Below are positions 1-64,000 of a stretch of DNA of 64,000 nucleotides, one piece after another (position 1 is the first letter of the stretch; each line of letters begins with the position of its first letter). The notes below the pieces were generated by a model. The model saw only the letters and a list, made by a program, of their open reading frames with translations. It was not told the DNA's origin and made no database searches. Source of the DNA: Parasedimentitalea psychrophila (GTDB lineage Bacteria > Pseudomonadota > Alphaproteobacteria > Rhodobacterales > Rhodobacteraceae); assembly GCF_030285785.1 (NCBI RefSeq), contig NZ_CP127247.1:1-64000 (forward strand), written 5' to 3'. The translations under genes were made by a program, and so were the position numbers.

Positions 1-157
1 CCAGCTGATGGCACTGGCGATACAGGGTCAGGCCGAGGGCTTTGATACCATGGCCCAGGTTCCGGCCCCGGCCTTCCCCGGCGGCGCCAGCCTGCGCTCG
101 CCGCTGCTGGTGCTTGCCATGACCTGGTACGCGTTGCGCGACCGGCTTGGGGTCTGA
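1..157 (+). CDS. C-terminal end of a probable FAD-dependent oxidoreductase (partial)
   Basis: The window opens inside a gene. Reading from base 2 gives 51 codons ending in TGA at 155-157, with the tail LVLAMTWYALRDRLGV. This kind of ending, with a preceding PAFPGGASLRSPLL stretch, is reminiscent of the C-terminus of Rhodobacteraceae FAD-dependent (DAO-like) oxidoreductases. No catalytic motif is in view, so the family call is a weak guess from the tail alone. A weak stem (TCTGACC / GGTCAGA, around 202-228) lies downstream and may end the transcript. Confidence 0.35.
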   Translation, partial: QLMALAIQGQAEGFDTMAQVPAPAFPGGASLRSPLLVLAMTWYALRDRLGV

Positions 158-294
158 GCCGAGCGCGATGACCTCACGCCACCCCCAACAGCTGGGTGGA
201 ATTCTGACCAAACCCGCTGGCCGGTCAGAAACCCCTTGGCAGCTGCGCCCCATTGTTTTACTTATTCCAAAGATTAAATTCAGGATTTTGAAAT

Positions 295-1503
295 ATGATG
301 CAGATTCCGAACGTCCATGCCGCCGAACCTATCCCCGATGCTGCCCGTGAGGCTATCGATGCGCTGATGGCCTCCGGTGATCTGTTTCGCTATACTGCGG
401 CGCAAGATGCGCCTGTGGCCCTGCTGGAGCAGGAATTTGCCGAACTGCTGGGCAGCAAATACGCCCTGGCGGTGTCCTCCTGTTCCGCCGCCCTGTTCTT
501 GTCCCTCAAGGCACTGGATCTGCCCCGCGACGCGCGCGTGCTGATCCCTGGCTTTACCTTTGCGGCGGTTCCCTCTGCGGTGGTGCACGCGGATTGCAGT
601 CCAGTCCTGTGCGAAGTCGGCGACAACTACCGCATCAATCTGGTCGACTTTGAAGCCAAGCTGAACCAGGATATCTCCGCCGTTCTGATCAGCCATATGC
701 GCGGCCATACCTCGGATATGGATGCAATCCTGGCGCTCTGCGAGGCCCGTGACATTCCGGTGCTTGAGGATGCGGCACATTCTCTGGGCACCACTTGGAA
801 TGGTCAGAATATCGGCACCCTTGGGTGCATCGGCTGCTTTTCGTTTCAGTCCTACAAGATGATCAACGCAGGCGAAGGCGGCATTTTGATCACCGATGAT
901 GCAGATCTGGTGGCCCGCGCGGTGATCATGTCCGGCGCCTATGAACACAATTGGCAAAAACACAAAGGTCCCCGGGGCGACAACTCTGCCGACCTGGCGC
1001 AGGCCTTTGCCAAATGGCAGAACCAACTGCCGCTGTATAATCTGCGGATGAGTAACCTGTCAGCCGCGGTGATCCGTCCCCAGTTGCCCGAACTGATGCG
1101 CCGGGTCCGCGATGGCCGCGTCAATCACGACTATGTGGCCGAGCGGCTGAACGGCTCGCCTGCCCTGCATGTGCCGGCGCCGCTGGGGCCTGAGGTCCGC
1201 GCCCCGGATTCGATCCAGTTCAACCTGGTCGACATGAGCCCGCAAGAGGTCGAGGCCTTTGCGGCCGCAACAGAGGCGCGTGGCGTCAAGGTGCAGATCT
1301 TTGGCCTGTCGCGCGACAATGCCCGTGCCTTTTGGAACTGGCAGTTCCTGCCTGACCTGCCCGAGCTGCCGCAAACCCGCGCCATGCTGATGACAGCCTG
1401 CGACGTGCGCCTGCCAGTGCGGTTGACGCGAGACGAGCTGGACGTGATTGCTGATATCCTGCTCGCCGCCGCCGCAGAGGCAAAAGACCGCGCTGCCGCT
1501 TAA
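295..1503 (+). CDS. DegT/DnrJ/EryC1/StrS-family PLP-dependent aminotransferase
   Basis: A 402-residue protein with the fold-type I aminotransferase layout of the DegT/StrS family, which usually transaminates nucleotide-linked keto-sugars for surface polysaccharides or glycosides. The PLP-binding aspartate is in VLEDAAHS (about D159). The Schiff-base lysine is in FQSYKMINAGEGG (about K188), followed by the glycine-rich stretch typical of the family. The start ATG (an ATGATG pair) has AGGA about 9 bases upstream. No sugar-modifying neighbours are visible: the next gene is a convergent sulfotransferase, so the substrate cannot be named. Length is normal for the family. Confidence 0.85.
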   Translation: MMQIPNVHAAEPIPDAAREAIDALMASGDLFRYTAAQDAPVALLEQEFAELLGSKYALAVSSCSAALFLSLKALDLPRDARVLIPGFTFAAVPSAVVHADCSPVLCEVGDNYRINLVDFEAKLNQDISAVLISHMRGHTSDMDAILALCEARDIPVLEDAAHSLGTTWNGQNIGTLGCIGCFSFQSYKMINAGEGGILITDDADLVARAVIMSGAYEHNWQKHKGPRGDNSADLAQAFAKWQNQLPLYNLRMSNLSAAVIRPQLPELMRRVRDGRVNHDYVAERLNGSPALHVPAPLGPEVRAPDSIQFNLVDMSPQEVEAFAAATEARGVKVQIFGLSRDNARAFWNWQFLPDLPELPQTRAMLMTACDVRLPVRLTRDELDVIADILLAAAAEAKDRAAA

Positions 1504-1519
1504 GCTTCCCATTGGCGGG

Positions 1520-2449
1520 TCAGCGTGACCATCGCCGCAAGGAAAGGCCTGACATCTCCCCCACCGCCCGCCGCTCCTGCTGATAGTGTTCAGCAAGAGC
1601 GAGGCGGGTGCTGTCCAGCAACACCGGCATTGGCGATGTTGCTGCCTCAACCCGGCGCCGCACAAATGCCGCAAGTGATCTGGGCAGACAGTGCTTCAAC
1701 CGCCTCTGTAGCGGCCCGGGGTGGTGAATGTGCCGGCTGATCCAGGGCCAGGCTGGCAGGCTGGCAAGCGTCGAGGATACATTGACCCGCCGGTTTTGTG
1801 GCATCGGACAGGGCGGCAAACCAAGATGCAGACACAGGCGGTGCCAACAGGTCTCTGGCGCTGACTGAAGCGCCCCAAAAGACAGGAACAGGATTTGTTG
1901 TTGGTCAAAGACATCCAGATACCGCGCTATCTGTGCCGCATAACAGCCGTTCACCCTATAGCCATGACCCCAGCTCCAGCCCTGCCGCAGCCGATATTCC
2001 TCGTCCACCAGCGCGGTCTCGAAACTGGCATGCGGCTCTATGCCATCTCGGCGATGCTGCAGGAATTGCGAAAAGGCCCGCGACACCGGATCCCGCAGCA
2101 GGATGACGATTCGGGCATCCGGTCGCGCCTTGGCAATACGCCCCGCCGCCTCTGCGTCGATCAAATAGATCGGCGACACATCCCCGGAAAGCCGACCCTC
2201 CATTGGCTCATACAGCCGACAATACGCCTGGGCGGTTGTGGTGATTTCAGCCACATAATCCGAATCATAAGGCCCCCTGCGCGGCACCGCCGAGCGCCCG
2301 GAATAGGCAAAAAAACCCGGCTCCTTAACGGCTGGCAAAAACACGTCGGGATGGCACCGCAACCAGCTCCACAGGGCTGTTGTTCCCGACCGAGCGGCGC
2401 CTACAACGTAAAACGCAGGCGCCATGTCCAGACCAGAGTTCGCCATCAT
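1520..2449 (-). CDS. sulfotransferase family protein
   Basis: About 309 residues. The N-terminal VVGAARSGTTALWSWL is the 5'-phosphosulfate-binding loop of PAPS-dependent sulfotransferases, and RDPVSRAFSQFLQ further on matches the 3'-phosphate-binding motif. The enzyme should transfer sulfate from PAPS to an unknown acceptor, perhaps a carbohydrate or lipid. The ATG at 2449 is preferred because AGGGAG lies about 8 bases upstream; an in-frame ATG at 2515 would add 22 residues without a comparable ribosome site. Convergent with the aminotransferase (16-base gap). A second, unrelated-looking sulfotransferase of the Stf0 type lies at 34 kb. Confidence 0.85.
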   Translation of the reverse strand: MMANSGLDMAPAFYVVGAARSGTTALWSWLRCHPDVFLPAVKEPGFFAYSGRSAVPRRGPYDSDYVAEITTTAQAYCRLYEPMEGRLSGDVSPIYLIDAEAAGRIAKARPDARIVILLRDPVSRAFSQFLQHRRDGIEPHASFETALVDEEYRLRQGWSWGHGYRVNGCYAAQIARYLDVFDQQQILFLSFGALQSAPETCWHRLCLHLGLPPCPMPQNRRVNVSSTLASLPAWPWISRHIHHPGPLQRRLKHCLPRSLAAFVRRRVEAATSPMPVLLDSTRLALAEHYQQERRAVGEMSGLSLRRWSR

Positions 2450-2598
2450 AGCCGCCGCTCCCTTATTGCGTCCCCACAAAATATAGGGGCTGCGCCAAAG
2501 GACTGCCTGACGCAAATGGGTAGCCGACCAGCGCCTTAGTCACAGGATCTATCCGTCCGGGTCATCCGCCAGCGTCATAGCGGCGACCGATGACCCTG

Positions 2599-2623
2599 TG
2601 TAGGGTGCGTGCTTGCACGCACC
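2599..2623. repeat. 25-nt palindromic intergenic repeat, copy 1
   Basis: TGTAGGGTGCGTGCTTGCACGCACC-type sequence whose core GGTGCGTGC / GCACGCACC is a perfect 9-bp inverted repeat with a 2-nt centre. An identical 25-nt copy in reverse orientation lies at 29973-29997. It sits between the sulfotransferase and phaR, both on the minus strand. Confidence 0.75.
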
Positions 2624-2636
2624 ACTCCCCGAAGGG

Positions 2637-3182
2637 CTACTTCAGCTTTGACAGCTTGTCCTGTAGTTCAGCCAGTTGTTTTTTGATATCATCCAGACCT
2701 TCGCCAACGCCACTGGCGGGCTTTTCCTCAGCCTGTGCCATACCGGACCAACCGCCCCCCATCGCCTTCAGAAACGCTTCCTGCTGGGCCTTCATCGCCT
2801 CAAACCCCGGAATTTGCGACAGCGGATTTATCGCCGACAGATTCTCGGCCATTTTGGACTGGCTGTCGCGCAGCATCTCAAATGAGCTGGTCAGGAATTG
2901 CGGCATCACCCCGCCGCCGGGCACCATGTAGCTGCGCACCAGATCGTTCAGCACATCCACCGGCAGCACATTCTCGCCCCGGCTTTCGTGTTCAGCGATG
3001 ATCTGCAATAAATACTGTCGCGTCAGGTCATCGCCGGACTTCAAATCAATGATCTGAACCTCACGATTGGCCCGGATAAAACCGGCAATATCTTCCAGCG
3101 TGACATAGTCGCTGGTCTCGGTGTTATACAGCCGACGGCTTGCATAACGCTTGATCAGCAAGGGTTTATCCTTTTCCGCCAT
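2637..3182 (-). CDS. phaR: polyhydroxyalkanoate synthesis repressor PhaR
   Basis: A 181-residue protein. The first 60 residues (KRYASRRLYNTETSDYVTLEDIAGFI) are the conserved PHB/PHA accumulation regulator DNA-binding domain. The next part (DLTRQYLLQIIAEHESRG, VLNDLVRSYM) is the second PhaR domain. The C-terminus is a Glu/Lys-rich helix that probably forms a coiled coil. In the family, PhaR represses phasin and its own gene and is titrated off DNA by nascent PHA granules. The start at 3182 follows GGGAGA with a 6-base spacer; an upstream in-frame ATG at 3236 lacks a site. It belongs to a minus-strand set with phaP and phaC, and TGC-rich sequence upstream fits autoregulation. Confidence 0.95.
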   Translation of the reverse strand: MAEKDKPLLIKRYASRRLYNTETSDYVTLEDIAGFIRANREVQIIDLKSGDDLTRQYLLQIIAEHESRGENVLPVDVLNDLVRSYMVPGGGVMPQFLTSSFEMLRDSQSKMAENLSAINPLSQIPGFEAMKAQQEAFLKAMGGGWSGMAQAEEKPASGVGEGLDDIKKQLAELQDKLSKLK

Positions 3183-3202
3183 GTCAATTCTCCCGGCAAA
3201 TG

Positions 3203-3260
3203 ATGCATTGCAGCAAAGCCTATGCGAGCGCAGCACAAAAAGATAGCATTGTGCTGCACC
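3203..3260 (-). promoter_or_regulatory. probable PhaR-binding region in front of phaR
   Basis: The stretch upstream of phaR holds TGC-rich half-palindromes: ATGC-ATT-GCAG (3203-3213), ATGC-GAGC-GCAG (3222-3233) and GTGCTGCAC (about 3251-3259). They differ by one base from the CTGC-N3/4-GCAG motif described for PhaR of Paracoccus. Autoregulation is inferred from motif and position only. Confidence 0.5.
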
Positions 3261-3385
3261 ACGGGCATTTTCTTCCGCTTGCGAAATCCACCTTCTGATG
3301 ACCCCGCGCGGCCTTATGACTGCGGTCGGACGGCGGCTGTTCAGAACAGGGATGCCGATGGCACACCGCCGGCCGCCACAAACGC

Positions 3386-3412
3386 AAAAAGGGCAGGTCT
3401 TTCGACCTGCCC
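3386..3412 (-). terminator. rho-independent terminator of phaP
   Basis: On the minus strand, GGGCAGGTC - GAAA - GACCTGCCC forms a perfect 9-bp stem followed directly by TTTTT. It lies about 50 bases past the phasin stop codon, which explains how phaP can be expressed far more strongly than phaR downstream. Confidence 0.9.
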
Positions 3413-3464
3413 GTCACCGCGAGAGCACCTAGAGGGAGGAGCCGGTGCCGCTCGCGCGTATCTC

Positions 3465-3908
3465 TTACTTAGTTGCCGCTTTCTTGGCTGCGGTGGTCAC
3501 ATCGGCAGTGGCCTTTTTAACAACGGTAGCGGCCTCTTCGCTGATGTCTTTGCCTGCGGCCATCATCAGCTCAACGGTGTCCATCTGAACCTTCTTGGCG
3601 ATCTCGGCAAAGGCAGCCATGTTTTCAGCCGCAACTTCGGCCGAGGCGCTGGCAAAATCGGTGAGCGACTTGGCGTAGTCAGCCGGATCAGCCTGGCCTG
3701 TCGACATGCCACCCAGCTTGGCCAGAGTTTCCTTGGCCCATTTGCTGGACACTTCGGCGGATTTCTCAGCCGCACCCAGAGCAACACTCGACAGTTTTTC
3801 GTTCAGAGCGGCGGTGTTCTTAAAGGCATCTTCCATGTTGGACGTGTCGACAGGAAATGCACCCATCATGTCTTTCATGACGGCGGTAAAGTCTTGGTTC
3901 ATAGCCAT
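3465..3908 (-). CDS. phaP: phasin (PHA granule-associated protein)
   Basis: A 147-residue, mostly helical, Ala/Lys/Glu-rich protein with a Lys/Ala-rich C-terminus (TTAAKKAATK), typical of phasins that coat PHB granules and limit their size. The central EVAAENMAAFAEIAKKVQMDTVEL stretch is characteristic of the family. Start ATG at 3908 with GAGGA upstream; a second ATG two codons later is possible. It has its own strong terminator and a large operator palindrome upstream, so it is probably a separate, highly expressed transcription unit between phaR and phaC. Confidence 0.92.
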   Translation of the reverse strand: MAMNQDFTAVMKDMMGAFPVDTSNMEDAFKNTAALNEKLSSVALGAAEKSAEVSSKWAKETLAKLGGMSTGQADPADYAKSLTDFASASAEVAAENMAAFAEIAKKVQMDTVELMMAAGKDISEEAATVVKKATADVTTAAKKAATK

Positions 3909-3971
3909 AGTTCCAAATCCTCAATGTGCCGCCGTCGGGACCATCCCGCCTGCTCAGCATGAGAACTATAT

Positions 3972-4022
3972 ACTTTCTGCATCGCAGCATTTCAAGATAA
4001 TTATTGCTGCGATGCAGAAAGT
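3972..4022 (-). promoter_or_regulatory. phaP operator: 18-bp inverted repeat with two PhaR boxes
   Basis: Arms ACTTTCTGCATCGCAGCA (3972-3989) and its exact reverse complement (4005-4022) flank a 15-base AT-rich spacer. Each arm contains one CTGC-N3-GCAG box (3977-3987 and 4007-4017), the sequence reported for PhaR binding in Paracoccus denitrificans. It lies about 65-115 bases upstream of the phasin start codon, a normal operator position. It could also form a hairpin at the end of the phaC transcript, but no T-run follows. Confidence 0.8.
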
Positions 4023-4041
4023 TTCCGCAAAACGATTGATT

Positions 4042-5844
4042 TCAGCGCCTTGCGTTGAGCTTTACATATGTTCCCGGGGCGGGTGCCAGCGGCGGATGAT
4101 CCGAATCACCCGGCTGTCGTGCTGCGACCTGCTTGCCAGACCGCTTTTTCAGCCAACTCTGCCAGCGCGGCCACCACGACCCTTCGTTAAATTTCGCCCC
4201 GTCGAACCAATCGGCGGCATCCAGTTTCAAGTCGGCATTGGTGTAGTGACCATATTTCTTCTTGCTCGGCGGGTTGATGATGCCGGCGATATGACCCGAC
4301 TGCGATACGATAAAGCTCTTGCTGCGCGAGCCCATCTGCTGGACCCCCTGATAGCAGGCTTTCCAGGCCGCAATATGGTCGGTCTCGCAGGTGATGGACA
4401 TCAGCGGAACATCGACCTCGCTCAACCGCAACTTATGCCCCATCAGCTCAAACCCGTCGCCAGCAAACTCATTACCCTGACACAGCCCGCGCAGATATTG
4501 CACCGCCATCTTGGCCGGCAGGTTGGCGCCGTCGCCATTCCAGTACAGCAGATCAAACGCCGGCGGGGTCTGCCCCATCATATAGCTGCGTATGGCCGGT
4601 GCGTAGACCAGATCGTTTGAGCGCAGAAACGAGAATGTGCGCGCCATGATATAAGACCGCAACAGACCAACCTCCGCCACCTCGGCCTCAATCCCGTCAA
4701 TAAAGTCATCCTGCAGGAACGGGGTGAATTCCCCCTGATCGCCAAAATCCGTCAGCGCAGTAAAGAAGGTCGCCGATTTCACTGAGGTGTCGCCGCGTTG
4801 TTTCAACAGCGAAAGGGTCAGGCTGAGCGTGGTGCCGGCGATGCAATAGCCCACCGCATTGACCTGGCTGACCTTGCAAATCTGTTTAACCACATCAAAC
4901 GCGGTCAGGAAACCTTCCTGAATATACGCCTCGATGCCCACATCGGCATAGCTTTCATCGGGATTGACCCAAGAGACCACAAACAGCGTATAGCCCTGCT
5001 CGACCACCCATTTGATCAGGCTGTTCTGCGCCTTCAGGTCCAGAATGTAGAACTTGTTGATCCAGGGCGGGAACAGCACGATTGGTGTCTCATGAACCGT
5101 TTCAGTAGTCGGGCTGTATTGGATCAACTCCATCATCCGGTTGCGATAGACAACCTCACCTTCAGAGGTGGCGATATTCACCCCCAGCTCAAAGGCGCTC
5201 TCATCGGCCAGTTTCACAATCAGCTCGCCGTTATTTGCCTCCAGATCGGCCACCAGATTTTCCAACCCGTCAATCAGCGACTGGCCTTCGGTCTCCACTG
5301 CTTTTTCCAGCGCATCCGGGTTGGTGGCCAGAAAATTGGTCGGCGCCATCAGGTCTACGATCTGATCGGCGAAGTACCCAAGCCGCGTCTTGTCGATACC
5401 CTCCAGATCGTCCACCTCCGCCACCGATTGACGGATCGCAGCGGCATTGGTCAGGTATTGCTGTTTGATAAAGTGGAAATAGGGATTGCTCTGCCACATT
5501 GGATTGGCAAAGCGGCGATCTTTGGGGCTTGCCGCAGCGCTCTCGGCACTCTCCGAGGTCGAAACCTGTTGCGCTTCGGCAAAATTCATCACCGATTTGC
5601 CCCAGAATTCAATCTGCTGCTCCAACAATCGGGCCGGATTTTGCGCCGCCTCCGCCCAATATGCAGTTGCTGCACGTGCAAACAGATCTTGATTCGGACC
5701 ATCCAAAGCCGCGTTATGTGGCTTTTTACGGCCCATCACTTCGATCAATCGCTGCGACAGGACCTCAACCTGATCCATATTTTTCTTAAGTTTTTCAATG
5801 CTATCTGAAGAATGCATTGGGTCGGCTTTATCGCTAGTTGTCAT
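4042..5844 (-). CDS. phaC: class I poly(3-hydroxyalkanoate) synthase
   Basis: A 600-residue enzyme that polymerises 3-hydroxyacyl-CoA (mainly 3-hydroxybutyryl-CoA) into PHA at the granule surface. The PhaC box VGYCIAGTTL carries the catalytic cysteine (about C334) in place of the serine of a lipase box. The downstream catalytic Asp and His fall in the regions TCETDHIAAW and VSQSGHIAGI. The N-terminal about 220 residues are the usual synthase N-domain. Length fits class I; no phaE or phaR-type class III/IV subunit is adjacent. Start ATG at 5844, with AAGGGG upstream. Divergent from phaZ, sharing a 142-base control region that contains a PhaR-type box. Confidence 0.96.
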   Translation of the reverse strand: MTTSDKADPMHSSDSIEKLKKNMDQVEVLSQRLIEVMGRKKPHNAALDGPNQDLFARAATAYWAEAAQNPARLLEQQIEFWGKSVMNFAEAQQVSTSESAESAAASPKDRRFANPMWQSNPYFHFIKQQYLTNAAAIRQSVAEVDDLEGIDKTRLGYFADQIVDLMAPTNFLATNPDALEKAVETEGQSLIDGLENLVADLEANNGELIVKLADESAFELGVNIATSEGEVVYRNRMMELIQYSPTTETVHETPIVLFPPWINKFYILDLKAQNSLIKWVVEQGYTLFVVSWVNPDESYADVGIEAYIQEGFLTAFDVVKQICKVSQVNAVGYCIAGTTLSLTLSLLKQRGDTSVKSATFFTALTDFGDQGEFTPFLQDDFIDGIEAEVAEVGLLRSYIMARTFSFLRSNDLVYAPAIRSYMMGQTPPAFDLLYWNGDGANLPAKMAVQYLRGLCQGNEFAGDGFELMGHKLRLSEVDVPLMSITCETDHIAAWKACYQGVQQMGSRSKSFIVSQSGHIAGIINPPSKKKYGHYTNADLKLDAADWFDGAKFNEGSWWPRWQSWLKKRSGKQVAARQPGDSDHPPLAPAPGTYVKLNARR

Positions 5845-5867
5845 TTTAAGGAATTCCCCTTAATTTT

Positions 5868-5878
5868 CTGCTATGCAG
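5868..5878. promoter_or_regulatory. PhaR-type box between phaC and phaZ
   Basis: TTCTGCTATGCAGAA is a perfect palindrome containing CTGC-TAT-GCAG, the same box seen twice in the phaP operator. It sits 24 bases upstream of the phaC start and about 110 bases upstream of phaZ, so it could couple synthesis and depolymerisation to PhaR. Confidence 0.7.
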
Positions 5879-5986
5879 AATAACGTCACCGTCATGTTAC
5901 GACAAAGCGACAAAAAGTCCGAGTGGATGGATTAATTCATTTCAATACGCGGGCAGCGACACGGGTAATTTTTAAGGGATACAAGC

Positions 5987-7294
5987 ATGCGTTATATGAT
6001 GACCTACGATATGATGGAAACCGCTCGCAATACCAACCAGTGGCTTGGGGCCACGGCGCGGTCGATGGCCTCATATCCGATGTTTTCTGCGATCCCCAAC
6101 CCGGCGCTGAACTGGATGGCCGCCTGGGGTGAGGTGACCGAACGCGCCTTTGATCGCATGGTGACAAAGCCCGACTGGGGCATTCACAGCGTCACCTGCG
6201 ACGACGGCAAGGACCACCTGGTCGAAATCAACACCGTTGTCGAACGCCCGTTTGGCGATCTGCTGCATTTCAAGGTCAACGGGCGCAAGGAACAACCGCG
6301 CAAGGTGCTGCTGGTGGCGCCGATGTCTGGTCACTACGCCACATTGCTGCGCTCCACGGTGCAAAGCCTGATGGTCAACTGCGAGGTCTATGTCACCGAT
6401 TGGCACAATGCCCGTGACATACCGGTGTCGGCAGGGACATTCGACATTGAGGATTACGCGTTATATCTGGTTGATTTCATGCGTGAAATGGGGCCTGAAA
6501 CCCATGTGGTCGCGGTCTGTCAGCCGGTGCCTCTGGCATTGGCCGCAACCGCCTATCTGGCCGAGCAGGACCCGGCGGCACAGCCCAACTCGCTGACCCT
6601 GATTGGTGGCCCAGTTGATCCCGACGCCGCCGCAACTGATGTCACCGATTTTGGTCGCCGCGTCACCATGGGCCAGCTCGAGGAAACCGCGATTCAGCGG
6701 GTTGGATTCAAGCACGCTGGCGTCGGCCGTCTGGTCTACCCCGGATTGCTGCAACTGTCCTCGTTCATCTCGATGAACGGCGAACGCCACGCCAAGGCGT
6801 TCTCAGATCAGATCCAGCGCGCCGCCAAGGGAGAGGCCTCGGATCACGACGCCCACAACCGGTTCTATGACGAATATCTGGCGGTGATGGACATGCCGGC
6901 CGAGTTCTACCTGTCCACCGTCGAGCGTATTTTCAAAGCCCGTGAGATTGCCCGCAACGCCTTCACCATCAAGGGGCACAAGGTCGATTTTGGCAAGATC
7001 ACCGATGTCGCGGTCAAAACAGTTGAAGGCGCCAATGACGATATCTCAGCCCCGGGCCAGTGTATCGCGGCGCTCGACCTGTGCACCGGGCTGGATGACA
7101 GCCGCAAGGCCAGCCATGTGGAACCCGGCGCCGGCCATTATGGCATCTTTGCCGGCCGCAGCTGGCGCAACAATATCCGCCCACTGGTGATCGACTTCAT
7201 GGATGCCAACAGCCGCCACGCCAAACCCAGCCCCAAACCCGGCCCCAAGACCAAAGCCAAGCAAAAGCCTGCCAACAAAAACGCGGTGGCCTAA
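5987..7294 (+). CDS. phaZ: intracellular polyhydroxybutyrate depolymerase
   Basis: A 435-residue protein of the intracellular PHB depolymerase family that mobilises native amorphous granules. The nucleophile is a cysteine in VVAVCQPVPLA (about C178), as in the PhaZa-type enzymes of Ralstonia, not the serine of secreted depolymerases. The C-terminal EPGAGHYGIFAGRSWR carries the catalytic histidine. The tail is a Lys/Pro-rich basic extension (about residues 405-435) that could contact granules or DNA. Start at 5987 with AAGGGA 7 bases upstream. Divergent from phaC; the next gene starts 3 bases after the stop and is probably cotranscribed. Confidence 0.94.
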   Translation: MRYMMTYDMMETARNTNQWLGATARSMASYPMFSAIPNPALNWMAAWGEVTERAFDRMVTKPDWGIHSVTCDDGKDHLVEINTVVERPFGDLLHFKVNGRKEQPRKVLLVAPMSGHYATLLRSTVQSLMVNCEVYVTDWHNARDIPVSAGTFDIEDYALYLVDFMREMGPETHVVAVCQPVPLALAATAYLAEQDPAAQPNSLTLIGGPVDPDAAATDVTDFGRRVTMGQLEETAIQRVGFKHAGVGRLVYPGLLQLSSFISMNGERHAKAFSDQIQRAAKGEASDHDAHNRFYDEYLAVMDMPAEFYLSTVERIFKAREIARNAFTIKGHKVDFGKITDVAVKTVEGANDDISAPGQCIAALDLCTGLDDSRKASHVEPGAGHYGIFAGRSWRNNIRPLVIDFMDANSRHAKPSPKPGPKTKAKQKPANKNAVA

Positions 7295-7297
7295 GGG

Positions 7298-7873
7298 ATG
7301 GCCAAGGCGACACAACAATCCTTTGCCTGCAACTGCGGCTCCCTGCGCGGTCACGTCACCGCGCAGGGTATTAAGACAGGCCACCGTCTCGCCTGTTTTT
7401 GCGCCGACTGCCGGGCGGCTGAGCTCTACCATCGGCAAGCCGACCCGGCGCCGGGCCCGGTTGATCTGTTTCAACTGTCACCAGACACCATCGAGATCAC
7501 TCAGGGCGCCGATCAACTGCGCTTGATCCGCCTCAGTCCCAAGGGCATTCTGCGCTGGTATGCCGGCTGCTGCGGCACGCCGTTTGCCAATACTCTGGCC
7601 AAAGCAACCCTGCCCTTTGCCGGTCTGCGCAGCGATCTGTTTGCCAATAGCGATGCCTTGGGGAAAATCCGCACCCGCAGTTTCATGCCGCAACCCGGCA
7701 AACCGCCCAGGACCAAAGGCGCGGCGGCAATGGTGCTCGGCATCTTCAAACGCATGGCCACCAGCCGCCTGTCCGGCCAATGGCGCCACACCCCATTTTT
7801 TGATATCGAAGCGGGTCACCCGGTGGCCAAAGCCAAGATCCTGACCAAGGACGAACGAGCACAGCTCTACTGA
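7298..7873 (+). CDS. DUF6151 family protein (GFA-like zinc-binding fold)
   Basis: A 191-residue protein with cysteine pairs near the N-terminus (FACNCGS, CFCADCRA) and a later GCCGTPF, the metal-ligand pattern of glutathione-dependent formaldehyde-activating enzyme (GFA)-like proteins. The arrangement matches DUF6151, whose function is unknown. It starts 3 bases after phaZ and is likely translated from the same mRNA; whether it has a role in PHA metabolism cannot be told. Confidence 0.75.
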   Translation: MAKATQQSFACNCGSLRGHVTAQGIKTGHRLACFCADCRAAELYHRQADPAPGPVDLFQLSPDTIEITQGADQLRLIRLSPKGILRWYAGCCGTPFANTLAKATLPFAGLRSDLFANSDALGKIRTRSFMPQPGKPPRTKGAAAMVLGIFKRMATSRLSGQWRHTPFFDIEAGHPVAKAKILTKDERAQLY

Positions 7874-7898
7874 CGCCCCCCCCCTGCGGCACTTCGCC

Positions 7899-8624
7899 TT
7901 ACGGCACGGATTCAGCCAGCCAATCAACCAACACCCGGTTCACCACATCCGGACGCTCCAGTGTCGGCAAATGCCCGGCGGCGGTGACAATTTCCAATGC
8001 CGCATTTGGGATCAGCTCAGCCAGGAACTCATGTCGCTTCACCGGCGTCAGCGGGTCGTATTCTCCACATAGGATCAGCGTCGGCACCTTGCACTTGCGC
8101 AGCGTGCCCTGCTGATCGCGCCGCCGTTGCAACGCCCGCGTCTGCGACACGAACAAGGCCTCGCCCAGTTCCATCCCCATCTGATGCAGCTGATTTAGGA
8201 TTTCTATCCGCTGCGGCCCCGGTGCCAGATACTCCGGCCGCATGCTTTGGCGCAGCACATCCTGCATCCGCCCGGTCCGCGCCCCTATGATCAAGGGTTC
8301 TCGGCTGGCCGCCTGCGCCGGAGTATCCGCCAGTGGGCTGGTGCTCATCAGGCACAACCGGCTGACCCGTTCCGGCGCCCGGCGCAGGATCTCCATCGCC
8401 ACAATACCGCCCATCGACAGACCCGCCAGCGCAAATCGCTGCGGCAACTGAGGCAACAGACGCAGGGCAATATCCTCTATTCGCTCCCCCCCCAGCAGCG
8501 GCGCCACCATCACCGGCAGCTGCCCAGACAGCGCCCGGATCTGCGGCGCAAAGACCCGCGCATCACACATCATGCCTGGCAGCAGAACCAGAGGATCCTG
8601 CGACAATTGCTCTGCCTGCTCCAT
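7899..8624 (-). CDS. alpha/beta hydrolase
   Basis: About 241 residues with a standard alpha/beta-hydrolase core: oxyanion region LVLLPGMMCDARVF, nucleophile elbow GLSMGGIVA, acidic residue region LILCGEYDPLTPV and a C-terminal AAGHLPTLERP histidine. Resembles small esterase/thioesterase-type hydrolases; the substrate is unknown. The ATG at 8624 has AGGG just upstream; an upstream TTG (8642) is the alternative. Convergent with the DUF6151 gene. Confidence 0.85.
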   Translation of the reverse strand: MEQAEQLSQDPLVLLPGMMCDARVFAPQIRALSGQLPVMVAPLLGGERIEDIALRLLPQLPQRFALAGLSMGGIVAMEILRRAPERVSRLCLMSTSPLADTPAQAASREPLIIGARTGRMQDVLRQSMRPEYLAPGPQRIEILNQLHQMGMELGEALFVSQTRALQRRRDQQGTLRKCKVPTLILCGEYDPLTPVKRHEFLAELIPNAALEIVTAAGHLPTLERPDVVNRVLVDWLAESVP

Positions 8625-8732
8625 TTTCCCTACCCTTTGCAAATACTTAATCCCGCCCCCACCTTGGGTATCCGACCCGCATCAGGCAAGCGCAATAAGC
8701 GATGCAGGTGAAAACACCTCCAAATCAGCGAC

Positions 8733-8809
8733 GATCCCTTTCATCTGGCAAAAAATATCCCAGGGGTGAATTGCCGCCCTGGCGGCAAGAGGGGGCAGCG
8801 CCCCCCCCT
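8733..8809. repeat. intergenic repeat family (CCCTTTCATCTGGC...), copy 1
   Basis: A block beginning CCCTTTCATCTGGC, then AAAATATCCC and GGGG, followed by a hairpin (TTGCCGCC - CT - GGCGGCAA) and a GGGGGCAGCGCCCCC palindrome. The same header recurs at 12122 and 39132. It lies downstream of the VOC gene on the minus strand, so the GC-rich hairpins may serve as its terminator. Confidence 0.6.
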
Positions 8810-9236
8810 AGTAGCCGTTCCAGCAAAACGCGCCCTGCGCCGACAGGGGCGAAAACGGATTATGGGCCACCTCCCACAACTGCCCGTCCGGGGCGCGGAA
8901 ATAGCCATGGTGTCCACCCCAAAACACATCCGTGGCCGCTTTCAAAATTTCGGCCCCAGCGGCTTCAGCAGCCGCCAGCACCTGCGCCACATCCTCCCTG
9001 GTGCGGGTGTTATAGCTCAGCGAGACGCCGCCCTTGCCCAGCTCAGACACTGGCAATCCAACCTCGTCAGCCAAGGCCTGCAGCGGATACAGCCCCAGCG
9101 TTTGCGAGATCAGATCAAAGGCAATCACCCCATCCGGGCTCTCCGCCCGTTTCCAGCCCAGCGCCTCATAGAATGCAGCCGCCTCCTGCATATCCTCGAC
9201 CCCCAATGTAATCAGGCTAACACGTTGTTCCATCAT
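8808..9236 (-). CDS. VOC (glyoxalase/bleomycin-resistance/dioxygenase) family protein
   Basis: A 142-residue protein with one vicinal-oxygen-chelate module pair: RVSLITLGVEDMQEAAAFYEALGW at the start and GGHHGYFRAPDGQLWEVAHNP near the end, where the histidine and glutamate metal ligands normally sit. The ligand and reaction are unknown. The start overlaps the upstream hydrolase stop by 4 bases (ATGA), so it is the last gene of a three-gene minus-strand operon with two alpha/beta hydrolases. Confidence 0.85.
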   Translation of the reverse strand: MMEQRVSLITLGVEDMQEAAAFYEALGWKRAESPDGVIAFDLISQTLGLYPLQALADEVGLPVSELGKGGVSLSYNTRTREDVAQVLAAAEAAGAEILKAATDVFWGGHHGYFRAPDGQLWEVAHNPFSPLSAQGAFCWNGY

Positions 9237-10225
9237 TCAATCCCCTGTTCCTTCAACCACTTTAAAAACCCTAAAACCGCCGCATCCGTCTGCCCCGGAG
9301 ACATAATCTCCCCAGCAATGACATGCGCATTCGGGTCATCCCCCGCCCCCAGGTTGACTGTCTGAATACTGACCGCGCCGCCCCAGCGCCCGGCGATCTC
9401 AACCGACAGGTCCGGCCGCACTACGCGGTCCTGCTGCGACAGCCAGAACAACGCCGGAATGCGGATCGGCCCCAGATCCAATTTCGCCACCTTATCAACC
9501 AGCGCCGCCATCGGCAGCACCGCCACCGACGGATATGAATTGGTCCAATAGGTCGCATGGTCGCCGTTGCGCGCCGGGAACGATCGTTGCGACCCCGCCA
9601 GCGGCGGCAGCCAGTACCGCGCTGCAGGCAGCGTCAGCAGCGGCGTCAGCGGATTATTGATGCGGTAATTCGGCGACACAAAGATCATCGCAGCCACCTG
9701 TCGCGACAGTTCAGCGTCCAGCGCCGCCGCCGTCGCCAGGGCGGCGCCGGTTGAGGTGGCAATCACCACCACCCGCTCCCCCACCTGGCGCGCCGCCGCC
9801 AGCCCCTCGGCCAGATCCATCATCCAGTCATTGACTGTCGCCTGCGCCATCGCCTCGCCCGATCGGCCATGGCCACGCAACCGGGTGAACACCAGATTGG
9901 CGCCCAGCGCCTCGGCCACCCGATCCGGCACCGGCCGGATTTCCTCGGATGTTGCCGAAAACCCATGCACATAGAGCACCGAGACCGGCGTGCGCTGTTC
10001 CTTGAACCCGTCGCGCCAGATCACCCGTTTTTCGGTGCCGGGGGTGATATCGGTAAAGCGGCTCTCAATGCTTTCAAAATAGACCTGCACCCCTTCGCCA
10101 AACCGTCGCGGCTCAAACGAGGCCCGGAAATCCACCACTTCATAAGGCCCAAAGCGCCACAGTCCGGCGCCAACCAGCCCCAGCGCCAGCAGCGCCCGGC
10201 CCAGCCCTTTGCCAAACCGCCGCAT
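9233..10225 (-). CDS. membrane-anchored alpha/beta hydrolase
   Basis: A 330-residue protein. Residues 8-24 (GRALLALGLVGAGLWRF) form a hydrophobic N-terminal segment after a basic start, a signal anchor or signal peptide. The hydrolase core follows: VLYVHGFSATSEE (oxyanion hole), VIATSTGAALA (nucleophile elbow, S in ATSTG), LSQQDRVV (acid) and PNAHVIAG (histidine region). Probably an esterase facing the periplasm. It shares one base with the upstream hydrolase stop (TGATG) and overlaps the VOC gene by 4 bases, so all three are translationally coupled. Confidence 0.83.
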   Translation of the reverse strand: MRRFGKGLGRALLALGLVGAGLWRFGPYEVVDFRASFEPRRFGEGVQVYFESIESRFTDITPGTEKRVIWRDGFKEQRTPVSVLYVHGFSATSEEIRPVPDRVAEALGANLVFTRLRGHGRSGEAMAQATVNDWMMDLAEGLAAARQVGERVVVIATSTGAALATAAALDAELSRQVAAMIFVSPNYRINNPLTPLLTLPAARYWLPPLAGSQRSFPARNGDHATYWTNSYPSVAVLPMAALVDKVAKLDLGPIRIPALFWLSQQDRVVRPDLSVEIAGRWGGAVSIQTVNLGAGDDPNAHVIAGEIMSPGQTDAAVLGFLKWLKEQGIE

Positions 10226-10974
10226 CAGGCGCTCCCCAGCACGTCAACAACAGCATCCTCGATCAACCCCAGACAGGTCGCATCCGAGAACCGGTGATCG
10301 CCCCCCTTGACCAGTGTCAGCCGCATGTCATCACAGGTCGCATGATCCAGCAACCGCAGCGCCGTTGCAGTGGACACAGCCGTGTCAGCGGTTCCCTGCA
10401 AACAGCGCACCGCAAACGGCAGGCTCAGCGGCGCCCGCAGCACCAGGTGATGGCGGCCATCCTCGATCATCCGCTTTGAAATGATATAGGGCTCCATATA
10501 ATCGCTCGGCATCTCCACATGGCCGATCTCCTCCAGCGCCTGCTTCTGCGCCTCGGTGAAATTCGCCCAATAGCCATCCTCGGTAAAATCCGGAGCCGCC
10601 GCCACCGTCACCATGCTATGAATGCGCTCTGGCAATGCCCGGGCCAGCAGCAGTGCCTGCCATCCGCCCATCGACGATCCCACCACCACGATGGGCCCTG
10701 CGGTCAGCGCCAATACCGCTGCCACCGTATCCTGATGCCAGTCGCCAATGCAGCCTGCCTCAAACCGGCCCGAGCTTTGCCCATGACCCGAGTAATCAAA
10801 CCGCAAGAAGGCCCGCCCCTGCGCCTTGGCCCAGGCCTCCAGAGAGACCGCCTTGGTGCCCTCCATATCGGATTTCAAGCCACCTAGAAACACCACCCAG
10901 GGGCCCCGCCCCTCACTGCGGTGATAGGCAATGCGGCGCCCCTGCGGGCTGTCAAAAAACTCTGTGGCGGACAT
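10225..10974 (-). CDS. alpha/beta hydrolase, ABHD10-like
   Basis: 249 residues. WVVFLGGLKSDMEGTKA, then RFDYSGHGQSSG, the nucleophile elbow VVGSSMGGWQALL and the C-terminal VKGGDHRFSD are the pattern of alphaproteobacterial hydrolases related to the thioesterase ABHD10. The start at 10974 is chosen because GGGAG lies 7 bases upstream; a longer frame to 11067 has no ribosome site. First gene of the hydrolase-hydrolase-VOC operon, divergent from the DUF4105 gene. Confidence 0.83.
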   Translation of the reverse strand: MSATEFFDSPQGRRIAYHRSEGRGPWVVFLGGLKSDMEGTKAVSLEAWAKAQGRAFLRFDYSGHGQSSGRFEAGCIGDWHQDTVAAVLALTAGPIVVVGSSMGGWQALLLARALPERIHSMVTVAAAPDFTEDGYWANFTEAQKQALEEIGHVEMPSDYMEPYIISKRMIEDGRHHLVLRAPLSLPFAVRCLQGTADTAVSTATALRLLDHATCDDMRLTLVKGGDHRFSDATCLGLIEDAVVDVLGSA

Positions 10975-11112
10975 ATCTGATCTCCCTGCTTTCCCCCAGA
11001 TGTGGCACGCGCCGCCCAAGCCTGCAATTGATGATCGCACATCGGTGGCGGCATCCGCTGTTTGCATGGGGCGCCAACTGGTCCATAAGGTCGCAACATT
11101 CTGAGGTGCCCG

Positions 11113-12117
11113 GTGTTCAAGATTTTGAGAATTTCCCTGACTGCAGCCCTGCTGCTCGGCTTGGCATGTCTGACAGTCTGGGCCACTTTGGCGCTGTGGT
11201 ACCGGCTGCCGTTTGGCCTGCCCCTCCGCCTGGTGATGTCCGGCGGCTTTGCCCTGCTGGGGCTGGCCGTGAGTGCCGCCCTGTTCACCCCCCGCAGATT
11301 ACGCGCCCTGGCCACCTTCTGCCTGGCGCTGGCCAGCGTCACCTTTTGGTGGTCCACCCTCACCCCACCGGCTGTGGCCAACTGGGCCCCGGATGTCGCG
11401 CGCCAGGTCACCGGTCAAATCAACGGCGATACCCTCATCCTGACAGATCTGCGAAACTTCGACTGGAGCACCACAACACAAGCCACCGAACACTGGCAGA
11501 CCCGCTCTTACGACCTGTCCCAGTTGCAAGGCGTCGATCTGTTCATGTCCTACTGGGCCGGCCCCGAAATGGCCCATATGATCGTCAGCTTCACCTTTGC
11601 CAATGCCGCGCCCATCGCCTGGTCGGTCGAGGTCCGCCGCCAGATCGGCGGCGGCTTCTCCCCCCTAGCGGATCTGTTCAAGAGCAACACCCTGGTGATC
11701 ATCGCCGCAGATGAGCGCGACGTGATCGGCACCCGCAGCAATATCCGCGGCGAAGACGTGCAGCTCTATCGCATCAACACCCCCCCAGCCAAAGCCCGCG
11801 CCCTGCTGCTGCAATACGTCGAGGCCGCCAATGCGCTGGCCGCCCGGCCACAATGGTACAATTCCCTGACCACAAACTGCACCACCGTAGTGATGTCGAT
11901 GATCCGCACCCTGGTCGACGAAATGCCGCTGGACTGGCGGGTGCTGGCCAATGGCTACCTGCCCGGTTACGCCTATGATCGGGGGGTGCTGGCCAGCCAG
12001 TTGCCACTGGCCGAACTGCGCGCCCAGAGTCACATCGCAGGTCGCGCCACAGATTTCGGACTCAATCCCGGCTTCTCCGCCGCTATCCGCAGTGGCGTAC
12101 CCTCGCCACTGAACTGA
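11113..12117 (+). CDS. DUF4105 / Lnb N-terminal periplasmic domain protein
   Basis: A 334-residue protein with two or three N-terminal membrane segments (about residues 5-27, 39-58 and 64-84) and a C-terminal extracytoplasmic domain. The domain contains FMSYWAGPEMAHMIVSFTF and YNSLTTNCTTVVMSMI; the NCTT cysteine is characteristic of DUF4105, now linked to Lnb lipoprotein transacylases. Whether this protein modifies lipoproteins is not shown. The GTG start at 11113 has GAGG 6 bases upstream. Confidence 0.75.
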   Translation: MFKILRISLTAALLLGLACLTVWATLALWYRLPFGLPLRLVMSGGFALLGLAVSAALFTPRRLRALATFCLALASVTFWWSTLTPPAVANWAPDVARQVTGQINGDTLILTDLRNFDWSTTTQATEHWQTRSYDLSQLQGVDLFMSYWAGPEMAHMIVSFTFANAAPIAWSVEVRRQIGGGFSPLADLFKSNTLVIIAADERDVIGTRSNIRGEDVQLYRINTPPAKARALLLQYVEAANALAARPQWYNSLTTNCTTVVMSMIRTLVDEMPLDWRVLANGYLPGYAYDRGVLASQLPLAELRAQSHIAGRATDFGLNPGFSAAIRSGVPSPLN

Positions 12118-12121
12118 CCTC

Positions 12122-12180
12122 GGATCCCTTTCATCTGGCTGAAAATATCCCGGGGAGCGCGAGGGGCTGGCCCCTCGCTC
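12122..12180. repeat. intergenic repeat family, copy 2, with terminator hairpin
   Basis: Starts five bases after the DUF4105 stop with the same header (GATCCCTTTCATCTGGC, then AAAATATCCCGGGG) as copy 1. It ends in a perfect 8-bp stem GCGAGGGG - CTGG - CCCCTCGC (12159-12178). Position suggests it works as the terminator of the DUF4105 gene. TTGACA at 12191-12196 just beyond may be part of the thrS promoter, but no good -10 box follows. Confidence 0.6.
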
Positions 12181-12284
12181 CTTCCCTCGCTTGACAGCCC
12201 CCTCGCCCCCTGCCAAACGGGAAAAACACATATACCCGCAACCGGGCGTTCAGTGGGCGCCAAACCGACGAGGAGTGCCAATAG

Positions 12285-14243
12285 ATGGCCACCGACTCCC
12301 AGAAAATCTCCCTTACTTTCCCCGATGGCAATGCCCGCAGCTACGACGCAGGCATCACCGCCGCCCAGGTCGCCGCAGACATTTCGTCGTCGCTGGCCAA
12401 AAAAGCCATTTCCGCCACCTACAATGATCAGCACTGGGACCTGCAGTGGCCGATCGCCGCCGACGGCGCCATCGCCCTACACACCCTAAAGGACGAGGCC
12501 CAGGCCAACGAGCTGATCCGCCACGATCTGGCCCATATCATGGCCCGCGCCGTACAGGCGCTGTGGCCCGACACCAAGGTCACCATCGGCCCGGTGATCG
12601 ACAATGGCTGGTACTATGATTTTGACCGCGCCGAGCCCTTCACCCCCGAAGATCTGGGCGTGATCGAAAAAGAGATGAAGAAAATCATCAACAAGCGCGA
12701 GCCTGTCACCACCGAGGTCTGGGACCGTCAGCGCGCCATTGATTTCTACACCAGTAATGATGAACCCTATAAGGTCGAGCTGATCGACGGTATTCCCGGC
12801 GACGAGCCGCTGCGCATGTATTGGCACGGCGACTGGCAGGACCTCTGCCGAGGCCCGCACCTGGCCCATACCGGCCAGGTTCCCGGTGACAGCTTTAAAC
12901 TGATGTCGATCGCCGGCGCCTACTGGCGCGGCGACAGTGACCGCGCCATGTTGCAGCGGATCTATGGCGTTGCCTTCACCGGCAAGGAAAAGCTCAAGGC
13001 GCACCTGCACATGCTGGAGGAAGCCGCCAAGCGCGACCACCGCAAGCTGGGCCGCGAGATGAACCTGTTCCACATGCAGGAGGAGGCGCCGGGCCAGATC
13101 TTCTGGCACCCCAACGGCTGGACCATCTACACCGAGCTGCAGGACTACATGCGCCGCAAACAGCGCGCCGATGGCTATGTCGAGGTCAACACCCCGCAAG
13201 TGGTGGATCGCAAGCTGTGGGAGGCCTCGGGCCACTGGGACAAATACCAGGAACACATGTTCATCGTCGAAGTGGACGAAGAGCACGCCCGTGAAAAGAC
13301 CATCAACGCACTGAAGCCAATGAACTGCCCCTGTCACGTGCAGGTCTATAATCAGGGCCTGAAATCCTATCGTGACCTGCCGCTGCGCATGGCTGAATTT
13401 GGCTCCTGCAACCGGTATGAACCCTCGGGCGCGTTGCACGGCATCATGCGGGTGCGCGGCTTCACCCAGGATGACGCGCATATCTTCTGCACCGAAGATC
13501 AGATCGAGGCCGAATGCGCCAAGTTCATCGACTTCCTGTCCTCGGTCTACAAAGACCTCGGGTTTGAGAAGTTCGAGATCATGTTTGCCACCCGCCCGGA
13601 CAAGCGCGTCGGCACCGAGGAAAGCTGGGATCACGTCGAGAACGCGCTGGAAAACGCCATCAAGGCCACCGGCCACGCCTATACGCTGGACGAAGGCGAA
13701 GGCGCCTTCTATGGCCCCAAGCTGGACTTCAAACTGACCGATGCCATTGGCCGGGTCTGGCAGTGCGGCACCTTCCAGGTCGATCCCAACCTGCCGGAAC
13801 GCCTGAACGCCAACTACATCGGCGAAGATGGCGCCAAGCACCGCCCCTATATGCTGCACCGCGCCTGTCTGGGCAGTTTCGAGCGTTTCATCGGCATCCT
13901 GATCGAAAGCCACGCCGGCAAACTGCCGTTCTGGCTGGCGCCACGTCAGGTGGTAGTCGCCTCAATCACCTCAGACTCTGATGCCTATGTGATGGAAGTT
14001 GTGTCTGCGCTGCAAAAAGTCGGGGTGCGGGCCGAAGCCGATATTCGCAACGAGAAGATCAACTACAAAGTCCGCGAACACTCGGTGGGCAAAGTGCCGG
14101 TTATTCTGGCCATTGGTGCGCGCGAAGTTGAAGAACGCAGCGTGTCGATCCGTCGTCTCGGCCAGAAGCAAAGCACCGTCGATAGCCTGGAAAATGTTAC
14201 AAAGCTTCTGGCGCTGGAAGCTACGGCACCTGACCTGCTGTAA
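12285..14243 (+). CDS. thrS: threonyl-tRNA synthetase
   Basis: A 652-residue class II aminoacyl-tRNA synthetase that charges tRNA-Thr. Domain order: N-terminal TGS (residues 1-65), the editing domain with [11 protein letters not shown] and the [13 protein letters not shown] zinc/editing motif, then the catalytic core with [13 protein letters not shown] (zinc cysteine), class II motif 2 around [15 protein letters not shown] and motif 3 around [15 protein letters not shown]. The C-terminal anticodon-binding domain contains [27 protein letters not shown] stands 10 bases before the ATG. Full family length. Confidence 0.98.
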
Positions 14244-14266
14244 CATTTGTCGCCAATAGACCTATT

Positions 14267-14290
14267 TCCGGCCCCAACTGTGGGGCCGGA
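14267..14290 (+). terminator. hairpin terminator downstream of thrS
   Basis: TCCGGCCCCA - ACTG - TGGGGCCGGA forms a perfect 10-bp stem 23 bases after the thrS stop. There is no proper T-run, so its efficiency is uncertain. Confidence 0.65.
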
Positions 14291-14462
14291 TTACGCTCGC
14301 AACACCCCAACACCCTAAAAACACACAATTTTTAACCGCAACCTCTGTCACATAATCTGACGGGCGCGTGACACACAGGCTCGTGTCTTCAATCTGCGCT
14401 AACGGTCCGCTAGGGTTTGTCTGTCACCACACAGCAAGCTTTATAACAAAAGGACCTCCCCG

Positions 14463-14768
14463 ATGTCGAACACTGCAAGAACCCTTGTTGTCGCCAGCGC
14501 CGTCGCTGCTGCACTGGCCGCTGCCGCCACCACTCCCGTTGCGGCTCAGTCCAAAGAGAAATGTTATGGCGTGTCGCTGGCAGGGCAGAACGACTGCGCC
14601 GCCGGACCTGGCACCACCTGTGCCGGCACCTCGGTCACCGATTATCAGGGCAATGCCTGGACCCTGGTCGACGCTGGATCCTGCCTCGGCATGGAGCTGC
14701 CGCAAATGGCAGACGGCACCGCCCGCATGGGTTCCCTTGAGGCGCTGGAGCGCGACATTCCGGCCTAA
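14463..14768 (+). CDS. bufA1: bufferin precursor peptide BufA1 (DUF2282)
   Basis: A 101-residue peptide with a Sec signal sequence (residues 1-29, ending TTPVAAQ). The mature part has exactly four cysteines: C34 (KEKCYG), C45 (GQNDCAAG), C53 (GTTCAGTS) and C74 (AGSCLG). This spacing is that of DUF2282/BufA1. Family knowledge: bufferins are RiPP-like periplasmic copper-binding proteins in which core cysteines are converted to 5-thiooxazole groups by BufB with BufC. The start has AAAAGGA about 9 bases upstream. The leader (14291-14462) holds TGTCAC / GTGACA inverted half-sites that might bind a regulator. First gene of bufA1-bufB-bufC-bufD. Confidence 0.85.
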
Positions 14769-14875
14769 GCCAAGACTTCGGCGGGGCTGGGTCCTTTTTG
14801 CCCCGCCCCGCCCGTCCTCGCCAGCCCTCGCCAGCCCCAGACCACCCTGCCCCGACCAGACGAGAGAACAGTGCC

Positions 14876-15733
14876 ATGCAGGACAGCTATGATCCCCCCA
14901 GCCGACTGCCGATTGCTGCCGGGGTTGGCTATAAACCGCAGCATTTTACCCAGATACTGGACACCCCCGGCCGCGTGCGCTGGCTGGAGATCCACGCCGA
15001 GAACTACATGGGGGATGGGGGTCGCCCGCTGGCCCAACTGCGCCGCCTGTCCGAGAAATTCGCCATATCGGTTCACGGTGTCGGCCTCAGCATCGGTGGC
15101 GAGGCACCGCTGGACCCGGCCCATCTGGCCCGGCTGAAACATCTGGTCAACTGGCTCAACCCGGCCAGCTTCTCGGAACATCTGGCCTGGTCCACCCATA
15201 ACAGTCATTTCTACAACGACCTGCTGCCGCTGCCCTATACCACCGACACGCTTGACCGGATCTGTAGCCATATCGACCAGCTGCAGACCGTGATCGGGCG
15301 GCAAATACTGCTGGAAAACCCCTCCAGCTATCTCGCCTTTGACGCGAGCACATGGGCCGAACCCGCCTTCATGGCCGAGATCGCCCGCCGCACCGGCTGT
15401 GGCTTGCTGCTGGACGTCAACAACGTCTTTGTCTCGGCCAGTAACCTCGATTTCTCGCCGCAGGGCTATATCGACGCCTTTGCCCTCGACAAGGTTGGAG
15501 AAATCCACCTCGGTGGCCACGACACCGACCGCGACGACAACGGCAAACCGCTGCTGATCGACAGCCACGGGCGCGAGGTGGCTGATCCGGTCTGGGCGCT
15601 CCTAGACTACACACTGCACCGCTCTGGGCCGCGACCTGTTCTGGTCGAATGGGACAATGACATCCCCGACTGGCCACTGCTGGCCGCCGAAGCGGCCCGT
15701 GCCGCCACCGCCTTGCAACGGGCAACGGCATGA
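14876..15733 (+). CDS. bufB: MNIO family peptide-modifying oxygenase BufB (DUF692)
   Basis: A 285-residue TIM-barrel protein of the multinuclear non-heme iron-dependent oxidase (MNIO, formerly DUF692) family, related to MbnB. Visible metal-ligand regions include WLEIHAENYMGDGG, ISVHGVGLSIGG, FSEHLAW, LLENPSSY, LLLDVNNVFVS and EIHLGGHDTD. It should act on BufA1 in the cytoplasm before export. The start ATG at 14876 follows GAGAG; 107 bases separate it from bufA1. Its last 4 bases overlap bufC (ATGA). Confidence 0.9.
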   Translation: MQDSYDPPSRLPIAAGVGYKPQHFTQILDTPGRVRWLEIHAENYMGDGGRPLAQLRRLSEKFAISVHGVGLSIGGEAPLDPAHLARLKHLVNWLNPASFSEHLAWSTHNSHFYNDLLPLPYTTDTLDRICSHIDQLQTVIGRQILLENPSSYLAFDASTWAEPAFMAEIARRTGCGLLLDVNNVFVSASNLDFSPQGYIDAFALDKVGEIHLGGHDTDRDDNGKPLLIDSHGREVADPVWALLDYTLHRSGPRPVLVEWDNDIPDWPLLAAEAARAATALQRATA

Positions 15734-16485
15734 GCGTCAGCCAAAGCCAATTCACCCGCGTCCTGATGGACCCCAACTTACCGGTCCCCGACGGGTTATC
15801 TGATGCCCAGTCAGGCCCTGCCGGACGCCGGTTTAACGTTTACCGCAACAATGTCGCGGTCTCCCTGACCGAGGCCATGCACGCCGCCTTTCCAGTCATT
15901 GCCAAGCTGCTGGGCAAGGAAAACATGGATGGTCTGTCAGGTCTGTACCTGCGCGCCCACCCGCCATCCTCGCCGCTGATGATGTTCTATGGCGCGTCTT
16001 TCCCGGCGTTTCTGGCAGCGACAGAGCAGTTGAACCACCTGGGCTATTTGCCGGATGTAGCGCGCCTGGAACTGGCTTTGCGCCGCGCCTACCACGCTGC
16101 CGACGCCAGCCCGATTGCCGCCGAAGCACTGGCCAGGATCCCGCCCGAGGATCTGATGCAAACCAGGGTTACTCTGGCCCCATCGGTACAGGTGATCGCC
16201 TCAAGCTGGCCAATTTTTGACATCTGGCGCTTCAACACCACCAAAGGCGCTGCCAAACCCAAAGCCCTGGCTCAGGATGTGCTGATCACCCGCCCCGAGT
16301 TCGACCCGATCCCCCAACCGCTGCCTGCTGGCGGCGCATGCTGGATTTCTGCCCTGATGCAGGGCGCAACCATTGGCGACGCGCATCAGGCGACGCGGAT
16401 AACAACCGCCGAATTCGACCTTGGGACAACACTCACCCTGCTGTTGCAAGGCGGCGCTATCATCAATTTGGACAATAAAGGATAA
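15730..16485 (+). CDS. bufC: BufC-type partner protein (DUF2063, HvfC/BufC family)
   Basis: A 251-residue protein with the HvfC/BufC N-terminal helical domain (residues about 5-90: FNVYRNNVAVSLTEAMHAAFPVIAKLLG) followed by a second domain ending in a beta-rich tail. By analogy with MbnC it binds the precursor and presents it to the MNIO enzyme. Starts inside the bufB stop (ATGA overlap), which implies tight stoichiometric coupling. Confidence 0.85.
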   Translation: MSVSQSQFTRVLMDPNLPVPDGLSDAQSGPAGRRFNVYRNNVAVSLTEAMHAAFPVIAKLLGKENMDGLSGLYLRAHPPSSPLMMFYGASFPAFLAATEQLNHLGYLPDVARLELALRRAYHAADASPIAAEALARIPPEDLMQTRVTLAPSVQVIASSWPIFDIWRFNTTKGAAKPKALAQDVLITRPEFDPIPQPLPAGGACWISALMQGATIGDAHQATRITTAEFDLGTTLTLLLQGGAIINLDNKG

Positions 16486-16489
16486 CGCC

Positions 16490-17053
16490 ATGCACGCATT
16501 GGTCTCAATTCACAACGCAGCTTTCGACCTGGTTGAACGGGCCGGAAACTGGCTGCTTCCACTGGCCGCCCGCTTTGTCTTTGCCGCCACCTTGCTGATG
16601 TACTTCTGGAACTCTGGCCTGACCAAACTGGGCGACGGGATTTTTGGCCTCGTCAGCCCCTCAATCGGCGCCTATTCGCAAATCTTCCCAAAACAACTCG
16701 AGGCGGTCGGCTATGACACCTCACAACTGGGCGCCTTTCAATGGCTGGTGGTTGTGGCTGGCACCTGGGCCGAATTCATCCTGCCGCTGCTGCTGGTGAT
16801 TGGTCTGGCCACCAGACTGGCCTCGCTTGGCATGATTGGCTTTGTGGTGATGCAGTCACTGACCGATGTTTACGGCCACGGGGTCAGCGATCTCAAAACC
16901 CATGGCGCCTGGTTTGACCGCTTTCCCGACGGGGTGATCCTGGACCAGCGCTTGTTCTGGGTGTTTTTGCTGTCCGTCCTGGTGGTCAAAGGCGCCGGAG
17001 CGATCTCGGTTGATGCGCTGCTGCGACGCCGCGCGCTGCCTGCGCTGGCCTAA
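16490..17053 (+). CDS. bufD: DoxX-family membrane protein (BufD)
   Basis: 187 residues with about four hydrophobic segments (LLPLAARFVFAATLLMYFW, WLVVVAGTWAEFILPLLLVIG, LASLGMIGFVVMQSL, LFWVFLLSVLVVKGAG), a DoxX-type membrane protein. DoxX genes are common last members of bufferin-type operons; the role is unproven. The ATG at 16490, four bases after bufC, is preceded by AAAGGA and is preferred to the longer frame. Confidence 0.82.
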   Translation: MHALVSIHNAAFDLVERAGNWLLPLAARFVFAATLLMYFWNSGLTKLGDGIFGLVSPSIGAYSQIFPKQLEAVGYDTSQLGAFQWLVVVAGTWAEFILPLLLVIGLATRLASLGMIGFVVMQSLTDVYGHGVSDLKTHGAWFDRFPDGVILDQRLFWVFLLSVLVVKGAGAISVDALLRRRALPALA

Positions 17054-17072
17054 TTGTTTGGCACCCAAGGCG

Positions 17073-17098
17073 CTTGCCCGGCGGAGCGGTCGGGCAAG
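17073..17098 (+). terminator. possible terminator of the buf operon
   Basis: CTTGCCCG - 10 nt - CGGGCAAG, 19 bases after the bufD stop. Perfect 8-bp stem, but no T-run. Confidence 0.5.
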
Positions 17099-17116
17099 GC
17101 AAACATTCATCCGCGG

Positions 17117-17485
17117 CTAGAAATGCGCCTTGGGCTCGTCCGGCTTGCCGGCGGCAATCGCCAGAAGGCTTGCCAGACCGGCAAAGCAGATCGGGAACAG
17201 GGTGAAGACGTTAAAGCCAAACCCCAGATACATCCCCGCAGCCGACGCCAGCAACAAGATGCCACCCCACAGCGCCCGCGCTCGTGCCATGGCGCCCCCG
17301 GCAATGGCCAGCATCGGTGACAATACCGCAAAAATCCTCAGTTGGGTGACATGGTCCACCTGTTCAGCCAGGCCCTCGATCTCGCCAAACTGCTCAACCG
17401 CAGTCGAATAACCGTAGCCGGCAAAACCAACCAGCATTCCAATCAGGCCGGCAATAATTCCCAAAACCAGTGCTGCATTGCGCAT
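17117..17485 (-). CDS. small four-helix membrane protein, function unknown
   Basis: 122 residues with about four hydrophobic segments (residues 4-26, 49-66, 70-90 and 92-112) joined by short loops; the second half carries the sequence GGAMARARALWGGILLLASAAG. No catalytic motif. The layout resembles small DUF4064-like membrane proteins, but I do not assign it. It lies between the convergent buf operon and an ArsC-like gene on the same strand. Confidence 0.7.
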   Translation of the reverse strand: MRNAALVLGIIAGLIGMLVGFAGYGYSTAVEQFGEIEGLAEQVDHVTQLRIFAVLSPMLAIAGGAMARARALWGGILLLASAAGMYLGFGFNVFTLFPICFAGLASLLAIAAGKPDEPKAHF

Positions 17486-17527
17486 GTGACATCTCCGTAC
17501 TTGGTCTGCCCCCAGATAGGGCCTGTG

Positions 17528-17845
17528 TCAGCAAACGCCAAGAGCTGACTGAACCTCTTTGCCCCAGCCCAAATACAGCGCGCCATCGCAGTCGATCAAC
17601 GGACGTTTCATCAGCGCCGGATACATCTGCAACAGCTCAATCTGCGGCTTGGCACGGTCCTCGGCAGTCAATCCGCGCCACGTGGTGGATCGTATATTCA
17701 ACAAACTGTCGCCAAATTGCCCCAGTGCGCGGTGCAATACTGCCACCGGGACACCGTCCGCTCGAACATCGACAAAAGCGATTTTTGGCAATTGCTTGAT
17801 TGCCTTACGACATGTATCGCAGTTTTTCAGGCCAAATAATTTCAA
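17528..17845 (-). CDS. ArsC/Spx-family reductase-like protein (YffB type)
   Basis: About 105 residues. LFGLKNCDTCRKAIKQL contains the CxxC motif of the thioredoxin-fold ArsC/Spx family, and LMKRPLIDCDGALYLGW matches the conserved KRPL region. Real arsenate reductases and YffB-like proteins of unknown substrate share this pattern. No ATG is available: GGAG lies before a TTG-TTG pair, so a TTG start at 17845 or 17848 is likely; a TTG at 17863 is also in frame. Confidence 0.78.
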   Translation of the reverse strand: MKLFGLKNCDTCRKAIKQLPKIAFVDVRADGVPVAVLHRALGQFGDSLLNIRSTTWRGLTAEDRAKPQIELLQMYPALMKRPLIDCDGALYLGWGKEVQSALGVC

Positions 17846-18016
17846 CAATTCTCTCCATCTCAAATAAAATTCACCGCAATTTGTGGTAAGGTCTATTTGT
17901 TTTACTTGATTTTTCTTCTAGCCATGTAAAGCTGTCCAAGGTTCACAAGCCACCCTAAACATTGCTTTCTTAAGCTGAAATGCAAGTCACACAAGGGCGG
18001 TTTTGGGGACCGGAAC

Positions 18017-18038
18017 CACTTTGAAATTACTCAAAGTG
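18017..18038 (+). promoter_or_regulatory. hairpin in the cold-shock gene leader
   Basis: CACTTTGA - 6 nt - TCAAAGTG is a perfect 8-bp stem ending 28 bases before the csp start codon and about 10 bases before its AAGGAGA ribosome site. Cold-shock mRNAs often have long structured leaders that act as RNA thermosensors; here that is inference from position. Confidence 0.5.
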
Positions 18039-18066
18039 ACGTGCAAGGTAGAAGGAGACACGGGGC

Positions 18067-18273
18067 ATGCCAAGCGGAACCGTGAAGTGGTTTAACACAA
18101 CGAAGGGCTTTGGGTTCATTGAGCCCGATGAGGGCGGCAAAGATGTGTTTGTGCACATCTCAGCGGTAGAGCGGTCAGGAATGACCGGGCTCGCAGACAA
18201 TCAGAAGATCGATTACGAACTTCTGGAAGGTCGCGACGGTCGCCAAATGGCCGGTGAGCTCAAATCCCTATAA
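18067..18273 (+). CDS. cold-shock protein, CspA family
   Basis: A 68-residue single cold-shock domain that binds single-stranded RNA/DNA. The RNA-binding motifs are clear: GTVKWFNTTKGFGFIEPDEGG (RNP1 KGFGFI) and KDVFVHISAVERSG (RNP2 VFVHIS). AAGGAGA precedes the ATG. The leader of about 200 bases upstream without another gene fits the family's long 5' untranslated regions. Confidence 0.96.
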   Translation: MPSGTVKWFNTTKGFGFIEPDEGGKDVFVHISAVERSGMTGLADNQKIDYELLEGRDGRQMAGELKSL

Positions 18274-18282
18274 TTTGAAACT

Positions 18283-18314
18283 CACTGCGCCCTGATTTTT
18301 GTCCGGGCGCAGTG
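18283..18314 (+). terminator. hairpin downstream of csp
   Basis: CACTGCGCCC - 12 nt - GGGCGCAGTG, a perfect 10-bp stem beginning 10 bases past the csp stop codon. It is followed by a 13-base C run (18320-18332) that abuts the IS3 remnant. Confidence 0.65.
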
Positions 18315-18332
18315 CAACGCCCCCCCCCCCCC

Positions 18333-18730
18333 TGTAATCTCCCCTAAAATTAGTGGTGATGGATTCGGCCGGTCGTCGCAACACACAGTGTAGATCTTTA
18401 AATTTGGAGGACTGTGTTGATGCGGAAACACATGCGAAGCATATGTGAGAGGGGTGCGTCTTTGATCGCTGAGATGAAGGACATGACGGATCAAAATAGC
18501 CGGCTAAAGAAAATGTATGCCGAGATGAGCATGCAAAACGAACTGCTGAAGGAAGCCCTTGGAAATAAGCGTTATGGCCGTCCACTGCCCGACAGGCGAA
18601 TGTTGGCATTCGCCGACAGGGTCAGAGGCGAGAGATGGCCATAAATGCAGTTGCGACGCCTGGGATCAGCATCGCGCTGGCTTGCCGAGCGTTCCAAATT
18701 AGTGAGACTTGCTATCGGTACAGTCCCATG
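18333..18730 (+). pseudogene. IS3-family element remnant, interrupted by IS256 and a 40-nt hairpin
   Basis: The left end TGTAATCTCCCC resembles the ends of the intact IS3 copy at 20837-22033. Residual orf[26 protein letters not shown] (18493-18567), nearly identical to orfA of the intact copy; the N-terminal half of orfA is largely deleted. Residual orfB after the hairpin: [33 protein letters not shown] (to about 18727), matching residues 9-40 of the intact orfB. The remnant stops at the IS256 insertion, and little IS3 sequence is recognisable beyond 20110. Confidence 0.85.
18582..18621 (+). repeat. 40-nt hairpin insertion, copy A (in IS3 remnant)
   Basis: 5' shoulder CCACTGCCCGACA, stem GGCGAATG - TTGG - CATTCGCC, 3' shoulder GACAGGG. 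Aligning the remnant to the intact IS3 copy shows 39-40 extra bases here. Without them, codons for VMAVQRREMA line up with [11 protein letters not shown] of intact orfB. The same architecture recurs at 19659 (B), 20454 (D) and 20707 (C). Confidence 0.8.
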
Positions 18731-18798
18731 GAGAGTGTCCGATCTTCTGTGTATGAGGAAATTGGCCCATGCTTCCAAACTATAGGAGCATGACGACA

Positions 18799-20050
18799 AT
18801 GACGATTTCCAAGGAACTATTGGACGAGCTGCTTAGCGGCGTTGAACGACCCGAGGATTTACTCGGCGACAAAGGCCTGGTGAAGGAACTCAAAGTCCGG
18901 CTGATTGAACGAATGCTGGGCGCGGAACTGACCGAGCATCTGGGCTATGAACCGCATGGCGAGCCTGCTAGCCAGCAGGCCAATCGACGCAATGGAGCGA
19001 CGCGCAAAGTGCTGAAGGGCAATGACGGGGCGGTGCCGATTGACATCCTGCGTGACAGGGACGGCAGTTTTGAGCCGGAACTGATCCGCAAAGGCCAGAC
19101 CCGGATCGACGGGATGGATGACAAGATCATCGGACTTTATGCGGCTGGACTGTCCACACGCGATATCCGCGCCCATCTGGAAGAGGTTTATGGCCTGCGG
19201 GTGTCTGCCGACCTTATCAGCCGCGTCACCGACGCTGTTCTGGCTGAGGTGTCGGACTGGCAGAACCGCGCTCTGGAGCCGATATATCCGATTGTTTTCC
19301 TTGATGCGCTCAGGGTCAAAATCCGAGATACGGAAAGCCGCCAGGTCAAAAACAAGGCCGTTTACGTAGCCCTTGGCGTCACCCCAGAAGGCGAACGTGA
19401 GGTTCTGGGCCTGTGGATTGCGGCCAACGAGGGGGCGAAATTCTGGCTCTCAATCATGAATAACCTGAAGAACAGGGGCCTGGAAGACATCCTGATCGCC
19501 GTCGTAGACGGCCTGAAGGGCTTCCCTGACGCGATCAACGCGGCCTTTCCCGACACCACTGTGCAAACCTGTATTGTGCACCTTGTGCGCCATTCCTTGA
19601 ATTTCTGCGGCTGGAAAGACCGCAAGAATGTGGCCAAAAGCCTGAAACGGGTTTACTCCCTTGCCTGGCAGGTGATGTTTACATCACCGAGAAGGGGCCA
19701 CGGATGACGCCGAGGCAGAGAAGGCCCTTGATGATTTTGAGGCCGAATGGGGCAACAAATACCCTTCAATCGCTCCAAGCTGGCGGCGCGCCTGGCAGGA
19801 GGTCATCCCGTTCTTTGCCTTCCCGCCAGCCGTGCGCAAGATCATCTATACGACGAATGCTATCGAGAGCTTGAACAGGGTGATCCGAAAAACCACAAAA
19901 ACCCGCGGCAGCTTTCCAACAGATGACGTGGCGACCAAGCTGATTTACTTGGCCATCCGCAATTTCGAAAAGACGGGACGGTGCGTCAGGGAGTGGGTTG
20001 CTGCCCGCAATCAGTTCGCTATTCTTTACCCGGAACGGTTCAACAGATGA
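18799..20050 (+). pseudogene. IS256-family transposase (Mutator type), frameshifted by a 37-40-nt hairpin
   Basis: Encodes a DDE transposase in two frames. Frame 1 runs from MTISKELLDELLSG to LKRVYS with catalytic aspartates in VFLDALRVKIRD and AVVDGLKGFPDA. The second frame resumes at ATDDAEAEKALDDFEAEW and carries the glutamate in TTNAIESLNRVIRK and the normal end ILYPERFNR. The break at 19659-19695 is a hairpin; deleting 37 bases gives one frame of 404 residues, the usual size for the family. Start at 18799 with AGGAG about 10 bases upstream; 18790 is the alternative. Confidence 0.9.
19659..19695 (+). repeat. hairpin insertion, copy B (in IS256 transposase)
   Basis: 5' shoulder CCTTGCCTGGCA, stem GGTGATG - TTTA - CATCACC, 3' shoulder GAGAAGG. 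It sits between codons for KRVYS and ATDDAEAEKAL. Removing 37 bases joins them in frame exactly where the IS256 family has a continuous sequence. The stem differs from copies A, C and D by paired (compensatory) changes. Confidence 0.85.
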
Positions 20051-20102
20051 CCCGTTTCAGCGGCATGGGCTGATGGTCATACACAGAGTTTCGGATACTC
20101 CC

Positions 20103-20387
20103 TCCCATGTTGATAACGTCCTATATGCGGAACGTTTGGCTGATTTGGCATCAGGTCATTGTCGTGTCGAGCGAACCCGGCACGGTTGAAGCATGTCTCA
20201 GTTTGGCGTTTTGGTCAACGAACGGTCTCTCCCATAACAAACACAGAGTACGCTTTTGCGGCTCTCACCGTCCTTAAGACGAGATCCTGTGACCGTTGAG
20301 CAGAAGGCCTAAACATTATCTACGAGGTCACTGGCTTAACGCCAACGCCTCCACGGCCCTTACAGAGAAAGGTCCTACTGCTGTCGA
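20103..20387. other. relic sequence between IS256 and the IS110 remnant
   Basis: Starts with the right TCCCATG target duplicate. Reading on from it gives no IS3 orfB similarity beyond a couple of residues. No intact coding frame, hairpin element or RNA gene is seen. It probably includes the 3' non-coding end of the IS110 element whose coding end is at 20388. Confidence 0.4.
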
Positions 20388-20453
20388 TCACCCCTCAAAG
20401 AAGGGGCGATATGGTTCGCCATGCTTGATGATCCCATGAACAGTACGGGCCAT

Positions 20454-20496
20454 CCACTGCCCGGCAGTGCATTGCGCAGCAATGTCACGAGAGGGT
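20454..20496 (+). repeat. 40-nt hairpin insertion, copy D (in IS110 remnant, opposite orientation)
   Basis: Read on the plus strand: shoulder CCACTGCCCGGCAG, stem TGCATTGC - GCA - GCAATGTCA (one bulged T), 3' shoulder CGAGAGGGT. The 5' shoulder is almost the same as copy A. The host gene runs on the minus strand, so this copy is inverted relative to it, unlike A, B and C. 43 bases stand where the family has one codon between IAA and MARTV, so the insert is 40 nt. Confidence 0.78.
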
Positions 20497-20706
20497 GGCG
20501 GCGATTGCGGTATACGCCTTGCGGCGCAGATGGGTGTTTTGGCGGTCTTTGGCGATGTAGCGCTCAAATTTGTCCCGGAAGCTGTTGGCGCGCTGCAGGA
20601 TGGCAACCTGTCCTGCCATCCAAAGGGTCCGGCGCATTCGTGCATTACCGTATTTTGACAGTTTGGTTTGCCCCCGGAATGTGCCGGACTGGATGGTCGC
20701 AAGATC

Positions 20707-20746
20707 CCTTTCGGCAGATTGCTTTGCAATCGCCTGTCGGGCGAGG
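20707..20746 (-). repeat. 40-nt hairpin insertion, copy C (in IS110 remnant)
   Basis: Read on the minus strand: shoulder CCTCGCCCGACA, stem GGCGATTGC - AAA - GCAATCTGCC (one bulged T), 3' shoulder GAAAGG. It separates FLKFCGM from DLATIQSGTFRG; deleting exactly 40 bases joins the two in frame. Confidence 0.85.
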
Positions 20747-20906
20747 CATGCCACAGAACTTCAGGAATTGCCGATGATGCCCGAAGCGGCGCAGGTCACC
20801 AGCTTCGGCCAGGATGGTCAGGGCGTTGATTGGTCCGGTAATCCCCCCCGAAACTAAGGGGATGTGGAAGTAGAATTTTCTCGGCAGAATGCATGAGGAG
20901 ATTTTG

Positions 20907-21170
20907 ATGAAGATGACGAGATATAGCGAACCCCAAATTCTTGCGATCCTACGCCAAGCCGAAGGCGGTGTGCCTGTAACGGAGCTGTGCCGCGAGCACG
21001 GGATGAGCAACGCGTCGTTCTACAAATGGCGATCAAAATACGGTGGTATGGACGCGTCGATGATCAGCCAAATGAAGGCGCTTGAAGACGAGAACCGGCG
21101 GCTGAAAAAGATGTATGCCGAGATGAGCATGCAAGCAGAATTACTGAAGGAAGCCCTGGGAAAAAAGTGA
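20907..21170 (+). CDS. IS3-family transposase OrfA
   Basis: 88 residues: an N-terminal helix-turn-helix ([42 protein letters not shown]) and a C-terminal leucine-zipper-like coiled coil ([20 protein letters not shown]). GAGGAG precedes the ATG at 20907. It ends in LGKK with the slippery A6G run (AAAAAAG, 21161-21167) just before TGA, the classical -1 frameshift site that makes the OrfAB fusion transposase. Confidence 0.93.
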
Positions 21171-21994
21171 TCCGGCCAGCCTTACGACGGGGTCTGGCCG
21201 AGAAAGCGGTGGCGCGCCACGGTATCAGCATTGCGCTGGCCTGCCGCACGTTTGATGTCAGTGAGACGTGCTATCGTTACAGCCCGCTCTTGAGCGATGA
21301 GAACGAAGAGATTGCCGATCTGCTGGTTGGGCTGACGGCCGCACGGAAGACTTGGGGGTTTGGGCTATGTTTCCTGCATCTACGTAACGTGCAAGGTCAT
21401 TCGTGGAACCACAAAAGGGTTTACCGGATTTACTGCGAACTGGAACTGAACTTGCGGATCAAACCTCGGAAACGGTTAAAGCGGGACAAACCCGATGCGC
21501 TGGCAGTGCCGGACGCCCCGAACATGACCTGGTCGATGGACTTCATGGCGGATCGCCTCGGGGATGGTCGGGCGTTTCGGCTCTTGAACGTGCTGGATGA
21601 TTTTAACCGCGAGGGTTTGGGCATCGAGGTCGATTTTTCTTTGCCAGCCGAACGGGTTATTCGCAGCCTTAATCGGATCATTGAATGGCGTGGGAAACCA
21701 GGAACCATTCGGGTCGATAATGGGCCGGAGTACATCAGTGGTAAGCTGCTGGAATGGGCTGAGAAACAAGGTATTATCATCCAGTACATTCAACCCGGAA
21801 AGCCGCAGCAGAACGCTTACATCGAGCGCTATAATCGCACCGTCAGGCATGAATGGTTGGACCAACATATCATCGAAAACATAGAGGAGGCACAGGACTT
21901 TGCCACACAATGGCTATGGACTTACAATAATGACCGCCCGAATATGGGCCTCGGCGGCATCACACCCGCAATGAAACTGAAAATGGCCGCGTAA
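21167..21994 (+). CDS. IS3-family transposase OrfB
   Basis: 275 residues with an rve/DDE integrase core: first aspartate in [13 protein letters not shown], second in [11 protein letters not shown], glutamate in [18 protein letters not shown]. The -1 frame overlaps orfA by 4 bases, so it is expressed mostly as an OrfAB fusion. The sequence looks intact over its full length. The same protein family left the remnant at 18.3-18.7 kb. Confidence 0.93.
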
Positions 21995-22033
21995 ATTCTA
22001 CGACCGCCCCCTGTTAAAAATGGGGGGATTACC

Positions 22034-22406
22034 CATGATCTACCACGTGAACCCGACCGCGAGGTCAGTAGTTACACAAAGCACCTCGGACGGTTTGTTG
22101 ACCTCGGGGGCGCAATTGGTGGATTTAGAAAGCGCGTAAAGCCTGCGACAGGTCGGCTCAAAGATATGACCGTGTCCATCAAGTTTTACAAAAAGCAAAA
22201 TGCACAAATTGAAAAGCAACCGGATCCTCTAAGATCGAAGACCAGTGTCTGGAGTTGGAAGATTATTCCTCTAACGTCCCGGGACACAGGAAACCTCATC
22301 TTTTCCAAAATGCTCCCGCCGGAGGCATCCCACCCAAGGCCAGCTACCCAGCTGGGGAAGCTGCACCACATCCCCCCTTGTCATTTCCTGCAAAAACACC
22401 CCAATC
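22034..22406. other. gene-free stretch between the intact IS3 and the pqiA-like gene
   Basis: No coding region is supported. A short open frame from 22166 lacks similarity and codon bias. Around 22296-22340 the sequence CATCTTTTCCAAAATGCTCCC followed by GCCGGAGGC loosely resembles the CATCTGGC-AAAATATCCC intergenic repeat family and may be a diverged copy. Confidence 0.4.
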
Positions 22407-22889
22407 ATGCAGCACCTGCCCCACTGGAGCCTGCCCCAAATGATCCTCCGCCTCGCCACCCTGTCGCTGCTGATCCTCTACCCCGTGGCCTGGTTCGCGC
22501 CGCTGATGCGGGCCGGGCTGCTCCCCATCTTCGGCCTCAGCGAAATCTCAGTGGTCACCGGCCTGCAAAGCCTCTGGCGCAGCGACGTGATCCTCGCCCT
22601 TATCGTCACCAGTCTCGCCCTGTTCGCCCCCTACCTGAAAACCATCGGGCTGGCGCTGGTACAATGGGGCCTGCTGGATGCCCGCAGCCTGCCGATGCTG
22701 CATATCCTCGGCAAACTGGCGATGGCCGATGTCTTCCTGATCGCCCTCTACATCACCCTGGCCAAGGGCATTGGCTATGTCACCATCGAGGTCGCCTGGG
22801 GTCTCTACATGTTCACCGGTTGCATCCTCGCCTCCATCATCCTCGGCCTGATCACCGAGAGAACCCGCCGGTTCCGCCCCGGGGAATGA
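22407..22889 (+). CDS. paraquat-inducible protein A (PqiA) family membrane protein
   Basis: 160 residues with four hydrophobic segments (about 15-34, 60-80, 101-121, 128-150). The phrases LLPIFGLSEISVVTGLQSLW and GLLDARSLPMLHILGKLAMADVFLIALYI are the conserved PqiA domain pattern. PqiA proteins work with MCE-domain PqiB in envelope lipid transport; no mce gene is visible here. The start is uncertain (ATG at 22407 or 22440; neither has a clear ribosome site). Confidence 0.82.
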   Translation: MQHLPHWSLPQMILRLATLSLLILYPVAWFAPLMRAGLLPIFGLSEISVVTGLQSLWRSDVILALIVTSLALFAPYLKTIGLALVQWGLLDARSLPMLHILGKLAMADVFLIALYITLAKGIGYVTIEVAWGLYMFTGCILASIILGLITERTRRFRPGE

Positions 22890-23063
22890 AGGGCCCGTTT
22901 GCCTGAGCAGACGTCCCGGGGCTGCCGCCCTTCGGATCTGAAACCCTCCCTCCCCCCAGTCCGCCACCGCGCCGCGCAGCGGCGCCAGGCCCAAGCCTGC
23001 AAAGGCGCGGGAGACCACCGCTTGCGGCTTGAACAAACCCTGAACATGGGGCACAAAGCCCGG

Positions 23064-24428
23064 ATGGCCAAATCAAAAACCTTTTCCTGCTCCGCCTGCA
23101 ATGCCAGTTTCTCCAAATGGGCGGGACGCTGCGAAGGCTGTGGCGAATGGAACTCGCTGTCGCAAACCGCAGCCCTGTCGGCAGGGCCCGGCAAAAAGTC
23201 ACTGGGCAACAGCCGCGGCAGCACAATTGTGCTCAGCGATCTGGCGACAAATGAAACACCGCCCCCCCGCACCCTCTGCGGGGTGGCCGAGCTCGACCGG
23301 GTGCTGGGTGGCGGGCTGGTCTCCGGTTCGGCCATTTTGGTTGGCGGCGACCCCGGCATTGGCAAATCCACCCTGCTGTTGCAGGCCGCCGCACAGTTCG
23401 CCCGGACCGGGGTCAAGACCATCTATATCAGCGGCGAAGAAGCCACCGCCCAGATCCGCATGCGCGCCCAGAGGCTGGACCTGTCTCAGGCCCCGGTACA
23501 GCTGGCGGCGGAAACCAACCTGCGTGACATCCTCACCACGCTTGAGGCCGAGAAGCCGCAACTGGTGATTATCGATTCCATCCAGACCATGTGGGTCGAT
23601 AACATTGACAGCGCCCCAGGCTCGGTCAGCCAGGTGCGCGCCGCCGCACATGAATTGACCAGCTTTGCCAAACGCAACAATATCTCCATCATCATGGTGG
23701 GTCATGTCACCAAAGACGGCCAGATCGCCGGGCCGCGCATTATCGAACACATGGTCGACACCGTGCTCTACTTTGAGGGCGAACGCGGCCACCAATTCCG
23801 CATCCTGCGCGCCGTCAAGAACCGCTTTGGCCCAGCGGACGAGATCGGCGTGTTTGAAATGACCGGCCGAGGGCTGGCCGAGGTCACCAATCCCTCGGCG
23901 CTGTTCCTGTCCGAACGCGGCGAAGCCAGCCCCGGATCGGTGGTCTTTGCCGGCATCGAGGGCAGCCGCCCGGTGCTGGTGGAAATGCAGGCACTGGTCG
24001 CCCCATCCCCCCATTCGCAACCCCGCCGCACGGTGGTTGGCTGGGATGGTGGGCGGTTGGCAATGATTCTCGCGGTGCTCGAAGCCCGCTGCGGCATTCC
24101 CTTTGCCGGGCTGGATGTCTATCTCAACGTGGCAGGCGGCATGAAAATTTCCGAACCCGCCGCCGATCTGGCAGTGGCTGCGGCGCTGCTCAGCGCCCGC
24201 GAAGACACCGCATTGCCCGCTGATACCGTCATTTTCGGAGAAATCTCCCTATCTGGAGCCCTCAGACCGGCGCCGCAGACCGAAAACCGGTTGAAAGAGG
24301 CGCAAAAACTTGGTTTTACCGCCGCAATAGCTCCAAGCGGCGGCAAATCGGTCTCGATAAAAGGGATAGGTTTACGCCGAGTAACCGATTTAACAGGATT
24401 TGTTGGCGATTTCTTTGGGGCCGGCTAA
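23064..24428 (+). CDS. radA: DNA repair protein RadA
   Basis: A 454-residue RecA-related branch-migration ATPase for homologous recombination. The N-terminal zinc finger (FSCSACNASFSKWAGRCEGCGEW) has four cysteines. The Walker A motif is GGDPGIGKST, the RadA-specific motif is VKNRFGPADEIG, and the C-terminal third is the Lon-like domain (GLDVYLNVAGGMKISEPAADLAVAAALLSA). The start at 23064 (MAKSKTF) gives the standard length; earlier in-frame starts would add non-conserved residues. Confidence 0.96.
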   Translation: MAKSKTFSCSACNASFSKWAGRCEGCGEWNSLSQTAALSAGPGKKSLGNSRGSTIVLSDLATNETPPPRTLCGVAELDRVLGGGLVSGSAILVGGDPGIGKSTLLLQAAAQFARTGVKTIYISGEEATAQIRMRAQRLDLSQAPVQLAAETNLRDILTTLEAEKPQLVIIDSIQTMWVDNIDSAPGSVSQVRAAAHELTSFAKRNNISIIMVGHVTKDGQIAGPRIIEHMVDTVLYFEGERGHQFRILRAVKNRFGPADEIGVFEMTGRGLAEVTNPSALFLSERGEASPGSVVFAGIEGSRPVLVEMQALVAPSPHSQPRRTVVGWDGGRLAMILAVLEARCGIPFAGLDVYLNVAGGMKISEPAADLAVAAALLSAREDTALPADTVIFGEISLSGALRPAPQTENRLKEAQKLGFTAAIAPSGGKSVSIKGIGLRRVTDLTGFVGDFFGAG

Positions 24429-24470
24429 GGTCGCACAAAATACCAATCGCGAATTTAACGGGCGAGGGAC

Positions 24471-25025
24471 ATGGAAGGTTTTACAATAATTGACGGGGTT
24501 GTAGCCCTGATCATCGTAGTATCGGCATTGCTGGCCTATGCGCGCGGCTTTGCCCGCGAAGCCATGGCCATCGCCGGGTGGATTGCCGCCGCTGTGCTGG
24601 CCTTTGTCTTTGCGCCGCAAGCGGAACCGCTGATGGCCGAGATCCCGGTGCTTGGCGACTTTATCTCCGACAGTTGCGAATTGTCGATCATCACCGCCTT
24701 TGCCGCCGTGTTTGCACTGGCGCTGATCGTGGTCTCGTTTTTCACCCCGTTGTTCTCCTCACTAGTGCAGCGCTCGGCGATCGGTGGGCTGGATCAGGGC
24801 GCTGGCTTTTTCTTTGGCGTGTTGCGCGGCATTCTTTTGGTGGCCATCGGCTTCTTTCTCTACGATGTGGTGATGACCGGCCAGGCGTTTACAATGGTTG
24901 ACGAAAGCCGCTCGGCAGTGGTGTTCGAGAGCATGATCGGCAAGATCGAAGCGCGCGATCCCGAGCAGGCTCTGGGCTGGGTTACCCAACAATACGAATC
25001 CCTGATCGGCAATTGCCGGAAGTAG
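24471..25025 (+). CDS. CvpA family membrane protein
   Basis: 184 residues with four hydrophobic segments and the opening FTIIDGVVALIIVVSALLAYARGFAREAM, which is diagnostic for CvpA (colicin V production) proteins. These inner-membrane proteins affect envelope homeostasis, mechanism unknown. It lies between radA and purF, a common alphaproteobacterial order, and ends at a strong terminator. Confidence 0.92.
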   Translation: MEGFTIIDGVVALIIVVSALLAYARGFAREAMAIAGWIAAAVLAFVFAPQAEPLMAEIPVLGDFISDSCELSIITAFAAVFALALIVVSFFTPLFSSLVQRSAIGGLDQGAGFFFGVLRGILLVAIGFFLYDVVMTGQAFTMVDESRSAVVFESMIGKIEARDPEQALGWVTQQYESLIGNCRK

Positions 25026-25047
25026 GCCTTCGAAAGAGACAGCGACA

Positions 25048-25071
25048 GGGCGCCCAGTGGGCGCCCTTTTT
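25048..25071 (+). terminator. rho-independent terminator after cvpA
   Basis: GGGCGCCC - AGT - GGGCGCCC followed by TTTTT; a perfect 8-bp GC stem starting 23 bases past the stop codon. Confidence 0.92.
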
Positions 25072-25122
25072 CGTGCGGACACCTTATTTTCACCGCAATT
25101 TCGTGCCGCAACAGACCAAAAG

Positions 25123-25156
25123 TTAACATCAAGTTACAGCGTTAACCTTTTATTAA
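25123..25156 (+). promoter_or_regulatory. tandem CtrA-like boxes upstream of a Hint-domain gene
   Basis: TTAACCTTTTATTAA (25142-25156) matches the full CtrA site TTAA-N7-TTAA. TTAACATCAAGTTAC (25123-25137) matches at 7 of 8 conserved bases, 19 bp upstream. Two more GTTAAC sites follow at about 25215 and 25246. The rest of the 25072-25395 leader holds no gene. CtrA control is inferred from motif only. Confidence 0.5.
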
Positions 25157-25395
25157 TGAAGAAGAATCAATGGATTCCTCAAATTTCGGCGGCTCGGCCC
25201 ACACGGGTCAAAGGTTAACAAATTCCACCTCAGCGGATCAATTCGTTAACAATCCACGGCAAAAAAGCCTCTTTATCCATGAAAAAGAAACCAAAACAGC
25301 AATCGGCCCCATCTGCGCCTCATTTAGGGCCAAATTCACTGGCCATGTAGCCACAGACAGAACGTCAGGTACTCTCGACCAGAAGGAACGACATC

Positions 25396-26070
25396 ATGCT
25401 GCTGGATCACTTCAACTCTTTCACGGACTTCCAGTCGGTGAACCTGCTGATGACTACCCCGGTAGCCAAGCCTTCGTCCCGCCCTGCCCGCCGGTCCCGT
25501 CCCCAGGCCGGAGGTTTCCTGCCCGACACCCTGGTTGAAAGTGATCGCGGCTTTATTCAGGTGCGAGACGTAAAGGTCGGCGACAAGATCTATACTCTTG
25601 ATGGAGGCTGCCAGGACGTGAAATCAATCAGCCACAGCGTTCCACGTCTGACCACCCTTGTGCATGTCCCTGCCGGGGCGCTTGGCAACGATGTTGCCCT
25701 GATGCTACCCTCGGATCAGATGGTCGCGCTGGAACTGGACACCGCCGAGCGCCTGTTTGATGTCTCGCTGGTGATGACCCGCCTGATTTCGCTGGCTGGC
25801 TACAAAGGGATCAGCCCGGCGATGCCCGAGCGTATGGCCCGCATCCACCTCAAATTTCAGGAAGAAGAACTGATCTGGGCCGAAAGCGGTATGCTGTTGC
25901 AGGTCGCAGGCGATAGTCTCGACTCGGCGTTTCGCAAACTGTCACTGACTGAGACCCGTCAGATCCTCGCCAGCGAAGATGGCCGCGCATTGGCGCTGAC
26001 CGGCATGGCCCCAGTGGCCACCGCCACACCCAGCCTCCTTGACGACATTCTGGCGCCGCTGGCCGCCTGA
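25396..26070 (+). CDS. Hint (Hedgehog/intein-like) domain protein lacking the nucleophile cysteine
   Basis: 224 residues. GGFLPDTLVESDRGFIQVRDVKVGDKIYTLDGGCQDVKSISHSV has the start of the Hint_2 module common in Rhodobacteraceae, which normally reads CF-x-GTLI-T-x-G-x2-VE-L-x-GD-V-T. Here the initiating Cys is replaced by Gly, so self-cleavage as in inteins is unlikely. There is no signal peptide. ATG at 25396 with GAAGGA upstream. Function unknown; a CtrA-like control region lies in front. Confidence 0.75.
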   Translation: MLLDHFNSFTDFQSVNLLMTTPVAKPSSRPARRSRPQAGGFLPDTLVESDRGFIQVRDVKVGDKIYTLDGGCQDVKSISHSVPRLTTLVHVPAGALGNDVALMLPSDQMVALELDTAERLFDVSLVMTRLISLAGYKGISPAMPERMARIHLKFQEEELIWAESGMLLQVAGDSLDSAFRKLSLTETRQILASEDGRALALTGMAPVATATPSLLDDILAPLAA

Positions 26071-26497
26071 GGACCGCTTGCTCCGTGACTGTCAGGCGCG
26101 CCTTGTGCGGGCCTTCTTTTTTGGATCTCTGCCGCCCTGCATCGCTGCGCAAAATCTGACTTCCATTTAATGTGATCCTTTGGTGACAACTGCGGCCTAA
26201 CGCTCTATGTCGAGGCCAACGTCCCAAACGGATTCGAAGCCACCCGCCTTGCCGATACCGAAGATGACAGCTGTTCCCACCCTTGAAAAAGATCCGTTGC
26301 GCAATTCTTGCGCTGCCTTTTTCGCGCGCCGGGGCAACACAGGTGTTGGGCACGCCCGGCCAGGAACAAGGCCAGGAACAAGGCCAGGAACAGGGCAACG
26401 AGACTTCGAAGGGACCATTATGGCCACGGCCATAAGTGTAGACACGGCTGGGCCTGCCCAGCTGACGCAAAACTCAATGTGAAAGTGGAGCCACTGA
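26071..26497. other. gene-free leader upstream of purF
   Basis: 427 bases with no supported gene. It contains a weak terminator-like stem (GCGCAA - TTC - TTGCGC then TGCCTTTTT, about 26299-26322) and a three-unit 12-bp tandem repeat at 26359. The open frames here have no codon bias or similarity. Confidence 0.5.
26359..26394 (+). repeat. 3 x 12-bp tandem repeat
   Basis: GCCAGGAACAAG twice, then GCCAGGAACAGG, end to end, about 100 bases upstream of purF. Unit length is a multiple of three but no gene is supported here. Confidence 0.85.
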
Positions 26498-28024
26498 ATG
26501 TGTGGGATTTTGGGGATCGCAAACCAGACTGAAGATGTCTTTGCAGAGATCTATGACGGTTTGCTAATGCTACAGCATCGGGGCCAGGACGCGTCTGGCA
26601 TTGTCACCTATACCGGTGACAACTTCCGGGAACACAAGGCCAATGGCCTGGTCAAGGATGTGTTCAACGCGCAGGTCGCAAAGAACCTGACCGGTAAAAT
26701 TGGTATCGGCCATGTGCGCTATCCAACCGCAGGATCGCTGAGCGCAGCCGAAGCGCAGCCGTTCTTTGTGAACGCGCCCTATGGCATCTACTTGGTTCAC
26801 AACGGCAACATCACCAACACCGCCGAACAACGCGAAAAAATCACCCGCAAATACAGCCGCCACCTGCGCACCACCTCGGATTCGGAAATCCTGCTGAACG
26901 TGCTGGCCGACAAAATCTCGGACAGCATCAAGGTAAACGGCACCAGCGATCCCAAGCGCAACCTGTTTGCCGGCGTCAAAATGACCATGGAACGTGTTCA
27001 GGGCGCCTATTCGGTCATCACCCTGATCGCCGGGGTCGGCATGATGGCCTTTCGCGACCCATATGGCATCCGCCCACTGTCCATCGCACAGCGCAAAAAC
27101 GAAAACGGTGGACATGACTATGCCTTTGCCTCCGAAGATGTGGCCTTTGGTATCAACGGCTTTGAAAAGCTGCGCGATGTAAATCCCGGCGAAGCGGTGC
27201 TGGTTGATCTCGATGGCAATATGCACAGTTTTCAAGCGATCGAGGGCAAGCTCTCCCCCTGCATTTTTGAATATGTCTATCTGGCCCGCCCCGATTCCAT
27301 GCTGGACGGGATTTCGGTCTACAAGACCCAGCTTCGGATGGGGCAGACACTCGCCAAGCAAATTCAGGACTCTGGGCTGCAGATCGACAGCATCATCCCG
27401 GTGCCCGATTCCGCCCGCCCGGTGGCGCTGGAAGTGGCCAATGCAACCGGCATCCGCTACCGTGAAGGGCTGGTAAAGAACCGCTATGTGGGCCGCACCT
27501 TCATCATGCCCGGTCAGGCAGAACGCCAGAAATCCGTACGCCGCAAGCTGAATGCCATTCCGCTGGAGATGAAGGGTTTGAACATCATGCTGATTGATGA
27601 TTCGATCGTGCGCGGCAATACCATGAAAAAGATCGTCGAGATGTGCCGCGCGGCCGGCGCAAACAAAGTCTATGTGGCCAGCGCATCGCCGCCGGTGAAA
27701 TTCCCCAATGTCTATGGCATCGACATGCCCACCAAACATGAATTGGTCGCCAACCGCCGGACCCTAGAAGAAATCCGGGTTGAACTGGGCGCCGATGCGC
27801 TCATTTATCAAAAGCTTGAAGATCTGATCTGGGCGGCAAAAGAGGGCAACAAGGACATCGAACAGTTTGATTGTTCTTGTTTTGATGGAGACTATCTGAC
27901 CGGTAGCGTCAGCGAGGAATATCTCGCCTCTCTCGAGAGCAGTGGTCGGGTCAGTGACAAGATCAAGGATATGCCCACAGCCGGCGGTTCCTGGAATGGG
28001 TCGAAGCTTGCAGCCCTAGACTGA
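26498..28024 (+). CDS. purF: amidophosphoribosyltransferase
   Basis: A 508-residue enzyme for the first committed step of purine synthesis: glutamine amide transfer to PRPP giving phosphoribosylamine. It begins MCGILGIAN, so Cys2 is the N-terminal nucleophile without a propeptide. The glutaminase domain shows HVRYPTAG and FVNAPYGIYLVHNGNITN. The PRPP-binding loop is IMLIDDSIVRGNTM. Start supported by GTGGAG upstream. Two hairpins with terminator character follow. Confidence 0.98.
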   Translation: MCGILGIANQTEDVFAEIYDGLLMLQHRGQDASGIVTYTGDNFREHKANGLVKDVFNAQVAKNLTGKIGIGHVRYPTAGSLSAAEAQPFFVNAPYGIYLVHNGNITNTAEQREKITRKYSRHLRTTSDSEILLNVLADKISDSIKVNGTSDPKRNLFAGVKMTMERVQGAYSVITLIAGVGMMAFRDPYGIRPLSIAQRKNENGGHDYAFASEDVAFGINGFEKLRDVNPGEAVLVDLDGNMHSFQAIEGKLSPCIFEYVYLARPDSMLDGISVYKTQLRMGQTLAKQIQDSGLQIDSIIPVPDSARPVALEVANATGIRYREGLVKNRYVGRTFIMPGQAERQKSVRRKLNAIPLEMKGLNIMLIDDSIVRGNTMKKIVEMCRAAGANKVYVASASPPVKFPNVYGIDMPTKHELVANRRTLEEIRVELGADALIYQKLEDLIWAAKEGNKDIEQFDCSCFDGDYLTGSVSEEYLASLESSGRVSDKIKDMPTAGGSWNGSKLAALD

Positions 28025-28049
28025 CCCCAACCATCGAAAAACCCATAAG

Positions 28050-28071
28050 GCGGCAGGCCATTTCCTGCCGC
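28050..28071 (+). terminator. hairpin after purF
   Basis: GCGGCAGG - CCATTT - CCTGCCGC, perfect 8-bp stem 25 bases after the stop; no T-run. Confidence 0.5.
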
Positions 28072-28147
28072 TGAAAAGCCGCGGTATAGCGAATGTTTGA
28101 AATCCTGCCCTGAGCAGAGTATGAGCTCGAATCAACCCTATTTGGAG

Positions 28148-28174
28148 GCGCTGACCAGTAGGTCGGCGCTTTTT
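28148..28174 (+). terminator. strong rho-independent terminator between purF and the DUF2199 gene
   Basis: GCGCTGACC - AGTA - GGTCGGCGC (9-bp stem, one T-G wobble) followed by TTTTT. It lies 124 bases past purF and after another hairpin, so it may end purF readthrough or a separate short RNA from about 28080. Confidence 0.8.
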
Positions 28175-28221
28175 CCTTTGCCCGCAGAAAGGCCTGCCTC
28201 TTGGACGCGCATCTTGCCCGT

Positions 28222-28764
28222 ATGTTGACCTCGTCACGCCAGTGCCGCTGCTGTGGTGCGACCTTTGCGCAGCTTCTCAGCCTGGCCTGCGATCGCCCGG
28301 ATCTGTGCCCCGAGGATACGCCGCAACAGGATAATTCAGCCATTTCCGGCGAAACAGGTGATGTTCTCACCGATGATTTCTGTCGCATCGGCGATTTGCA
28401 CTTTCTACGCTGCGTGCTGGCGATACCGTTGATTGGTGCCGACGACGAGGAATTTGTTCTGGGCACCTGGGCCAGCGTCAGCGCCGAGGATTTCATTGAT
28501 TACTTGGATTTGTTTGACATGCCGGAGACCGAAGGTCTGGGCAAACGCCCGGCCTGGCTCTCCAACGCCATTCCCCCCGGCCTGGGCGAACCGGTGGCAG
28601 GCATGTTGAACATGCGGTCGCCGGGGCAGTATCCCGAGCTGAAAATCTCCGAAACCAATCACCCGCTCTACCCGTTGCAGAAAAACGGTGCCGATCTCGA
28701 AGAGCTGTTCGACCTGCTTTACAGCTACGGTCATGATCTGGCCTCGCTGGTCTATGATTCCTGA
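28222..28764 (+). CDS. DUF2199 domain-containing protein
   Basis: 180 residues. Cysteines near the N-terminus (CRCCGATF), then LACDRPDLCPE, DDFCRIGDLHFLRCVLAIPLIGADDEEFVLGTWASVS and a later LKISETNHPLYPLQ follow the DUF2199 pattern. Function unknown. The ATG at 28222 is preferred to an upstream TTG at 28201. Confidence 0.82.
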   Translation: MLTSSRQCRCCGATFAQLLSLACDRPDLCPEDTPQQDNSAISGETGDVLTDDFCRIGDLHFLRCVLAIPLIGADDEEFVLGTWASVSAEDFIDYLDLFDMPETEGLGKRPAWLSNAIPPGLGEPVAGMLNMRSPGQYPELKISETNHPLYPLQKNGADLEELFDLLYSYGHDLASLVYDS

Positions 28765-28972
28765 CCGCAGTCACAGCTGACATTCAAGGGTGAGCGGACC
28801 ACCTGCCCCTTATTTGCATGGGGTTGCGCAGGGAATTGCCGATTCTAGCGCTGCTCCGCAACATTCCGCCCACCGCATTTTCCCTCACCCTGTTCCCCCA
28901 GACCTTCGGCTGCTAAGCGCCAGGGGCGATAGACACATCTGGCCGCAGCCCCCTGGCCTTGAGGATATCAAA

Positions 28973-29221
28973 ATGACCAATGCCACTGTGGCCGATCTGG
29001 CCACCCAGACTAAGGCGCTCGACCAAAGATCTATGGCTTTGATGGGCGTTTTTGGACCTGCCGAAAACCTGACCGCCCTGATGCGCCTGCCCAGTGGTCG
29101 CATCCGTCGGGTAACCCGCGGAGCCCGCCTGCCAGCGGGACTCGTCGTCGGGATCGACACAAAGGGTGTTTTGCTTGAGAAAAACGGTGCCACTCACCGT
29201 ATTGCCATGCCCGGCGGGTAA
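28973..29221 (+). CDS. small conserved-type protein of unknown function
   Basis: 82 residues. The second half (LMGVFGPAENLTALMRLPSGRIRRVTRGARLPAGLVVGIDTKGVLLEKNG) looks like a small beta-barrel of the kind seen at the C-terminus of pilus/secretion (PilP/GspC-like) proteins, but the similarity is only by eye. GAGGA 8 bases before the ATG at 28973 fixes the start. It lies 54 bases before an SDR gene and may be cotranscribed. Confidence 0.6.
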   Translation: MTNATVADLATQTKALDQRSMALMGVFGPAENLTALMRLPSGRIRRVTRGARLPAGLVVGIDTKGVLLEKNGATHRIAMPGG

Positions 29222-29275
29222 TCCATCGCAGCATGCCCCCTTGACCCGCTGCGACGCTCGGACCAAAAGACTGCC

Positions 29276-29923
29276 ATGACACAGAAACTTGCTCTTATCA
29301 CCGGCGCCTCGCGCGGTCTGGGTGCTGCTCTGGCCGAAGCGCTGGCGCCGACCCATCACATCCTCGCAGTGGCCCGAACCACTGGCGGCCTGGAAGACTT
29401 GGATGATCGCATCCAGGCGGCGGGCGGCAGTGCCACCCTGGCGCCGATGGATATCACCGACGCAGGCGCCATGGCGACCTTGTGTCGTGGCATTCATGAC
29501 CGCTGGGGTCAGCTGGATCTCTGGCTGCATTGTGCCATTCACCCGGTGCCCCTAAGCCCGGCGAATTTTGTCGCGGGCAAGGATTGGGACAAATCCCTTG
29601 CCGTCAATGCCAGTGCCGCAGCCCTGCTGATTTCCTATGTGACACCACTGCTGGGGCAAACCGGCCAGGCCGTCTTCTTTGACGACCCCCGCGCCGGGCA
29701 AAAGTTCTTTGGCACCTATGGCGCCACCAAGGCGGCGCAAATGGCCTTGGCACGTTGCTGGCAGGCCGAGACCGAAAAGACCGGTCCCAAAGTCTCCATC
29801 CTGACGCCGCAGCCAATGCCAACCGCCCTGCGCTCGCGCTTTTTCCCAGGCGAGGATCGCAGTACTCTGGCCACCCCCGCCACGGAAGCCAAACGCCTGC
29901 TGGCAGAGCTGCAACTGTCCTGA
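29276..29923 (+). CDS. short-chain dehydrogenase/reductase
   Basis: 215 residues with the Rossmann motif TGASRGLGAALAEAL near the N-terminus and the catalytic YGATK (Tyr-x3-Lys). NAD(P)-dependent; substrate unknown. A little short for the family (usually about 245), with a brief C-terminal part. GGACCAAAAGACTGCC precedes the ATG. Confidence 0.88.
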   Translation: MTQKLALITGASRGLGAALAEALAPTHHILAVARTTGGLEDLDDRIQAAGGSATLAPMDITDAGAMATLCRGIHDRWGQLDLWLHCAIHPVPLSPANFVAGKDWDKSLAVNASAAALLISYVTPLLGQTGQAVFFDDPRAGQKFFGTYGATKAAQMALARCWQAETEKTGPKVSILTPQPMPTALRSRFFPGEDRSTLATPATEAKRLLAELQLS

Positions 29924-29972
29924 TCCGGGCACCAGCCCACCCGCGAGCAAAACCAATGCGCACCGGATCACC

Positions 29973-29997
29973 GGTGCGTGCAAGCACGCACCCTACA
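29973..29997. repeat. 25-nt palindromic intergenic repeat, copy 2
   Basis: Exact reverse complement of 2599-2623, with the core GGTGCGTGC - AA - GCACGCACC. It lies 50 bases past the SDR stop and could act as a bidirectional hairpin. Confidence 0.75.
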
Positions 29998-30130
29998 CTG
30001 GCACGATAGCGGGCAATTCTGTGACACCTTCGCCTACAGTGGACGCTGGATGGCGCTCAACGGCAGCGGGGACTTGCCCCGTTTGCTGCCACCGCCTATG
30101 CAGATAGAAACCACCACCAAAGGGCGAGAC

Positions 30131-30913
30131 ATGCGTATTCTCATCACCAATGACGACGGCATCAGCGCTCCGGGGCTGGTGGTGCTGGACAGCATTGCAA
30201 AGGCCCTTGCTGGTCCGCAGGGCGAAGTCTGGACCGTGGCACCAGCGTTCGAGCAATCCGGCGTTGGCCATTGTATCAGTTACACCCACCCAACCATGAT
30301 GACCAAACTGGGTGAACGTCGCTTTGCCGCCGAAGGATCTCCGGCGGATTGTGTGCTGGCCGGCCTGCATGTGGTGATGAAGGATTCGCCCCCCGATCTG
30401 GTCTTGTCTGGCGTCAACCGGGGCAACAACTCGGCTGAAAACGCACTGTATTCCGGCACTTTGGGGGGCGCCATGGAGGCCGCCTTGCAGGGGGTCCCGG
30501 CGATTGGTCTGTCGCAGTATTTTGGCCCCAGGAACTATGACACCGCCAACCCATTTGAAGCCGCCGCTGTCCATGGTGCGGCGCTGATCTCCCGCATTAT
30601 CGAAGCCGGTGTTCAGTCAAATCAGGAATACGGTCTGTTCTACAATATCAACTTCCCGCCCGTTTCAGCGGCGGAGGTCAAAGGCACCCGGGTCGCCGCA
30701 CAGGGGCTCCGCCCCGGCACCTCATTCACCGCTGAGCCACAATTGTCGCCAACCGGGCGGCCCTATCTGTGGATCAAGGGCGGTGACCAGCATATTCCCA
30801 CCGCGCCGGGCACCGATGCTGCGGTCAATCTGGACGGTTACATCTCGGTCACACCCATGCGTGCCGATCTGACCGCCCATGACGCATTGGAGGCCCTGAA
30901 AGTCATCCAATGA
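30131..30913 (+). CDS. surE: 5'/3'-nucleotidase SurE
   Basis: 260 residues. [19 protein letters not shown] carries the paired aspartates that bind the divalent metal, and [28 protein letters not shown] is the second conserved block. It dephosphorylates nucleoside monophosphates and is a survival protein in stationary phase. Start at 30131 with AGGGCGAG before it. It overlaps pcm by 4 bases (ATGA), and nlpD follows: the classical surE-pcm-nlpD order. Confidence 0.97.
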
Positions 30914-31557
30914 GCAGCCCCGATCCAGAAACCAAGATGCAGTTCCTGTTTGCCCTGCGCTCCAAGGGGGTGACCGAGGCGCGGGTGCTCAATGCGATGG
31001 AAGAGGTCGATCGCGGCGCCTTCATTCGCGGGCTGTTTGCCAAGCGGGCCTATGAGGACATGCCGCTGCCAATTGCCTGTGGCCAAACCATCTCGCAGCC
31101 CTCGGTGGTGGGATTGATGACCCAGGCCCTGCAGGTCTCGCCGCGCGATACCGTGCTCGAGGTTGGCACCGGCTCGGGGTATCAGGCCGCAATCCTGTCC
31201 AAGCTGGCGCGCCGGGTCTATACCATCGACCGGCACGCCCGTTTGGTACGCGAGGCGCGGCAGATCTTTGAAAGCCTGCAGCTCAGCAATATCACCTCAC
31301 TGGTCGGCGATGGCAGCCATGGGTTGCCGGATCAGGCGCCGTTCGACCGTATTCTGGTCACCGCCGCCGCTGAAGACCCGCCGGGGCCGCTGCTGGCTCA
31401 GCTCAAGGTTGGCGGCATAATGGTGGTCCCCGTCGGTCAATCCGATACGGTTCAGACCCTGATCCGGGTTCTCAAGACTGAAAACGGGCTGGACTATGAT
31501 GAATTACGCCCTGTGCGCTTTGTTCCGCTGCTTGAGGGTCTGGGCAAAGAGACATAG
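30910..31557 (+). CDS. pcm: protein-L-isoaspartate O-methyltransferase
   Basis: 215 residues. [21 protein letters not shown] is the SAM-binding motif I, and the upstream [22 protein letters not shown] is the Pcm-specific region. It repairs isoaspartyl damage in aged proteins. Translationally coupled to surE by an ATGA overlap. Confidence 0.97.
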
Positions 31558-31672
31558 GTACTCCAGATCGAGGCTCAATCGGGGCCTCATCAACCGCCAA
31601 ACTGGCGAACATATGATTGAATGAATGAATACCTCCTGGTCAAAAGGGGGATCGCATTCCGAGGAGAGCAGA

Positions 31673-32923
31673 ATGCCGGTGACCTCCGCACGAACCCGCC
31701 ACCCGATCCGCCGCCTGGCCCGCAGCCCGATCCGCAGGGTAACCCGCAGCACCGCTCTGTTGTCGATGCTTGGGCTGATCGCAGCCTGTGAGGGACCGCT
31801 GGATTACGACCTGCGGGGCCAGATCGGTGCCTTCAGCACCTCCAACGCCGCCCAGAACGCCACCACAGGCCGCCCGCAGGCAGATGATCGCGGTTTGATC
31901 ACCTATCCCAACTATCAGGTCGCCGTCGCCCGGCGCGGCGATACCGTTGCGGATATTGCCACCCGTATCGGAATGCCGGTGGACGAAGTTGCCCGTTTCA
32001 ATGGTGTGCAAGCCGGAGACCGCCTGCGACCCGGTGAAGTTCTTGCCCTGCCACGCCGGGCTCCGGAGCAGGTGATCTCGGGCAGCGCCGCCAATCCGGG
32101 CTCAGTCGATATTGAGCAACTGGCAGGATCAGCCATTGAGGGAGCCGCCACCACCTCGCCCAATCCCGGATCGGTGACCACAACCCAATTGCAGCCTGCC
32201 CCCTCCAGGATTGAAAAACCCGAGGTGCAGGATGGCCCCGAACCGGTCCGCCACCGGGTGGCACGCGGCGAAACCGCCTATACGGTGTCCCGATTGTACC
32301 AGGTGCCGGTCAAGGCGCTGGCCGAATGGAATGGCCTGGGCAGTGACTTTGCCATCCGGGAAGGCCAGTATCTGCTGATCCCGCTCAAGGACAAGTCGGC
32401 GCCTGCCCTGGCCTCTCCTGTCGCTGCCTCGGCGGTGACGGTGCCCGGACAGGGCACCACCACCCCGACTCCGCCCAGCTCGACCAGACCTTTGCCACAG
32501 GAAACCGTGGCCGCCGCTGCCGAAGCGCAGGCGCTGCCTGATATCGAGGTGCCGCAACCGAGCCGCAGCAGCCAGGCGGCCATGAGCTATCCGGTGCAGG
32601 GCAAGATCATCCGCACCTATTCCAAGGGCAAGAATGACGGTATCGACATCGCTGCAAACGCCGGCGCGCCGGTCCAGGCCGCCCGCAGCGGCACCGTCGC
32701 CGCCATTACCGCTGATTCCAACAAGGTGCCGATCATTGTCATCCGCCATGATGACAAGCTGCTGACCGTCTACGCCAATGTCGACAACATCGCGATCAAG
32801 AAAGGCGACCGGGTCAAGCGCGGCCAGACCATTGCAACCCTGCGCAGTGGCGACGACGCCTATGTCCATTTTGAGGTCCGCGACGGATTTGATTCGGTCG
32901 ACCCGCTGCCCTATTTGCAATAG
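31673..32923 (+). CDS. nlpD: NlpD-like lipoprotein with LysM and degenerate M23 domains
   Basis: 416 residues. A basic N-terminus and the lipobox LIAACEG make it a lipoprotein. Two LysM modules (about residues 80-125 and 185-230: VARRGDTVADIATRIG, VARGETAYTVSRLY) bind peptidoglycan. The C-terminal M23 domain reads KNDGIDIAANAG where active enzymes have H-x3-D, so the first zinc histidine is lost, while VHFEVRDG keeps the last. It is therefore probably an amidase activator like E. coli NlpD/EnvC. Start at 31673 with GAGGAG; it follows surE-pcm. Confidence 0.88.
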   Translation: MPVTSARTRHPIRRLARSPIRRVTRSTALLSMLGLIAACEGPLDYDLRGQIGAFSTSNAAQNATTGRPQADDRGLITYPNYQVAVARRGDTVADIATRIGMPVDEVARFNGVQAGDRLRPGEVLALPRRAPEQVISGSAANPGSVDIEQLAGSAIEGAATTSPNPGSVTTTQLQPAPSRIEKPEVQDGPEPVRHRVARGETAYTVSRLYQVPVKALAEWNGLGSDFAIREGQYLLIPLKDKSAPALASPVAASAVTVPGQGTTTPTPPSSTRPLPQETVAAAAEAQALPDIEVPQPSRSSQAAMSYPVQGKIIRTYSKGKNDGIDIAANAGAPVQAARSGTVAAITADSNKVPIIVIRHDDKLLTVYANVDNIAIKKGDRVKRGQTIATLRSGDDAYVHFEVRDGFDSVDPLPYLQ

Positions 32924-32934
32924 GGCCTGCAAAA

Positions 32935-32952
32935 ATGGCGCCACAGCGCCAT
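32935..32952. terminator. hairpin between convergent nlpD and the DUF815 gene
   Basis: ATGGCGC - CACA - GCGCCAT, a 7-bp perfect stem 12 bases after nlpD; weak T-tract on either side. Confidence 0.4.
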
Positions 32953-33002
32953 GCCTGCGGCGCGAGTACTTTAGGCAAAAAGAAGCATGGGGCGCTGCGA
33001 TG

Positions 33003-33845
33003 TCAGCGCAGCGTGATCCCCTGACGTCCCGCCAGATCGACAAAGAACTGCCAGGCCACCCGCCCCGACCGGGCGCCGCGCGTTGCCTGCCATTCAATGG
33101 CCTCGGCGCGCAGGTGATCGGCGTCGCGTTTGATGCCATGGGCCGCACAATAGCCAGCAATCATTTCCAGATATTCATCCTGGGTACAGGGATGAAAGCC
33201 CAGCCAGAGACCAAAGCGGTCTGACAGAGAGACCTTCTCCTCCACCGCCTCGGAGGGGCTGATGGCGCTGGAGCGTTCGTTTTCGATCATCTCACGCGGC
33301 ATCAGGTGGCGCCGGTTTGAGGTGGCATAGAACACCACGTTTTCGGGGCAGCCTTCGATGCCGCCGTCCAGCACCGCCTTGAGGCTTTTGTAGTGCTGAT
33401 CATCGTGACTGAATGACAGGTCATCACAAAACAGGATGAACCGCTGCTGAGCAGTGCTCAGATGGTGCAGCAGCCGCGCCACCGAGGGCAGGTCTTCGCG
33501 CTGCAGCTCGATCAGTTTCAAATCCGGGCAATCCCCTATCAAGCTGGCGTGGATGGCTTTGACTAAGCTGGATTTCCCCATGCCGCGCGCCCCCCACAAC
33601 AGGGCATTATTGGCCGCAAACCCTTGGGCAAAGCGGCGAGTGTTATCCAGCAGCGTATCGCGGGATCGGTTGATGCCCACCAGCAGCTCCAGATCCACCC
33701 GACTGATATGCGCCACCGGTTCCAGACGCTCGGGGTCCACATGCCAGACAAAAGCCGAGGCCGCCGCAAAATCGGGCGCTGCCAGTGGCGCTGGCGACAT
33801 CCGTTCCAGGGCGTCGGCGATGCGGGTTAATGCGGTCTGGTCCAT
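33003..33845 (-). CDS. DUF815 family P-loop ATPase
   Basis: 280 residues with Walker A WGARGMGKSSLVKAIH, a Walker B-like FILFCDDLSFS and a sensor-like VVFYATSNRRHLMPR: an AAA-type ATPase of the DUF815 family, cellular role unknown. Start ATG at 33845 with GAGGGA; a longer frame to 33881 lacks a site. Confidence 0.9.
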   Translation of the reverse strand: MDQTALTRIADALERMSPAPLAAPDFAAASAFVWHVDPERLEPVAHISRVDLELLVGINRSRDTLLDNTRRFAQGFAANNALLWGARGMGKSSLVKAIHASLIGDCPDLKLIELQREDLPSVARLLHHLSTAQQRFILFCDDLSFSHDDQHYKSLKAVLDGGIEGCPENVVFYATSNRRHLMPREMIENERSSAISPSEAVEEKVSLSDRFGLWLGFHPCTQDEYLEMIAGYCAAHGIKRDADHLRAEAIEWQATRGARSGRVAWQFFVDLAGRQGITLR

Positions 33846-34037
33846 GGTGGTCTCCCTCAAGTCTTTGAACTGACAAAGCATGTTCGGGCAGGGGCAACAA
33901 GGGGCCTCGGCAAGGATGGGCTACATATCCCGGCGGCGGAAACACTATGGTAGAACGGCAGCAATTCATCCTAATCTGCAGCAATTCTCCGTAATCTACC
34001 GTGAAATTTGAGTATCTCTTTCGCTAAAGGATCCGCT

Positions 34038-34805
34038 ATGAAACATTTTGAATCCTATATAATTTGCACAAGCCCTCGCTGCGGAAGTACCCTTTTGTGC
34101 AAGCTGCTGAGCAACACAGGGGTGGCGGGTGTTCCGGAGTCACATTTTCACGAACCGTCTCTTGCCGCCTGGCTTGGCTATTACCGGCTGACGCCCGACG
34201 CACACTGCACGCAGCAAGAGACCCTGAAGGCCATATTCACCGCTGCATATGAGCATGGGAAAGGCGGAACTGACGTATTCGGATTGCGTTTGCAGCGGCA
34301 CAGTTTTGAGTTTTTCATGCATCAGCTAAGCATTTTGCATCCTGAGATAGCAGGTGGAAAATCACGGCTTAAATCTGTTTTCGGAAACCCCCTGTTCATC
34401 CACCTCACGCGTGGAAACAAGCTTGAACAGGCGATATCCTACGTTAAGGCAACGCAAACCGGGCTGTGGCACGCAGCGCCGGACGGAACGGAACTGGAGC
34501 GTCTCTCGGCACCAAGAGAACCTGCCTATGACGCTCAGGCAATAGCCAAGCAGCGCGCGAAATTCACCACCATGGATGACCAGTGGAAATCATGGTTTGC
34601 CACTGAGGAAATAGCGCCTCTGAGTATCAGTTACGATGAGCTATCCTCGGCTCCTCTGGCGACACGCGCGCGAATCCTTGAACGTCTTGGCCTGGACTTT
34701 GAACCGGATGGCAAAGACGAGCTACCGGTGGCCAAGCTGGCAGATGCAACCAATCAAGCGTGGTTTGACCGGTTCACATCAGAACTATCAAAAATTACGA
34801 CCTGA
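34038..34805 (+). CDS. Stf0-type sulfotransferase
   Basis: 255 residues. YIICTSPRCGSTLLCKLLSNTGVAGVPESHFH is the PAPS-binding loop and following region of Stf0 sulfotransferases (the trehalose 2-sulfotransferase family), and FIHLTRGNKLEQAISYVKATQTGLWH matches the second motif. The acceptor is unknown. The AT-richer codon use stands out from neighbours, which hints at acquisition by transfer. Start at 34038 behind AAAGGA; it is isolated, convergent with tatC across a bidirectional terminator. Confidence 0.87.
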   Translation: MKHFESYIICTSPRCGSTLLCKLLSNTGVAGVPESHFHEPSLAAWLGYYRLTPDAHCTQQETLKAIFTAAYEHGKGGTDVFGLRLQRHSFEFFMHQLSILHPEIAGGKSRLKSVFGNPLFIHLTRGNKLEQAISYVKATQTGLWHAAPDGTELERLSAPREPAYDAQAIAKQRAKFTTMDDQWKSWFATEEIAPLSISYDELSSAPLATRARILERLGLDFEPDGKDELPVAKLADATNQAWFDRFTSELSKITT

Positions 34806-34841
34806 GCACCAAACTCGGCTTTGTCCGGCATAGCTGCCAAC

Positions 34842-34873
34842 AAAAAAGGCGCGCCATCGCTGGCGCGCCTTTT
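34842..34873. terminator. bidirectional terminator between the Stf0 gene and tatC
   Basis: AAAAAA - GGCGCGCCA - TCGC - TGGCGCGCC - TTTT: a 9-bp perfect stem with A-run and T-run on opposite sides, serving both convergent transcripts. Confidence 0.93.
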
Positions 34874-34893
34874 GATTTCAATAAGCCCCGGAC

Positions 34894-35787
34894 TTATTTG
34901 TCCTTGCTGTCATCGGCCTCTTCGTCGTCGTCGAAGTCGGCCATCAGTGGATCATCTTCGTCGTCGTCATAGTAGCCTTCGGCCCGCAGCTTGGCTTCGC
35001 GTTTTACCTCGACCCGAGCCACCAGCATGATCGAAATCTCGTAGAGACCATAGACCACCACAAACAGGATGACCTGGGTGATCACATCCGGCGGTGTCAC
35101 CAGCGCGGCCAGCAACAGAATCGCCACCACGGCGTATTTACGCACCGATCTCAGCCCCTCGGCGCTGACCAGTCCAACCTTGCCCATCAGAGTCAGCAGC
35201 ACCGGCAGTTGGAAACACATGCCAAAGGCCACGATGAACTTGATGGTCAGGTTCAGGTATTCCTGCGCCGAACCCTGGAACACCACGCTTAGCGGTGCCG
35301 CAGAGCCATCGGTGATGGCCTCCCCCTCGCTGCCGAACTGCTGAAAGCCAAGGAAGAATTCATAGGCCAGCGGTGTGACAACGTAAAAGGCAAAGCTGGC
35401 GCCCAGCCCGAACATGAAGGGCGAGGCCAGCAGGAACGGCAGAAACGCGCCTTTTTCGTTCTTATACAAGCCCGGCGCCACAAACCGCCAAACCTGCGTC
35501 GCCAGATAGGGGAACGACAGGATCAACCCGCCCAGCAGCGACACTTTGATCGCCACAAAGAAGCCTTCCTGCGGCGAGATAAAGATCAGGTCACAGTCTT
35601 GCCCCCGATCCGCCAGCACCTGACACAGAGGATTGGTCAGGAAGTTGAAAATCGGCGTTGCCACGGTAAAGCAGATGATCATACCGATCAAAAACGCCAC
35701 CACCATGTGGATCAGCCGGTTGCGCAATTCGGCCAGATGCTCGATCAGCGGCGCTGTGCTGTCTTCGATCTCGTCAGTCTGGCTCAT
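34894..35787 (-). CDS. tatC: Sec-independent protein translocase TatC
   Basis: 297 residues with six membrane segments and the conserved N-terminal region [20 protein letters not shown], which recognises twin-arginine signals. Longer than E. coli TatC because of an acidic cytoplasmic tail (about residues 268-297, rich in Asp/Glu). Last gene of tatA-tatB-tatC; overlaps tatB by 4 bases. Confidence 0.97.
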
Positions 35788-36290
35788 GGTTTACTCTCAT
35801 CATCCGGTGTCGGGGCCGCATCATCCAGTGTCACCGCCGCTTCGATTTCATCCGCTTTGGCCAGCGCTTCAGCGGCTTCACGGGCCTTGCGCTCGGCGGC
35901 GGCGCGCGCGGTGGCGGCGCGGATTTTCTTACTGTCCTCAGCCCGTTGAGCGAACATCTTGCCGGTTTCGCTTTCGGGGTCGATTTTGCCTCCACCGGGG
36001 CCTTTGCCGGTAAAGTCCATGCTCTTGGCCATGTCTTGCGCCGCATCCCGCACCCCGTCCATCGCCGAACCAACAGGATTGGTCGCCGCCTTCAGGCCTT
36101 TGGAGATATCCTTGATGCCGGACTGATCGGCGGCATCATTCATGGCGCTGCTGAATTCGCGCGCCATGCCCTTGGCCTTGCCGACGGCACGTCCGACGGT
36201 GCGGAACATCACTGGCAGGTCCTTGGGACCCACCACGATCAATGCCACAACGCCAACCACCAGCATTTCGGTCCAACCCAGATCAAACAT
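35784..36290 (-). CDS. tatB: Sec-independent protein translocase TatB
   Basis: 168 residues: an N-terminal membrane helix ([30 protein letters not shown]), a hinge with the VGPKDLP motif, then a long amphipathic charged region. It forms the receptor complex with TatC. It begins 6 bases after the tatA stop. Confidence 0.96.
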
Positions 36291-36296
36291 AGCGGG

Positions 36297-36521
36297 TTAA
36301 ACCTTGTTGGAGTCGGTTTCCGGGGTCACGTCTTTGGCGGCTTCGACGGTTTCGGAGACCTCGTCTTCCAACTCCTTGGTGCCTTCGCTGATGCCCTTCT
36401 TGAACGAGGTGATGCCTTTGCCGACTTCGCCCATCAACGAGCTGATTTTACCGCGTCCAAACAGCACCAGAACCACAACGGCGATCAGCAGCAGGCCTGG
36501 AAGGCCAATATTGTTCAACAT
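36297..36521 (-). CDS. tatA: Sec-independent protein translocase TatA
   Basis: 74 residues: a short membrane helix ([21 protein letters not shown]) with the FGRGKI hinge and an amphipathic helix, then an acidic tail. It multimerises to form the export pore. GGAGACATTCTC before the ATG at 36521 decides the start; the longer frame to 36557 is not supported. Confidence 0.95.
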
Positions 36522-36673
36522 GAGAATGTCTCCTTTGAGTTCGGCGCCCATCCGCACCGTCTATTCGTTTCCCTAGCGGTTCTACGCCCGACGCAGTTTG
36601 ATCGAAAGCAACAACCCCGGACAGACAGGCTGTTCCTAGGTGTTTTTGCACTTTTTCACCGGGCGACAAACCT

Positions 36674-36697
36674 CAACTGACAGGTTTATGTCAGTTG
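36674..36697 (+). promoter_or_regulatory. palindromic operator upstream of the monooxygenase gene
   Basis: CAACTGACA - GGTTTA - TGTCAGTTG, perfect 9-bp arms, 44 bases before the start codon of the ABM-type gene and upstream of its WYL regulator. A likely binding site of that YafY-like regulator. Another TGACAGG lies just before the regulator gene (about 37053). Confidence 0.6.
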
Positions 36698-36741
36698 CCC
36701 CCTGCTAGGTCCAGAGCGTCAATACAAATAGGAGATGACAA

Positions 36742-37050
36742 ATGAAATATGCAGTTGCTGAAATCGTGACCTTTGCCCTGGCTGACACCGTCGAACCCGC
36801 CGATTTTGTTGAAATCAGCAAAGGAACCGAATCCTTTGTGCGCTCCCTGCCCGGCTTTGTGCACCGCCAGTTGAGCCAGGGGGAGGATGGCAAATGGACA
36901 GATTATGTCATCTGGGACAGCATGGAGGCGGCCAGATCCGCAGCCGAGGCATTCATGAAAGCCGAGTGCGCCGCTGCCCTGATGACAGCCATCGCACCTG
37001 ACACCGTCAATATGCGCCATGAAAATATTCTGTGGAAGATGGCGGCTTGA
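36742..37050 (+). CDS. antibiotic biosynthesis monooxygenase (ABM)-like dimeric alpha-beta barrel protein
   Basis: 102 residues with the ferredoxin-like pattern of ABM-superfamily proteins: EIVTFALADTVEPADFVEISKGTESFVRSLPGFVHRQL then YVIWDSMEAARSAAEAFM. Substrate unknown; many act on quinones or heme. TAGGAGATG precedes the ATG. Followed 33 bases later by a WYL-domain regulator, with a palindrome upstream. Confidence 0.75.
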   Translation: MKYAVAEIVTFALADTVEPADFVEISKGTESFVRSLPGFVHRQLSQGEDGKWTDYVIWDSMEAARSAAEAFMKAECAAALMTAIAPDTVNMRHENILWKMAA

Positions 37051-37083
37051 CGTGACAGGTCGGCGCGGGACAAGGGTATACCC

Positions 37084-37752
37084 ATGCGCCGCACCGACCG
37101 CCTCTTTGATATCATCCAGATCCTGCGCGATGGCAAATTGCACCGCGCCCAGGACATCGCGGACCGGCTCGAAGTGTCGGTCCGCACCATCTACCGCGAT
37201 ATGGACACATTGGCCGCCAGTGGCGTGCCGGTCGAGGGCGAACGCGGTGTTGGCTATATGGTGCGCGAGGCCATCACCCTGCCGCCTCTCACCCTGACCA
37301 GCGAAGAACTGGAAGCCCTGAACCTAGGCATGGCCATCGTCGCCGAGGCCGCCGATGATGATCTGAAAAAGGCGGCTTTGTCGCTGGCGGACAAAATTGA
37401 TGCGGTGCTGCCCACCAGCACCGTGGCCGAGGCCGAGGCCTGGAAATTCGCGGTCTACCCCTTTGCCGATGCCACTCGCGGTTTCACCCACATGCCCACC
37501 CTGCGCGCCGCCATCAAGTCTCGCCAGAAGCTGCATCTCGACTACCGCCGGATCGACGGCGTGCTGACCGCCCGCACCATCCGGCCTTTGAACATGGAAT
37601 ACTGGGGCCGGGTCTGGACCCTCACCGCCTGGTGCGAAACCCGCGATGATTTCCGGGTGTTCCGCGTCGATCTGATCGAGGCGGCCACCGCGCTGCCCGA
37701 GCTGTTTGTAGATGAGCCGGGCAAACGTCTGGCTGATTACAGCCTCGAATAG
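37084..37752 (+). CDS. YafY-type HTH/WYL-domain transcriptional regulator
   Basis: 222 residues. The N-terminal winged helix (RTDRLFDIIQILRDGKLHRAQDIADRLEVSVRTIYRDMDTLAASG) is the HTH_11/DeoR-like domain of YafY regulators, and the C-terminal part (KLHLDYRRIDGVLTARTIRPLNMEYWGRVWTLTAWCETR) is a WYL effector-binding domain. It probably senses a small ligand and controls the upstream ABM gene through the palindrome at 36674. Confidence 0.92.
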   Translation: MRRTDRLFDIIQILRDGKLHRAQDIADRLEVSVRTIYRDMDTLAASGVPVEGERGVGYMVREAITLPPLTLTSEELEALNLGMAIVAEAADDDLKKAALSLADKIDAVLPTSTVAEAEAWKFAVYPFADATRGFTHMPTLRAAIKSRQKLHLDYRRIDGVLTARTIRPLNMEYWGRVWTLTAWCETRDDFRVFRVDLIEAATALPELFVDEPGKRLADYSLE

Positions 37753-37819
37753 CCCCCAATATGCAAGATGGAATGATCTCTGGCCTCAGCCTGCTATGGC
37801 AGAGCCGCAGCCGGGCCCA

Positions 37820-38896
37820 TCAGCGTGGAAATACAAAACACCGGTTGCGTTTCACCGTCAGCCACATCACCCGCCCGGCCTCGGGAAGGAATACATTCGG
37901 CACTGTTGCCTTCAACACCGAGCCATCGTGATCCATCTGAAATTCCACCAGGCTTTCATGGCCCAGGAACCGCGCCCGCTGGACCGTGCCGCGGGCGGCC
38001 ACCCCGTCGCTGGGGGTCGGCAACGGGCCGGATCCGGCGCGGTCAAAATCTATCTTCAGGTGCTGGGGCCGGAATACAATGTCCACATCAGTGCCATCCG
38101 GCAGGCCGGGCGCCAGAAAATCACCAAACGGAGTTTCCGCCAAAGCCCCCTGAACATGTGCTTGCAACACGTTGGTATCGCTGAAAAATGCCACCGCTGC
38201 GTGATCCACAGGCCGGGTATATACATTATAGGGCGCGCCCTGCTGCACGATTCTACCACCGCGCATCAGCGCAATCTCGTCCGCCATGCGCATGGCCTCT
38301 TCCGGCTCATGGGTGACCAGCAGAACCGCCGTGTCTTCCTCTTTCAGCAGGCTCAGCGTCTCATCTCGGATACCGTCGCGCAGCCGGTTGTCCAACCCCG
38401 AGAACGGCTCGTCCATCAGCATGATCCGTGGCTTTGGCGCCAGCGACCGCGCCAGCGCCACCCGTTGTTGTTCGCCGCCCGACAGCTGATGCGGAAACCC
38501 GTCGATAAACCGCAACAGATCCACCCGCGCCAGCAGTTCCTCGACACGAGCCCGCTTGGCGTCTTTGTTCCCCTTCAGGCCAAAGCCAACATTGTCGCCG
38601 ACGCTCAGATGCGGGAACAATGCAAAATCCTGAAACATCAATCCAATTTCACGGTGCTCGGGCGGCACCCGGAACCGGGTGTCACAGATCAGCGTGCCAT
38701 CAACATAAATCTCGCCTCTGTCCTGCATATCAACCCCGGCGATAATCCGCAGGATTGTAGACTTGCCGCAGCCCGAAGGGCCCAGCAGGCAGGTCACCTG
38801 GCCGGCCTGGATGCTTAGAGACACATCATCCACCACCGCCCGGCCACCAAAATGGCGCACCAGGTTGCGAATTTCCAGACGTGGGGTGGTCTGCAT
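37820..38896 (-). CDS. ABC transporter ATP-binding protein, FbpC-like (iron/2-aminoethylphosphonate type)
   Basis: 358 residues. Walker A LLGPSGCGKSTILRI, signature LSGGEQQRVALARSLA, Walker B IMLMDEPFSGLD, then a TOBE-type C-terminal domain (DVDIVFRPQHLKIDFD). This is the CUT1/FbpC architecture of ATPases for iron(III), putrescine or sugar importers. No permease or binding protein gene is adjacent, so it is an orphan or shared subunit. GAGG 8 bases before the ATG at 38896 favours this start over 38923. Confidence 0.88.
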   Translation of the reverse strand: MQTTPRLEIRNLVRHFGGRAVVDDVSLSIQAGQVTCLLGPSGCGKSTILRIIAGVDMQDRGEIYVDGTLICDTRFRVPPEHREIGLMFQDFALFPHLSVGDNVGFGLKGNKDAKRARVEELLARVDLLRFIDGFPHQLSGGEQQRVALARSLAPKPRIMLMDEPFSGLDNRLRDGIRDETLSLLKEEDTAVLLVTHEPEEAMRMADEIALMRGGRIVQQGAPYNVYTRPVDHAAVAFFSDTNVLQAHVQGALAETPFGDFLAPGLPDGTDVDIVFRPQHLKIDFDRAGSGPLPTPSDGVAARGTVQRARFLGHESLVEFQMDHDGSVLKATVPNVFLPEAGRVMWLTVKRNRCFVFPR

Positions 38897-39230
38897 CAGG
38901 CGGACCTCAGGAGCGGTATTCATGATCGGGGTTCAGCCTCACTGACGCTTGCCGAGGAAAACCATCGGAGTTCCCGGCGCAGATAGCAACCCCACCCCGG
39001 TGACGCAAGTATTCAGCCGCAAGATGCGGCGGCTGCCTCCCCGCCACCACAAAGCGGTTTTCGCCGCCAGATCCGGCACCGATCACCAGATCCTGATGCG
39101 CTGACGCCACGGCTGGCACAAATGCCCCGCAGATCCCCCCGTTTCATCTGGCCATAAATATCCCGGGGGAGGAGCCCTCTGGGCTTCGGGGGCAGCGCCC
39201 CCTACCAGACCAGCATCTCAGGTCCGCAGC
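38897..39230. other. gene-poor stretch upstream of the ABC ATPase
   Basis: No gene is supported. Open frames on either strand lack recognisable motifs. It contains copy 3 of the CATCTGGC repeat family at 39132-39203 and presumably the ABC gene promoter; I see no clear -35/-10 pair. Confidence 0.5.
39132..39203. repeat. intergenic repeat family, copy 3
   Basis: Header CCCCGTTTCATCTGGC then ATAAATATCCCGGGGG, followed by GGGGGCAGCGCCCCC as in copy 1. It lies just downstream (minus strand) of the DNA-alkylation repair gene and may end its transcript. Confidence 0.65.
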
Positions 39231-40349
39231 CTAGGCCAGCACCTCAAACCGGACCTCATCGCGCACCCGGCCGTTGACCATCACCTCCAAGTGGTGCGCG
39301 CCCGGCACCAGAGTAAAAGTGCTGGCATTGCCTTTCAGAGGATGGCGTTTGCTCAGCGTCAGCCCCTTTGCCCCCAGTCTTGCTTGCTTCAACTTGAACA
39401 CCTTGACCGAGACCCTGCCGCTGGGGCGCAGAAAATGCAGCCGATAATCCACCAAAACCGGCAGTTCCTGTGCGGCCTTCAGATGGCAGGTAAACTCCAG
39501 CACCTCACCAATCCGCACTGTATCAGCCTGCAACTCCACCCGGACCTCCACCGCGACGTCCGGGTCATAGCCCAGCATCCTCATCGCCCGCGGATGCCCT
39601 GCCTTGATCAGGCCCCGCAGCGCATGGGCGGTGATCCAGTCCAGCTCGCGGCGTTCCTGCCTGTCCAAATGCCGCCAGATGTCCAACCGGTCGAGCACCA
39701 GCTCCGGGTCTTTTTTGGTGATGTCATTCAAATGATTGGCCACCGACCGGGTGACGAACCGGGTCGGATCACCGTGTAACACATCCAGCAACGGCAAGGG
39801 GTTCTGCAGCTGCAGCTCCACCGCCAACCCCCAGGGCAACCTCGGGCGCGTCCCCTCGCTGGCAAGCCGCCGCACGTGATAGCTGTCGTGCAAGGCCCAT
39901 TGCTGCATTCGCGCCAAGACCAGCTCCGGCCAGCGGTTCAGTAACGGTCGCACAGCAAATTCCATCGAAAATCGCTGCGTCAGCTCGGCCAGCACATCCA
40001 GCGCCAGCTCAGGATGCGCATCCAGCCCCCTGGTCACCACCAACTCACCCAAAGGGGCAAAGATGAAATCGCCAAAATCATCATCGGTCTTATCCGGGTC
40101 CAACGGCTCCGGCAGCGCCCGCAGCAGCAGCTCAGCCAGCTCTGGCAGTGCAGCGGGCAGCATCTCTCCCAACACTTCAGCAATCCAGAAAATCCGCTGC
40201 TTCAGCTCCAGCTCTGGCAGTCGCGCCATCACCCGCGCCTCAAAATCTGCGCTGTCAAACGCAGCATCGGAGAGGGCAAAAAGGCCCGCCAGATAGCGGA
40301 CTTTTTCACCATTGAACAACTGGTCTTTCAAAGAAAAGCCGGTGGCCAT
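39231..40349 (-). CDS. DNA alkylation repair protein (AlkC/AlkD-like HEAT-repeat)
   Basis: 372 residues. Helical HEAT-like repeats fill residues 1-260 (KVRYLAGLFALSDAAFDS, FAVRPLLNRWPELVLARMQQWALHDSYHVRRLASEGTRPRLPWG), the last being the active-site block of AlkC-type glycosylases. The C-terminal about 110 residues form a beta-rich Ig-like domain found in AlkC2-like proteins. It should excise 3-methyladenine-type lesions. It begins one base after the SDR stop on the same strand. Confidence 0.85.
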   Translation of the reverse strand: MATGFSLKDQLFNGEKVRYLAGLFALSDAAFDSADFEARVMARLPELELKQRIFWIAEVLGEMLPAALPELAELLLRALPEPLDPDKTDDDFGDFIFAPLGELVVTRGLDAHPELALDVLAELTQRFSMEFAVRPLLNRWPELVLARMQQWALHDSYHVRRLASEGTRPRLPWGLAVELQLQNPLPLLDVLHGDPTRFVTRSVANHLNDITKKDPELVLDRLDIWRHLDRQERRELDWITAHALRGLIKAGHPRAMRMLGYDPDVAVEVRVELQADTVRIGEVLEFTCHLKAAQELPVLVDYRLHFLRPSGRVSVKVFKLKQARLGAKGLTLSKRHPLKGNASTFTLVPGAHHLEVMVNGRVRDEVRFEVLA

Positions 40350-40350
40350 A

Positions 40351-41130
40351 TTACATCACCGTATTGGTGGCGCCGCCATCCAGCAGGATGTTTTGCCCGA
40401 CGATAAACCCGGCATGCGTTGAGCACAGAAAGGCGCAGGTGGCGCCAAACTCACTCCGGGTGCCATAGCGGCCCACCGGAATGGTGGCACTGCGCTGCGC
40501 CTTGGCCTCTTCCAGCGTAATGCCCTGCTGCTTAGACGCCCCTGTATCCAGCGCAATGGCCCGATCGGTGGCATGCAGACCCGGTTGCAGGTTGTTGATG
40601 GTCACCCCCTGCCCGGCCACCTGACGCGCGGTGCCCGCCACATAGCCGGTCAACCCGGCGCGGGCCGAATTCGACAGCCCCAGCACCGCAATCGGCGCCT
40701 TGACCGACACACTGGTGATGTTCACCACCCGGCCCCAGCCGCGATCCATCATCCCCGGCAGCAGCGCCTTCATCAGCGCAATCGGCGCCAGCATATTGGC
40801 GTCCAGCGCTGCAATGAAATCTTCACGGTCCCAGTCGGTCCACATCCCCGGAGGCGGGCCACCGGCGTTATTGACCAGAATATCGACCCCCTCAGCCGCC
40901 GAGAGAACCGCTGCCTGGCCCTCAGTGGTGGCGATATCCGCCGCCACCGTGACCACGTCTACGCCAAATTCATCCCGAATGGCCTGCGCTGACTCTTCCA
41001 GTGCCTGTGCCCCACGGGCGTTCATCACCAGATTGACCCCGGCTGCCGCCAAGGCTTCGACGCAGCCCAGCCCCAATCCCTTGCTGCTGGCACAAACCAG
41101 AGCGCGTTTGCCGGAAATTCCCAGATCCAT
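40351..41130 (-). CDS. SDR family oxidoreductase with atypical active site
   Basis: 259 residues. The cofactor motif CASSKGLGLGCVEALA replaces the usual TGxxxGIG with a serine-rich version, NNAG is present, and the catalytic serine is in VNITSVSV. Where Tyr-x3-Lys is expected there is GLSNSARAGL, so Lys is replaced by Arg and Tyr is absent. The start at 41130 follows GAGGGA. It precedes the AlkC-like gene by one base, so the two form an operon. Confidence 0.85.
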   Translation of the reverse strand: MDLGISGKRALVCASSKGLGLGCVEALAAAGVNLVMNARGAQALEESAQAIRDEFGVDVVTVAADIATTEGQAAVLSAAEGVDILVNNAGGPPPGMWTDWDREDFIAALDANMLAPIALMKALLPGMMDRGWGRVVNITSVSVKAPIAVLGLSNSARAGLTGYVAGTARQVAGQGVTINNLQPGLHATDRAIALDTGASKQQGITLEEAKAQRSATIPVGRYGTRSEFGATCAFLCSTHAGFIVGQNILLDGGATNTVM

Positions 41131-41321
41131 GGCTTTCTCCCTCAGATACACTTACATTTTGCGTCATACTTGCACCGAGCTCCAAGAATTGACCACCCCG
41201 GCTGCCTGCAAATCTGCGCTATCCGGTCCCGCTACAGCCACATTTCCATGCAACACAGGTGGACGCGCTCAAAATTCGCGCTCATACCATTATATGGTTC
41301 ACTCCAGCCCAAGGTTCCCAA

Positions 41322-42332
41322 GTGCTCATAGAATACGGCAATATCCAATCTGTCCTTGCCTACTCAGCCGCTGAGTTCAGCGTGCATGTCGGTGCCAATA
41401 TGGGCGATACGCTGAGCGTATTGGATGATCTGATGCTGGATGACACCTACCAACTGCAGCAGGGTGCCAACCCGCAACGTCTGGCCCTTTTGGCGCAGCC
41501 AAACGGAGAGCTGAAAATCGGTAAAGTGACTGAGTTGGGAACGCCCAGTGCGGCGCTGCATCTGGATTGCGTCCTGAGCCTGATGTCGCCGGATGGCAAT
41601 ATAACCGAGGCGCTGGTGCTGGTCGAGGTTGACGCTGATGGCATGATAACGGCAATTTTCATGTTACCCTTGGCGCCAATGCTGGCGCAGGTCGACTATG
41701 TGCTGGTGCGTGGCGAACGCGAAGGCGCCCGCAAGAAGCTGGCTCAGATTGCCAGCGTTTCATTCAGCCGCGGCACTCATATCACCATGGCGTCGGGCGC
41801 ACAGGTGCCCATCGAACAGCTCAACACTGGCGACCGGGTGCTGACCCGCGATGACGGTCCGCAGCTGGTGCGCTGGGTTGGCCAGTCCACCCATCGCGCC
41901 ACTGGCAATATGGCGCCGATCCTTATTCGGGCCGGTGCATTAAACAATGAAAACGACCTGCTGGTCAGCCCAGATCACCGGTTATTCGTCTACCAGCGCA
42001 GCGACGAGATCGGCGCCGGTGTCTCCGAACTTCTGGTCAAGGCGCGCCATTTGGTGAACGGCGACACAGTGGTGGTGCAAGATGGTGGTTATGTCGAATA
42101 TTTCCAGGTTCTGTTTGATCGTCACCACATCATCTACGCCGAGGGCATAGCCGCCGAATCCCTGTTGATTGATTCGGTCACCAAACCCGCGCTGCCCCCT
42201 GAGCTGCAGGAAAGGCTATCCTCACATCTGACACCGCATGGCCGCCGCGACGACCACGGGCTTGAGGTGCAAAAGGCGCTGCTGGATCGCCCCGACGCCA
42301 TCGCCGCCCTGAAACGCGCCTCGCTGCGATAG
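41322..42332 (+). CDS. Hint-domain protein
   Basis: About 336 residues. The N-terminal half (IQSVLAYSAAEFSVHVGANMGDTLSVLDDLML) is the domain that precedes Hint modules in many Rhodobacteraceae proteins. The Hint_2 domain follows: SFSRGTHITMASGAQVPIEQLNTGDRVLTRDDGPQLVRWVG, LVSPDHRLFV and DRHHIIYAEGIAAESLLID. The position of the autocatalytic Cys is Ser (VSFSRGT). No signal peptide. The start is uncertain: GTG at 41322 has AAGG 7 bases upstream; GTG at 41259 and ATG at 41400 are alternatives. Confidence 0.82.
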   Translation: MLIEYGNIQSVLAYSAAEFSVHVGANMGDTLSVLDDLMLDDTYQLQQGANPQRLALLAQPNGELKIGKVTELGTPSAALHLDCVLSLMSPDGNITEALVLVEVDADGMITAIFMLPLAPMLAQVDYVLVRGEREGARKKLAQIASVSFSRGTHITMASGAQVPIEQLNTGDRVLTRDDGPQLVRWVGQSTHRATGNMAPILIRAGALNNENDLLVSPDHRLFVYQRSDEIGAGVSELLVKARHLVNGDTVVVQDGGYVEYFQVLFDRHHIIYAEGIAAESLLIDSVTKPALPPELQERLSSHLTPHGRRDDHGLEVQKALLDRPDAIAALKRASLR

Positions 42333-42453
42333 CCCCCGAACGCCCCTGTTCCAACACCCGCAGACCCGGTGCAGGCCCGGCGCAGGCAAGACACAGGAAT
42401 GGCAGCCGCCGTTTTTCTTGCTTCTGCGCGGTTTCTTACCTATACGCGCGCTC

Positions 42454-44061
42454 ATGTCAGACACTGCTTCAAACCGCCCCGAACTGCCGAGCGAAATCGC
42501 CCGCCGCCGCACCTTTGCGATCATCTCGCACCCGGATGCCGGCAAGACGACTCTGACGGAAAAATTCCTGCTCTATGGTGGCGCCATCCAGATGGCCGGT
42601 CAGGTCCGCGCCAAGGGCGAAGCCCGCCGCACCCGCTCCGATTTCATGCAGATGGAAAAGGACCGGGGCATTTCGGTCAGCGCCTCGGCAATGTCGTTTG
42701 ATTACGGCACCTTCCGGTTCAATCTTGTGGACACACCCGGCCACTCGGACTTCTCCGAAGACACCTATCGCACCCTGACGGCAGTGGATGCAGCGGTGAT
42801 GGTGATCGACGGCGCCAAAGGCGTGGAAAGCCAGACCCAGAAGCTGTTCGAGGTCTGCCGCCTGCGCGACCTGCCGATTCTGACCTTCTGTAACAAGATG
42901 GACCGCGAGAGCCGGGACATCTTTGACATCATTGATGAAATTCAGGAAAATCTGGCCATCGACGTGACCCCGGCCAGTTGGCCTATTGGGGTGGGACGTG
43001 ACTTTGTTGGCACCTACGACATCCTGCGCGACCGGTTGGAACTGATGGATCGCGCCGACCGCAACAAAGTTGCGGAGAGCATTGAAATCAACGGCCTGGA
43101 TGACCCCAAGCTGGCCGAACACGTACCGGCGCATCTGTTGGAGACCTTTCTGGAAGAGCTGGAAATGGCGCGTGAGTTGTTGCCCGCTCTGGATCGTCAG
43201 GCGCTGCTCGACGGCACCATGACGCCGATCTGGTTTGGCTCGGCAATCAACTCCTTTGGTGTCAAAGAGTTGATGGACGGCATTGCCAATTTTGGCCCGG
43301 AACCGCAGATTCAGGTTGCCCAGCCCCGCAACATCGCGCCCGAGGAAAAGAAGGTGACCGGGTTTGTGTTCAAGGTGCAAGCCAACATGGACCCCAAGCA
43401 CCGCGACCGGGTGGCCTTTGTCCGCATGGCCTCGGGTCACTTCAAACGCGGCATGAAACTGACCCATGTGCGCACCAAAAAACTGATGACGATATCCAAT
43501 CCGGTGCTGTTCCTGGCTTCGGATCGTGAACTGGCCGAAGAGGCCTGGGCCGGCGATATCATCGGCATCCCCAACCACGGGCAACTGCGCATCGGCGACA
43601 CCCTGACCGAGGGCGAGGCCCTGCGGGTCAGCGGCATTCCCTCCTTCGCGCCGGAACTGCTGCAAAGCGTGCGCGCGGGCGATCCGTTGAAATCCAAACA
43701 CCTTGAAAAGGCGCTGATGCAGTTTGCCGAAGAAGGCGCCGCCAAAGTGTTCAAGCCGTCGATTGGCTCGGGTTTTATTGTTGGCGTTGTCGGGCCGCTG
43801 CAGTTCGAAGTGCTGGCCAGCCGGATCGAGATCGAATACGGGCTGCCAGTTCGGTTTGAGCAGAGCCAGTTCACCTCTGCTCGCTGGGTTGCCGGCGACA
43901 AACAGGCGCTGGATAAGTTTATCAACGCCAACAGCCAGCATATCGCCCATGATCATGACGGCGACATCGTTTATCTGACCCGGATGAAGTGGGACATCGA
44001 CCGGGTTGAACGTGACTATCCGGATCTTAAACTGACGGCGACAAAAGAGATGATGGTTTGA
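42454..44061 (+). CDS. prfC: peptide chain release factor 3
   Basis: A 535-residue translational GTPase that recycles RF1/RF2 from the ribosome. G1 SHPDAGKTTLTEKFL, G2 region DRGISVSASAMSF, G3 DTPGHSDFSEDTYR, G4 TFCNKMDRE. Domain 2 and the RF3-specific C-terminal domain (GPLQFEVLASRIEIEYGLPV) are complete. The ATG at 42454 gives the family length; a longer frame to 42418 is unlikely. Confidence 0.97.
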   Translation: MSDTASNRPELPSEIARRRTFAIISHPDAGKTTLTEKFLLYGGAIQMAGQVRAKGEARRTRSDFMQMEKDRGISVSASAMSFDYGTFRFNLVDTPGHSDFSEDTYRTLTAVDAAVMVIDGAKGVESQTQKLFEVCRLRDLPILTFCNKMDRESRDIFDIIDEIQENLAIDVTPASWPIGVGRDFVGTYDILRDRLELMDRADRNKVAESIEINGLDDPKLAEHVPAHLLETFLEELEMARELLPALDRQALLDGTMTPIWFGSAINSFGVKELMDGIANFGPEPQIQVAQPRNIAPEEKKVTGFVFKVQANMDPKHRDRVAFVRMASGHFKRGMKLTHVRTKKLMTISNPVLFLASDRELAEEAWAGDIIGIPNHGQLRIGDTLTEGEALRVSGIPSFAPELLQSVRAGDPLKSKHLEKALMQFAEEGAAKVFKPSIGSGFIVGVVGPLQFEVLASRIEIEYGLPVRFEQSQFTSARWVAGDKQALDKFINANSQHIAHDHDGDIVYLTRMKWDIDRVERDYPDLKLTATKEMMV

Positions 44062-44146
44062 GGCGTATTGCCTCCAATCCAACGCCTCACGTCCCCCAGC
44101 AAAATCACCTTGCCCGGCATGATCGCCGGGCAGGTGATCTGTTCAG

Positions 44147-45082
44147 ATGACCCGCTGGGGCCTTGTCGCCACCATCAAGGCCGAGGCCGCCGATGTCCTA
44201 AACTTTGCCGCCTATCACCTGGATTTGGGTGCGCATCGTCTGTTTATATACCTTGATGCGCCCTGCCCCGAGGCGATGCGCTATCTTAAGGCGCATCCAA
44301 AAATCCGAGTCGTTCTGTGTGATGACGCCTATTGGCGGCAACGCCGCAAGTCCCGCCCGGTCAAACACCAAGTCCGCCAGTCGCTGAACGCCACCCGTGC
44401 CTATCGGCGTCAGGCCTCTGAGCTGGACTGGCTGATCCATATGGACGTCGACGAATTCCTGTGGAGCCAACAGCCGCTTCACCGCAGTCTCGGCGATTTA
44501 CCACAGGATGTGTTCTGCGCCCGGGCCCGCCCAATTGAGTCGCTCGCTGGCGACGGCAACGCCTTCAAGGCGCACATGCCCAGGACCCCCGCCCGCAACG
44601 AAATTGTCAAAGACCTCTACCCGCGGTTTGGAGACTATCTGAAAGGCGGATTCCTCAGCCACGAACATGGCAAGGTGTTTGCCCGCACTGGCGCCGAAGA
44701 GGTCAAGTTTCGCATCCACAATGTCTTTGTCAACGACGTCAGCAACCCGGATCAGGTTACCCTGCCGCAGCTGGATCTGTGCCACCTCCATTGTAAGAGC
44801 TGGGACGACTGGATTGCCCAGTACCGCTATCGTCTTCACCAGGGGTCGTACCGATCCGAGCTGAAGCCCAACCGCAGCCGTGAAAAAGGCGGTCTCACCC
44901 TGCACCAGGTCCTGAGCAGGCTTGAGGCCGAACAAGGCGAAGCTGGCTTGCGATTCTTTTACAACGAGATCTGTGCCGACAGCCCCGAGCGACGGGCGCA
45001 GCTGCATCGTCACGGGCTGCTGAAGATTCGCGACCTGAAATTGGCGGATAAACGCCGGGCACATTTCCCTGAATTTGGCTGA
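44147..45082 (+). CDS. glycosyltransferase family 2-like protein
   Basis: 311 residues. VATIKAEAADVLNFAAYHLDLGAHRLFIYLDAP matches the opening of the Glyco_tranf_2_4 family, and WLIHMDVDEFLW carries the metal-binding DxD. Further blocks (HNVFVNDV, LCHLHCKSWDDWIAQYRYRLHQGSY) resemble family GT92-like glycosyltransferases of Rhodobacteraceae. Sugar and acceptor unknown. A lone gene with no polysaccharide cluster. Confidence 0.85.
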   Translation: MTRWGLVATIKAEAADVLNFAAYHLDLGAHRLFIYLDAPCPEAMRYLKAHPKIRVVLCDDAYWRQRRKSRPVKHQVRQSLNATRAYRRQASELDWLIHMDVDEFLWSQQPLHRSLGDLPQDVFCARARPIESLAGDGNAFKAHMPRTPARNEIVKDLYPRFGDYLKGGFLSHEHGKVFARTGAEEVKFRIHNVFVNDVSNPDQVTLPQLDLCHLHCKSWDDWIAQYRYRLHQGSYRSELKPNRSREKGGLTLHQVLSRLEAEQGEAGLRFFYNEICADSPERRAQLHRHGLLKIRDLKLADKRRAHFPEFG

Positions 45083-45266
45083 ATTGTTTCTCAAAAGCCC
45101 CAAAAACGCTTTGGATCTTCAGATAACCCGACTTCATTTGACCCTTGGTCCGGATTTTGGTATCACCCGCCGCGAGCCGATTGTGCAAAACGCACACTGA
45201 CCATCCGGGTCCGGCCATCTAAATACACGTGCGGTCCGAGTCAGTGTCCGCGAAACGCGGAAACAC

Positions 45267-46877
45267 ATGACGAAATTTTCTGATCTCAATCTTCACCCCA
45301 AAGTTCTCAAAGCCATCGACGATGCGGGTTATGAAACCCCGACGCCGATCCAGGCCGAGGCGATTCCCCCTGCATTGGAAGGTCGCGATGTCTTGGGCAT
45401 TGCCCAGACAGGTACAGGCAAAACTGCCTCTTTTACCCTGCCTATGATCACTCTGCTGGCCCGTGGCCGCGCTCGCGCCCGGATGCCACGCAGCCTGGTT
45501 TTGTGCCCGACACGTGAATTGGCCGCCCAGGTTGCCGAGAACTTTGATACCTATGCCAAGCATGTGAAGCTGACCAAAGCGCTGCTGATTGGCGGCGTTT
45601 CGTTCAAGGAACAGGATGCCGCAATCGACCGTGGTGTCGACGTTCTAATAGCGACGCCAGGCCGACTGCTGGACCATTTTGAGCGTGGCAAACTGATTCT
45701 CTCGGACGTCAAAGTCATGGTGGTGGACGAAGCCGACCGTATGCTCGACATGGGATTCATCCCTGATATCGAACGTATCTTTGGCATGACCAATCCCCTG
45801 ACCCGTCAAACGCTGTTTTTCTCGGCCACTATGGCCCCCGAGATTGAGCGCATCACCAATACCTTCCTGTCGGCTCCGGCCCGCATCGAAGTGGCCCGTC
45901 AGGCCACCACGTCTGAGACCATCACTCAGGGCGTGGTGATGTTCAAAGCCTCGCGCCGCGACCGCGAAGCCAGCGAAAAGCGGAAACTGCTGCGGACCAT
46001 CATCGACAACGAAGGTGAGAAATGCACCAATGCGATCATCTTCTGCAATCGCAAGATGGATGTGGATACTGTCGCCAAATCGCTGAAGAAATACGGCTAT
46101 GACGCCTCTCCGATTCACGGCGACCTAGAGCAAAGCCATCGCACCAAGACACTGGACGCGTTCCGCGAAGGATCGCTGCGTTTCCTGGTGGCCTCGGATG
46201 TTGCGGCCCGCGGGCTGGATGTGCCCAACGTCAGCCATGTGTTCAACTTTGATGTGCCCAGCCACGCCGAAGACTATGTGCACCGTATCGGTCGCACCGG
46301 CCGCGCTGGCCGCGATGGCACCGCCATGATGATCTGTGTTCCCAAGGACGAGAAGAACCTCGCCGACATCGAACGCCTGGTCCAGCGCGAGATTCCGCGC
46401 TTGGAAAACCCGCTAAAATCCGCCAAATCTGAAGAGGCACCGAAATCCGCCAAATCAGAAGAGACCAAGGACAGTGGCGGCGAGAAGAAATACACTGGTC
46501 GTAGCCGCCGCTCGTCCAAATCGGGCGAGCCGCAGAGCAAGCCAGTCGAAAGCGTTGATGCGGCCGCCACCCCGCCAGCTAACACACAGGCTGACAAAAC
46601 GGCGGACAGGCCTCAGAGCAAGACCAGGACTGCCGATCGTCAGGCGTCCTCAGACGATCGCCAGGCAAGCACAAACGAACACCAGGCAAGCACAAACGAT
46701 CGCCGCTCGAACTCAGCCTCCAGCGACAACCGGGGCAAATCCGGCGACAACCGGTCTTCGTCGCGCTCGTCCAATCGCTCACGCGGGGGACGCGACAATG
46801 GCAAGACTGTCATTGGGCTTGGGGATCACCTCCCCAGCTTTATCGCTCTCAGTTTTGAACAGCGTCGCGCAGGCTGA
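45267..46877 (+). CDS. DEAD-box RNA helicase (RhlE-like)
   Basis: 536 residues. Q motif ETPTPIQAEAIPPAL, motif I AQTGTGKTASF, Ia CPTRELAAQ, II VVDEADRMLDMGF, III FSATM, VI HRIGRTGRAG. The C-terminal about 140 residues are low-complexity, Ser/Arg/Asp-rich, with repeated units (DRQASSDDRQASTNEHQAS) and an RGG-like end (SNRSRGGRDNG), typical RNA-binding tails. Such helicases act in RNA decay or ribosome assembly. A strong terminator follows. Confidence 0.95.
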   Translation: MTKFSDLNLHPKVLKAIDDAGYETPTPIQAEAIPPALEGRDVLGIAQTGTGKTASFTLPMITLLARGRARARMPRSLVLCPTRELAAQVAENFDTYAKHVKLTKALLIGGVSFKEQDAAIDRGVDVLIATPGRLLDHFERGKLILSDVKVMVVDEADRMLDMGFIPDIERIFGMTNPLTRQTLFFSATMAPEIERITNTFLSAPARIEVARQATTSETITQGVVMFKASRRDREASEKRKLLRTIIDNEGEKCTNAIIFCNRKMDVDTVAKSLKKYGYDASPIHGDLEQSHRTKTLDAFREGSLRFLVASDVAARGLDVPNVSHVFNFDVPSHAEDYVHRIGRTGRAGRDGTAMMICVPKDEKNLADIERLVQREIPRLENPLKSAKSEEAPKSAKSEETKDSGGEKKYTGRSRRSSKSGEPQSKPVESVDAAATPPANTQADKTADRPQSKTRTADRQASSDDRQASTNEHQASTNDRRSNSASSDNRGKSGDNRSSSRSSNRSRGGRDNGKTVIGLGDHLPSFIALSFEQRRAG

Positions 46878-46897
46878 ACCAGCCAAACCAGAATGTT

Positions 46898-46929
46898 AAA
46901 AAGGCCGCACCCTGGGGTGCGGCCTTTTT
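46898..46929. terminator. terminator after the DEAD-box helicase
   Basis: AAAAA - GGCCGCACCC - TG - GGGTGCGGCC - TTTTT, a 10-bp stem with T-run 20 bases past the stop. Confidence 0.92.
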
Positions 46930-47057
46930 GGTTTAACCGGTGACGTTTGCACTCGCAGCATAACGGCAATGTTGAATGAGCCGGTGTTTTAGAGCTCTGG
47001 ATCCCTTATCTGACTGTCGTAACGACACGACGATTGATGATCCAACGAGTAAATGCC

Positions 47058-47258
47058 ATGAACATGAGAGATTTCCCAGAACTGACCGCCGCCGATATCC
47101 ACCGGATCGAAGCCCGAGCACATCAACTACGCGCGGAATACATGCGAGATTTGATCAGCGCCCTTGGCCGCAAAATCGCAACGCTATCGCGAAAAACGGC
47201 GATGCTATTCCACCGTCGCCGCAGCATGAATAGCCACCCCCACTCACTCACTCACTAA
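47058..47258 (+). CDS. small basic protein, RSP_7527/DUF1127-like
   Basis: 66 residues: MRDFPELTAADIHRIEARAHQLRAEYMRDLISALGRKI is a helical segment like the short Rhodobacteraceae RSP_7527-type proteins, followed by a basic, Ser/His-rich tail. Function unknown. The ATG at 47058 is preferred over 47034, but no strong ribosome site is seen. It is a monocistronic gene between two terminators. Confidence 0.55.
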   Translation: MNMRDFPELTAADIHRIEARAHQLRAEYMRDLISALGRKIATLSRKTAMLFHRRRSMNSHPHSLTH

Positions 47259-47275
47259 CATCTGCCACTCACGCC

Positions 47276-47315
47276 AAAAAAAACGCCCTGGTCGTAACAA
47301 CCGGGGCGTTTTTGT
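47276..47315. terminator. bidirectional terminator between the small gene and RNase J
   Basis: A-run (47276-47283), imperfect stem ACGCCCTGGT / AACCGGGGCGT, then TTTTT. Serves the small plus-strand gene and possibly the end of the minus-strand rnj transcript. Confidence 0.8.
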
Positions 47316-47371
47316 ATCTGGCTGCTGCGACAGCGGTGACCCGAAGGGCCACCACATGTCGACCCTTTGGG

Positions 47372-49039
47372 TCAGCGCATCCGGCTCACCACTACTGTCA
47401 CTTCGGGTTTTTTGCCGATCTCGTTCTGCGAGGTTTGCCGAGCAACCCGCCGCAGCCCCTCTTCCAGCTTGTCATCGTCGCGCAGGGTCTTTTTGTTGGC
47501 CCGTTTCAGGAATTGGTCAAGATCCTTTTCCAGCGCCTCGACAAGCCCGCCCTTGGAGCGCCCGGTCTCTGCCACGCCTTTGACATCACACCAGGGCTCA
47601 CCCAGCGGTGCGTCGTCCTCGTCCAGAATGACGGTCACCACAATGTGGCCATTCAGCGCCATCCGAATACGGTCACGCACCACGCCGTCCATGGCACCGA
47701 TTTTCACAGTCCCATCCAGATAGGTGCGACCGGTATCGACATAGTCCGCAACCACTGGCGTATCGCCGGTCAGGTCCATCATCATGCCGTTAACGACAAC
47801 CGCACTGGCCATGCCCTTGCTGATCGCCAATTGCGCATGTTCGCGCAGGTGACGATGTTCGCCGTGCATCGGGATCAGCATCTTGGGCTTCACCAGATCA
47901 TGCAGGGTCTCCAGATCCGGGCGGTTCGCATGCCCCGACACGTGATAGATGCCTGAACTGTCATCCACCACATCCACGCCCTTTTCCGAGAACTGATTGA
48001 TGATGCTAATCACACCCTTTTCATTGCCCGGAATAGTCTTTGACGAGAACAGGAACAAATCACCCTCTTTGATCTGCAACCCGCGATACTTGCCCCGTGC
48101 CAGCTGCGCCGAGGCCGCCCGCCGTTCGCCCTGGCTGCCAGTCACCAGCAGCATCAGGTTCTCACGCGGCATCTGAGACGCCTCCTCAGGGCTCACCAGA
48201 TTGGGGAAACTCTTCAGCACGCCGGTTTCAAAGGCCGCATCCACCATCCGCTGCATTGCACGTCCCAGCAACACAATCGAACGTCCAGCCCGCTCACCGG
48301 CCTCCGCCAGGGTTTTCACCCGTGCTACGTTGGACGCAAAAGTGGTAGCCACAACCATACCCTTGGCAGCACCAACCAGCTTGGTAATCTCGGGGCCCAC
48401 ATCAACCTCGGAACGGCCCGGATTAAGCGAGAAGACATTGGTACTGTCGCACATCAATGCCTGCACACCATCTTTGCCCAAACTGGCCCAAAGATCCGGG
48501 TCAAAGGCTTCGCCAACAATCGGGGTTGGGTCGGTTTTGAAATCGCCCGAGTGCAGGATACGGCCGGCCGGCGTATCAATCACCATGCCACCGCTCTCCG
48601 GGATCGAGTGCGCCATCGGCACCACCCCGATGGTAAAGGGACCAAGCTTGACCACCTCGGGCCAGGCCGAGACCGTCTGCACAGCCTCTTCCGGATGACC
48701 GTGCTCTTTCATCTTGCGGCGGGCAATATTGGCGGTAAAGGCGCGGGCGTAAATCGGCACCTTCAGGTGGCTGTACATATGCGCCACAGCGCCAATGTGG
48801 TCTTCATGCGCATGGGTGATAAAGATGCCTTCCAACCGGTTGGCACGCTCCTTCAGCCAGGTCATATCAGGCATGATCAGATCAACACCGGGGGTGCTGT
48901 CCATATCCGGAAAGGCAACGCCCAGATCCACTAGGATCAGCCGCTCTTTGCCGGGTTTGCCATAGCCATAGACATAGGCGTTCATACCAATTTCGCCTGC
49001 CCCACCCAGGGGCAGATAGATCAATCGTTCAGTGCTCAT
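47372..49039 (-). CDS. rnj: ribonuclease J
   Basis: 555 residues. Metallo-beta-lactamase motif FITHAHEDHIGAV (HxHxDH), beta-CASP region with GSQGERRAASAQLARGKYRG and the later MHGEHRHLREHAQLA. It combines 5'-3' exonuclease and endonuclease roles in rRNA maturation and mRNA decay in alphaproteobacteria. Start at 49039 (MSTERLIYLPLGGAGEIGMN) overlaps the coaX end by 11 bases, so it is the last gene of the run nuo-birA-coaX-rnj. Confidence 0.95.
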   Translation of the reverse strand: MSTERLIYLPLGGAGEIGMNAYVYGYGKPGKERLILVDLGVAFPDMDSTPGVDLIMPDMTWLKERANRLEGIFITHAHEDHIGAVAHMYSHLKVPIYARAFTANIARRKMKEHGHPEEAVQTVSAWPEVVKLGPFTIGVVPMAHSIPESGGMVIDTPAGRILHSGDFKTDPTPIVGEAFDPDLWASLGKDGVQALMCDSTNVFSLNPGRSEVDVGPEITKLVGAAKGMVVATTFASNVARVKTLAEAGERAGRSIVLLGRAMQRMVDAAFETGVLKSFPNLVSPEEASQMPRENLMLLVTGSQGERRAASAQLARGKYRGLQIKEGDLFLFSSKTIPGNEKGVISIINQFSEKGVDVVDDSSGIYHVSGHANRPDLETLHDLVKPKMLIPMHGEHRHLREHAQLAISKGMASAVVVNGMMMDLTGDTPVVADYVDTGRTYLDGTVKIGAMDGVVRDRIRMALNGHIVVTVILDEDDAPLGEPWCDVKGVAETGRSKGGLVEALEKDLDQFLKRANKKTLRDDDKLEEGLRRVARQTSQNEIGKKPEVTVVVSRMR

Positions 49040-49817
49040 CTTGGAGACCGTTTTCCTTGTTGTATTTGTGAATAATCTGCAAACCATGCATGGTCAGATC
49101 ATCCTCAAAAGCGTCGAATAGTTGTGCTGATTGCTGGAACAAAGGCGCCAGCCCGCCTGTAGATATGATTTTCATTGGTACACCGTGCTCGGCCTTGATC
49201 CGCGAGCAGATCTCACGCACCAAACCAACGTAGCCCCAGAACACACCGGATTGCATGCAGGCGACTGTGTTGGTGCCTATTACCGACTGTGGCTTTGAAA
49301 TGTCAACATGGGGCAGCGCCGCCGCCGCCTGATGCAGGGCCTCCAGGCTCAGATTCACCCCCGGAGCGATCACCCCGCCAATATAGGCGCCATCCTCGGC
49401 CACCACATCAAAGGTGGTGGCGGTGCCAAAATCCACCATGATAAGATTGCCGCCATAATGGTCAAAGCCGGCCACCGTATTCACCAGCCGGTCAGGCCCC
49501 ACTGCGGTGCCCTCGTCGACCCGAACATCCACTGGCAGCAGGCAATTGGACTTGCCCACAACCAAAGGCCGCGTGTTGAAATAGCGATCCGCAAGAACCC
49601 GCAGATTAAACACCACCCGCGGCACCGTCGAGGATACGATCACATCGGTGATATCCGCCTCAATCTCCTGCAACCGCATCAATGTATTTAACCAGACGTA
49701 GTACTGATCCGCAGTGCGCCGCCAATCGGTGGCAATCCGCCATGTGCCAATAAAGCGCTCTCCATCCCAGATGGAAAACACGGTGTTAGTATTGCCACAA
49801 TCAACTGCCAAAAGCAT
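49029..49817 (-). CDS. coaX: type III pantothenate kinase
   Basis: 262 residues, ASKHA-fold enzyme for the first step of CoA synthesis. VDCGNTNTVFSIWDG is the phosphate-binding motif, TAVGPDRLVNTVAGFDHYG and MVDFGTATTFDVV are the other family blocks. Fits the alphaproteobacterial use of CoaX. Lies 15 bases after birA. Confidence 0.96.
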   Translation of the reverse strand: MLLAVDCGNTNTVFSIWDGERFIGTWRIATDWRRTADQYYVWLNTLMRLQEIEADITDVIVSSTVPRVVFNLRVLADRYFNTRPLVVGKSNCLLPVDVRVDEGTAVGPDRLVNTVAGFDHYGGNLIMVDFGTATTFDVVAEDGAYIGGVIAPGVNLSLEALHQAAAALPHVDISKPQSVIGTNTVACMQSGVFWGYVGLVREICSRIKAEHGVPMKIISTGGLAPLFQQSAQLFDAFEDDLTMHGLQIIHKYNKENGLQDEH

Positions 49818-49832
49818 CGCGCCTTGCCTTTC

Positions 49833-50582
49833 CTAGAAATGGACGTCTGCGGCCGAGATTTTGACGCGGCCCTTGGCGGTGTTTAGAACAAGGTTGCCGT
49901 CGCCGTCCACTGTTTCAAAGGTGCCCGTGGTTTCCAAGGTAGCGGTACGGGCGGTAATCACCTCGCCCAATTTGGCCGCTTTGCTGAGCCAGGCCTTTCG
50001 GATCACCTCAAAACCATAGGTCACAAGCTGCTGCTCGTATTGCGCATAAGCCGCTGCCAGCTCCCCCAGAAACTCTTCCGGGGTGACCGAAGCCCCGGTT
50101 TCCGACAGCAAAGACACTGGCCGCATGGCCCGCTCTTCCAACCGCTCGACCGGCGGAACATCGCTCAGGTTGACGCCGATGCCGATGAACAAATGGCTCA
50201 TGCCGCCACCGATACCCGCACTCTCCAACAGAATCCCCGCCAGCTTGCCGCCGTTCAACATAACGTCATTGGGCCACTTCAGAGCAAATCCCGTTGACCT
50301 TCCGGTCACTGCAACACAGGCGTCAAACAGCGCCAGCGACGCCACAAAACTGCGCAGCGCCGCCTGCGCCGGTGTCCCCTCAGGTCGCAGAACCAAGGTG
50401 CAGGACAGATTGCCCTCGGGATTGACCCAAGTCCGCCCCCGGCGGGCACGCGCCGCCGTCTGATGCCGCGCCAGGATCCACTCAGGCCCCGACAGGGTCG
50501 GTGCAATCCGCGCCGCCTCGTTCAAGGTGCTGTCCACCTCAACCAGGATCCGCCGCCCATATCCGTCCGGCCATTGCCGCAT
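49833..50582 (-). CDS. birA: biotin--[acetyl-CoA carboxylase] ligase
   Basis: 249 residues. EVDSTLNEAARI, the RRGRTW biotinyl-5'-AMP loop (ARARRGRTWVNPEGN) and LKWPNDVMLNGGKLAGILLES are the biotin protein ligase motifs. There is no N-terminal helix-turn-helix, so it is a group I ligase without repressor function. It follows the complex I genes, separated by a hairpin. Confidence 0.95.
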   Translation of the reverse strand: MRQWPDGYGRRILVEVDSTLNEAARIAPTLSGPEWILARHQTAARARRGRTWVNPEGNLSCTLVLRPEGTPAQAALRSFVASLALFDACVAVTGRSTGFALKWPNDVMLNGGKLAGILLESAGIGGGMSHLFIGIGVNLSDVPPVERLEERAMRPVSLLSETGASVTPEEFLGELAAAYAQYEQQLVTYGFEVIRKAWLSKAAKLGEVITARTATLETTGTFETVDGDGNLVLNTAKGRVKISAADVHF

Positions 50583-50641
50583 GAAACCCTCATTTTCTTC
50601 TTGTCTAAAATACCTTCGCCGAAGGCATCCCTACAAACGGA

Positions 50642-50663
50642 GACGCGCCCAAAGGGGCGCGTC
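50642..50663. terminator. hairpin between nuoN and birA
   Basis: GACGCGCCC - AAAG - GGGCGCGTC, perfect 9-bp stem, 33 bases after nuoN. On the minus strand only a short T-rich stretch follows, so it may attenuate, not block, readthrough into birA-coaX-rnj. Confidence 0.6.
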
Positions 50664-50695
50664 ACAATTTTTTCAACTCTGTATCGGACCGTCGC

Positions 50696-52135
50696 TCAGT
50701 TGACCAGCGTTGCCGCTGCTGCTGCGGCCGCACTTTCGACACCAAACATATTGATGATCCCCAGCACCATCACCGCTGCTGACGCCATCAGAAAGCCCCA
50801 CAGAACCGGCGATGAATTGCGGTCCAGCTCTTCGCCTTCTTCACCAAAATACATGTAGTAGACAATACGCAGGTAGTAGAAAGCGCCAATCACCGAGGCC
50901 ACCACACCAGCAATGGCCAGCCAGGCAAGACCGCCATCATAGGCCGCCCGCAGCACATAGAACTTACCAAAGAAGCCCAGCATCGGCGGCACCCCGGCAA
51001 GCGAGAACAGCAACACCAGCATCGCCAGCGCCTTGCCCGGCTCACGACGAGACAACAGATTCAGCGATGCAATATCTGTCACCGGCTTGCCATCTTTTTC
51101 CATCATCAGGATAAAGGCAAAGGTCCCAATGTTCATGGTGACATAGATCGCCATATAGATCAGCATCGCCTGCACACCAAGCGCGGTGCCGGAGGCCAGG
51201 CCCATCAGCGCAAACCCCATATGAGAAATCGACGAATAGGCCATCAGACGTTTGATGTTGGTCTGGCCAATCGCCGCCACCGCGCCCAGGAACATCGACG
51301 CCAGCGACAGCATTGCCAAAACCTGGCTCCAGTCGGCAACCGCATTGCCAAAGGCGTCATGCATGACGCGGGCAAACAGACCCATCGCTGCCATCTTGGG
51401 CGCCGAGGCAAAGAACGCGGTCACCGGTGTTGGTGCGCCCTCATAAACATCCGGGGTCCACATGTGGAACGGCACTGCCGAAACCTTGAACGCCAGCCCT
51501 GCGATCAGGAACACGATGCCAAACAGCAATCCAACCGAGACTTCACCGTGTTGGGCAACTTGGATGATGCCCTCAAATTTGGTGGTTCCCGCAAAGCCAT
51601 AAACCAGCGAAGCGCCGTAGAGCAACAGACCTGACGACAACGCCCCCAGCACAAAATACTTCAGGCCCGCTTCGGTCGACTTCACACTATCGCGGCGCAT
51701 CGAGGCCACCACGTAAAGCGCCAGCGATTGCAGCTCCAGCCCCATGTACAGCGACATCAGATCGCCGGCCGAGACCATCATCATCATGCCAACAACGCTG
51801 AGGGACACCAGCAGCGGATATTCAAACCGCAGCATGCCACGGCGCGCCATATAATCCTGCCCCATCACCAGCACAGCCGCCGCTGACAGCAGGATGGTGA
51901 CCTTGGCAAAGCGGGCAAAGCCATCATCGACAAACATGCCGTCAAAGGCGACGTTGGTGCCGCTGCCACTGCCAGCAATCCAAAGCGCCAACAGCGCCAT
52001 CAGGCCACTGGTGGACCAGATCAACAGCGGCGCCAGCTTGTCCTTGCTGGAATAGACCGCAAACAGCAGTGCCAACATGGCGTAAACGGCCAGGATCATT
52101 TCTGGCAGGATTACGTTGAGATCAGCTTGGATCAT
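50696..52135 (-). CDS. nuoN: NADH-quinone oxidoreductase subunit N
   Basis: 479 residues, about 14 membrane helices of the Mrp antiporter-like family. The proton-channel lysines and the TM region [20 protein letters not shown] are conserved. Forms part of the membrane arm of complex I. 14 bases separate it from nuoM upstream. Confidence 0.97.
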
Positions 52136-52149
52136 CTACCCGGGCCCCC

Positions 52150-53697
52150 TTAGTGCGACGCAGTCTGGGTCGTTGCGGTCAGATCCGCAGCGGCCAGAGA
52201 ATGATTGAAATTGGCGACCAGCGCCTCGGTTGACGGGCCGATGATATCGGTGACCAGCGCCGGGTAGATCCCCAGCAGTAGGGTCATCACCACCAGCGGA
52301 GCAAAGATCACCCGCTCGCGCATCGACATGTCAGACATGGTTTTCAGACCCGCCTTGATCATGTCGCCAAAAACTACCCGGCGATACAGGTACAGGGCAT
52401 AACAGGCCGAGAAAATAACCCCCGACGTGGCGACCGCGGCAATCCAGGTATTTTTCTGGAAGGCGCCCATCAGCGTCAGGAATTCACCGACAAACCCGGA
52501 TGTGCCCGGCAGGCCGACGTTGCCCATGGTGAAGAACATGAACACCAGCGCATAGGCCGGCATCCGGATCACCAGACCACCATAGGCGCTGATTTCGCGG
52601 GTGTGCATCCGGTCATAGATCACCCCAACGATCAGGAACAGCGCGGCCGAGATAAAGCCGTGGCTGATCATCTGAAAGATGGCGCCATCAATGCCCTGCT
52701 GGTTGGCGGAAAAGATCCCCATGGTGACAAAGCCCATGTGGGCGACAGAGGAATAGGCAATCAGCTTTTTCATGTCGTCCTGCACCAGCGCCACCAGCGA
52801 GGTATAGACGATGGCGATCACCGACATCCACAGCACCATATCGGTCATCACGTCGGATCCGACCGGGAACATTGGCAGGCTGAACCGCAGGAAGCCGTAG
52901 CCGCCCATCTTCAACAGGATTGCTGCCAGAACAACCGAGCCAGCCGTTGGCGCCTGAACGTGCGCATCCGGCAACCAAGTGTGCACCGGCCACATCGGCA
53001 TCTTCACTGCAAAACTGGCAAAGAAGGCCAGGAACATCAGGGTCTGCATACCGCCGACGACCTGAATGCCGAGGATCTCAAAGCTGTTTGACGCAAACGT
53101 GTGGGTCATCAGCGCTTCGATGTCGGTGGTACCTGCATCGGCAAACATCGCCACCATCGCCACCAGCATCAGCACCGAGCCGAGAAAGGTGTAGAGGAAG
53201 AACTTGAACGAAGCGTAGATCCGCTGCTTGCCGCCCCAGATACCGATGATCAGGAACATCGGTATCAGACCTGCCTCAAAGAACAGGTAGAACAGCACCA
53301 GATCCAGCGCCATAAAGACGCCAAGCATCAGGGTTTCCAGCAGCAGGAATGCAATCATGTATTCCTTGACGCGGGTAGAGACGTTCCAGCTGGCCAAAAT
53401 GGTCAGCGGCATCACAAATGTGGTCAGCATCACAAACAGAACCGAAATCCCGTCGACACCCATTTTGTATTTCAGCCCCATCAGCCAGTCGGACTCTTCG
53501 ACAAACTGAAAGCCGGTGTTCGCCGGATCGAACTCAAAATAGATCCCCAGGCTCACCAGGAAGGTGATCGAGGTGGCAAACAGCGCGAGATACTTGGCAT
53601 TACGCTGTGCCGCCTCATCCTCGCCGCGCATGAACAGGGCCATGATCCCCGCCGCCAGTGCCGGGATAAAAGTGACAATAGACAGTATGTTGTCCAT
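52150..53697 (-). CDS. nuoM: NADH-quinone oxidoreductase subunit M
   Basis: 515 residues, 14-helix antiporter-like proton-pumping subunit. [24 protein letters not shown] and [22 protein letters not shown] are the diagnostic regions. It overlaps nuoL by one base. Confidence 0.97.
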
Positions 53698-55835
53698 CAG
53701 TGGGCTCCTCCGCCGATCGACATCCAGGTGACAAGGGCGACAATTCCCAGCACCATCCAGAAGGCATAAGTAAAGATGAAACCCGTTTGTGCGCGTCCGG
53801 CCAGACGGGTGAAGAAGGGAACCACGCCCATGGCGACGCCGTTCAGGAAGCCGTCAATGGTATCGCCATCGCCGCGTTTCCACAGGAACCGGCCCAGAGC
53901 AAACGCGGGCTTAACAAAGACTACATTGTACAGCTCATCAAAATACCACTTGTTCTTGAAGAACAGATACAGCGGCCGTTGCGCCTGCGCCAAACGGCCC
54001 GGCAGCGACGGATTGATGATGTAGAACCAGATCGCAACCAGCAAGCCACCCAGCATGGCGATGAAGGGGGAGACCTTCACCCAGACCGGCGCCGCATGTG
54101 CGTCGTCCAGAACCGTGTTGTCCTTGCCAAAGTAGATGCCGCCTTCGCCGGGCTTGCCAGCAAACACATAGTGGGCTTCGCCAGTGGCAGCGGCTTCACC
54201 GTGACCGGCATCAGCAACCACTTCGCCGTGGCTGGTATCGGTATCGGCATCGCCGTGTCCGGTGCTTTCGCTTACCGTGGCAGTCTCGCCATGTGCCGTA
54301 GCTTCGGCAACCGGGATACCATAGAACTTGCCGACCTGATCGGTGTGACCAAAGAACGAACCATACCACAGCATGCCAGCCAGCACCGCGCCAACGGACA
54401 ACACGCCCAGCGGGATCAACATGGTCAGCGGGCTTTCATGCGCGTGATCATGGGTGTGCTTGTCACCGCGTGCCTCGCCAAAGAAGGTCATGAACATCAG
54501 CCGCCATGAATAGAACGAGGTCATTGCAGCGGCAATCACCAGCATCCAGAAACCATAGCCAGAGCCGCCTGCATAGGCACTCTCGATGATTGCATCCTTG
54601 GACAGGAAGCCGGCAAAGCCGAATGTGGTCAGCGGAATGCCAACACCGGTGATAGCCAAGGTACCGATCATCATCGACCAAAAGGTGAATGGGATCTTTT
54701 TGCGCAAGCCGCCGTATTCGGTCATTTCCTGCTCGTGGTGCATCGCATTGATGACGGACCCAGCCCCAAGGAACAACAGCGCCTTAAAGAAGGCGTGGGT
54801 CAGCAGGTGGAACATAGCCGCCGAGTACATGCCAACACCGGCAGCCACGAACATATAGCCCAACTGCGAACAGGTGGAATAGGCGATGACCCGTTTGATG
54901 TCGGTCTGAACCAGACCCACAGTGGCCGCAAAGAACGCGGTGGAGGCGCCCACTACAGTCACAAAGGCCATGGCTTCCGGAGCGAACTCCATCAGCGGCG
55001 ACATCCGGCAGACCAGGAACACACCGGCGGTAACCATGGTGGCCGCGTGGATCAGCGCCGACACAGGTGTCGGACCTTCCATCGCGTCAGGCAGCCAGGT
55101 GTGCAGGAACAGTTGAGCAGATTTACCCATCGCACCAACAAACAGCAGGAAGGCAATCAGGTTGGCAGCGTTCCATTCAGTCCAAAGGAAGGTCAGTTCT
55201 GTTTCGGCCAACGTAGGCGCCGCAGCGAACACATCATTCAGGTTGATGCTGTCGGTCAGGAAGAACAGACCAAAGATCCCCAGCGCAAAACCAAAGTCAC
55301 CAACGCGGTTGACCACAAAGGCCTTGATCGCGGCGGCATTGGCGGTGGGCTTGCGGTAGTAGAAACCGATCAGCAGATACGAGGCAACACCGACGCCTTC
55401 CCAGCCAAAGAACATCTGGACCAGGTTGTCCGAGGTCACCAGCATCAGCATGGCGAAGGTAAAGAACGACAGATAGGCAAAGAAGCGTGGCTTATAGCTT
55501 TCGCCGTCTTTCCACTGGGGGTCTTTGTCCATGTAGCCGAACGAATACAGGTGAACCAGCGAGGACACCGTGGTGATCACGATCAGCATGATGGTGGTCA
55601 GACGGTCCAGGCGGATGCCCCAGGAGGTGGACAGCGAGCCGCTCTCGATCCAGCGCAGGATCTCGATATGCTGGGTGATGCCGTCAAACGTCAGGAACGA
55701 GATCCATGACAGGAAGGCCGACAGGAACAGCATACCAGTCGAGGTCCACATCGCGGCTTTCTCGCCAATATATTTATAGCCGAACCCGCAGATAATAGCC
55801 CCGATGAGCGGGGCAAAGAGAAGGATGGTTTCCAT
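53697..55835 (-). CDS. nuoL: NADH-quinone oxidoreductase subunit L, with a His/Gly-rich insertion
   Basis: 712 residues, about 100 longer than E. coli NuoL. The antiporter core is complete ([55 protein letters not shown]) and the lateral helix HL is at the end. The extra length lies in a soluble loop (about residues 500-560, bases 54170-54330) rich in HGE/HGD units ([30 protein letters not shown]). Confidence 0.96.
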
Positions 55836-55841
55836 GATGTC

Positions 55842-56147
55842 TTAGCCCTTCATCACGTTGATGTCTTCGACATCGATTGTTCCACGGTTGCGGAAGAAGC
55901 AGACCAGGATCGCCAGACCAATGGAGGCCTCGGCGGCGGCCACGGTCAGCACAAACAGGGTAAACACCTGGCCGACCAGATCGCCAAGGAAGCTGGAGAA
56001 GGCCACAAGGTTGATGTTCACCGCCAGCAACATCAATTCGATGCTCATCAGCAGAGTGATCACGTTCTTGCGGTTCAAAAAGATCCCAAAGATGCCGATG
56101 ACGAACAAGGTCGCTGCGACGGTGAGATAATGTTCAATACCAATCAT
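55842..56147 (-). CDS. nuoK: NADH-quinone oxidoreductase subunit K
   Basis: 101 residues, three membrane helices, with conserved membrane glutamates ([25 protein letters not shown]) that belong to the proton path. Standard length. Confidence 0.97.
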
Positions 56148-56151
56148 TGGA

Positions 56152-56754
56152 TTAAAGCCCCTGCCCCGGTTTTACGTCTTTCAGTTCCATCGCCTTGGCC
56201 GGATCGCGGAACATCTGGGCCAGGATATCCTGACGTTTGATGTCTTTACGATGGCGCAGGGTCAGAACAATGGCGCCAATCATGGCGACCAGCAGGATCA
56301 GACCCGACAGCTGGAACAGAAGGAAGTAGTCATCATATAGAATAAGGCCCAGGGCCTCGGTGTTGTGGCGGTCGGCTGGGATCGGCTGCGCCAGAAGATC
56401 AGCGGCACCATGTGCGCTCTCCCAAGCACCGTAGGCCATCACCAGTTGCATCAGAATGACCAGACCGATCAGCAGCGCCAGTGGCATAAATTTGGCCATC
56501 TCGGCTTTCAGCTCGGCAAAATCCACATCCAGCATCATCACCACAAACAGGAACAGCACCATCACTGCGCCCACATAGACAATCACCAGCAACATGGCGA
56601 CGAACTCAGCCCCCAGCAGAACAAACAGTCCCGCCGACGACAAGAAGGCCAGAATCAACCACAGCACCGAATGCACCGGCTGGCGGCTGATCACAGTGAA
56701 CAGCCCGCCGGTGATGGCGCTTATGGCGAAGAGGTAAAAGGCAAACACGCTCAT
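56152..56754 (-). CDS. nuoJ: NADH-quinone oxidoreductase subunit J
   Basis: 200 residues, five membrane helices, with the [51 protein letters not shown] block of NuoJ. It overlaps the upstream carboxymuconolactone-decarboxylase-like gene by 4 bases. Confidence 0.97.
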
Positions 56755-57158
56755 GACTCATCGTCCCCTTGTGCGTCCAGGACCTCTTGCGCGACTTCTA
56801 GCGCCTTGGTCATGGCCGGGATGCCAGCAAATACTGACATCTGTCCGATCGCTTCCACGATCTCTTGTTTCTTGGCACCTGCCGCAAGGGCGTGGCGCAC
56901 GGTTTGACGCAGAGCAGTATCTGCCTGCGCCCCTTGGCATGTCAGCCCGGCCAGCGTCAGCAGCAGCCGGGTCTTGGCGTCCAGCCCATCCGGATTAGCG
57001 GATGTGCCGAACATCATTTCCATTGCCTCTTTGGGCATGGTGGGCCACATCGCCTCAAACCCTTTGGCAGAGACATCGCCAAGCCCTGGGTTCATAGCCT
57101 TGGCCATCTCTTGGGCCTGAGCCATCATGGCCTCAAAGGGGTTTTTGGGGGTGCTCAT
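56751..57158 (-). CDS. carboxymuconolactone decarboxylase (CMD) / AhpD-like protein inside the nuo operon
   Basis: 135 residues. [62 protein letters not shown] follows the CMD/AhpD fold. The position of the AhpD CxxC pair is occupied by TCQGAQAD, with only one cysteine. A redox or protective role near complex I is a guess. It overlaps nuoI by 4 bases and nuoJ by 4 bases, so it is translated with the subunits. Confidence 0.88.
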
Positions 57159-57649
57159 CGGTACGGCGCATCCAGTTCCAGGTTGCGGGCAATCTCGGCT
57201 TCCCAGCGATCGCCGTTCGCCAGCAGTCTGTTCTTGTCGTAGAACAGCTCTTCGCGGGTCTCGGTTGAGAACTCAAAGTTCGGACCTTCGACAATCGCAT
57301 CCACCGGGCAGGCCTCTTGGCAGAAACCGCAATAGATGCATTTGGTCATGTCGATGTCATAGCGCGTGGTGCGGCGGGTGCCATCGTCGCGGGGTTCCGC
57401 GTCAATGGTGATCGCCTGCGCCGGGCAGACCGCTTCGCACAGCTTACAGGCAATGCAGCGCTCTTCGCCGTCAGGATAGCGACGCAGCGCATGTTCGCCG
57501 CGGAAACGCGGGCTCAGCGGTCCCTTCTCGTGCGGGTAGTTCAGCGTCGCCTTGGGGGCAAAGAAGTATTTGAACCCCAGTTTGAAGCCAACCCAAAAAT
57601 CCTGCAGCAGGAAGTACTTGGCGGCGCGGGTGTAATCGATCTGGGTCAT
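57155..57649 (-). CDS. nuoI: NADH-quinone oxidoreductase subunit I
   Basis: 164 residues with two 4Fe-4S binding motifs [12 protein letters not shown] and [12 protein letters not shown], the ligands of clusters N6a and N6b. N-terminal amphipathic part docks to NuoH. One base after nuoH. Confidence 0.97.
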
Positions 57650-57650
57650 A

Positions 57651-58688
57651 TCAGCCTCCTACTGCCCAACGGACGTAAAGTCCGCCGAACCACGCGAATT
57701 TTGCGGCAAAGGCAACGAAGACCACCCAAGCCAGCGAGAACGGCAGGAACACTTTCCAGCCCAGACGCATCAGCTGGTCATAGCGGTAACGCGGCGTGAT
57801 TGCCTTGACCATTGAGATCAGGAAGAAGAAGAACGCCATCTTGCCGACCATCCACAGCACGCCGTCCGGCAAGCCAGGAATTGGCGACAGCCAGCCACCA
57901 AAGAACAGCAGCGACATCAGCGCGCACATCAGGAAGATGGCGATGTATTCGCCGGCCATGAACAGCAGGAACATGGTGGCCGAATATTCCACCTGATAGC
58001 CAGCCACCAGTTCGCTCTCCGCCTCGGGAAGGTCAAATGGTGGTCGGTTGGTTTCTGCCAGCGCCGAGATGAAGAACAGGAACACCATCGGGAAATGCGG
58101 CAACCAGTACCAGTTGAAGAAGCCAAAGTCGCCGTCTTGTGCCCGCACGATATCGCCAAAGTTCAGCGAACCGGAGGAGATGATCACACCGATGATCACC
58201 AGACCAATGGAGACTTCATAGGAGATCATCTGCGCCGCAGAGCGCAGCGAGCCCAGGAAGGGGTATTTCGAGTTCGAAGCCCAACCGCCCATGATCACGC
58301 CGTAGACCTCAAGCGAGGACACCGCAAAGACATAGAGCACAGCAACGTTCAGGTTACTGAGCACCCAACCGTCGTTGAACGGGATCACTGCCCAGGCGAT
58401 CAACGACAGCACAAAGCTGGTCAATGGCGCCAGAACAAACACGGCGCGGTCAGCCCCCGCCGGGATTACGATCTCCTTGAAGATGTATTTCAACGCATCC
58501 GCCACCGATTGCAGGATGCCAAAGACCCCCACAACATTGGGTCCGCGTCGCATCTGTACCGCCGCCCAGATTTTCCGGTCGCCGTACACAAGGAACAACA
58601 AAGAGATCATGACAAATGCGACGACTGCCAGCACTTGTGCCAATATCAGAACAAAAATTCCGATTGGGGTGTTAAAGAATTCAGCCAT
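57651..58688 (-). CDS. nuoH: NADH-quinone oxidoreductase subunit H
   Basis: 345 residues, eight membrane helices, quinone-site subunit. [21 protein letters not shown] and [28 protein letters not shown] are the diagnostic cytoplasmic loops. Normal length. Confidence 0.97.
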
Positions 58689-58694
58689 TGGTCC

Positions 58695-59081
58695 TCACAC
58701 CGTAGGTATTCCGTTTGCCTCACAATCCGCAACCACGACTTCAGCGTCGATGGTGCGCAGACCGCGCGGTAGGGAGGGCGAGATGGTGTAGACAGCATCC
58801 GCCGTCCAAACGCCACCCTCTTGGTTTAAATTTGTGCGCAAATGTCGTGCAAACCCGTAACCTCGGATCAACGCGTATTGCGCGGCTGCGCATTCAGCAT
58901 AGTTATCAATGTCGTCGCCCTTGCGAGCCCCGGTCATTGACACGTGGAACTGCACCAGATCCCCCTCAAGCAGGCTGGTTTTTACACCCTGATAGACCGG
59001 GGAAAACCCGGCAGCCTGATCTGCGGGCTCAGGCGAACAGCCAGCCAGCAGAAAGGGGGATATGAGCGCAGCGCGGATCAC
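58695..59081 (-). CDS. lipoprotein of unknown function in the nuo operon
   Basis: 128 residues beginning with a short signal sequence and lipobox FLLAGCSP. The rest ([47 protein letters not shown]) is not a family I recognise. It overlaps nuoG by 4 bases and sits 6 bases before nuoH, so it is co-expressed with complex I; a role in assembly is possible but unproven. Confidence 0.8.
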
Positions 59082-61096
59082 TCGGCCGCTATCTTTTCAG
59101 CGCCGCGTGCCTTGGTGTTGGCTGACAGTTCAGCCATCACTTCGGACGCGCGGGTGATTGGGTTGGTCAGGTAGAAATCCTTGATCACAGTCAGGAAGGC
59201 CGCCTTGCCCAGGGTGCCCAGTTCAAGCGCCGCGCCCTCATTGGTCGGCACCTGGTCGATCTTGGCCAGATGTGGAACCTCGGCAATCATCGCCGTCCGC
59301 AATTGCGCCAGCGAGTCATAGCTCAGGGTCGCATCCAGTTCAGCACTAAGGGCGCGCAGAATGGCCCAGTTTTCCTTGGCCTCACCCGGCGCGAAACCGG
59401 CGCGCATCGCCAATTGAGGGCGACCCTCAGTATTGACAAACAGACCGTTTTCTTCGGTGTAAGCAGCGCCCGGCAGCACAATGTCAGCGCGGTGCGCACC
59501 ACGGTCGCCGTGCGAGCCTTGATAGATCACAAAGGCACCCGCATCGATTTGGACTTCATCGGCACCAAGATTGTAGATCACTTCGGCGCCCTCAAGCGCC
59601 GCTTCCATGCCACCCAAGGTGGTCGCACCCACATCCATCGCGCCAACACGCGACGCCGCCGTGTGCAACACCAGCAGTTTGGACTCGGTCAGTTCGGCAT
59701 ATTTCTGCGCATGCGCCAGCACCGCCAGACCATCCGCCTCGCGCAGAGCGCCCTGGCCGACGATGACCAGAGTATCCTTGCCCAAAGCGTCCTTGGTATC
59801 GCCCTTCAACACGGCGCCCAATGCCGCCCGGTCTGTCCCAAGATGCGTATAATCAAAAGTCAGATCAACCGGTTGGCCAATCAAGCTAATGTCAGCGCCT
59901 CTAGTCCATGCCTTGCGAAGGCGCGCGTTCAGCACCGGAGATTCATTGCGTGGATCGCTGCCGATCAACAGGATCGCCTTGGCACCGTCGATATCTTCGA
60001 TCGCCGCAGTCCCCACATAGGCAGCGCGGATGTCCAATGGCAGGCGCACGTTGTCAGTGCGGCATTCAACTTTGCCACCCAGACCTGTCACCAGTTGCTT
60101 CAGCGCAAAGGCGGCCTCGACTGGAACCAAATCACCGATCAGGCCAGCAACCTTTTTGCCCTTCATCGCGCCGGCTGCTTTGCTCAGCGCCTCGCCCCAA
60201 GTTGCGGGGCGCAGCTTGCCGTTATCGCGAATATATGGGCGGTCCAGACGCTGACGACGCAGACCATCCCAGACAAAACGGGTTTTGTCGGAAATCCACT
60301 CTTCGTTCACGCCGTCGTTGTTGCGCGGCATGATGCGCATGACTTCGCGGCCTTTGGTATCCACCCGGATGTTGGATCCCAGCGCGTCCATCACGTCGAT
60401 GGTTTCTGTCTTGGCCAATTCCCACGGACGGGCGGTAAAGGCGTAGGGCTTGGAGGTCAGCGCGCCAACCGGGCACAGGTCAATGATGTTGCCCTGCATG
60501 TTGCTGTCCAGCGTCTGGTTCAGATAGCTGACGATCTCGGCATCTTCACCGCGGCCAGTTTGGCCCATCTGGGTAAGACCGGCAACTTCCGAAGTAAAGC
60601 GCACGCAGCGGGTACAGCTGATGCAACGGGTCATTGTGGTCGAGATCAGCGGACCAAGGTCCAGATCGTCGACAATCCGCTTGGGTTCCTTGAACCGGCT
60701 TTCAGAGATGCCATAGGCCATCGCCTGATCCTGCAGATCACACTCGCCACCCTGATCACAGATCGGGCAATCCAGCGGGTGGTTGATCAGCATGAATTCC
60801 ATCACGCCTTCGCGGGCCTTTTTGACCATCGGGGAGTTGGTTTTCACAACCGGCGGCTGGCCCTCGGGGCCGGGACGCAGATCACGCACCTGCATGGCGC
60901 AGGACGCGGCCGGTTTTGGCGGGCCGCCGACAACTTCGACCAGACACATGCGGCAGTTGCCAGCGATGGTCAGACGTTCGTGATAACAAAAACGAGGGAT
61001 CTCGACCCCGGCCTCTTCACAGGCCTGGATCAGGGTCATCGCCCCGTCCACTTCGATCTCTGTGCCATCAATGTTGATCTTGCGCAGGTCAGACAT
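59078..61096 (-). CDS. nuoG: NADH-quinone oxidoreductase subunit G
   Basis: 672 residues. N-terminal 2Fe-2S ligands in [16 protein letters not shown], the His/Cys ligands of N5 in [21 protein letters not shown], and a 4Fe-4S motif [10 protein letters not shown]. The C-terminal part is a molybdopterin-oxidoreductase-like domain. Size fits the alphaproteobacterial subunit. Confidence 0.97.
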
Positions 61097-61099
61097 GGT

Positions 61100-61507
61100 C
61101 TATTTCGCCCTCAGTAGCGCGCCAATCGCGCTGGATTTATCAATTTCCGCGCGCCCAAACACGCAGAAGGTTTCAGGGGTGCTGTAATCAACGCCATTGG
61201 CCTTGAGAAAGAGCTCTCCCTTGGCGCGCATCCGCGCCTTTTCACTGTCCGATTCCACATAGGCGCGGATTTCGGCGTTCGAGTAGCCCAGGTCATTGGC
61301 CTGTGACTTCAGATCCCAGGCCATCCCCAGCGCCTTCAGGTGGCGCGGCTTGATGGATTGGCAGTATTCGCTGACCTCATGGGCAACGGCGGCGGCAAAA
61401 ATGATATTTTCAACCTGCGGAACATCCCGCAAACTGGGTTTGGCAGCCGCGCCAAGCGGCAGGGCTGAAACGCAAAGAGCAACGGCGGCAATCAAAGTAC
61501 GAGTCAT
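61100..61507 (-). CDS. DUF5333 domain-containing exported protein
   Basis: 135 residues with a signal peptide (MTRTLIAAVALCVSALPLGAAA). VPQVENIIFAAAVAHEVSEYCQSIKPRHLKALGMAWDLKSQANDLGYSNAEIRAYVES is the DUF5333 pattern found in nuo clusters of Rhodobacteraceae. Start at 61507 behind GGGAGA; the longer frame is not supported. 3 bases before nuoG. Confidence 0.83.
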   Translation of the reverse strand: MTRTLIAAVALCVSALPLGAAAKPSLRDVPQVENIIFAAAVAHEVSEYCQSIKPRHLKALGMAWDLKSQANDLGYSNAEIRAYVESDSEKARMRAKGELFLKANGVDYSTPETFCVFGRAEIDKSSAIGALLRAK

Positions 61508-61605
61508 GGTTTTCTCCCGATCAATGGAGCCCCCATGCCGCGCAACACTGCCACCGCTATTCAATAGCAGCGCGCCGTGCAGGCCCCGATATGCCGCAAA
61601 CCCGC

Positions 61606-61983
61606 TCACGATTCGCATGTCCCCTGGAACACCGCATCGCCATCTACCAAACGCAACTGCGCCTCGGAGTCACGCGGGTTAACATCCCAGATAATGTCCG
61701 AGGTGCCATAGCCGGCCTCACTCAGACAGTATCTGACCCCCGCATGAGCGGCGGCCAAACGAGCCCCGTCCAGCGATTGAGCGGCGTCCTTGATTTCAAC
61801 GATAAAGTCCGCCCGCGAAACCTTCTTGTCCACTGCCTTGGTCTTGATCTTGAATTCCACGCCATCATAAGTGGGCCGTTCTTTTCTAGACTTGTCACAG
61901 CCCGACAGGGCGACAGCGCCAAGCACCAGAACAATCGGCAGGACAATTTTGGCAGATTTCATCGATCCCATCATCCCGTTCAC
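61606..61983 (-). CDS. small lipoprotein between nuoF and the DUF5333 gene
   Basis: 125 residues: signal sequence and lipobox VALSGCDKS, then an unrecognised periplasmic domain with two cysteines ([14 protein letters not shown]) that may form a disulfide. ATG at 61983 overlaps the nuoF stop (ATGA). Function unknown. Confidence 0.78.
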
Positions 61984-63278
61984 TCCGCCGCCATCGCGCC
62001 CATGCGGCCGGTCTTATTGGCCTTGATACGGTCTTCGATTTCTTCGCGGAAGTTGCGGATCAGCCCCTGGATTGGCCATGCGGCCGCGTCACCCAGCGCA
62101 CAGATGGTGTGGCCTTCGACCTGTTTGGTCACGTCCCACAGCATATCGATCTCTTCCAGCTCGGCCTCGCCGCGCACCAGACGGTCCATGACGCGCATCA
62201 TCCAGCCGGTGCCTTCACGACACGGGGTACACTGGCCACAGCTTTCGTGCTTGTAGAACTTGGCCAGACGCCAGATCGCTTTGATGATGTCGGTGTTCTT
62301 GTCCATGACAATCACCGCCGCCGTGCCCAGACCCGAGCCCAGATCGTTGCGCAAGTAATCAAAGTCCATGATCGCGTCGCGCATGTTTTCACCGCGAACG
62401 CAAGGCACGGATGATCCGCCGGGGATTACCGCCAGCAGATTGTCCCAGCCGCCTTTGATCCCACCGCAGTGCTTTTCGATCAGTTCTTCAAAGCCGATGC
62501 TCATCGCCTCTTCAACAACGCAAGGGTTGTTGACGTGACCCGAGATGCCAAACAGCTTGGTGCCGACGTTATTGGGGCGACCAAAGGAGCTGAACCACTC
62601 AGGGCCGCGCCGCAGGATGGTGGGCACAACAGCGATCGATTCCACGTTGTTCACGGTCGAGGGGCAGCCATACAGACCAGCGCCAGCCGGGAACGGCGGC
62701 TTCATCCGAGGCATGCCCTTTTTGCCTTCCAAGCTTTCAATCAATGCAGTTTCTTCACCGCAGATATAGGCCCCTGCCCCGTGGTGCAGGAACAAGTCAA
62801 AGTCCCAGCCGGATTTGGCTGCGTTCTTGCCCAGCAGGCCCGCGGCGTAAGCCTCATCAATGGCGGACTGCAGCGCTTCGCGCTCGCGGATGTATTCGCC
62901 GCGAATGTAGATATAGCAAGTATGCGCGTTCATCGCGAAGCTGGCGATCAGTGCGCCTTCGATCAGCGTGTGCGGATCATGACGCATGATTTCGCGGTCT
63001 TTGCAGGTGCCCGGCTCGGATTCATCGGCATTGATCACCAGATAGGCTGGGCGACCATCGCTTTCCTTGGGCATGAACGACCATTTCAAGCCGGTGGGGA
63101 AACCCGCACCACCGCGACCGCGCAGGCCAGAGTCTTTCATCGACTGAACGATCCAATCGCGCCCCTTGGCGAGGATCGCCGCGGTGCCATCCCAATGGCC
63201 CCGTGCCTGCGCACCCTTCAACGAGCGATCATGCATACCGTAGAGGTTGGTAAAGATCCGGTCCTGGTCCTTCAGCAT
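61980..63278 (-). CDS. nuoF: NADH-quinone oxidoreductase subunit F
   Basis: 432 residues; binds NADH and FMN and holds a 4Fe-4S cluster. [16 protein letters not shown] is the NADH/FMN-binding region, and [15 protein letters not shown] with the following [12 protein letters not shown] supplies the cluster cysteines. Six bases after the DUF5337 gene. Confidence 0.98.
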
Positions 63279-63284
63279 GTCTGC

Positions 63285-63509
63285 CTACCTTTGACTGTCC
63301 TGGCGCAAGCGCCAGAGTTGATAAATGTTAACCAATGCCCAGATGAACGCAGCGAGCGCGCCGAAGTAGAACAGCATCTCATAGCGCATGGGCAAACCGA
63401 ACACTTGGATCAGCCAAGGCGCCAGGATGGCGGAGAGCCCGCCACCTGCAATCACCACTGCGATGATGCGCCCTTTGCGGGCAACTGCCTTATCCTGTTC
63501 GGTGCTCAT
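63285..63509 (-). CDS. DUF5337 small membrane protein
   Basis: 74 residues with two membrane segments (about 15-36 and 42-64) and a basic loop. This matches DUF5337, which occurs between nuoE and nuoF in Rhodobacteraceae. Function unknown, perhaps in complex I assembly. Confidence 0.83.
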   Translation of the reverse strand: MSTEQDKAVARKGRIIAVVIAGGGLSAILAPWLIQVFGLPMRYEMLFYFGALAAFIWALVNIYQLWRLRQDSQR

Positions 63510-63598
63510 TTGGTCCTGTGTGTCTGGTCCCCGCCCGAATAATGGGCGAAAAATGATTACGTGTCGTTGGTGCCGTGGTCCTTGGCACCTTTTGCAAA

Positions 63599-64000
63599 TC
63601 AGGTCTCGTCAGCAGCGGCCAGCGTCTTGGCCTGCTCGATCCAACCGTCCCGTTCGATGCGACCCTTGAAGGTCAGGCGGGCGTCAACCCAGGCCACTTG
63701 CGCCTCGGTCCAACCCGCGACCTGATCAAAGTGGAAGAAGCCCAGCTCGTTCAGGGTCTGCTCCAGCTTGGGGCCGACCCCTTTCAGCAGCTTCAGATCA
63801 TCCGGCTTGCCGTTGCGGGCCGCCTTCAGCACTTCGGGCTCAACTTCGGCAACAGTCGCTGCGACGGCCTTGGAGGCAGCGGCCTTTTTGGCCTCTTCGG
63901 CCTGCTTGGCTGCAGGTTTTGGAGTTGCCGGCGCTGGCGGCGTCGGCGCCTCGGCCGCCCGTCCCGCGACAACACCGTTCTTACCAACCCAAGGAGTCAG
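63599..64000 (-). CDS. nuoE: NADH-quinone oxidoreductase subunit E, C-terminal extension (partial)
   Basis: The visible 133 codons run off the window. First an Ala/Pro/Lys-rich linker (about 50 residues, PTPPAPATPKPAAKQAEEAKKAAA), then LKLLKGVGPKLEQTLNELGFFHFDQVAGWTEAQVAWVDARL, a helix-hairpin-helix (PF14520-type) module fused to NuoE in this group. The 2Fe-2S domain itself is outside. The call rests on this tail and on position before nuoF. Confidence 0.8.
   Translation of the reverse strand: MTPWVGKNGVVAGRAAEAPTPPAPATPKPAAKQAEEAKKAAASKAVAATVAEVEPEVLKAARNGKPDDLKLLKGVGPKLEQTLNELGFFHFDQVAGWTEAQVAWVDARLTFKGRIERDGWIEQAKTLAAADET

Follow-up and report, generated by a model that had tools for sequence, protein, structure and literature searches.

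IS200/IS605-type elements and their MITEs insert on the 3' side of a short tag, do not duplicate the target and use hairpins as recognition units, and the Rickettsia palindromic elements are inserted in frame into host protein genes. The CGTC REPs predominate in the alphaproteobacteria and carry a CGTC, TGTC or CCTC tag, and no dedicated transposase is known for them (PMC3733652). The same survey describes a stem of 8-9 bp that begins with A-T pairs, a CCA-like tail and a mostly intergenic location, links with transposase genes being regarded as merely fortuitous (PMC3733652). The main text of PMC3733652 has no word beginning with 'rhodobacter' or 'dinoroseobacter'.

The window analysed in this study, a stretch of 64,000 nucleotides from Parasedimentitalea psychrophila (Rhodobacteraceae), contains four copies (A to D) of a hairpin that works like a REP-type non-autonomous element, without a GTAG tag and without the layout of the CGTC REPs. 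The CGTC REPs are the closest described kind. Both are small palindromes present in many copies, mainly in alphaproteobacteria, with a CGTC-like tetranucleotide on one side, no dedicated transposase known and sometimes a location within genes. However, the present hairpins have CRYTGCCCGRCAG and CGANAGGG shoulders, a clamp and a 4x4 internal loop, they lack the CCA tail, and they are mainly found in or near transposase genes. In comparison with the stem and tail of the CGTC REPs, they show 12 nt between the tag and the inner stem, a CCC/GGG clamp and a 3' GANAGGG. As for the tag, an exact YRTC is found at 61 of 120 hairpin sites (background 1.7%), yet it is also present in empty sites.

The hairpin, the unpaired 5' tag and the presumed lack of autonomy and mobilisation in trans are shared with the GTAG REPs and REPINs that are associated with RAYT (PMC3733652, PMC3116915, PMC8266576). 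However, there is no GTAG tag in the present family, in which flank and 5' shoulder together read YRTC-CRYT-GCCCGRCAG, and its own genome has no Y1_Tnp (see below). Rickettsia palindromic elements are likewise described as palindromes within genes (PMC3733652), whereas the hosts of the present hairpins are mostly transposase genes, the frame of which is often broken. As in the IS200/IS605-type elements, insertion takes place 3' of a short, here loose, tag without target duplication, but the element consists of just one hairpin, about 41 nt long, and TnpA was not found in the own genome. No published description of the family was found in the open-licence literature of PubMed Central, as covered by titles and the beginnings of abstracts, and the family is apparently undescribed so far.

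Hairpin copies in the window

The four hairpins were found where an earlier note on this DNA had placed them, with the shoulders that it had described (Table 1), and a scan of the window for shoulder plus stem returned A, B, C and D together with one weak match at 33018. When single RNA folds were compared with dinucleotide shuffles, the signal was clear for A and C (z-scores of -3.0 and -2.8, respectively) and weak for B and D (-1.4 each), and the case for the hairpins rests on the family. In a search of positions 18000-21200 with Rfam 15, only sR53 was matched over the hairpins (E-value of 1.2, 16.4 bits where 49 are needed). A weak match to the cspA thermoregulator at 18000-18315 (E-value of 4e-6, 33 bits where 78 are needed) lies over a cold-shock-like gene at 18067-18273.

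Table 1. Positions of the hairpin copies, their host genes and a nearby IS3 in the window.
Feature	Position	Strand	Remarks
Copy A	18583..18621	+	39 nt; CGTC at 18579-18582 as target tetranucleotide; lies between the OrfA-like and OrfB-like parts of an IS3 remnant
Copy B	19659..19695	+	37 nt, 3' end +/-1-2 nt (G run); within IS256-type transposase gene, both halves open
Copy D	20455..20495	+	41 nt; target CATC at 20451-20454; strand opposite to the adjoining IS110 piece
Copy C	20706..20746	-	41 nt; other side of the IS110 piece, on the gene's own strand
Host of A: IS3 remnant	18456..18799	+	OrfA-like at 18456-18569, OrfB-like at 18614-18799 with one stop (tblastn)
Host of B: IS256-type (Mutator) transposase gene	18769..20050	+	
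IS110-family transposase gene piece, between D and C	20497..20703	-	PF02371
Nearby IS3 without element	20889..21994	+	

The targets of B (ACTC) and C (CATG) are looser than those listed for A and D. At the DNA level, the IS3 remnant around A matches positions 21043-21177 of the nearby IS3 to 71%, and the element of copy C is present again, with nearly identical flanks, at C1:3391139. The earlier note had assigned to all four copies a length of 37-40 nt and a frame shift of +1. Neither statement could be upheld: with the boundaries derived from empty sites, in which the element starts 4 nt before GCCC, A, B, C and D measure 39, 37, 41 and 41 nt and leave remainders of 0, 1, 2 and 2 upon division by three, such that only B shifts the frame by +1. 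With these lengths, the in-frame insertion known from the Rickettsia palindromic elements does not hold for the window. The claim that removal of the hairpins restores the expected family protein may hold for B, whose host gene shows no other break (PF00872 is matched at positions 13-279 ahead of the insert and at 284-372 after it, in another frame), but A is located between the OrfA and OrfB similarities, and C and D flank an IS110 piece.

Fold, boundaries and target of the hairpin unit

The hairpin is composed of a CCC/GGG clamp, an internal loop of 4x4 nt that is well conserved (GRCA/GANA), and a variable inner stem. The shoulders and the stem with its compensatory changes had been recognised in the earlier note, but the clamp and the internal loop were left out of the structure proposed there. 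A covariance model (R1) was built on 26 copies of the commonest length class, in which 98.1% of the cells pair, two-sided changes are seen at 7 of the 12 pairs (0 of 500 shuffles) and a bulged T is constant. Across 147 distinct copies, which represent 150 of 156 matches from 96 sources, 98.3% of the cells pair, in an alignment that was fitted to the covariance model and leans towards it, slid controls pairing at 32-56%. Two-sided changes were observed at all 12 pairs of these copies, including the CCC/GGG clamp, and they amounted to 278 cells compared to 80.5 in shuffles, a value reached by none of the 500 shuffles. The inner stem changes, yet it stays paired through compensatory changes. The 4x4 loop is mostly GGCA or GACA opposite GAGA, GAAA, GACA or GATA. 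Paired changes of the outer clamp, which give the variants GACC...GGT and GCAC...GTG, were seen in different genomes within or close to IS3-type sequences (L101:1324 and 1503, L084:2509, L190:4746). With respect to stop codons, 59 of 110 elements are open in all six frames compared to 11% of shuffles, which is a hint at most as the shuffles break the palindrome.

The mobile unit is CRYTGCCCGRCAG-hairpin-CGANAGGG, with a length of 34-43 nt and commonly 41 nt. The statistics on its sites refer to 120 of 121 non-redundant sites, one having too little flank, and the commonest length class (37+4 nt) accounts for 76 of them. The most common bases at these sites are C-A-T-C at positions -8 to -5, followed by CRYT and then GCCC, and in 68% the final GGG is followed by a G.

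Filled sites could be aligned with an unfilled relative in 66 cases. In 24 of these, the gap began exactly 4 nt ahead of GCCC and closed with the last G of GGG or one nucleotide earlier, and in 12 more it was within 2 nt of these limits; at the 25 sites with an identity of about 80% or more, the respective numbers were 16 and 4. The limits were missed by more than 2 nt at the remaining 30 sites, 25 of which are aligned at lower identity. Clear examples of empty and filled sites are TTGTTCGTC|ATGG and GGGCGGTC|ATT, the empty copy of the latter being located in the window (21812-22033) and its filled counterpart at C1:3392518. No target duplication was seen in the comparisons of filled and empty sites. 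Since the YRTC-like tetranucleotide exists in empty sites, it is the target and not part of the element. The comparisons show that the unit is precisely present or absent on the 3' side of a YRTC-like tetranucleotide that was there beforehand, in either orientation relative to the host gene and with no duplication of the target. In view of the many independent sites and the open ORF in the empty copy of an IS30 gene (see below), we infer gain rather than loss. A comparison of empty and filled sites had been proposed in the earlier note.

Distribution, recent movement and candidate movers

The strict pattern GCCCGRCAGN{12,26}CGANAGGG has 67 matches in the own 5.0-Mb genome and none in the reversed control. 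At least 139 copies were detected in this genome with the covariance model (E-values of 0.1 or better), which is a lower bound because 150 of 5372 first-look candidates were scored. Scanning of 80 loci for shoulder plus stem gave 192 matches, and 4 on reversed sequence. The family thus proved to have many more copies, in the own genome and in relatives, as the covariance-model search suggested by the earlier note was meant to find out. Among 394 genomes of the Rhodobacteraceae, for each of which up to 15 candidates were scored, 167 match at an E-value of 0.01, the own genome included. The other listed genome of the same genus (G304) has one match, with an E-value of 0.009. In a class-wide draw of 289 genomes, 11 match at an E-value of 0.001, 4 from the own family and 7 from other families, and one of these genomes (G586) has 10 matches with stems of its own. 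In a plasmid collection, the hairpin was detected in 101 of 72,556 records, and the 60 matches listed presumably stem from genera of the roseobacter group and their relatives, judging by the record names. Two partial matches in phage records were judged to be due to chance. Among the matches listed for named genomes, structured ones come from Ruegeria, Roseobacter, Leisingera, Sagittula, Tritonibacter, Labrenzia and a Rhodospirillales MAG, and stemless chance matches in unrelated phyla are also included. The MAG carries several divergent copies in a cluster (L126:2843-2959 and 6007-6106), perhaps representing a separate subfamily.

One plasmid-borne IS30 transposase gene contains no insertion in Sulfitobacter sp. 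SK025, two in S. pontiacus BL28 and three in S. pontiacus S1704. The gene of SK025 is a 470-codon ORF without the element, with other hairpins nearby, and the inserts of the other two strains have 40-42 nt and consensus ends. Pairwise, the genes differ at 19/1410, 23/1410 and 14/1491 aligned positions. As they are therefore 98.4-99.1% alike despite having 0, 2 and 3 insertions, the movement is recent, and because the three elements differ in their stems, they came from different source copies. At the third site, a one-base difference between the filled and empty flanks is located beside the insert. With this series within a single gene, named Sulfitobacter strains become available in which to look for the mover.

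No match to Y1_Tnp was obtained in the own genome, in a search that was positive in 5 of 14 control genomes, and a hairpin was found at 1 of 12 Y1 loci of relatives. A Y1 or RAYT enzyme was on these grounds rejected as a local mover. The proposal of the earlier note, a REP-like element moved by a TnpA_REP-type enzyme, has therefore survived in part: spread at the DNA level, lack of autonomy, the REP-like character and the location mostly in IS genes stand, but the RAYT gene for which the note had recommended a search is absent from the own genome. Among the relatives, Y1 is present in 38 of 394 genomes, and the hairpin occurs in 27 of these 38 genomes compared to 140 of the 356 without Y1 (Fisher's exact test p-value of 2e-4, odds ratio of 3.8). 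When an IS110-like protein was used in place of Y1 as a proxy for transposon load, the odds ratio was 1.3 (p-value of 0.37), assuming that the 295 genomes concerned are G000-G294. Y1 is missing from 18 of the 25 genomes for which 10 or more copies were listed. In view of the positive association, the mover may nevertheless be a Y1 enzyme that acts in trans and is plasmid-borne or has since been lost. A longer, gene-bearing version of the element was not present in the loci examined, which contain 8 orphan 5' halves and 117 orphan 3' halves but no pairs of these. The tag, the absence of a target duplication and the conserved fold suggest a single-strand route, in which the hairpin would move in trans as a folded single strand and an enzyme reading the shoulders and the fold would cut and join this strand. 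Its working mode would then resemble that of the IS200/IS605-type or REP elements.

Taken together, these data make it probable that the hairpins form a family of non-autonomous mobile elements, the unit CRYTGCCCGRCAG-stem-loop-CGANAGGG inserting 3' of a YRTC-like target, mostly in or near transposase genes. For a search for the mover, the family provides ends that are defined through empty sites, a rule for the target and, in one gene of closely related plasmids, a natural series with 0, 2 and 3 insertions. It is rather unlikely, but conceivable, that it represents a new class, in which a hairpin of about 41 nt, with a mover outside the known Y1 and RAYT families, prefers the transposase genes of other transposons and rides on them. 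If so, it would parasitise transposons and not the host. It is also conceivable, although rather unlikely, that the hairpins belong to a CGTC-REP superfamily with grown shoulders, in which one enzyme moves both kinds of element and the CGTC tag is a target rather than part of the repeat. This idea gains from the alphaproteobacterial predominance of the CGTC REPs, their tag and their lack of a known dedicated transposase (PMC3733652), and from the presence of the YRTC-like tetranucleotide in empty sites. However, as described there, the CGTC REPs have another stem and tail, a mostly intergenic location and fortuitous links to transposase genes (PMC3733652), and the present family has the 12-nt shoulder, clamp and internal loop between tag and inner stem as well as mostly transposase genes as hosts. 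The hairpin family bears on the question of how the CGTC-type palindromic repeats of alphaproteobacteria, which have been described without a mover, are moved (PMC3733652).

Host genes of the hairpins

Similarity to transposases was found within 120 bp of 86 of the 120 non-redundant sites (48 on both sides and 38 on one side), compared to 36% of random positions in these loci, the count being based on 22 transposase queries, several of which were drawn from such loci, with the hairpins masked in queries and targets. By source, these were 45 of 64 sites in the own genome, 28 of 42 in relatives and 13 of 14 on plasmids. The weak match L083:5814 was left out of this count. Of the 34 remaining sites, 13 were inspected with Pfam, and 9 of these are in or beside transposase domains, 1 is within a tyrosine recombinase and 3 are without a match. 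A host other than a transposase is seen at L064:1350-2387, where the hairpin is situated within an open frame with the tyrosine-recombinase domains PF00589 and PF13495. By domain or annotation, the hosts include transposases of the IS3, IS5, IS6, IS21, IS30, IS110, IS256, IS630 and DUF772 types, some of these labels being what we take to be the family of the respective domain. At sites with two-sided matches on one strand, 17 copies lie on the strand of the gene and 29 on the opposite strand. The 139 copies of the own genome occupy 66 of 484 10-kb bins, whereas about 121 would be expected if they were distributed evenly; copying of element-carrying ISs adds to this clustering. Twenty 10-kb stretches of the own genome have neither a hairpin nor a match to the 22 transposase queries, but they were picked by hand once the list of copies was known and therefore do not represent a fair test.

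The confinement to transposase genes may be explained by a loss of insertions from ordinary genes, although the mover may also have a preference for transposase genes. In the former case, insertions into other genes would mostly be lost to selection, leaving the transposons as a harbour. We consider it improbable that the hairpins are put into transposase genes by a system of the host or of a plasmid in order to switch these genes off. Such a system would account for the proximity to transposases and the crowding into few bins, to which IS copying contributes, but some insertions leave the frame open, as in the IS3 OrfB of Sulfitobacter sp. D7 (L237) and an IS5-type ORF (L050), the target is a loose tetranucleotide, and purging from other genes would give the same picture.

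The hairpin is the only lesion seen in the IS110 genes of L033, L035, L046 and L047, in an IS256 (L119) and in an IS3 (L190), and other IS hosts carry further stops or frame changes in addition. For annotation, this means that some seemingly degraded transposase genes carry a short insert as their sole visible lesion. Five nearly identical copies of one IS110, one of them partial (L010, L033, L035, L046 and L047; C1:452179, 3448947, 3612093, 4138535 and 4164275), have three hairpin variants at one site. These variants show 2 or 5 differences in 41 nt compared to about 1% in the flanks, and in one of them 5 changes fall within 9 nt of the tip with the pairing intact. The three variants at a single site may reflect exchange, re-insertion or fast change.

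It seems very improbable to us that expression of the host genes continues across the element through ribosome bypassing or RNA removal, such that the carriers would remain active transposons. In line with this notion, the 41-nt hairpin is the sole lesion seen, in comparison with a relative, in the four near-identical full copies of the IS110 gene, the 4 nucleotides that vary downstream of the hairpin are all synonymous when read in the original frame, and IS copies with one shared insertion occur 2-5 times. However, of the nucleotides that vary before the hairpin, 3 belong to synonymous and 6 to non-synonymous codons, some being located upstream of the probable start, and these sites are few. 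Moreover, carrier copies can be mobilised in trans, several other hosts have additional stops or frame changes, and the hairpin is absent from 29 of 29 loci of relatives of this IS110, which thus give no sign of long-kept insertions. The codon evidence is too small for a claim of translation across the hairpin.

The view that these IS genes contain the hairpins as a regular component can practically be dismissed: some positions are indeed seen again, with other stems, in homologous IS copies, but precise empty sites exist in relatives, some of which are 96-99% identical, both orientations and unrelated transposase families are represented among the hosts, and this reading is refuted at the sites with close empty relatives. 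The earlier note had itself allowed for this outcome, and for further copies or empty sites being lacking, and neither turned out to be the case.

One and the same 3' flank (atgaacgg...) adjoins the hairpin at a site of another organism and at four sites of the own genome, where two kinds of 5' flank are seen (L004:1501-1535, L014:1501-1535, L017:1501-1536, L032 at C1:3430782, and L195:5785-5820). At L004, similarity to an IS110-type element begins just downstream of the hairpin, as if the IS had used the hairpin as a target.
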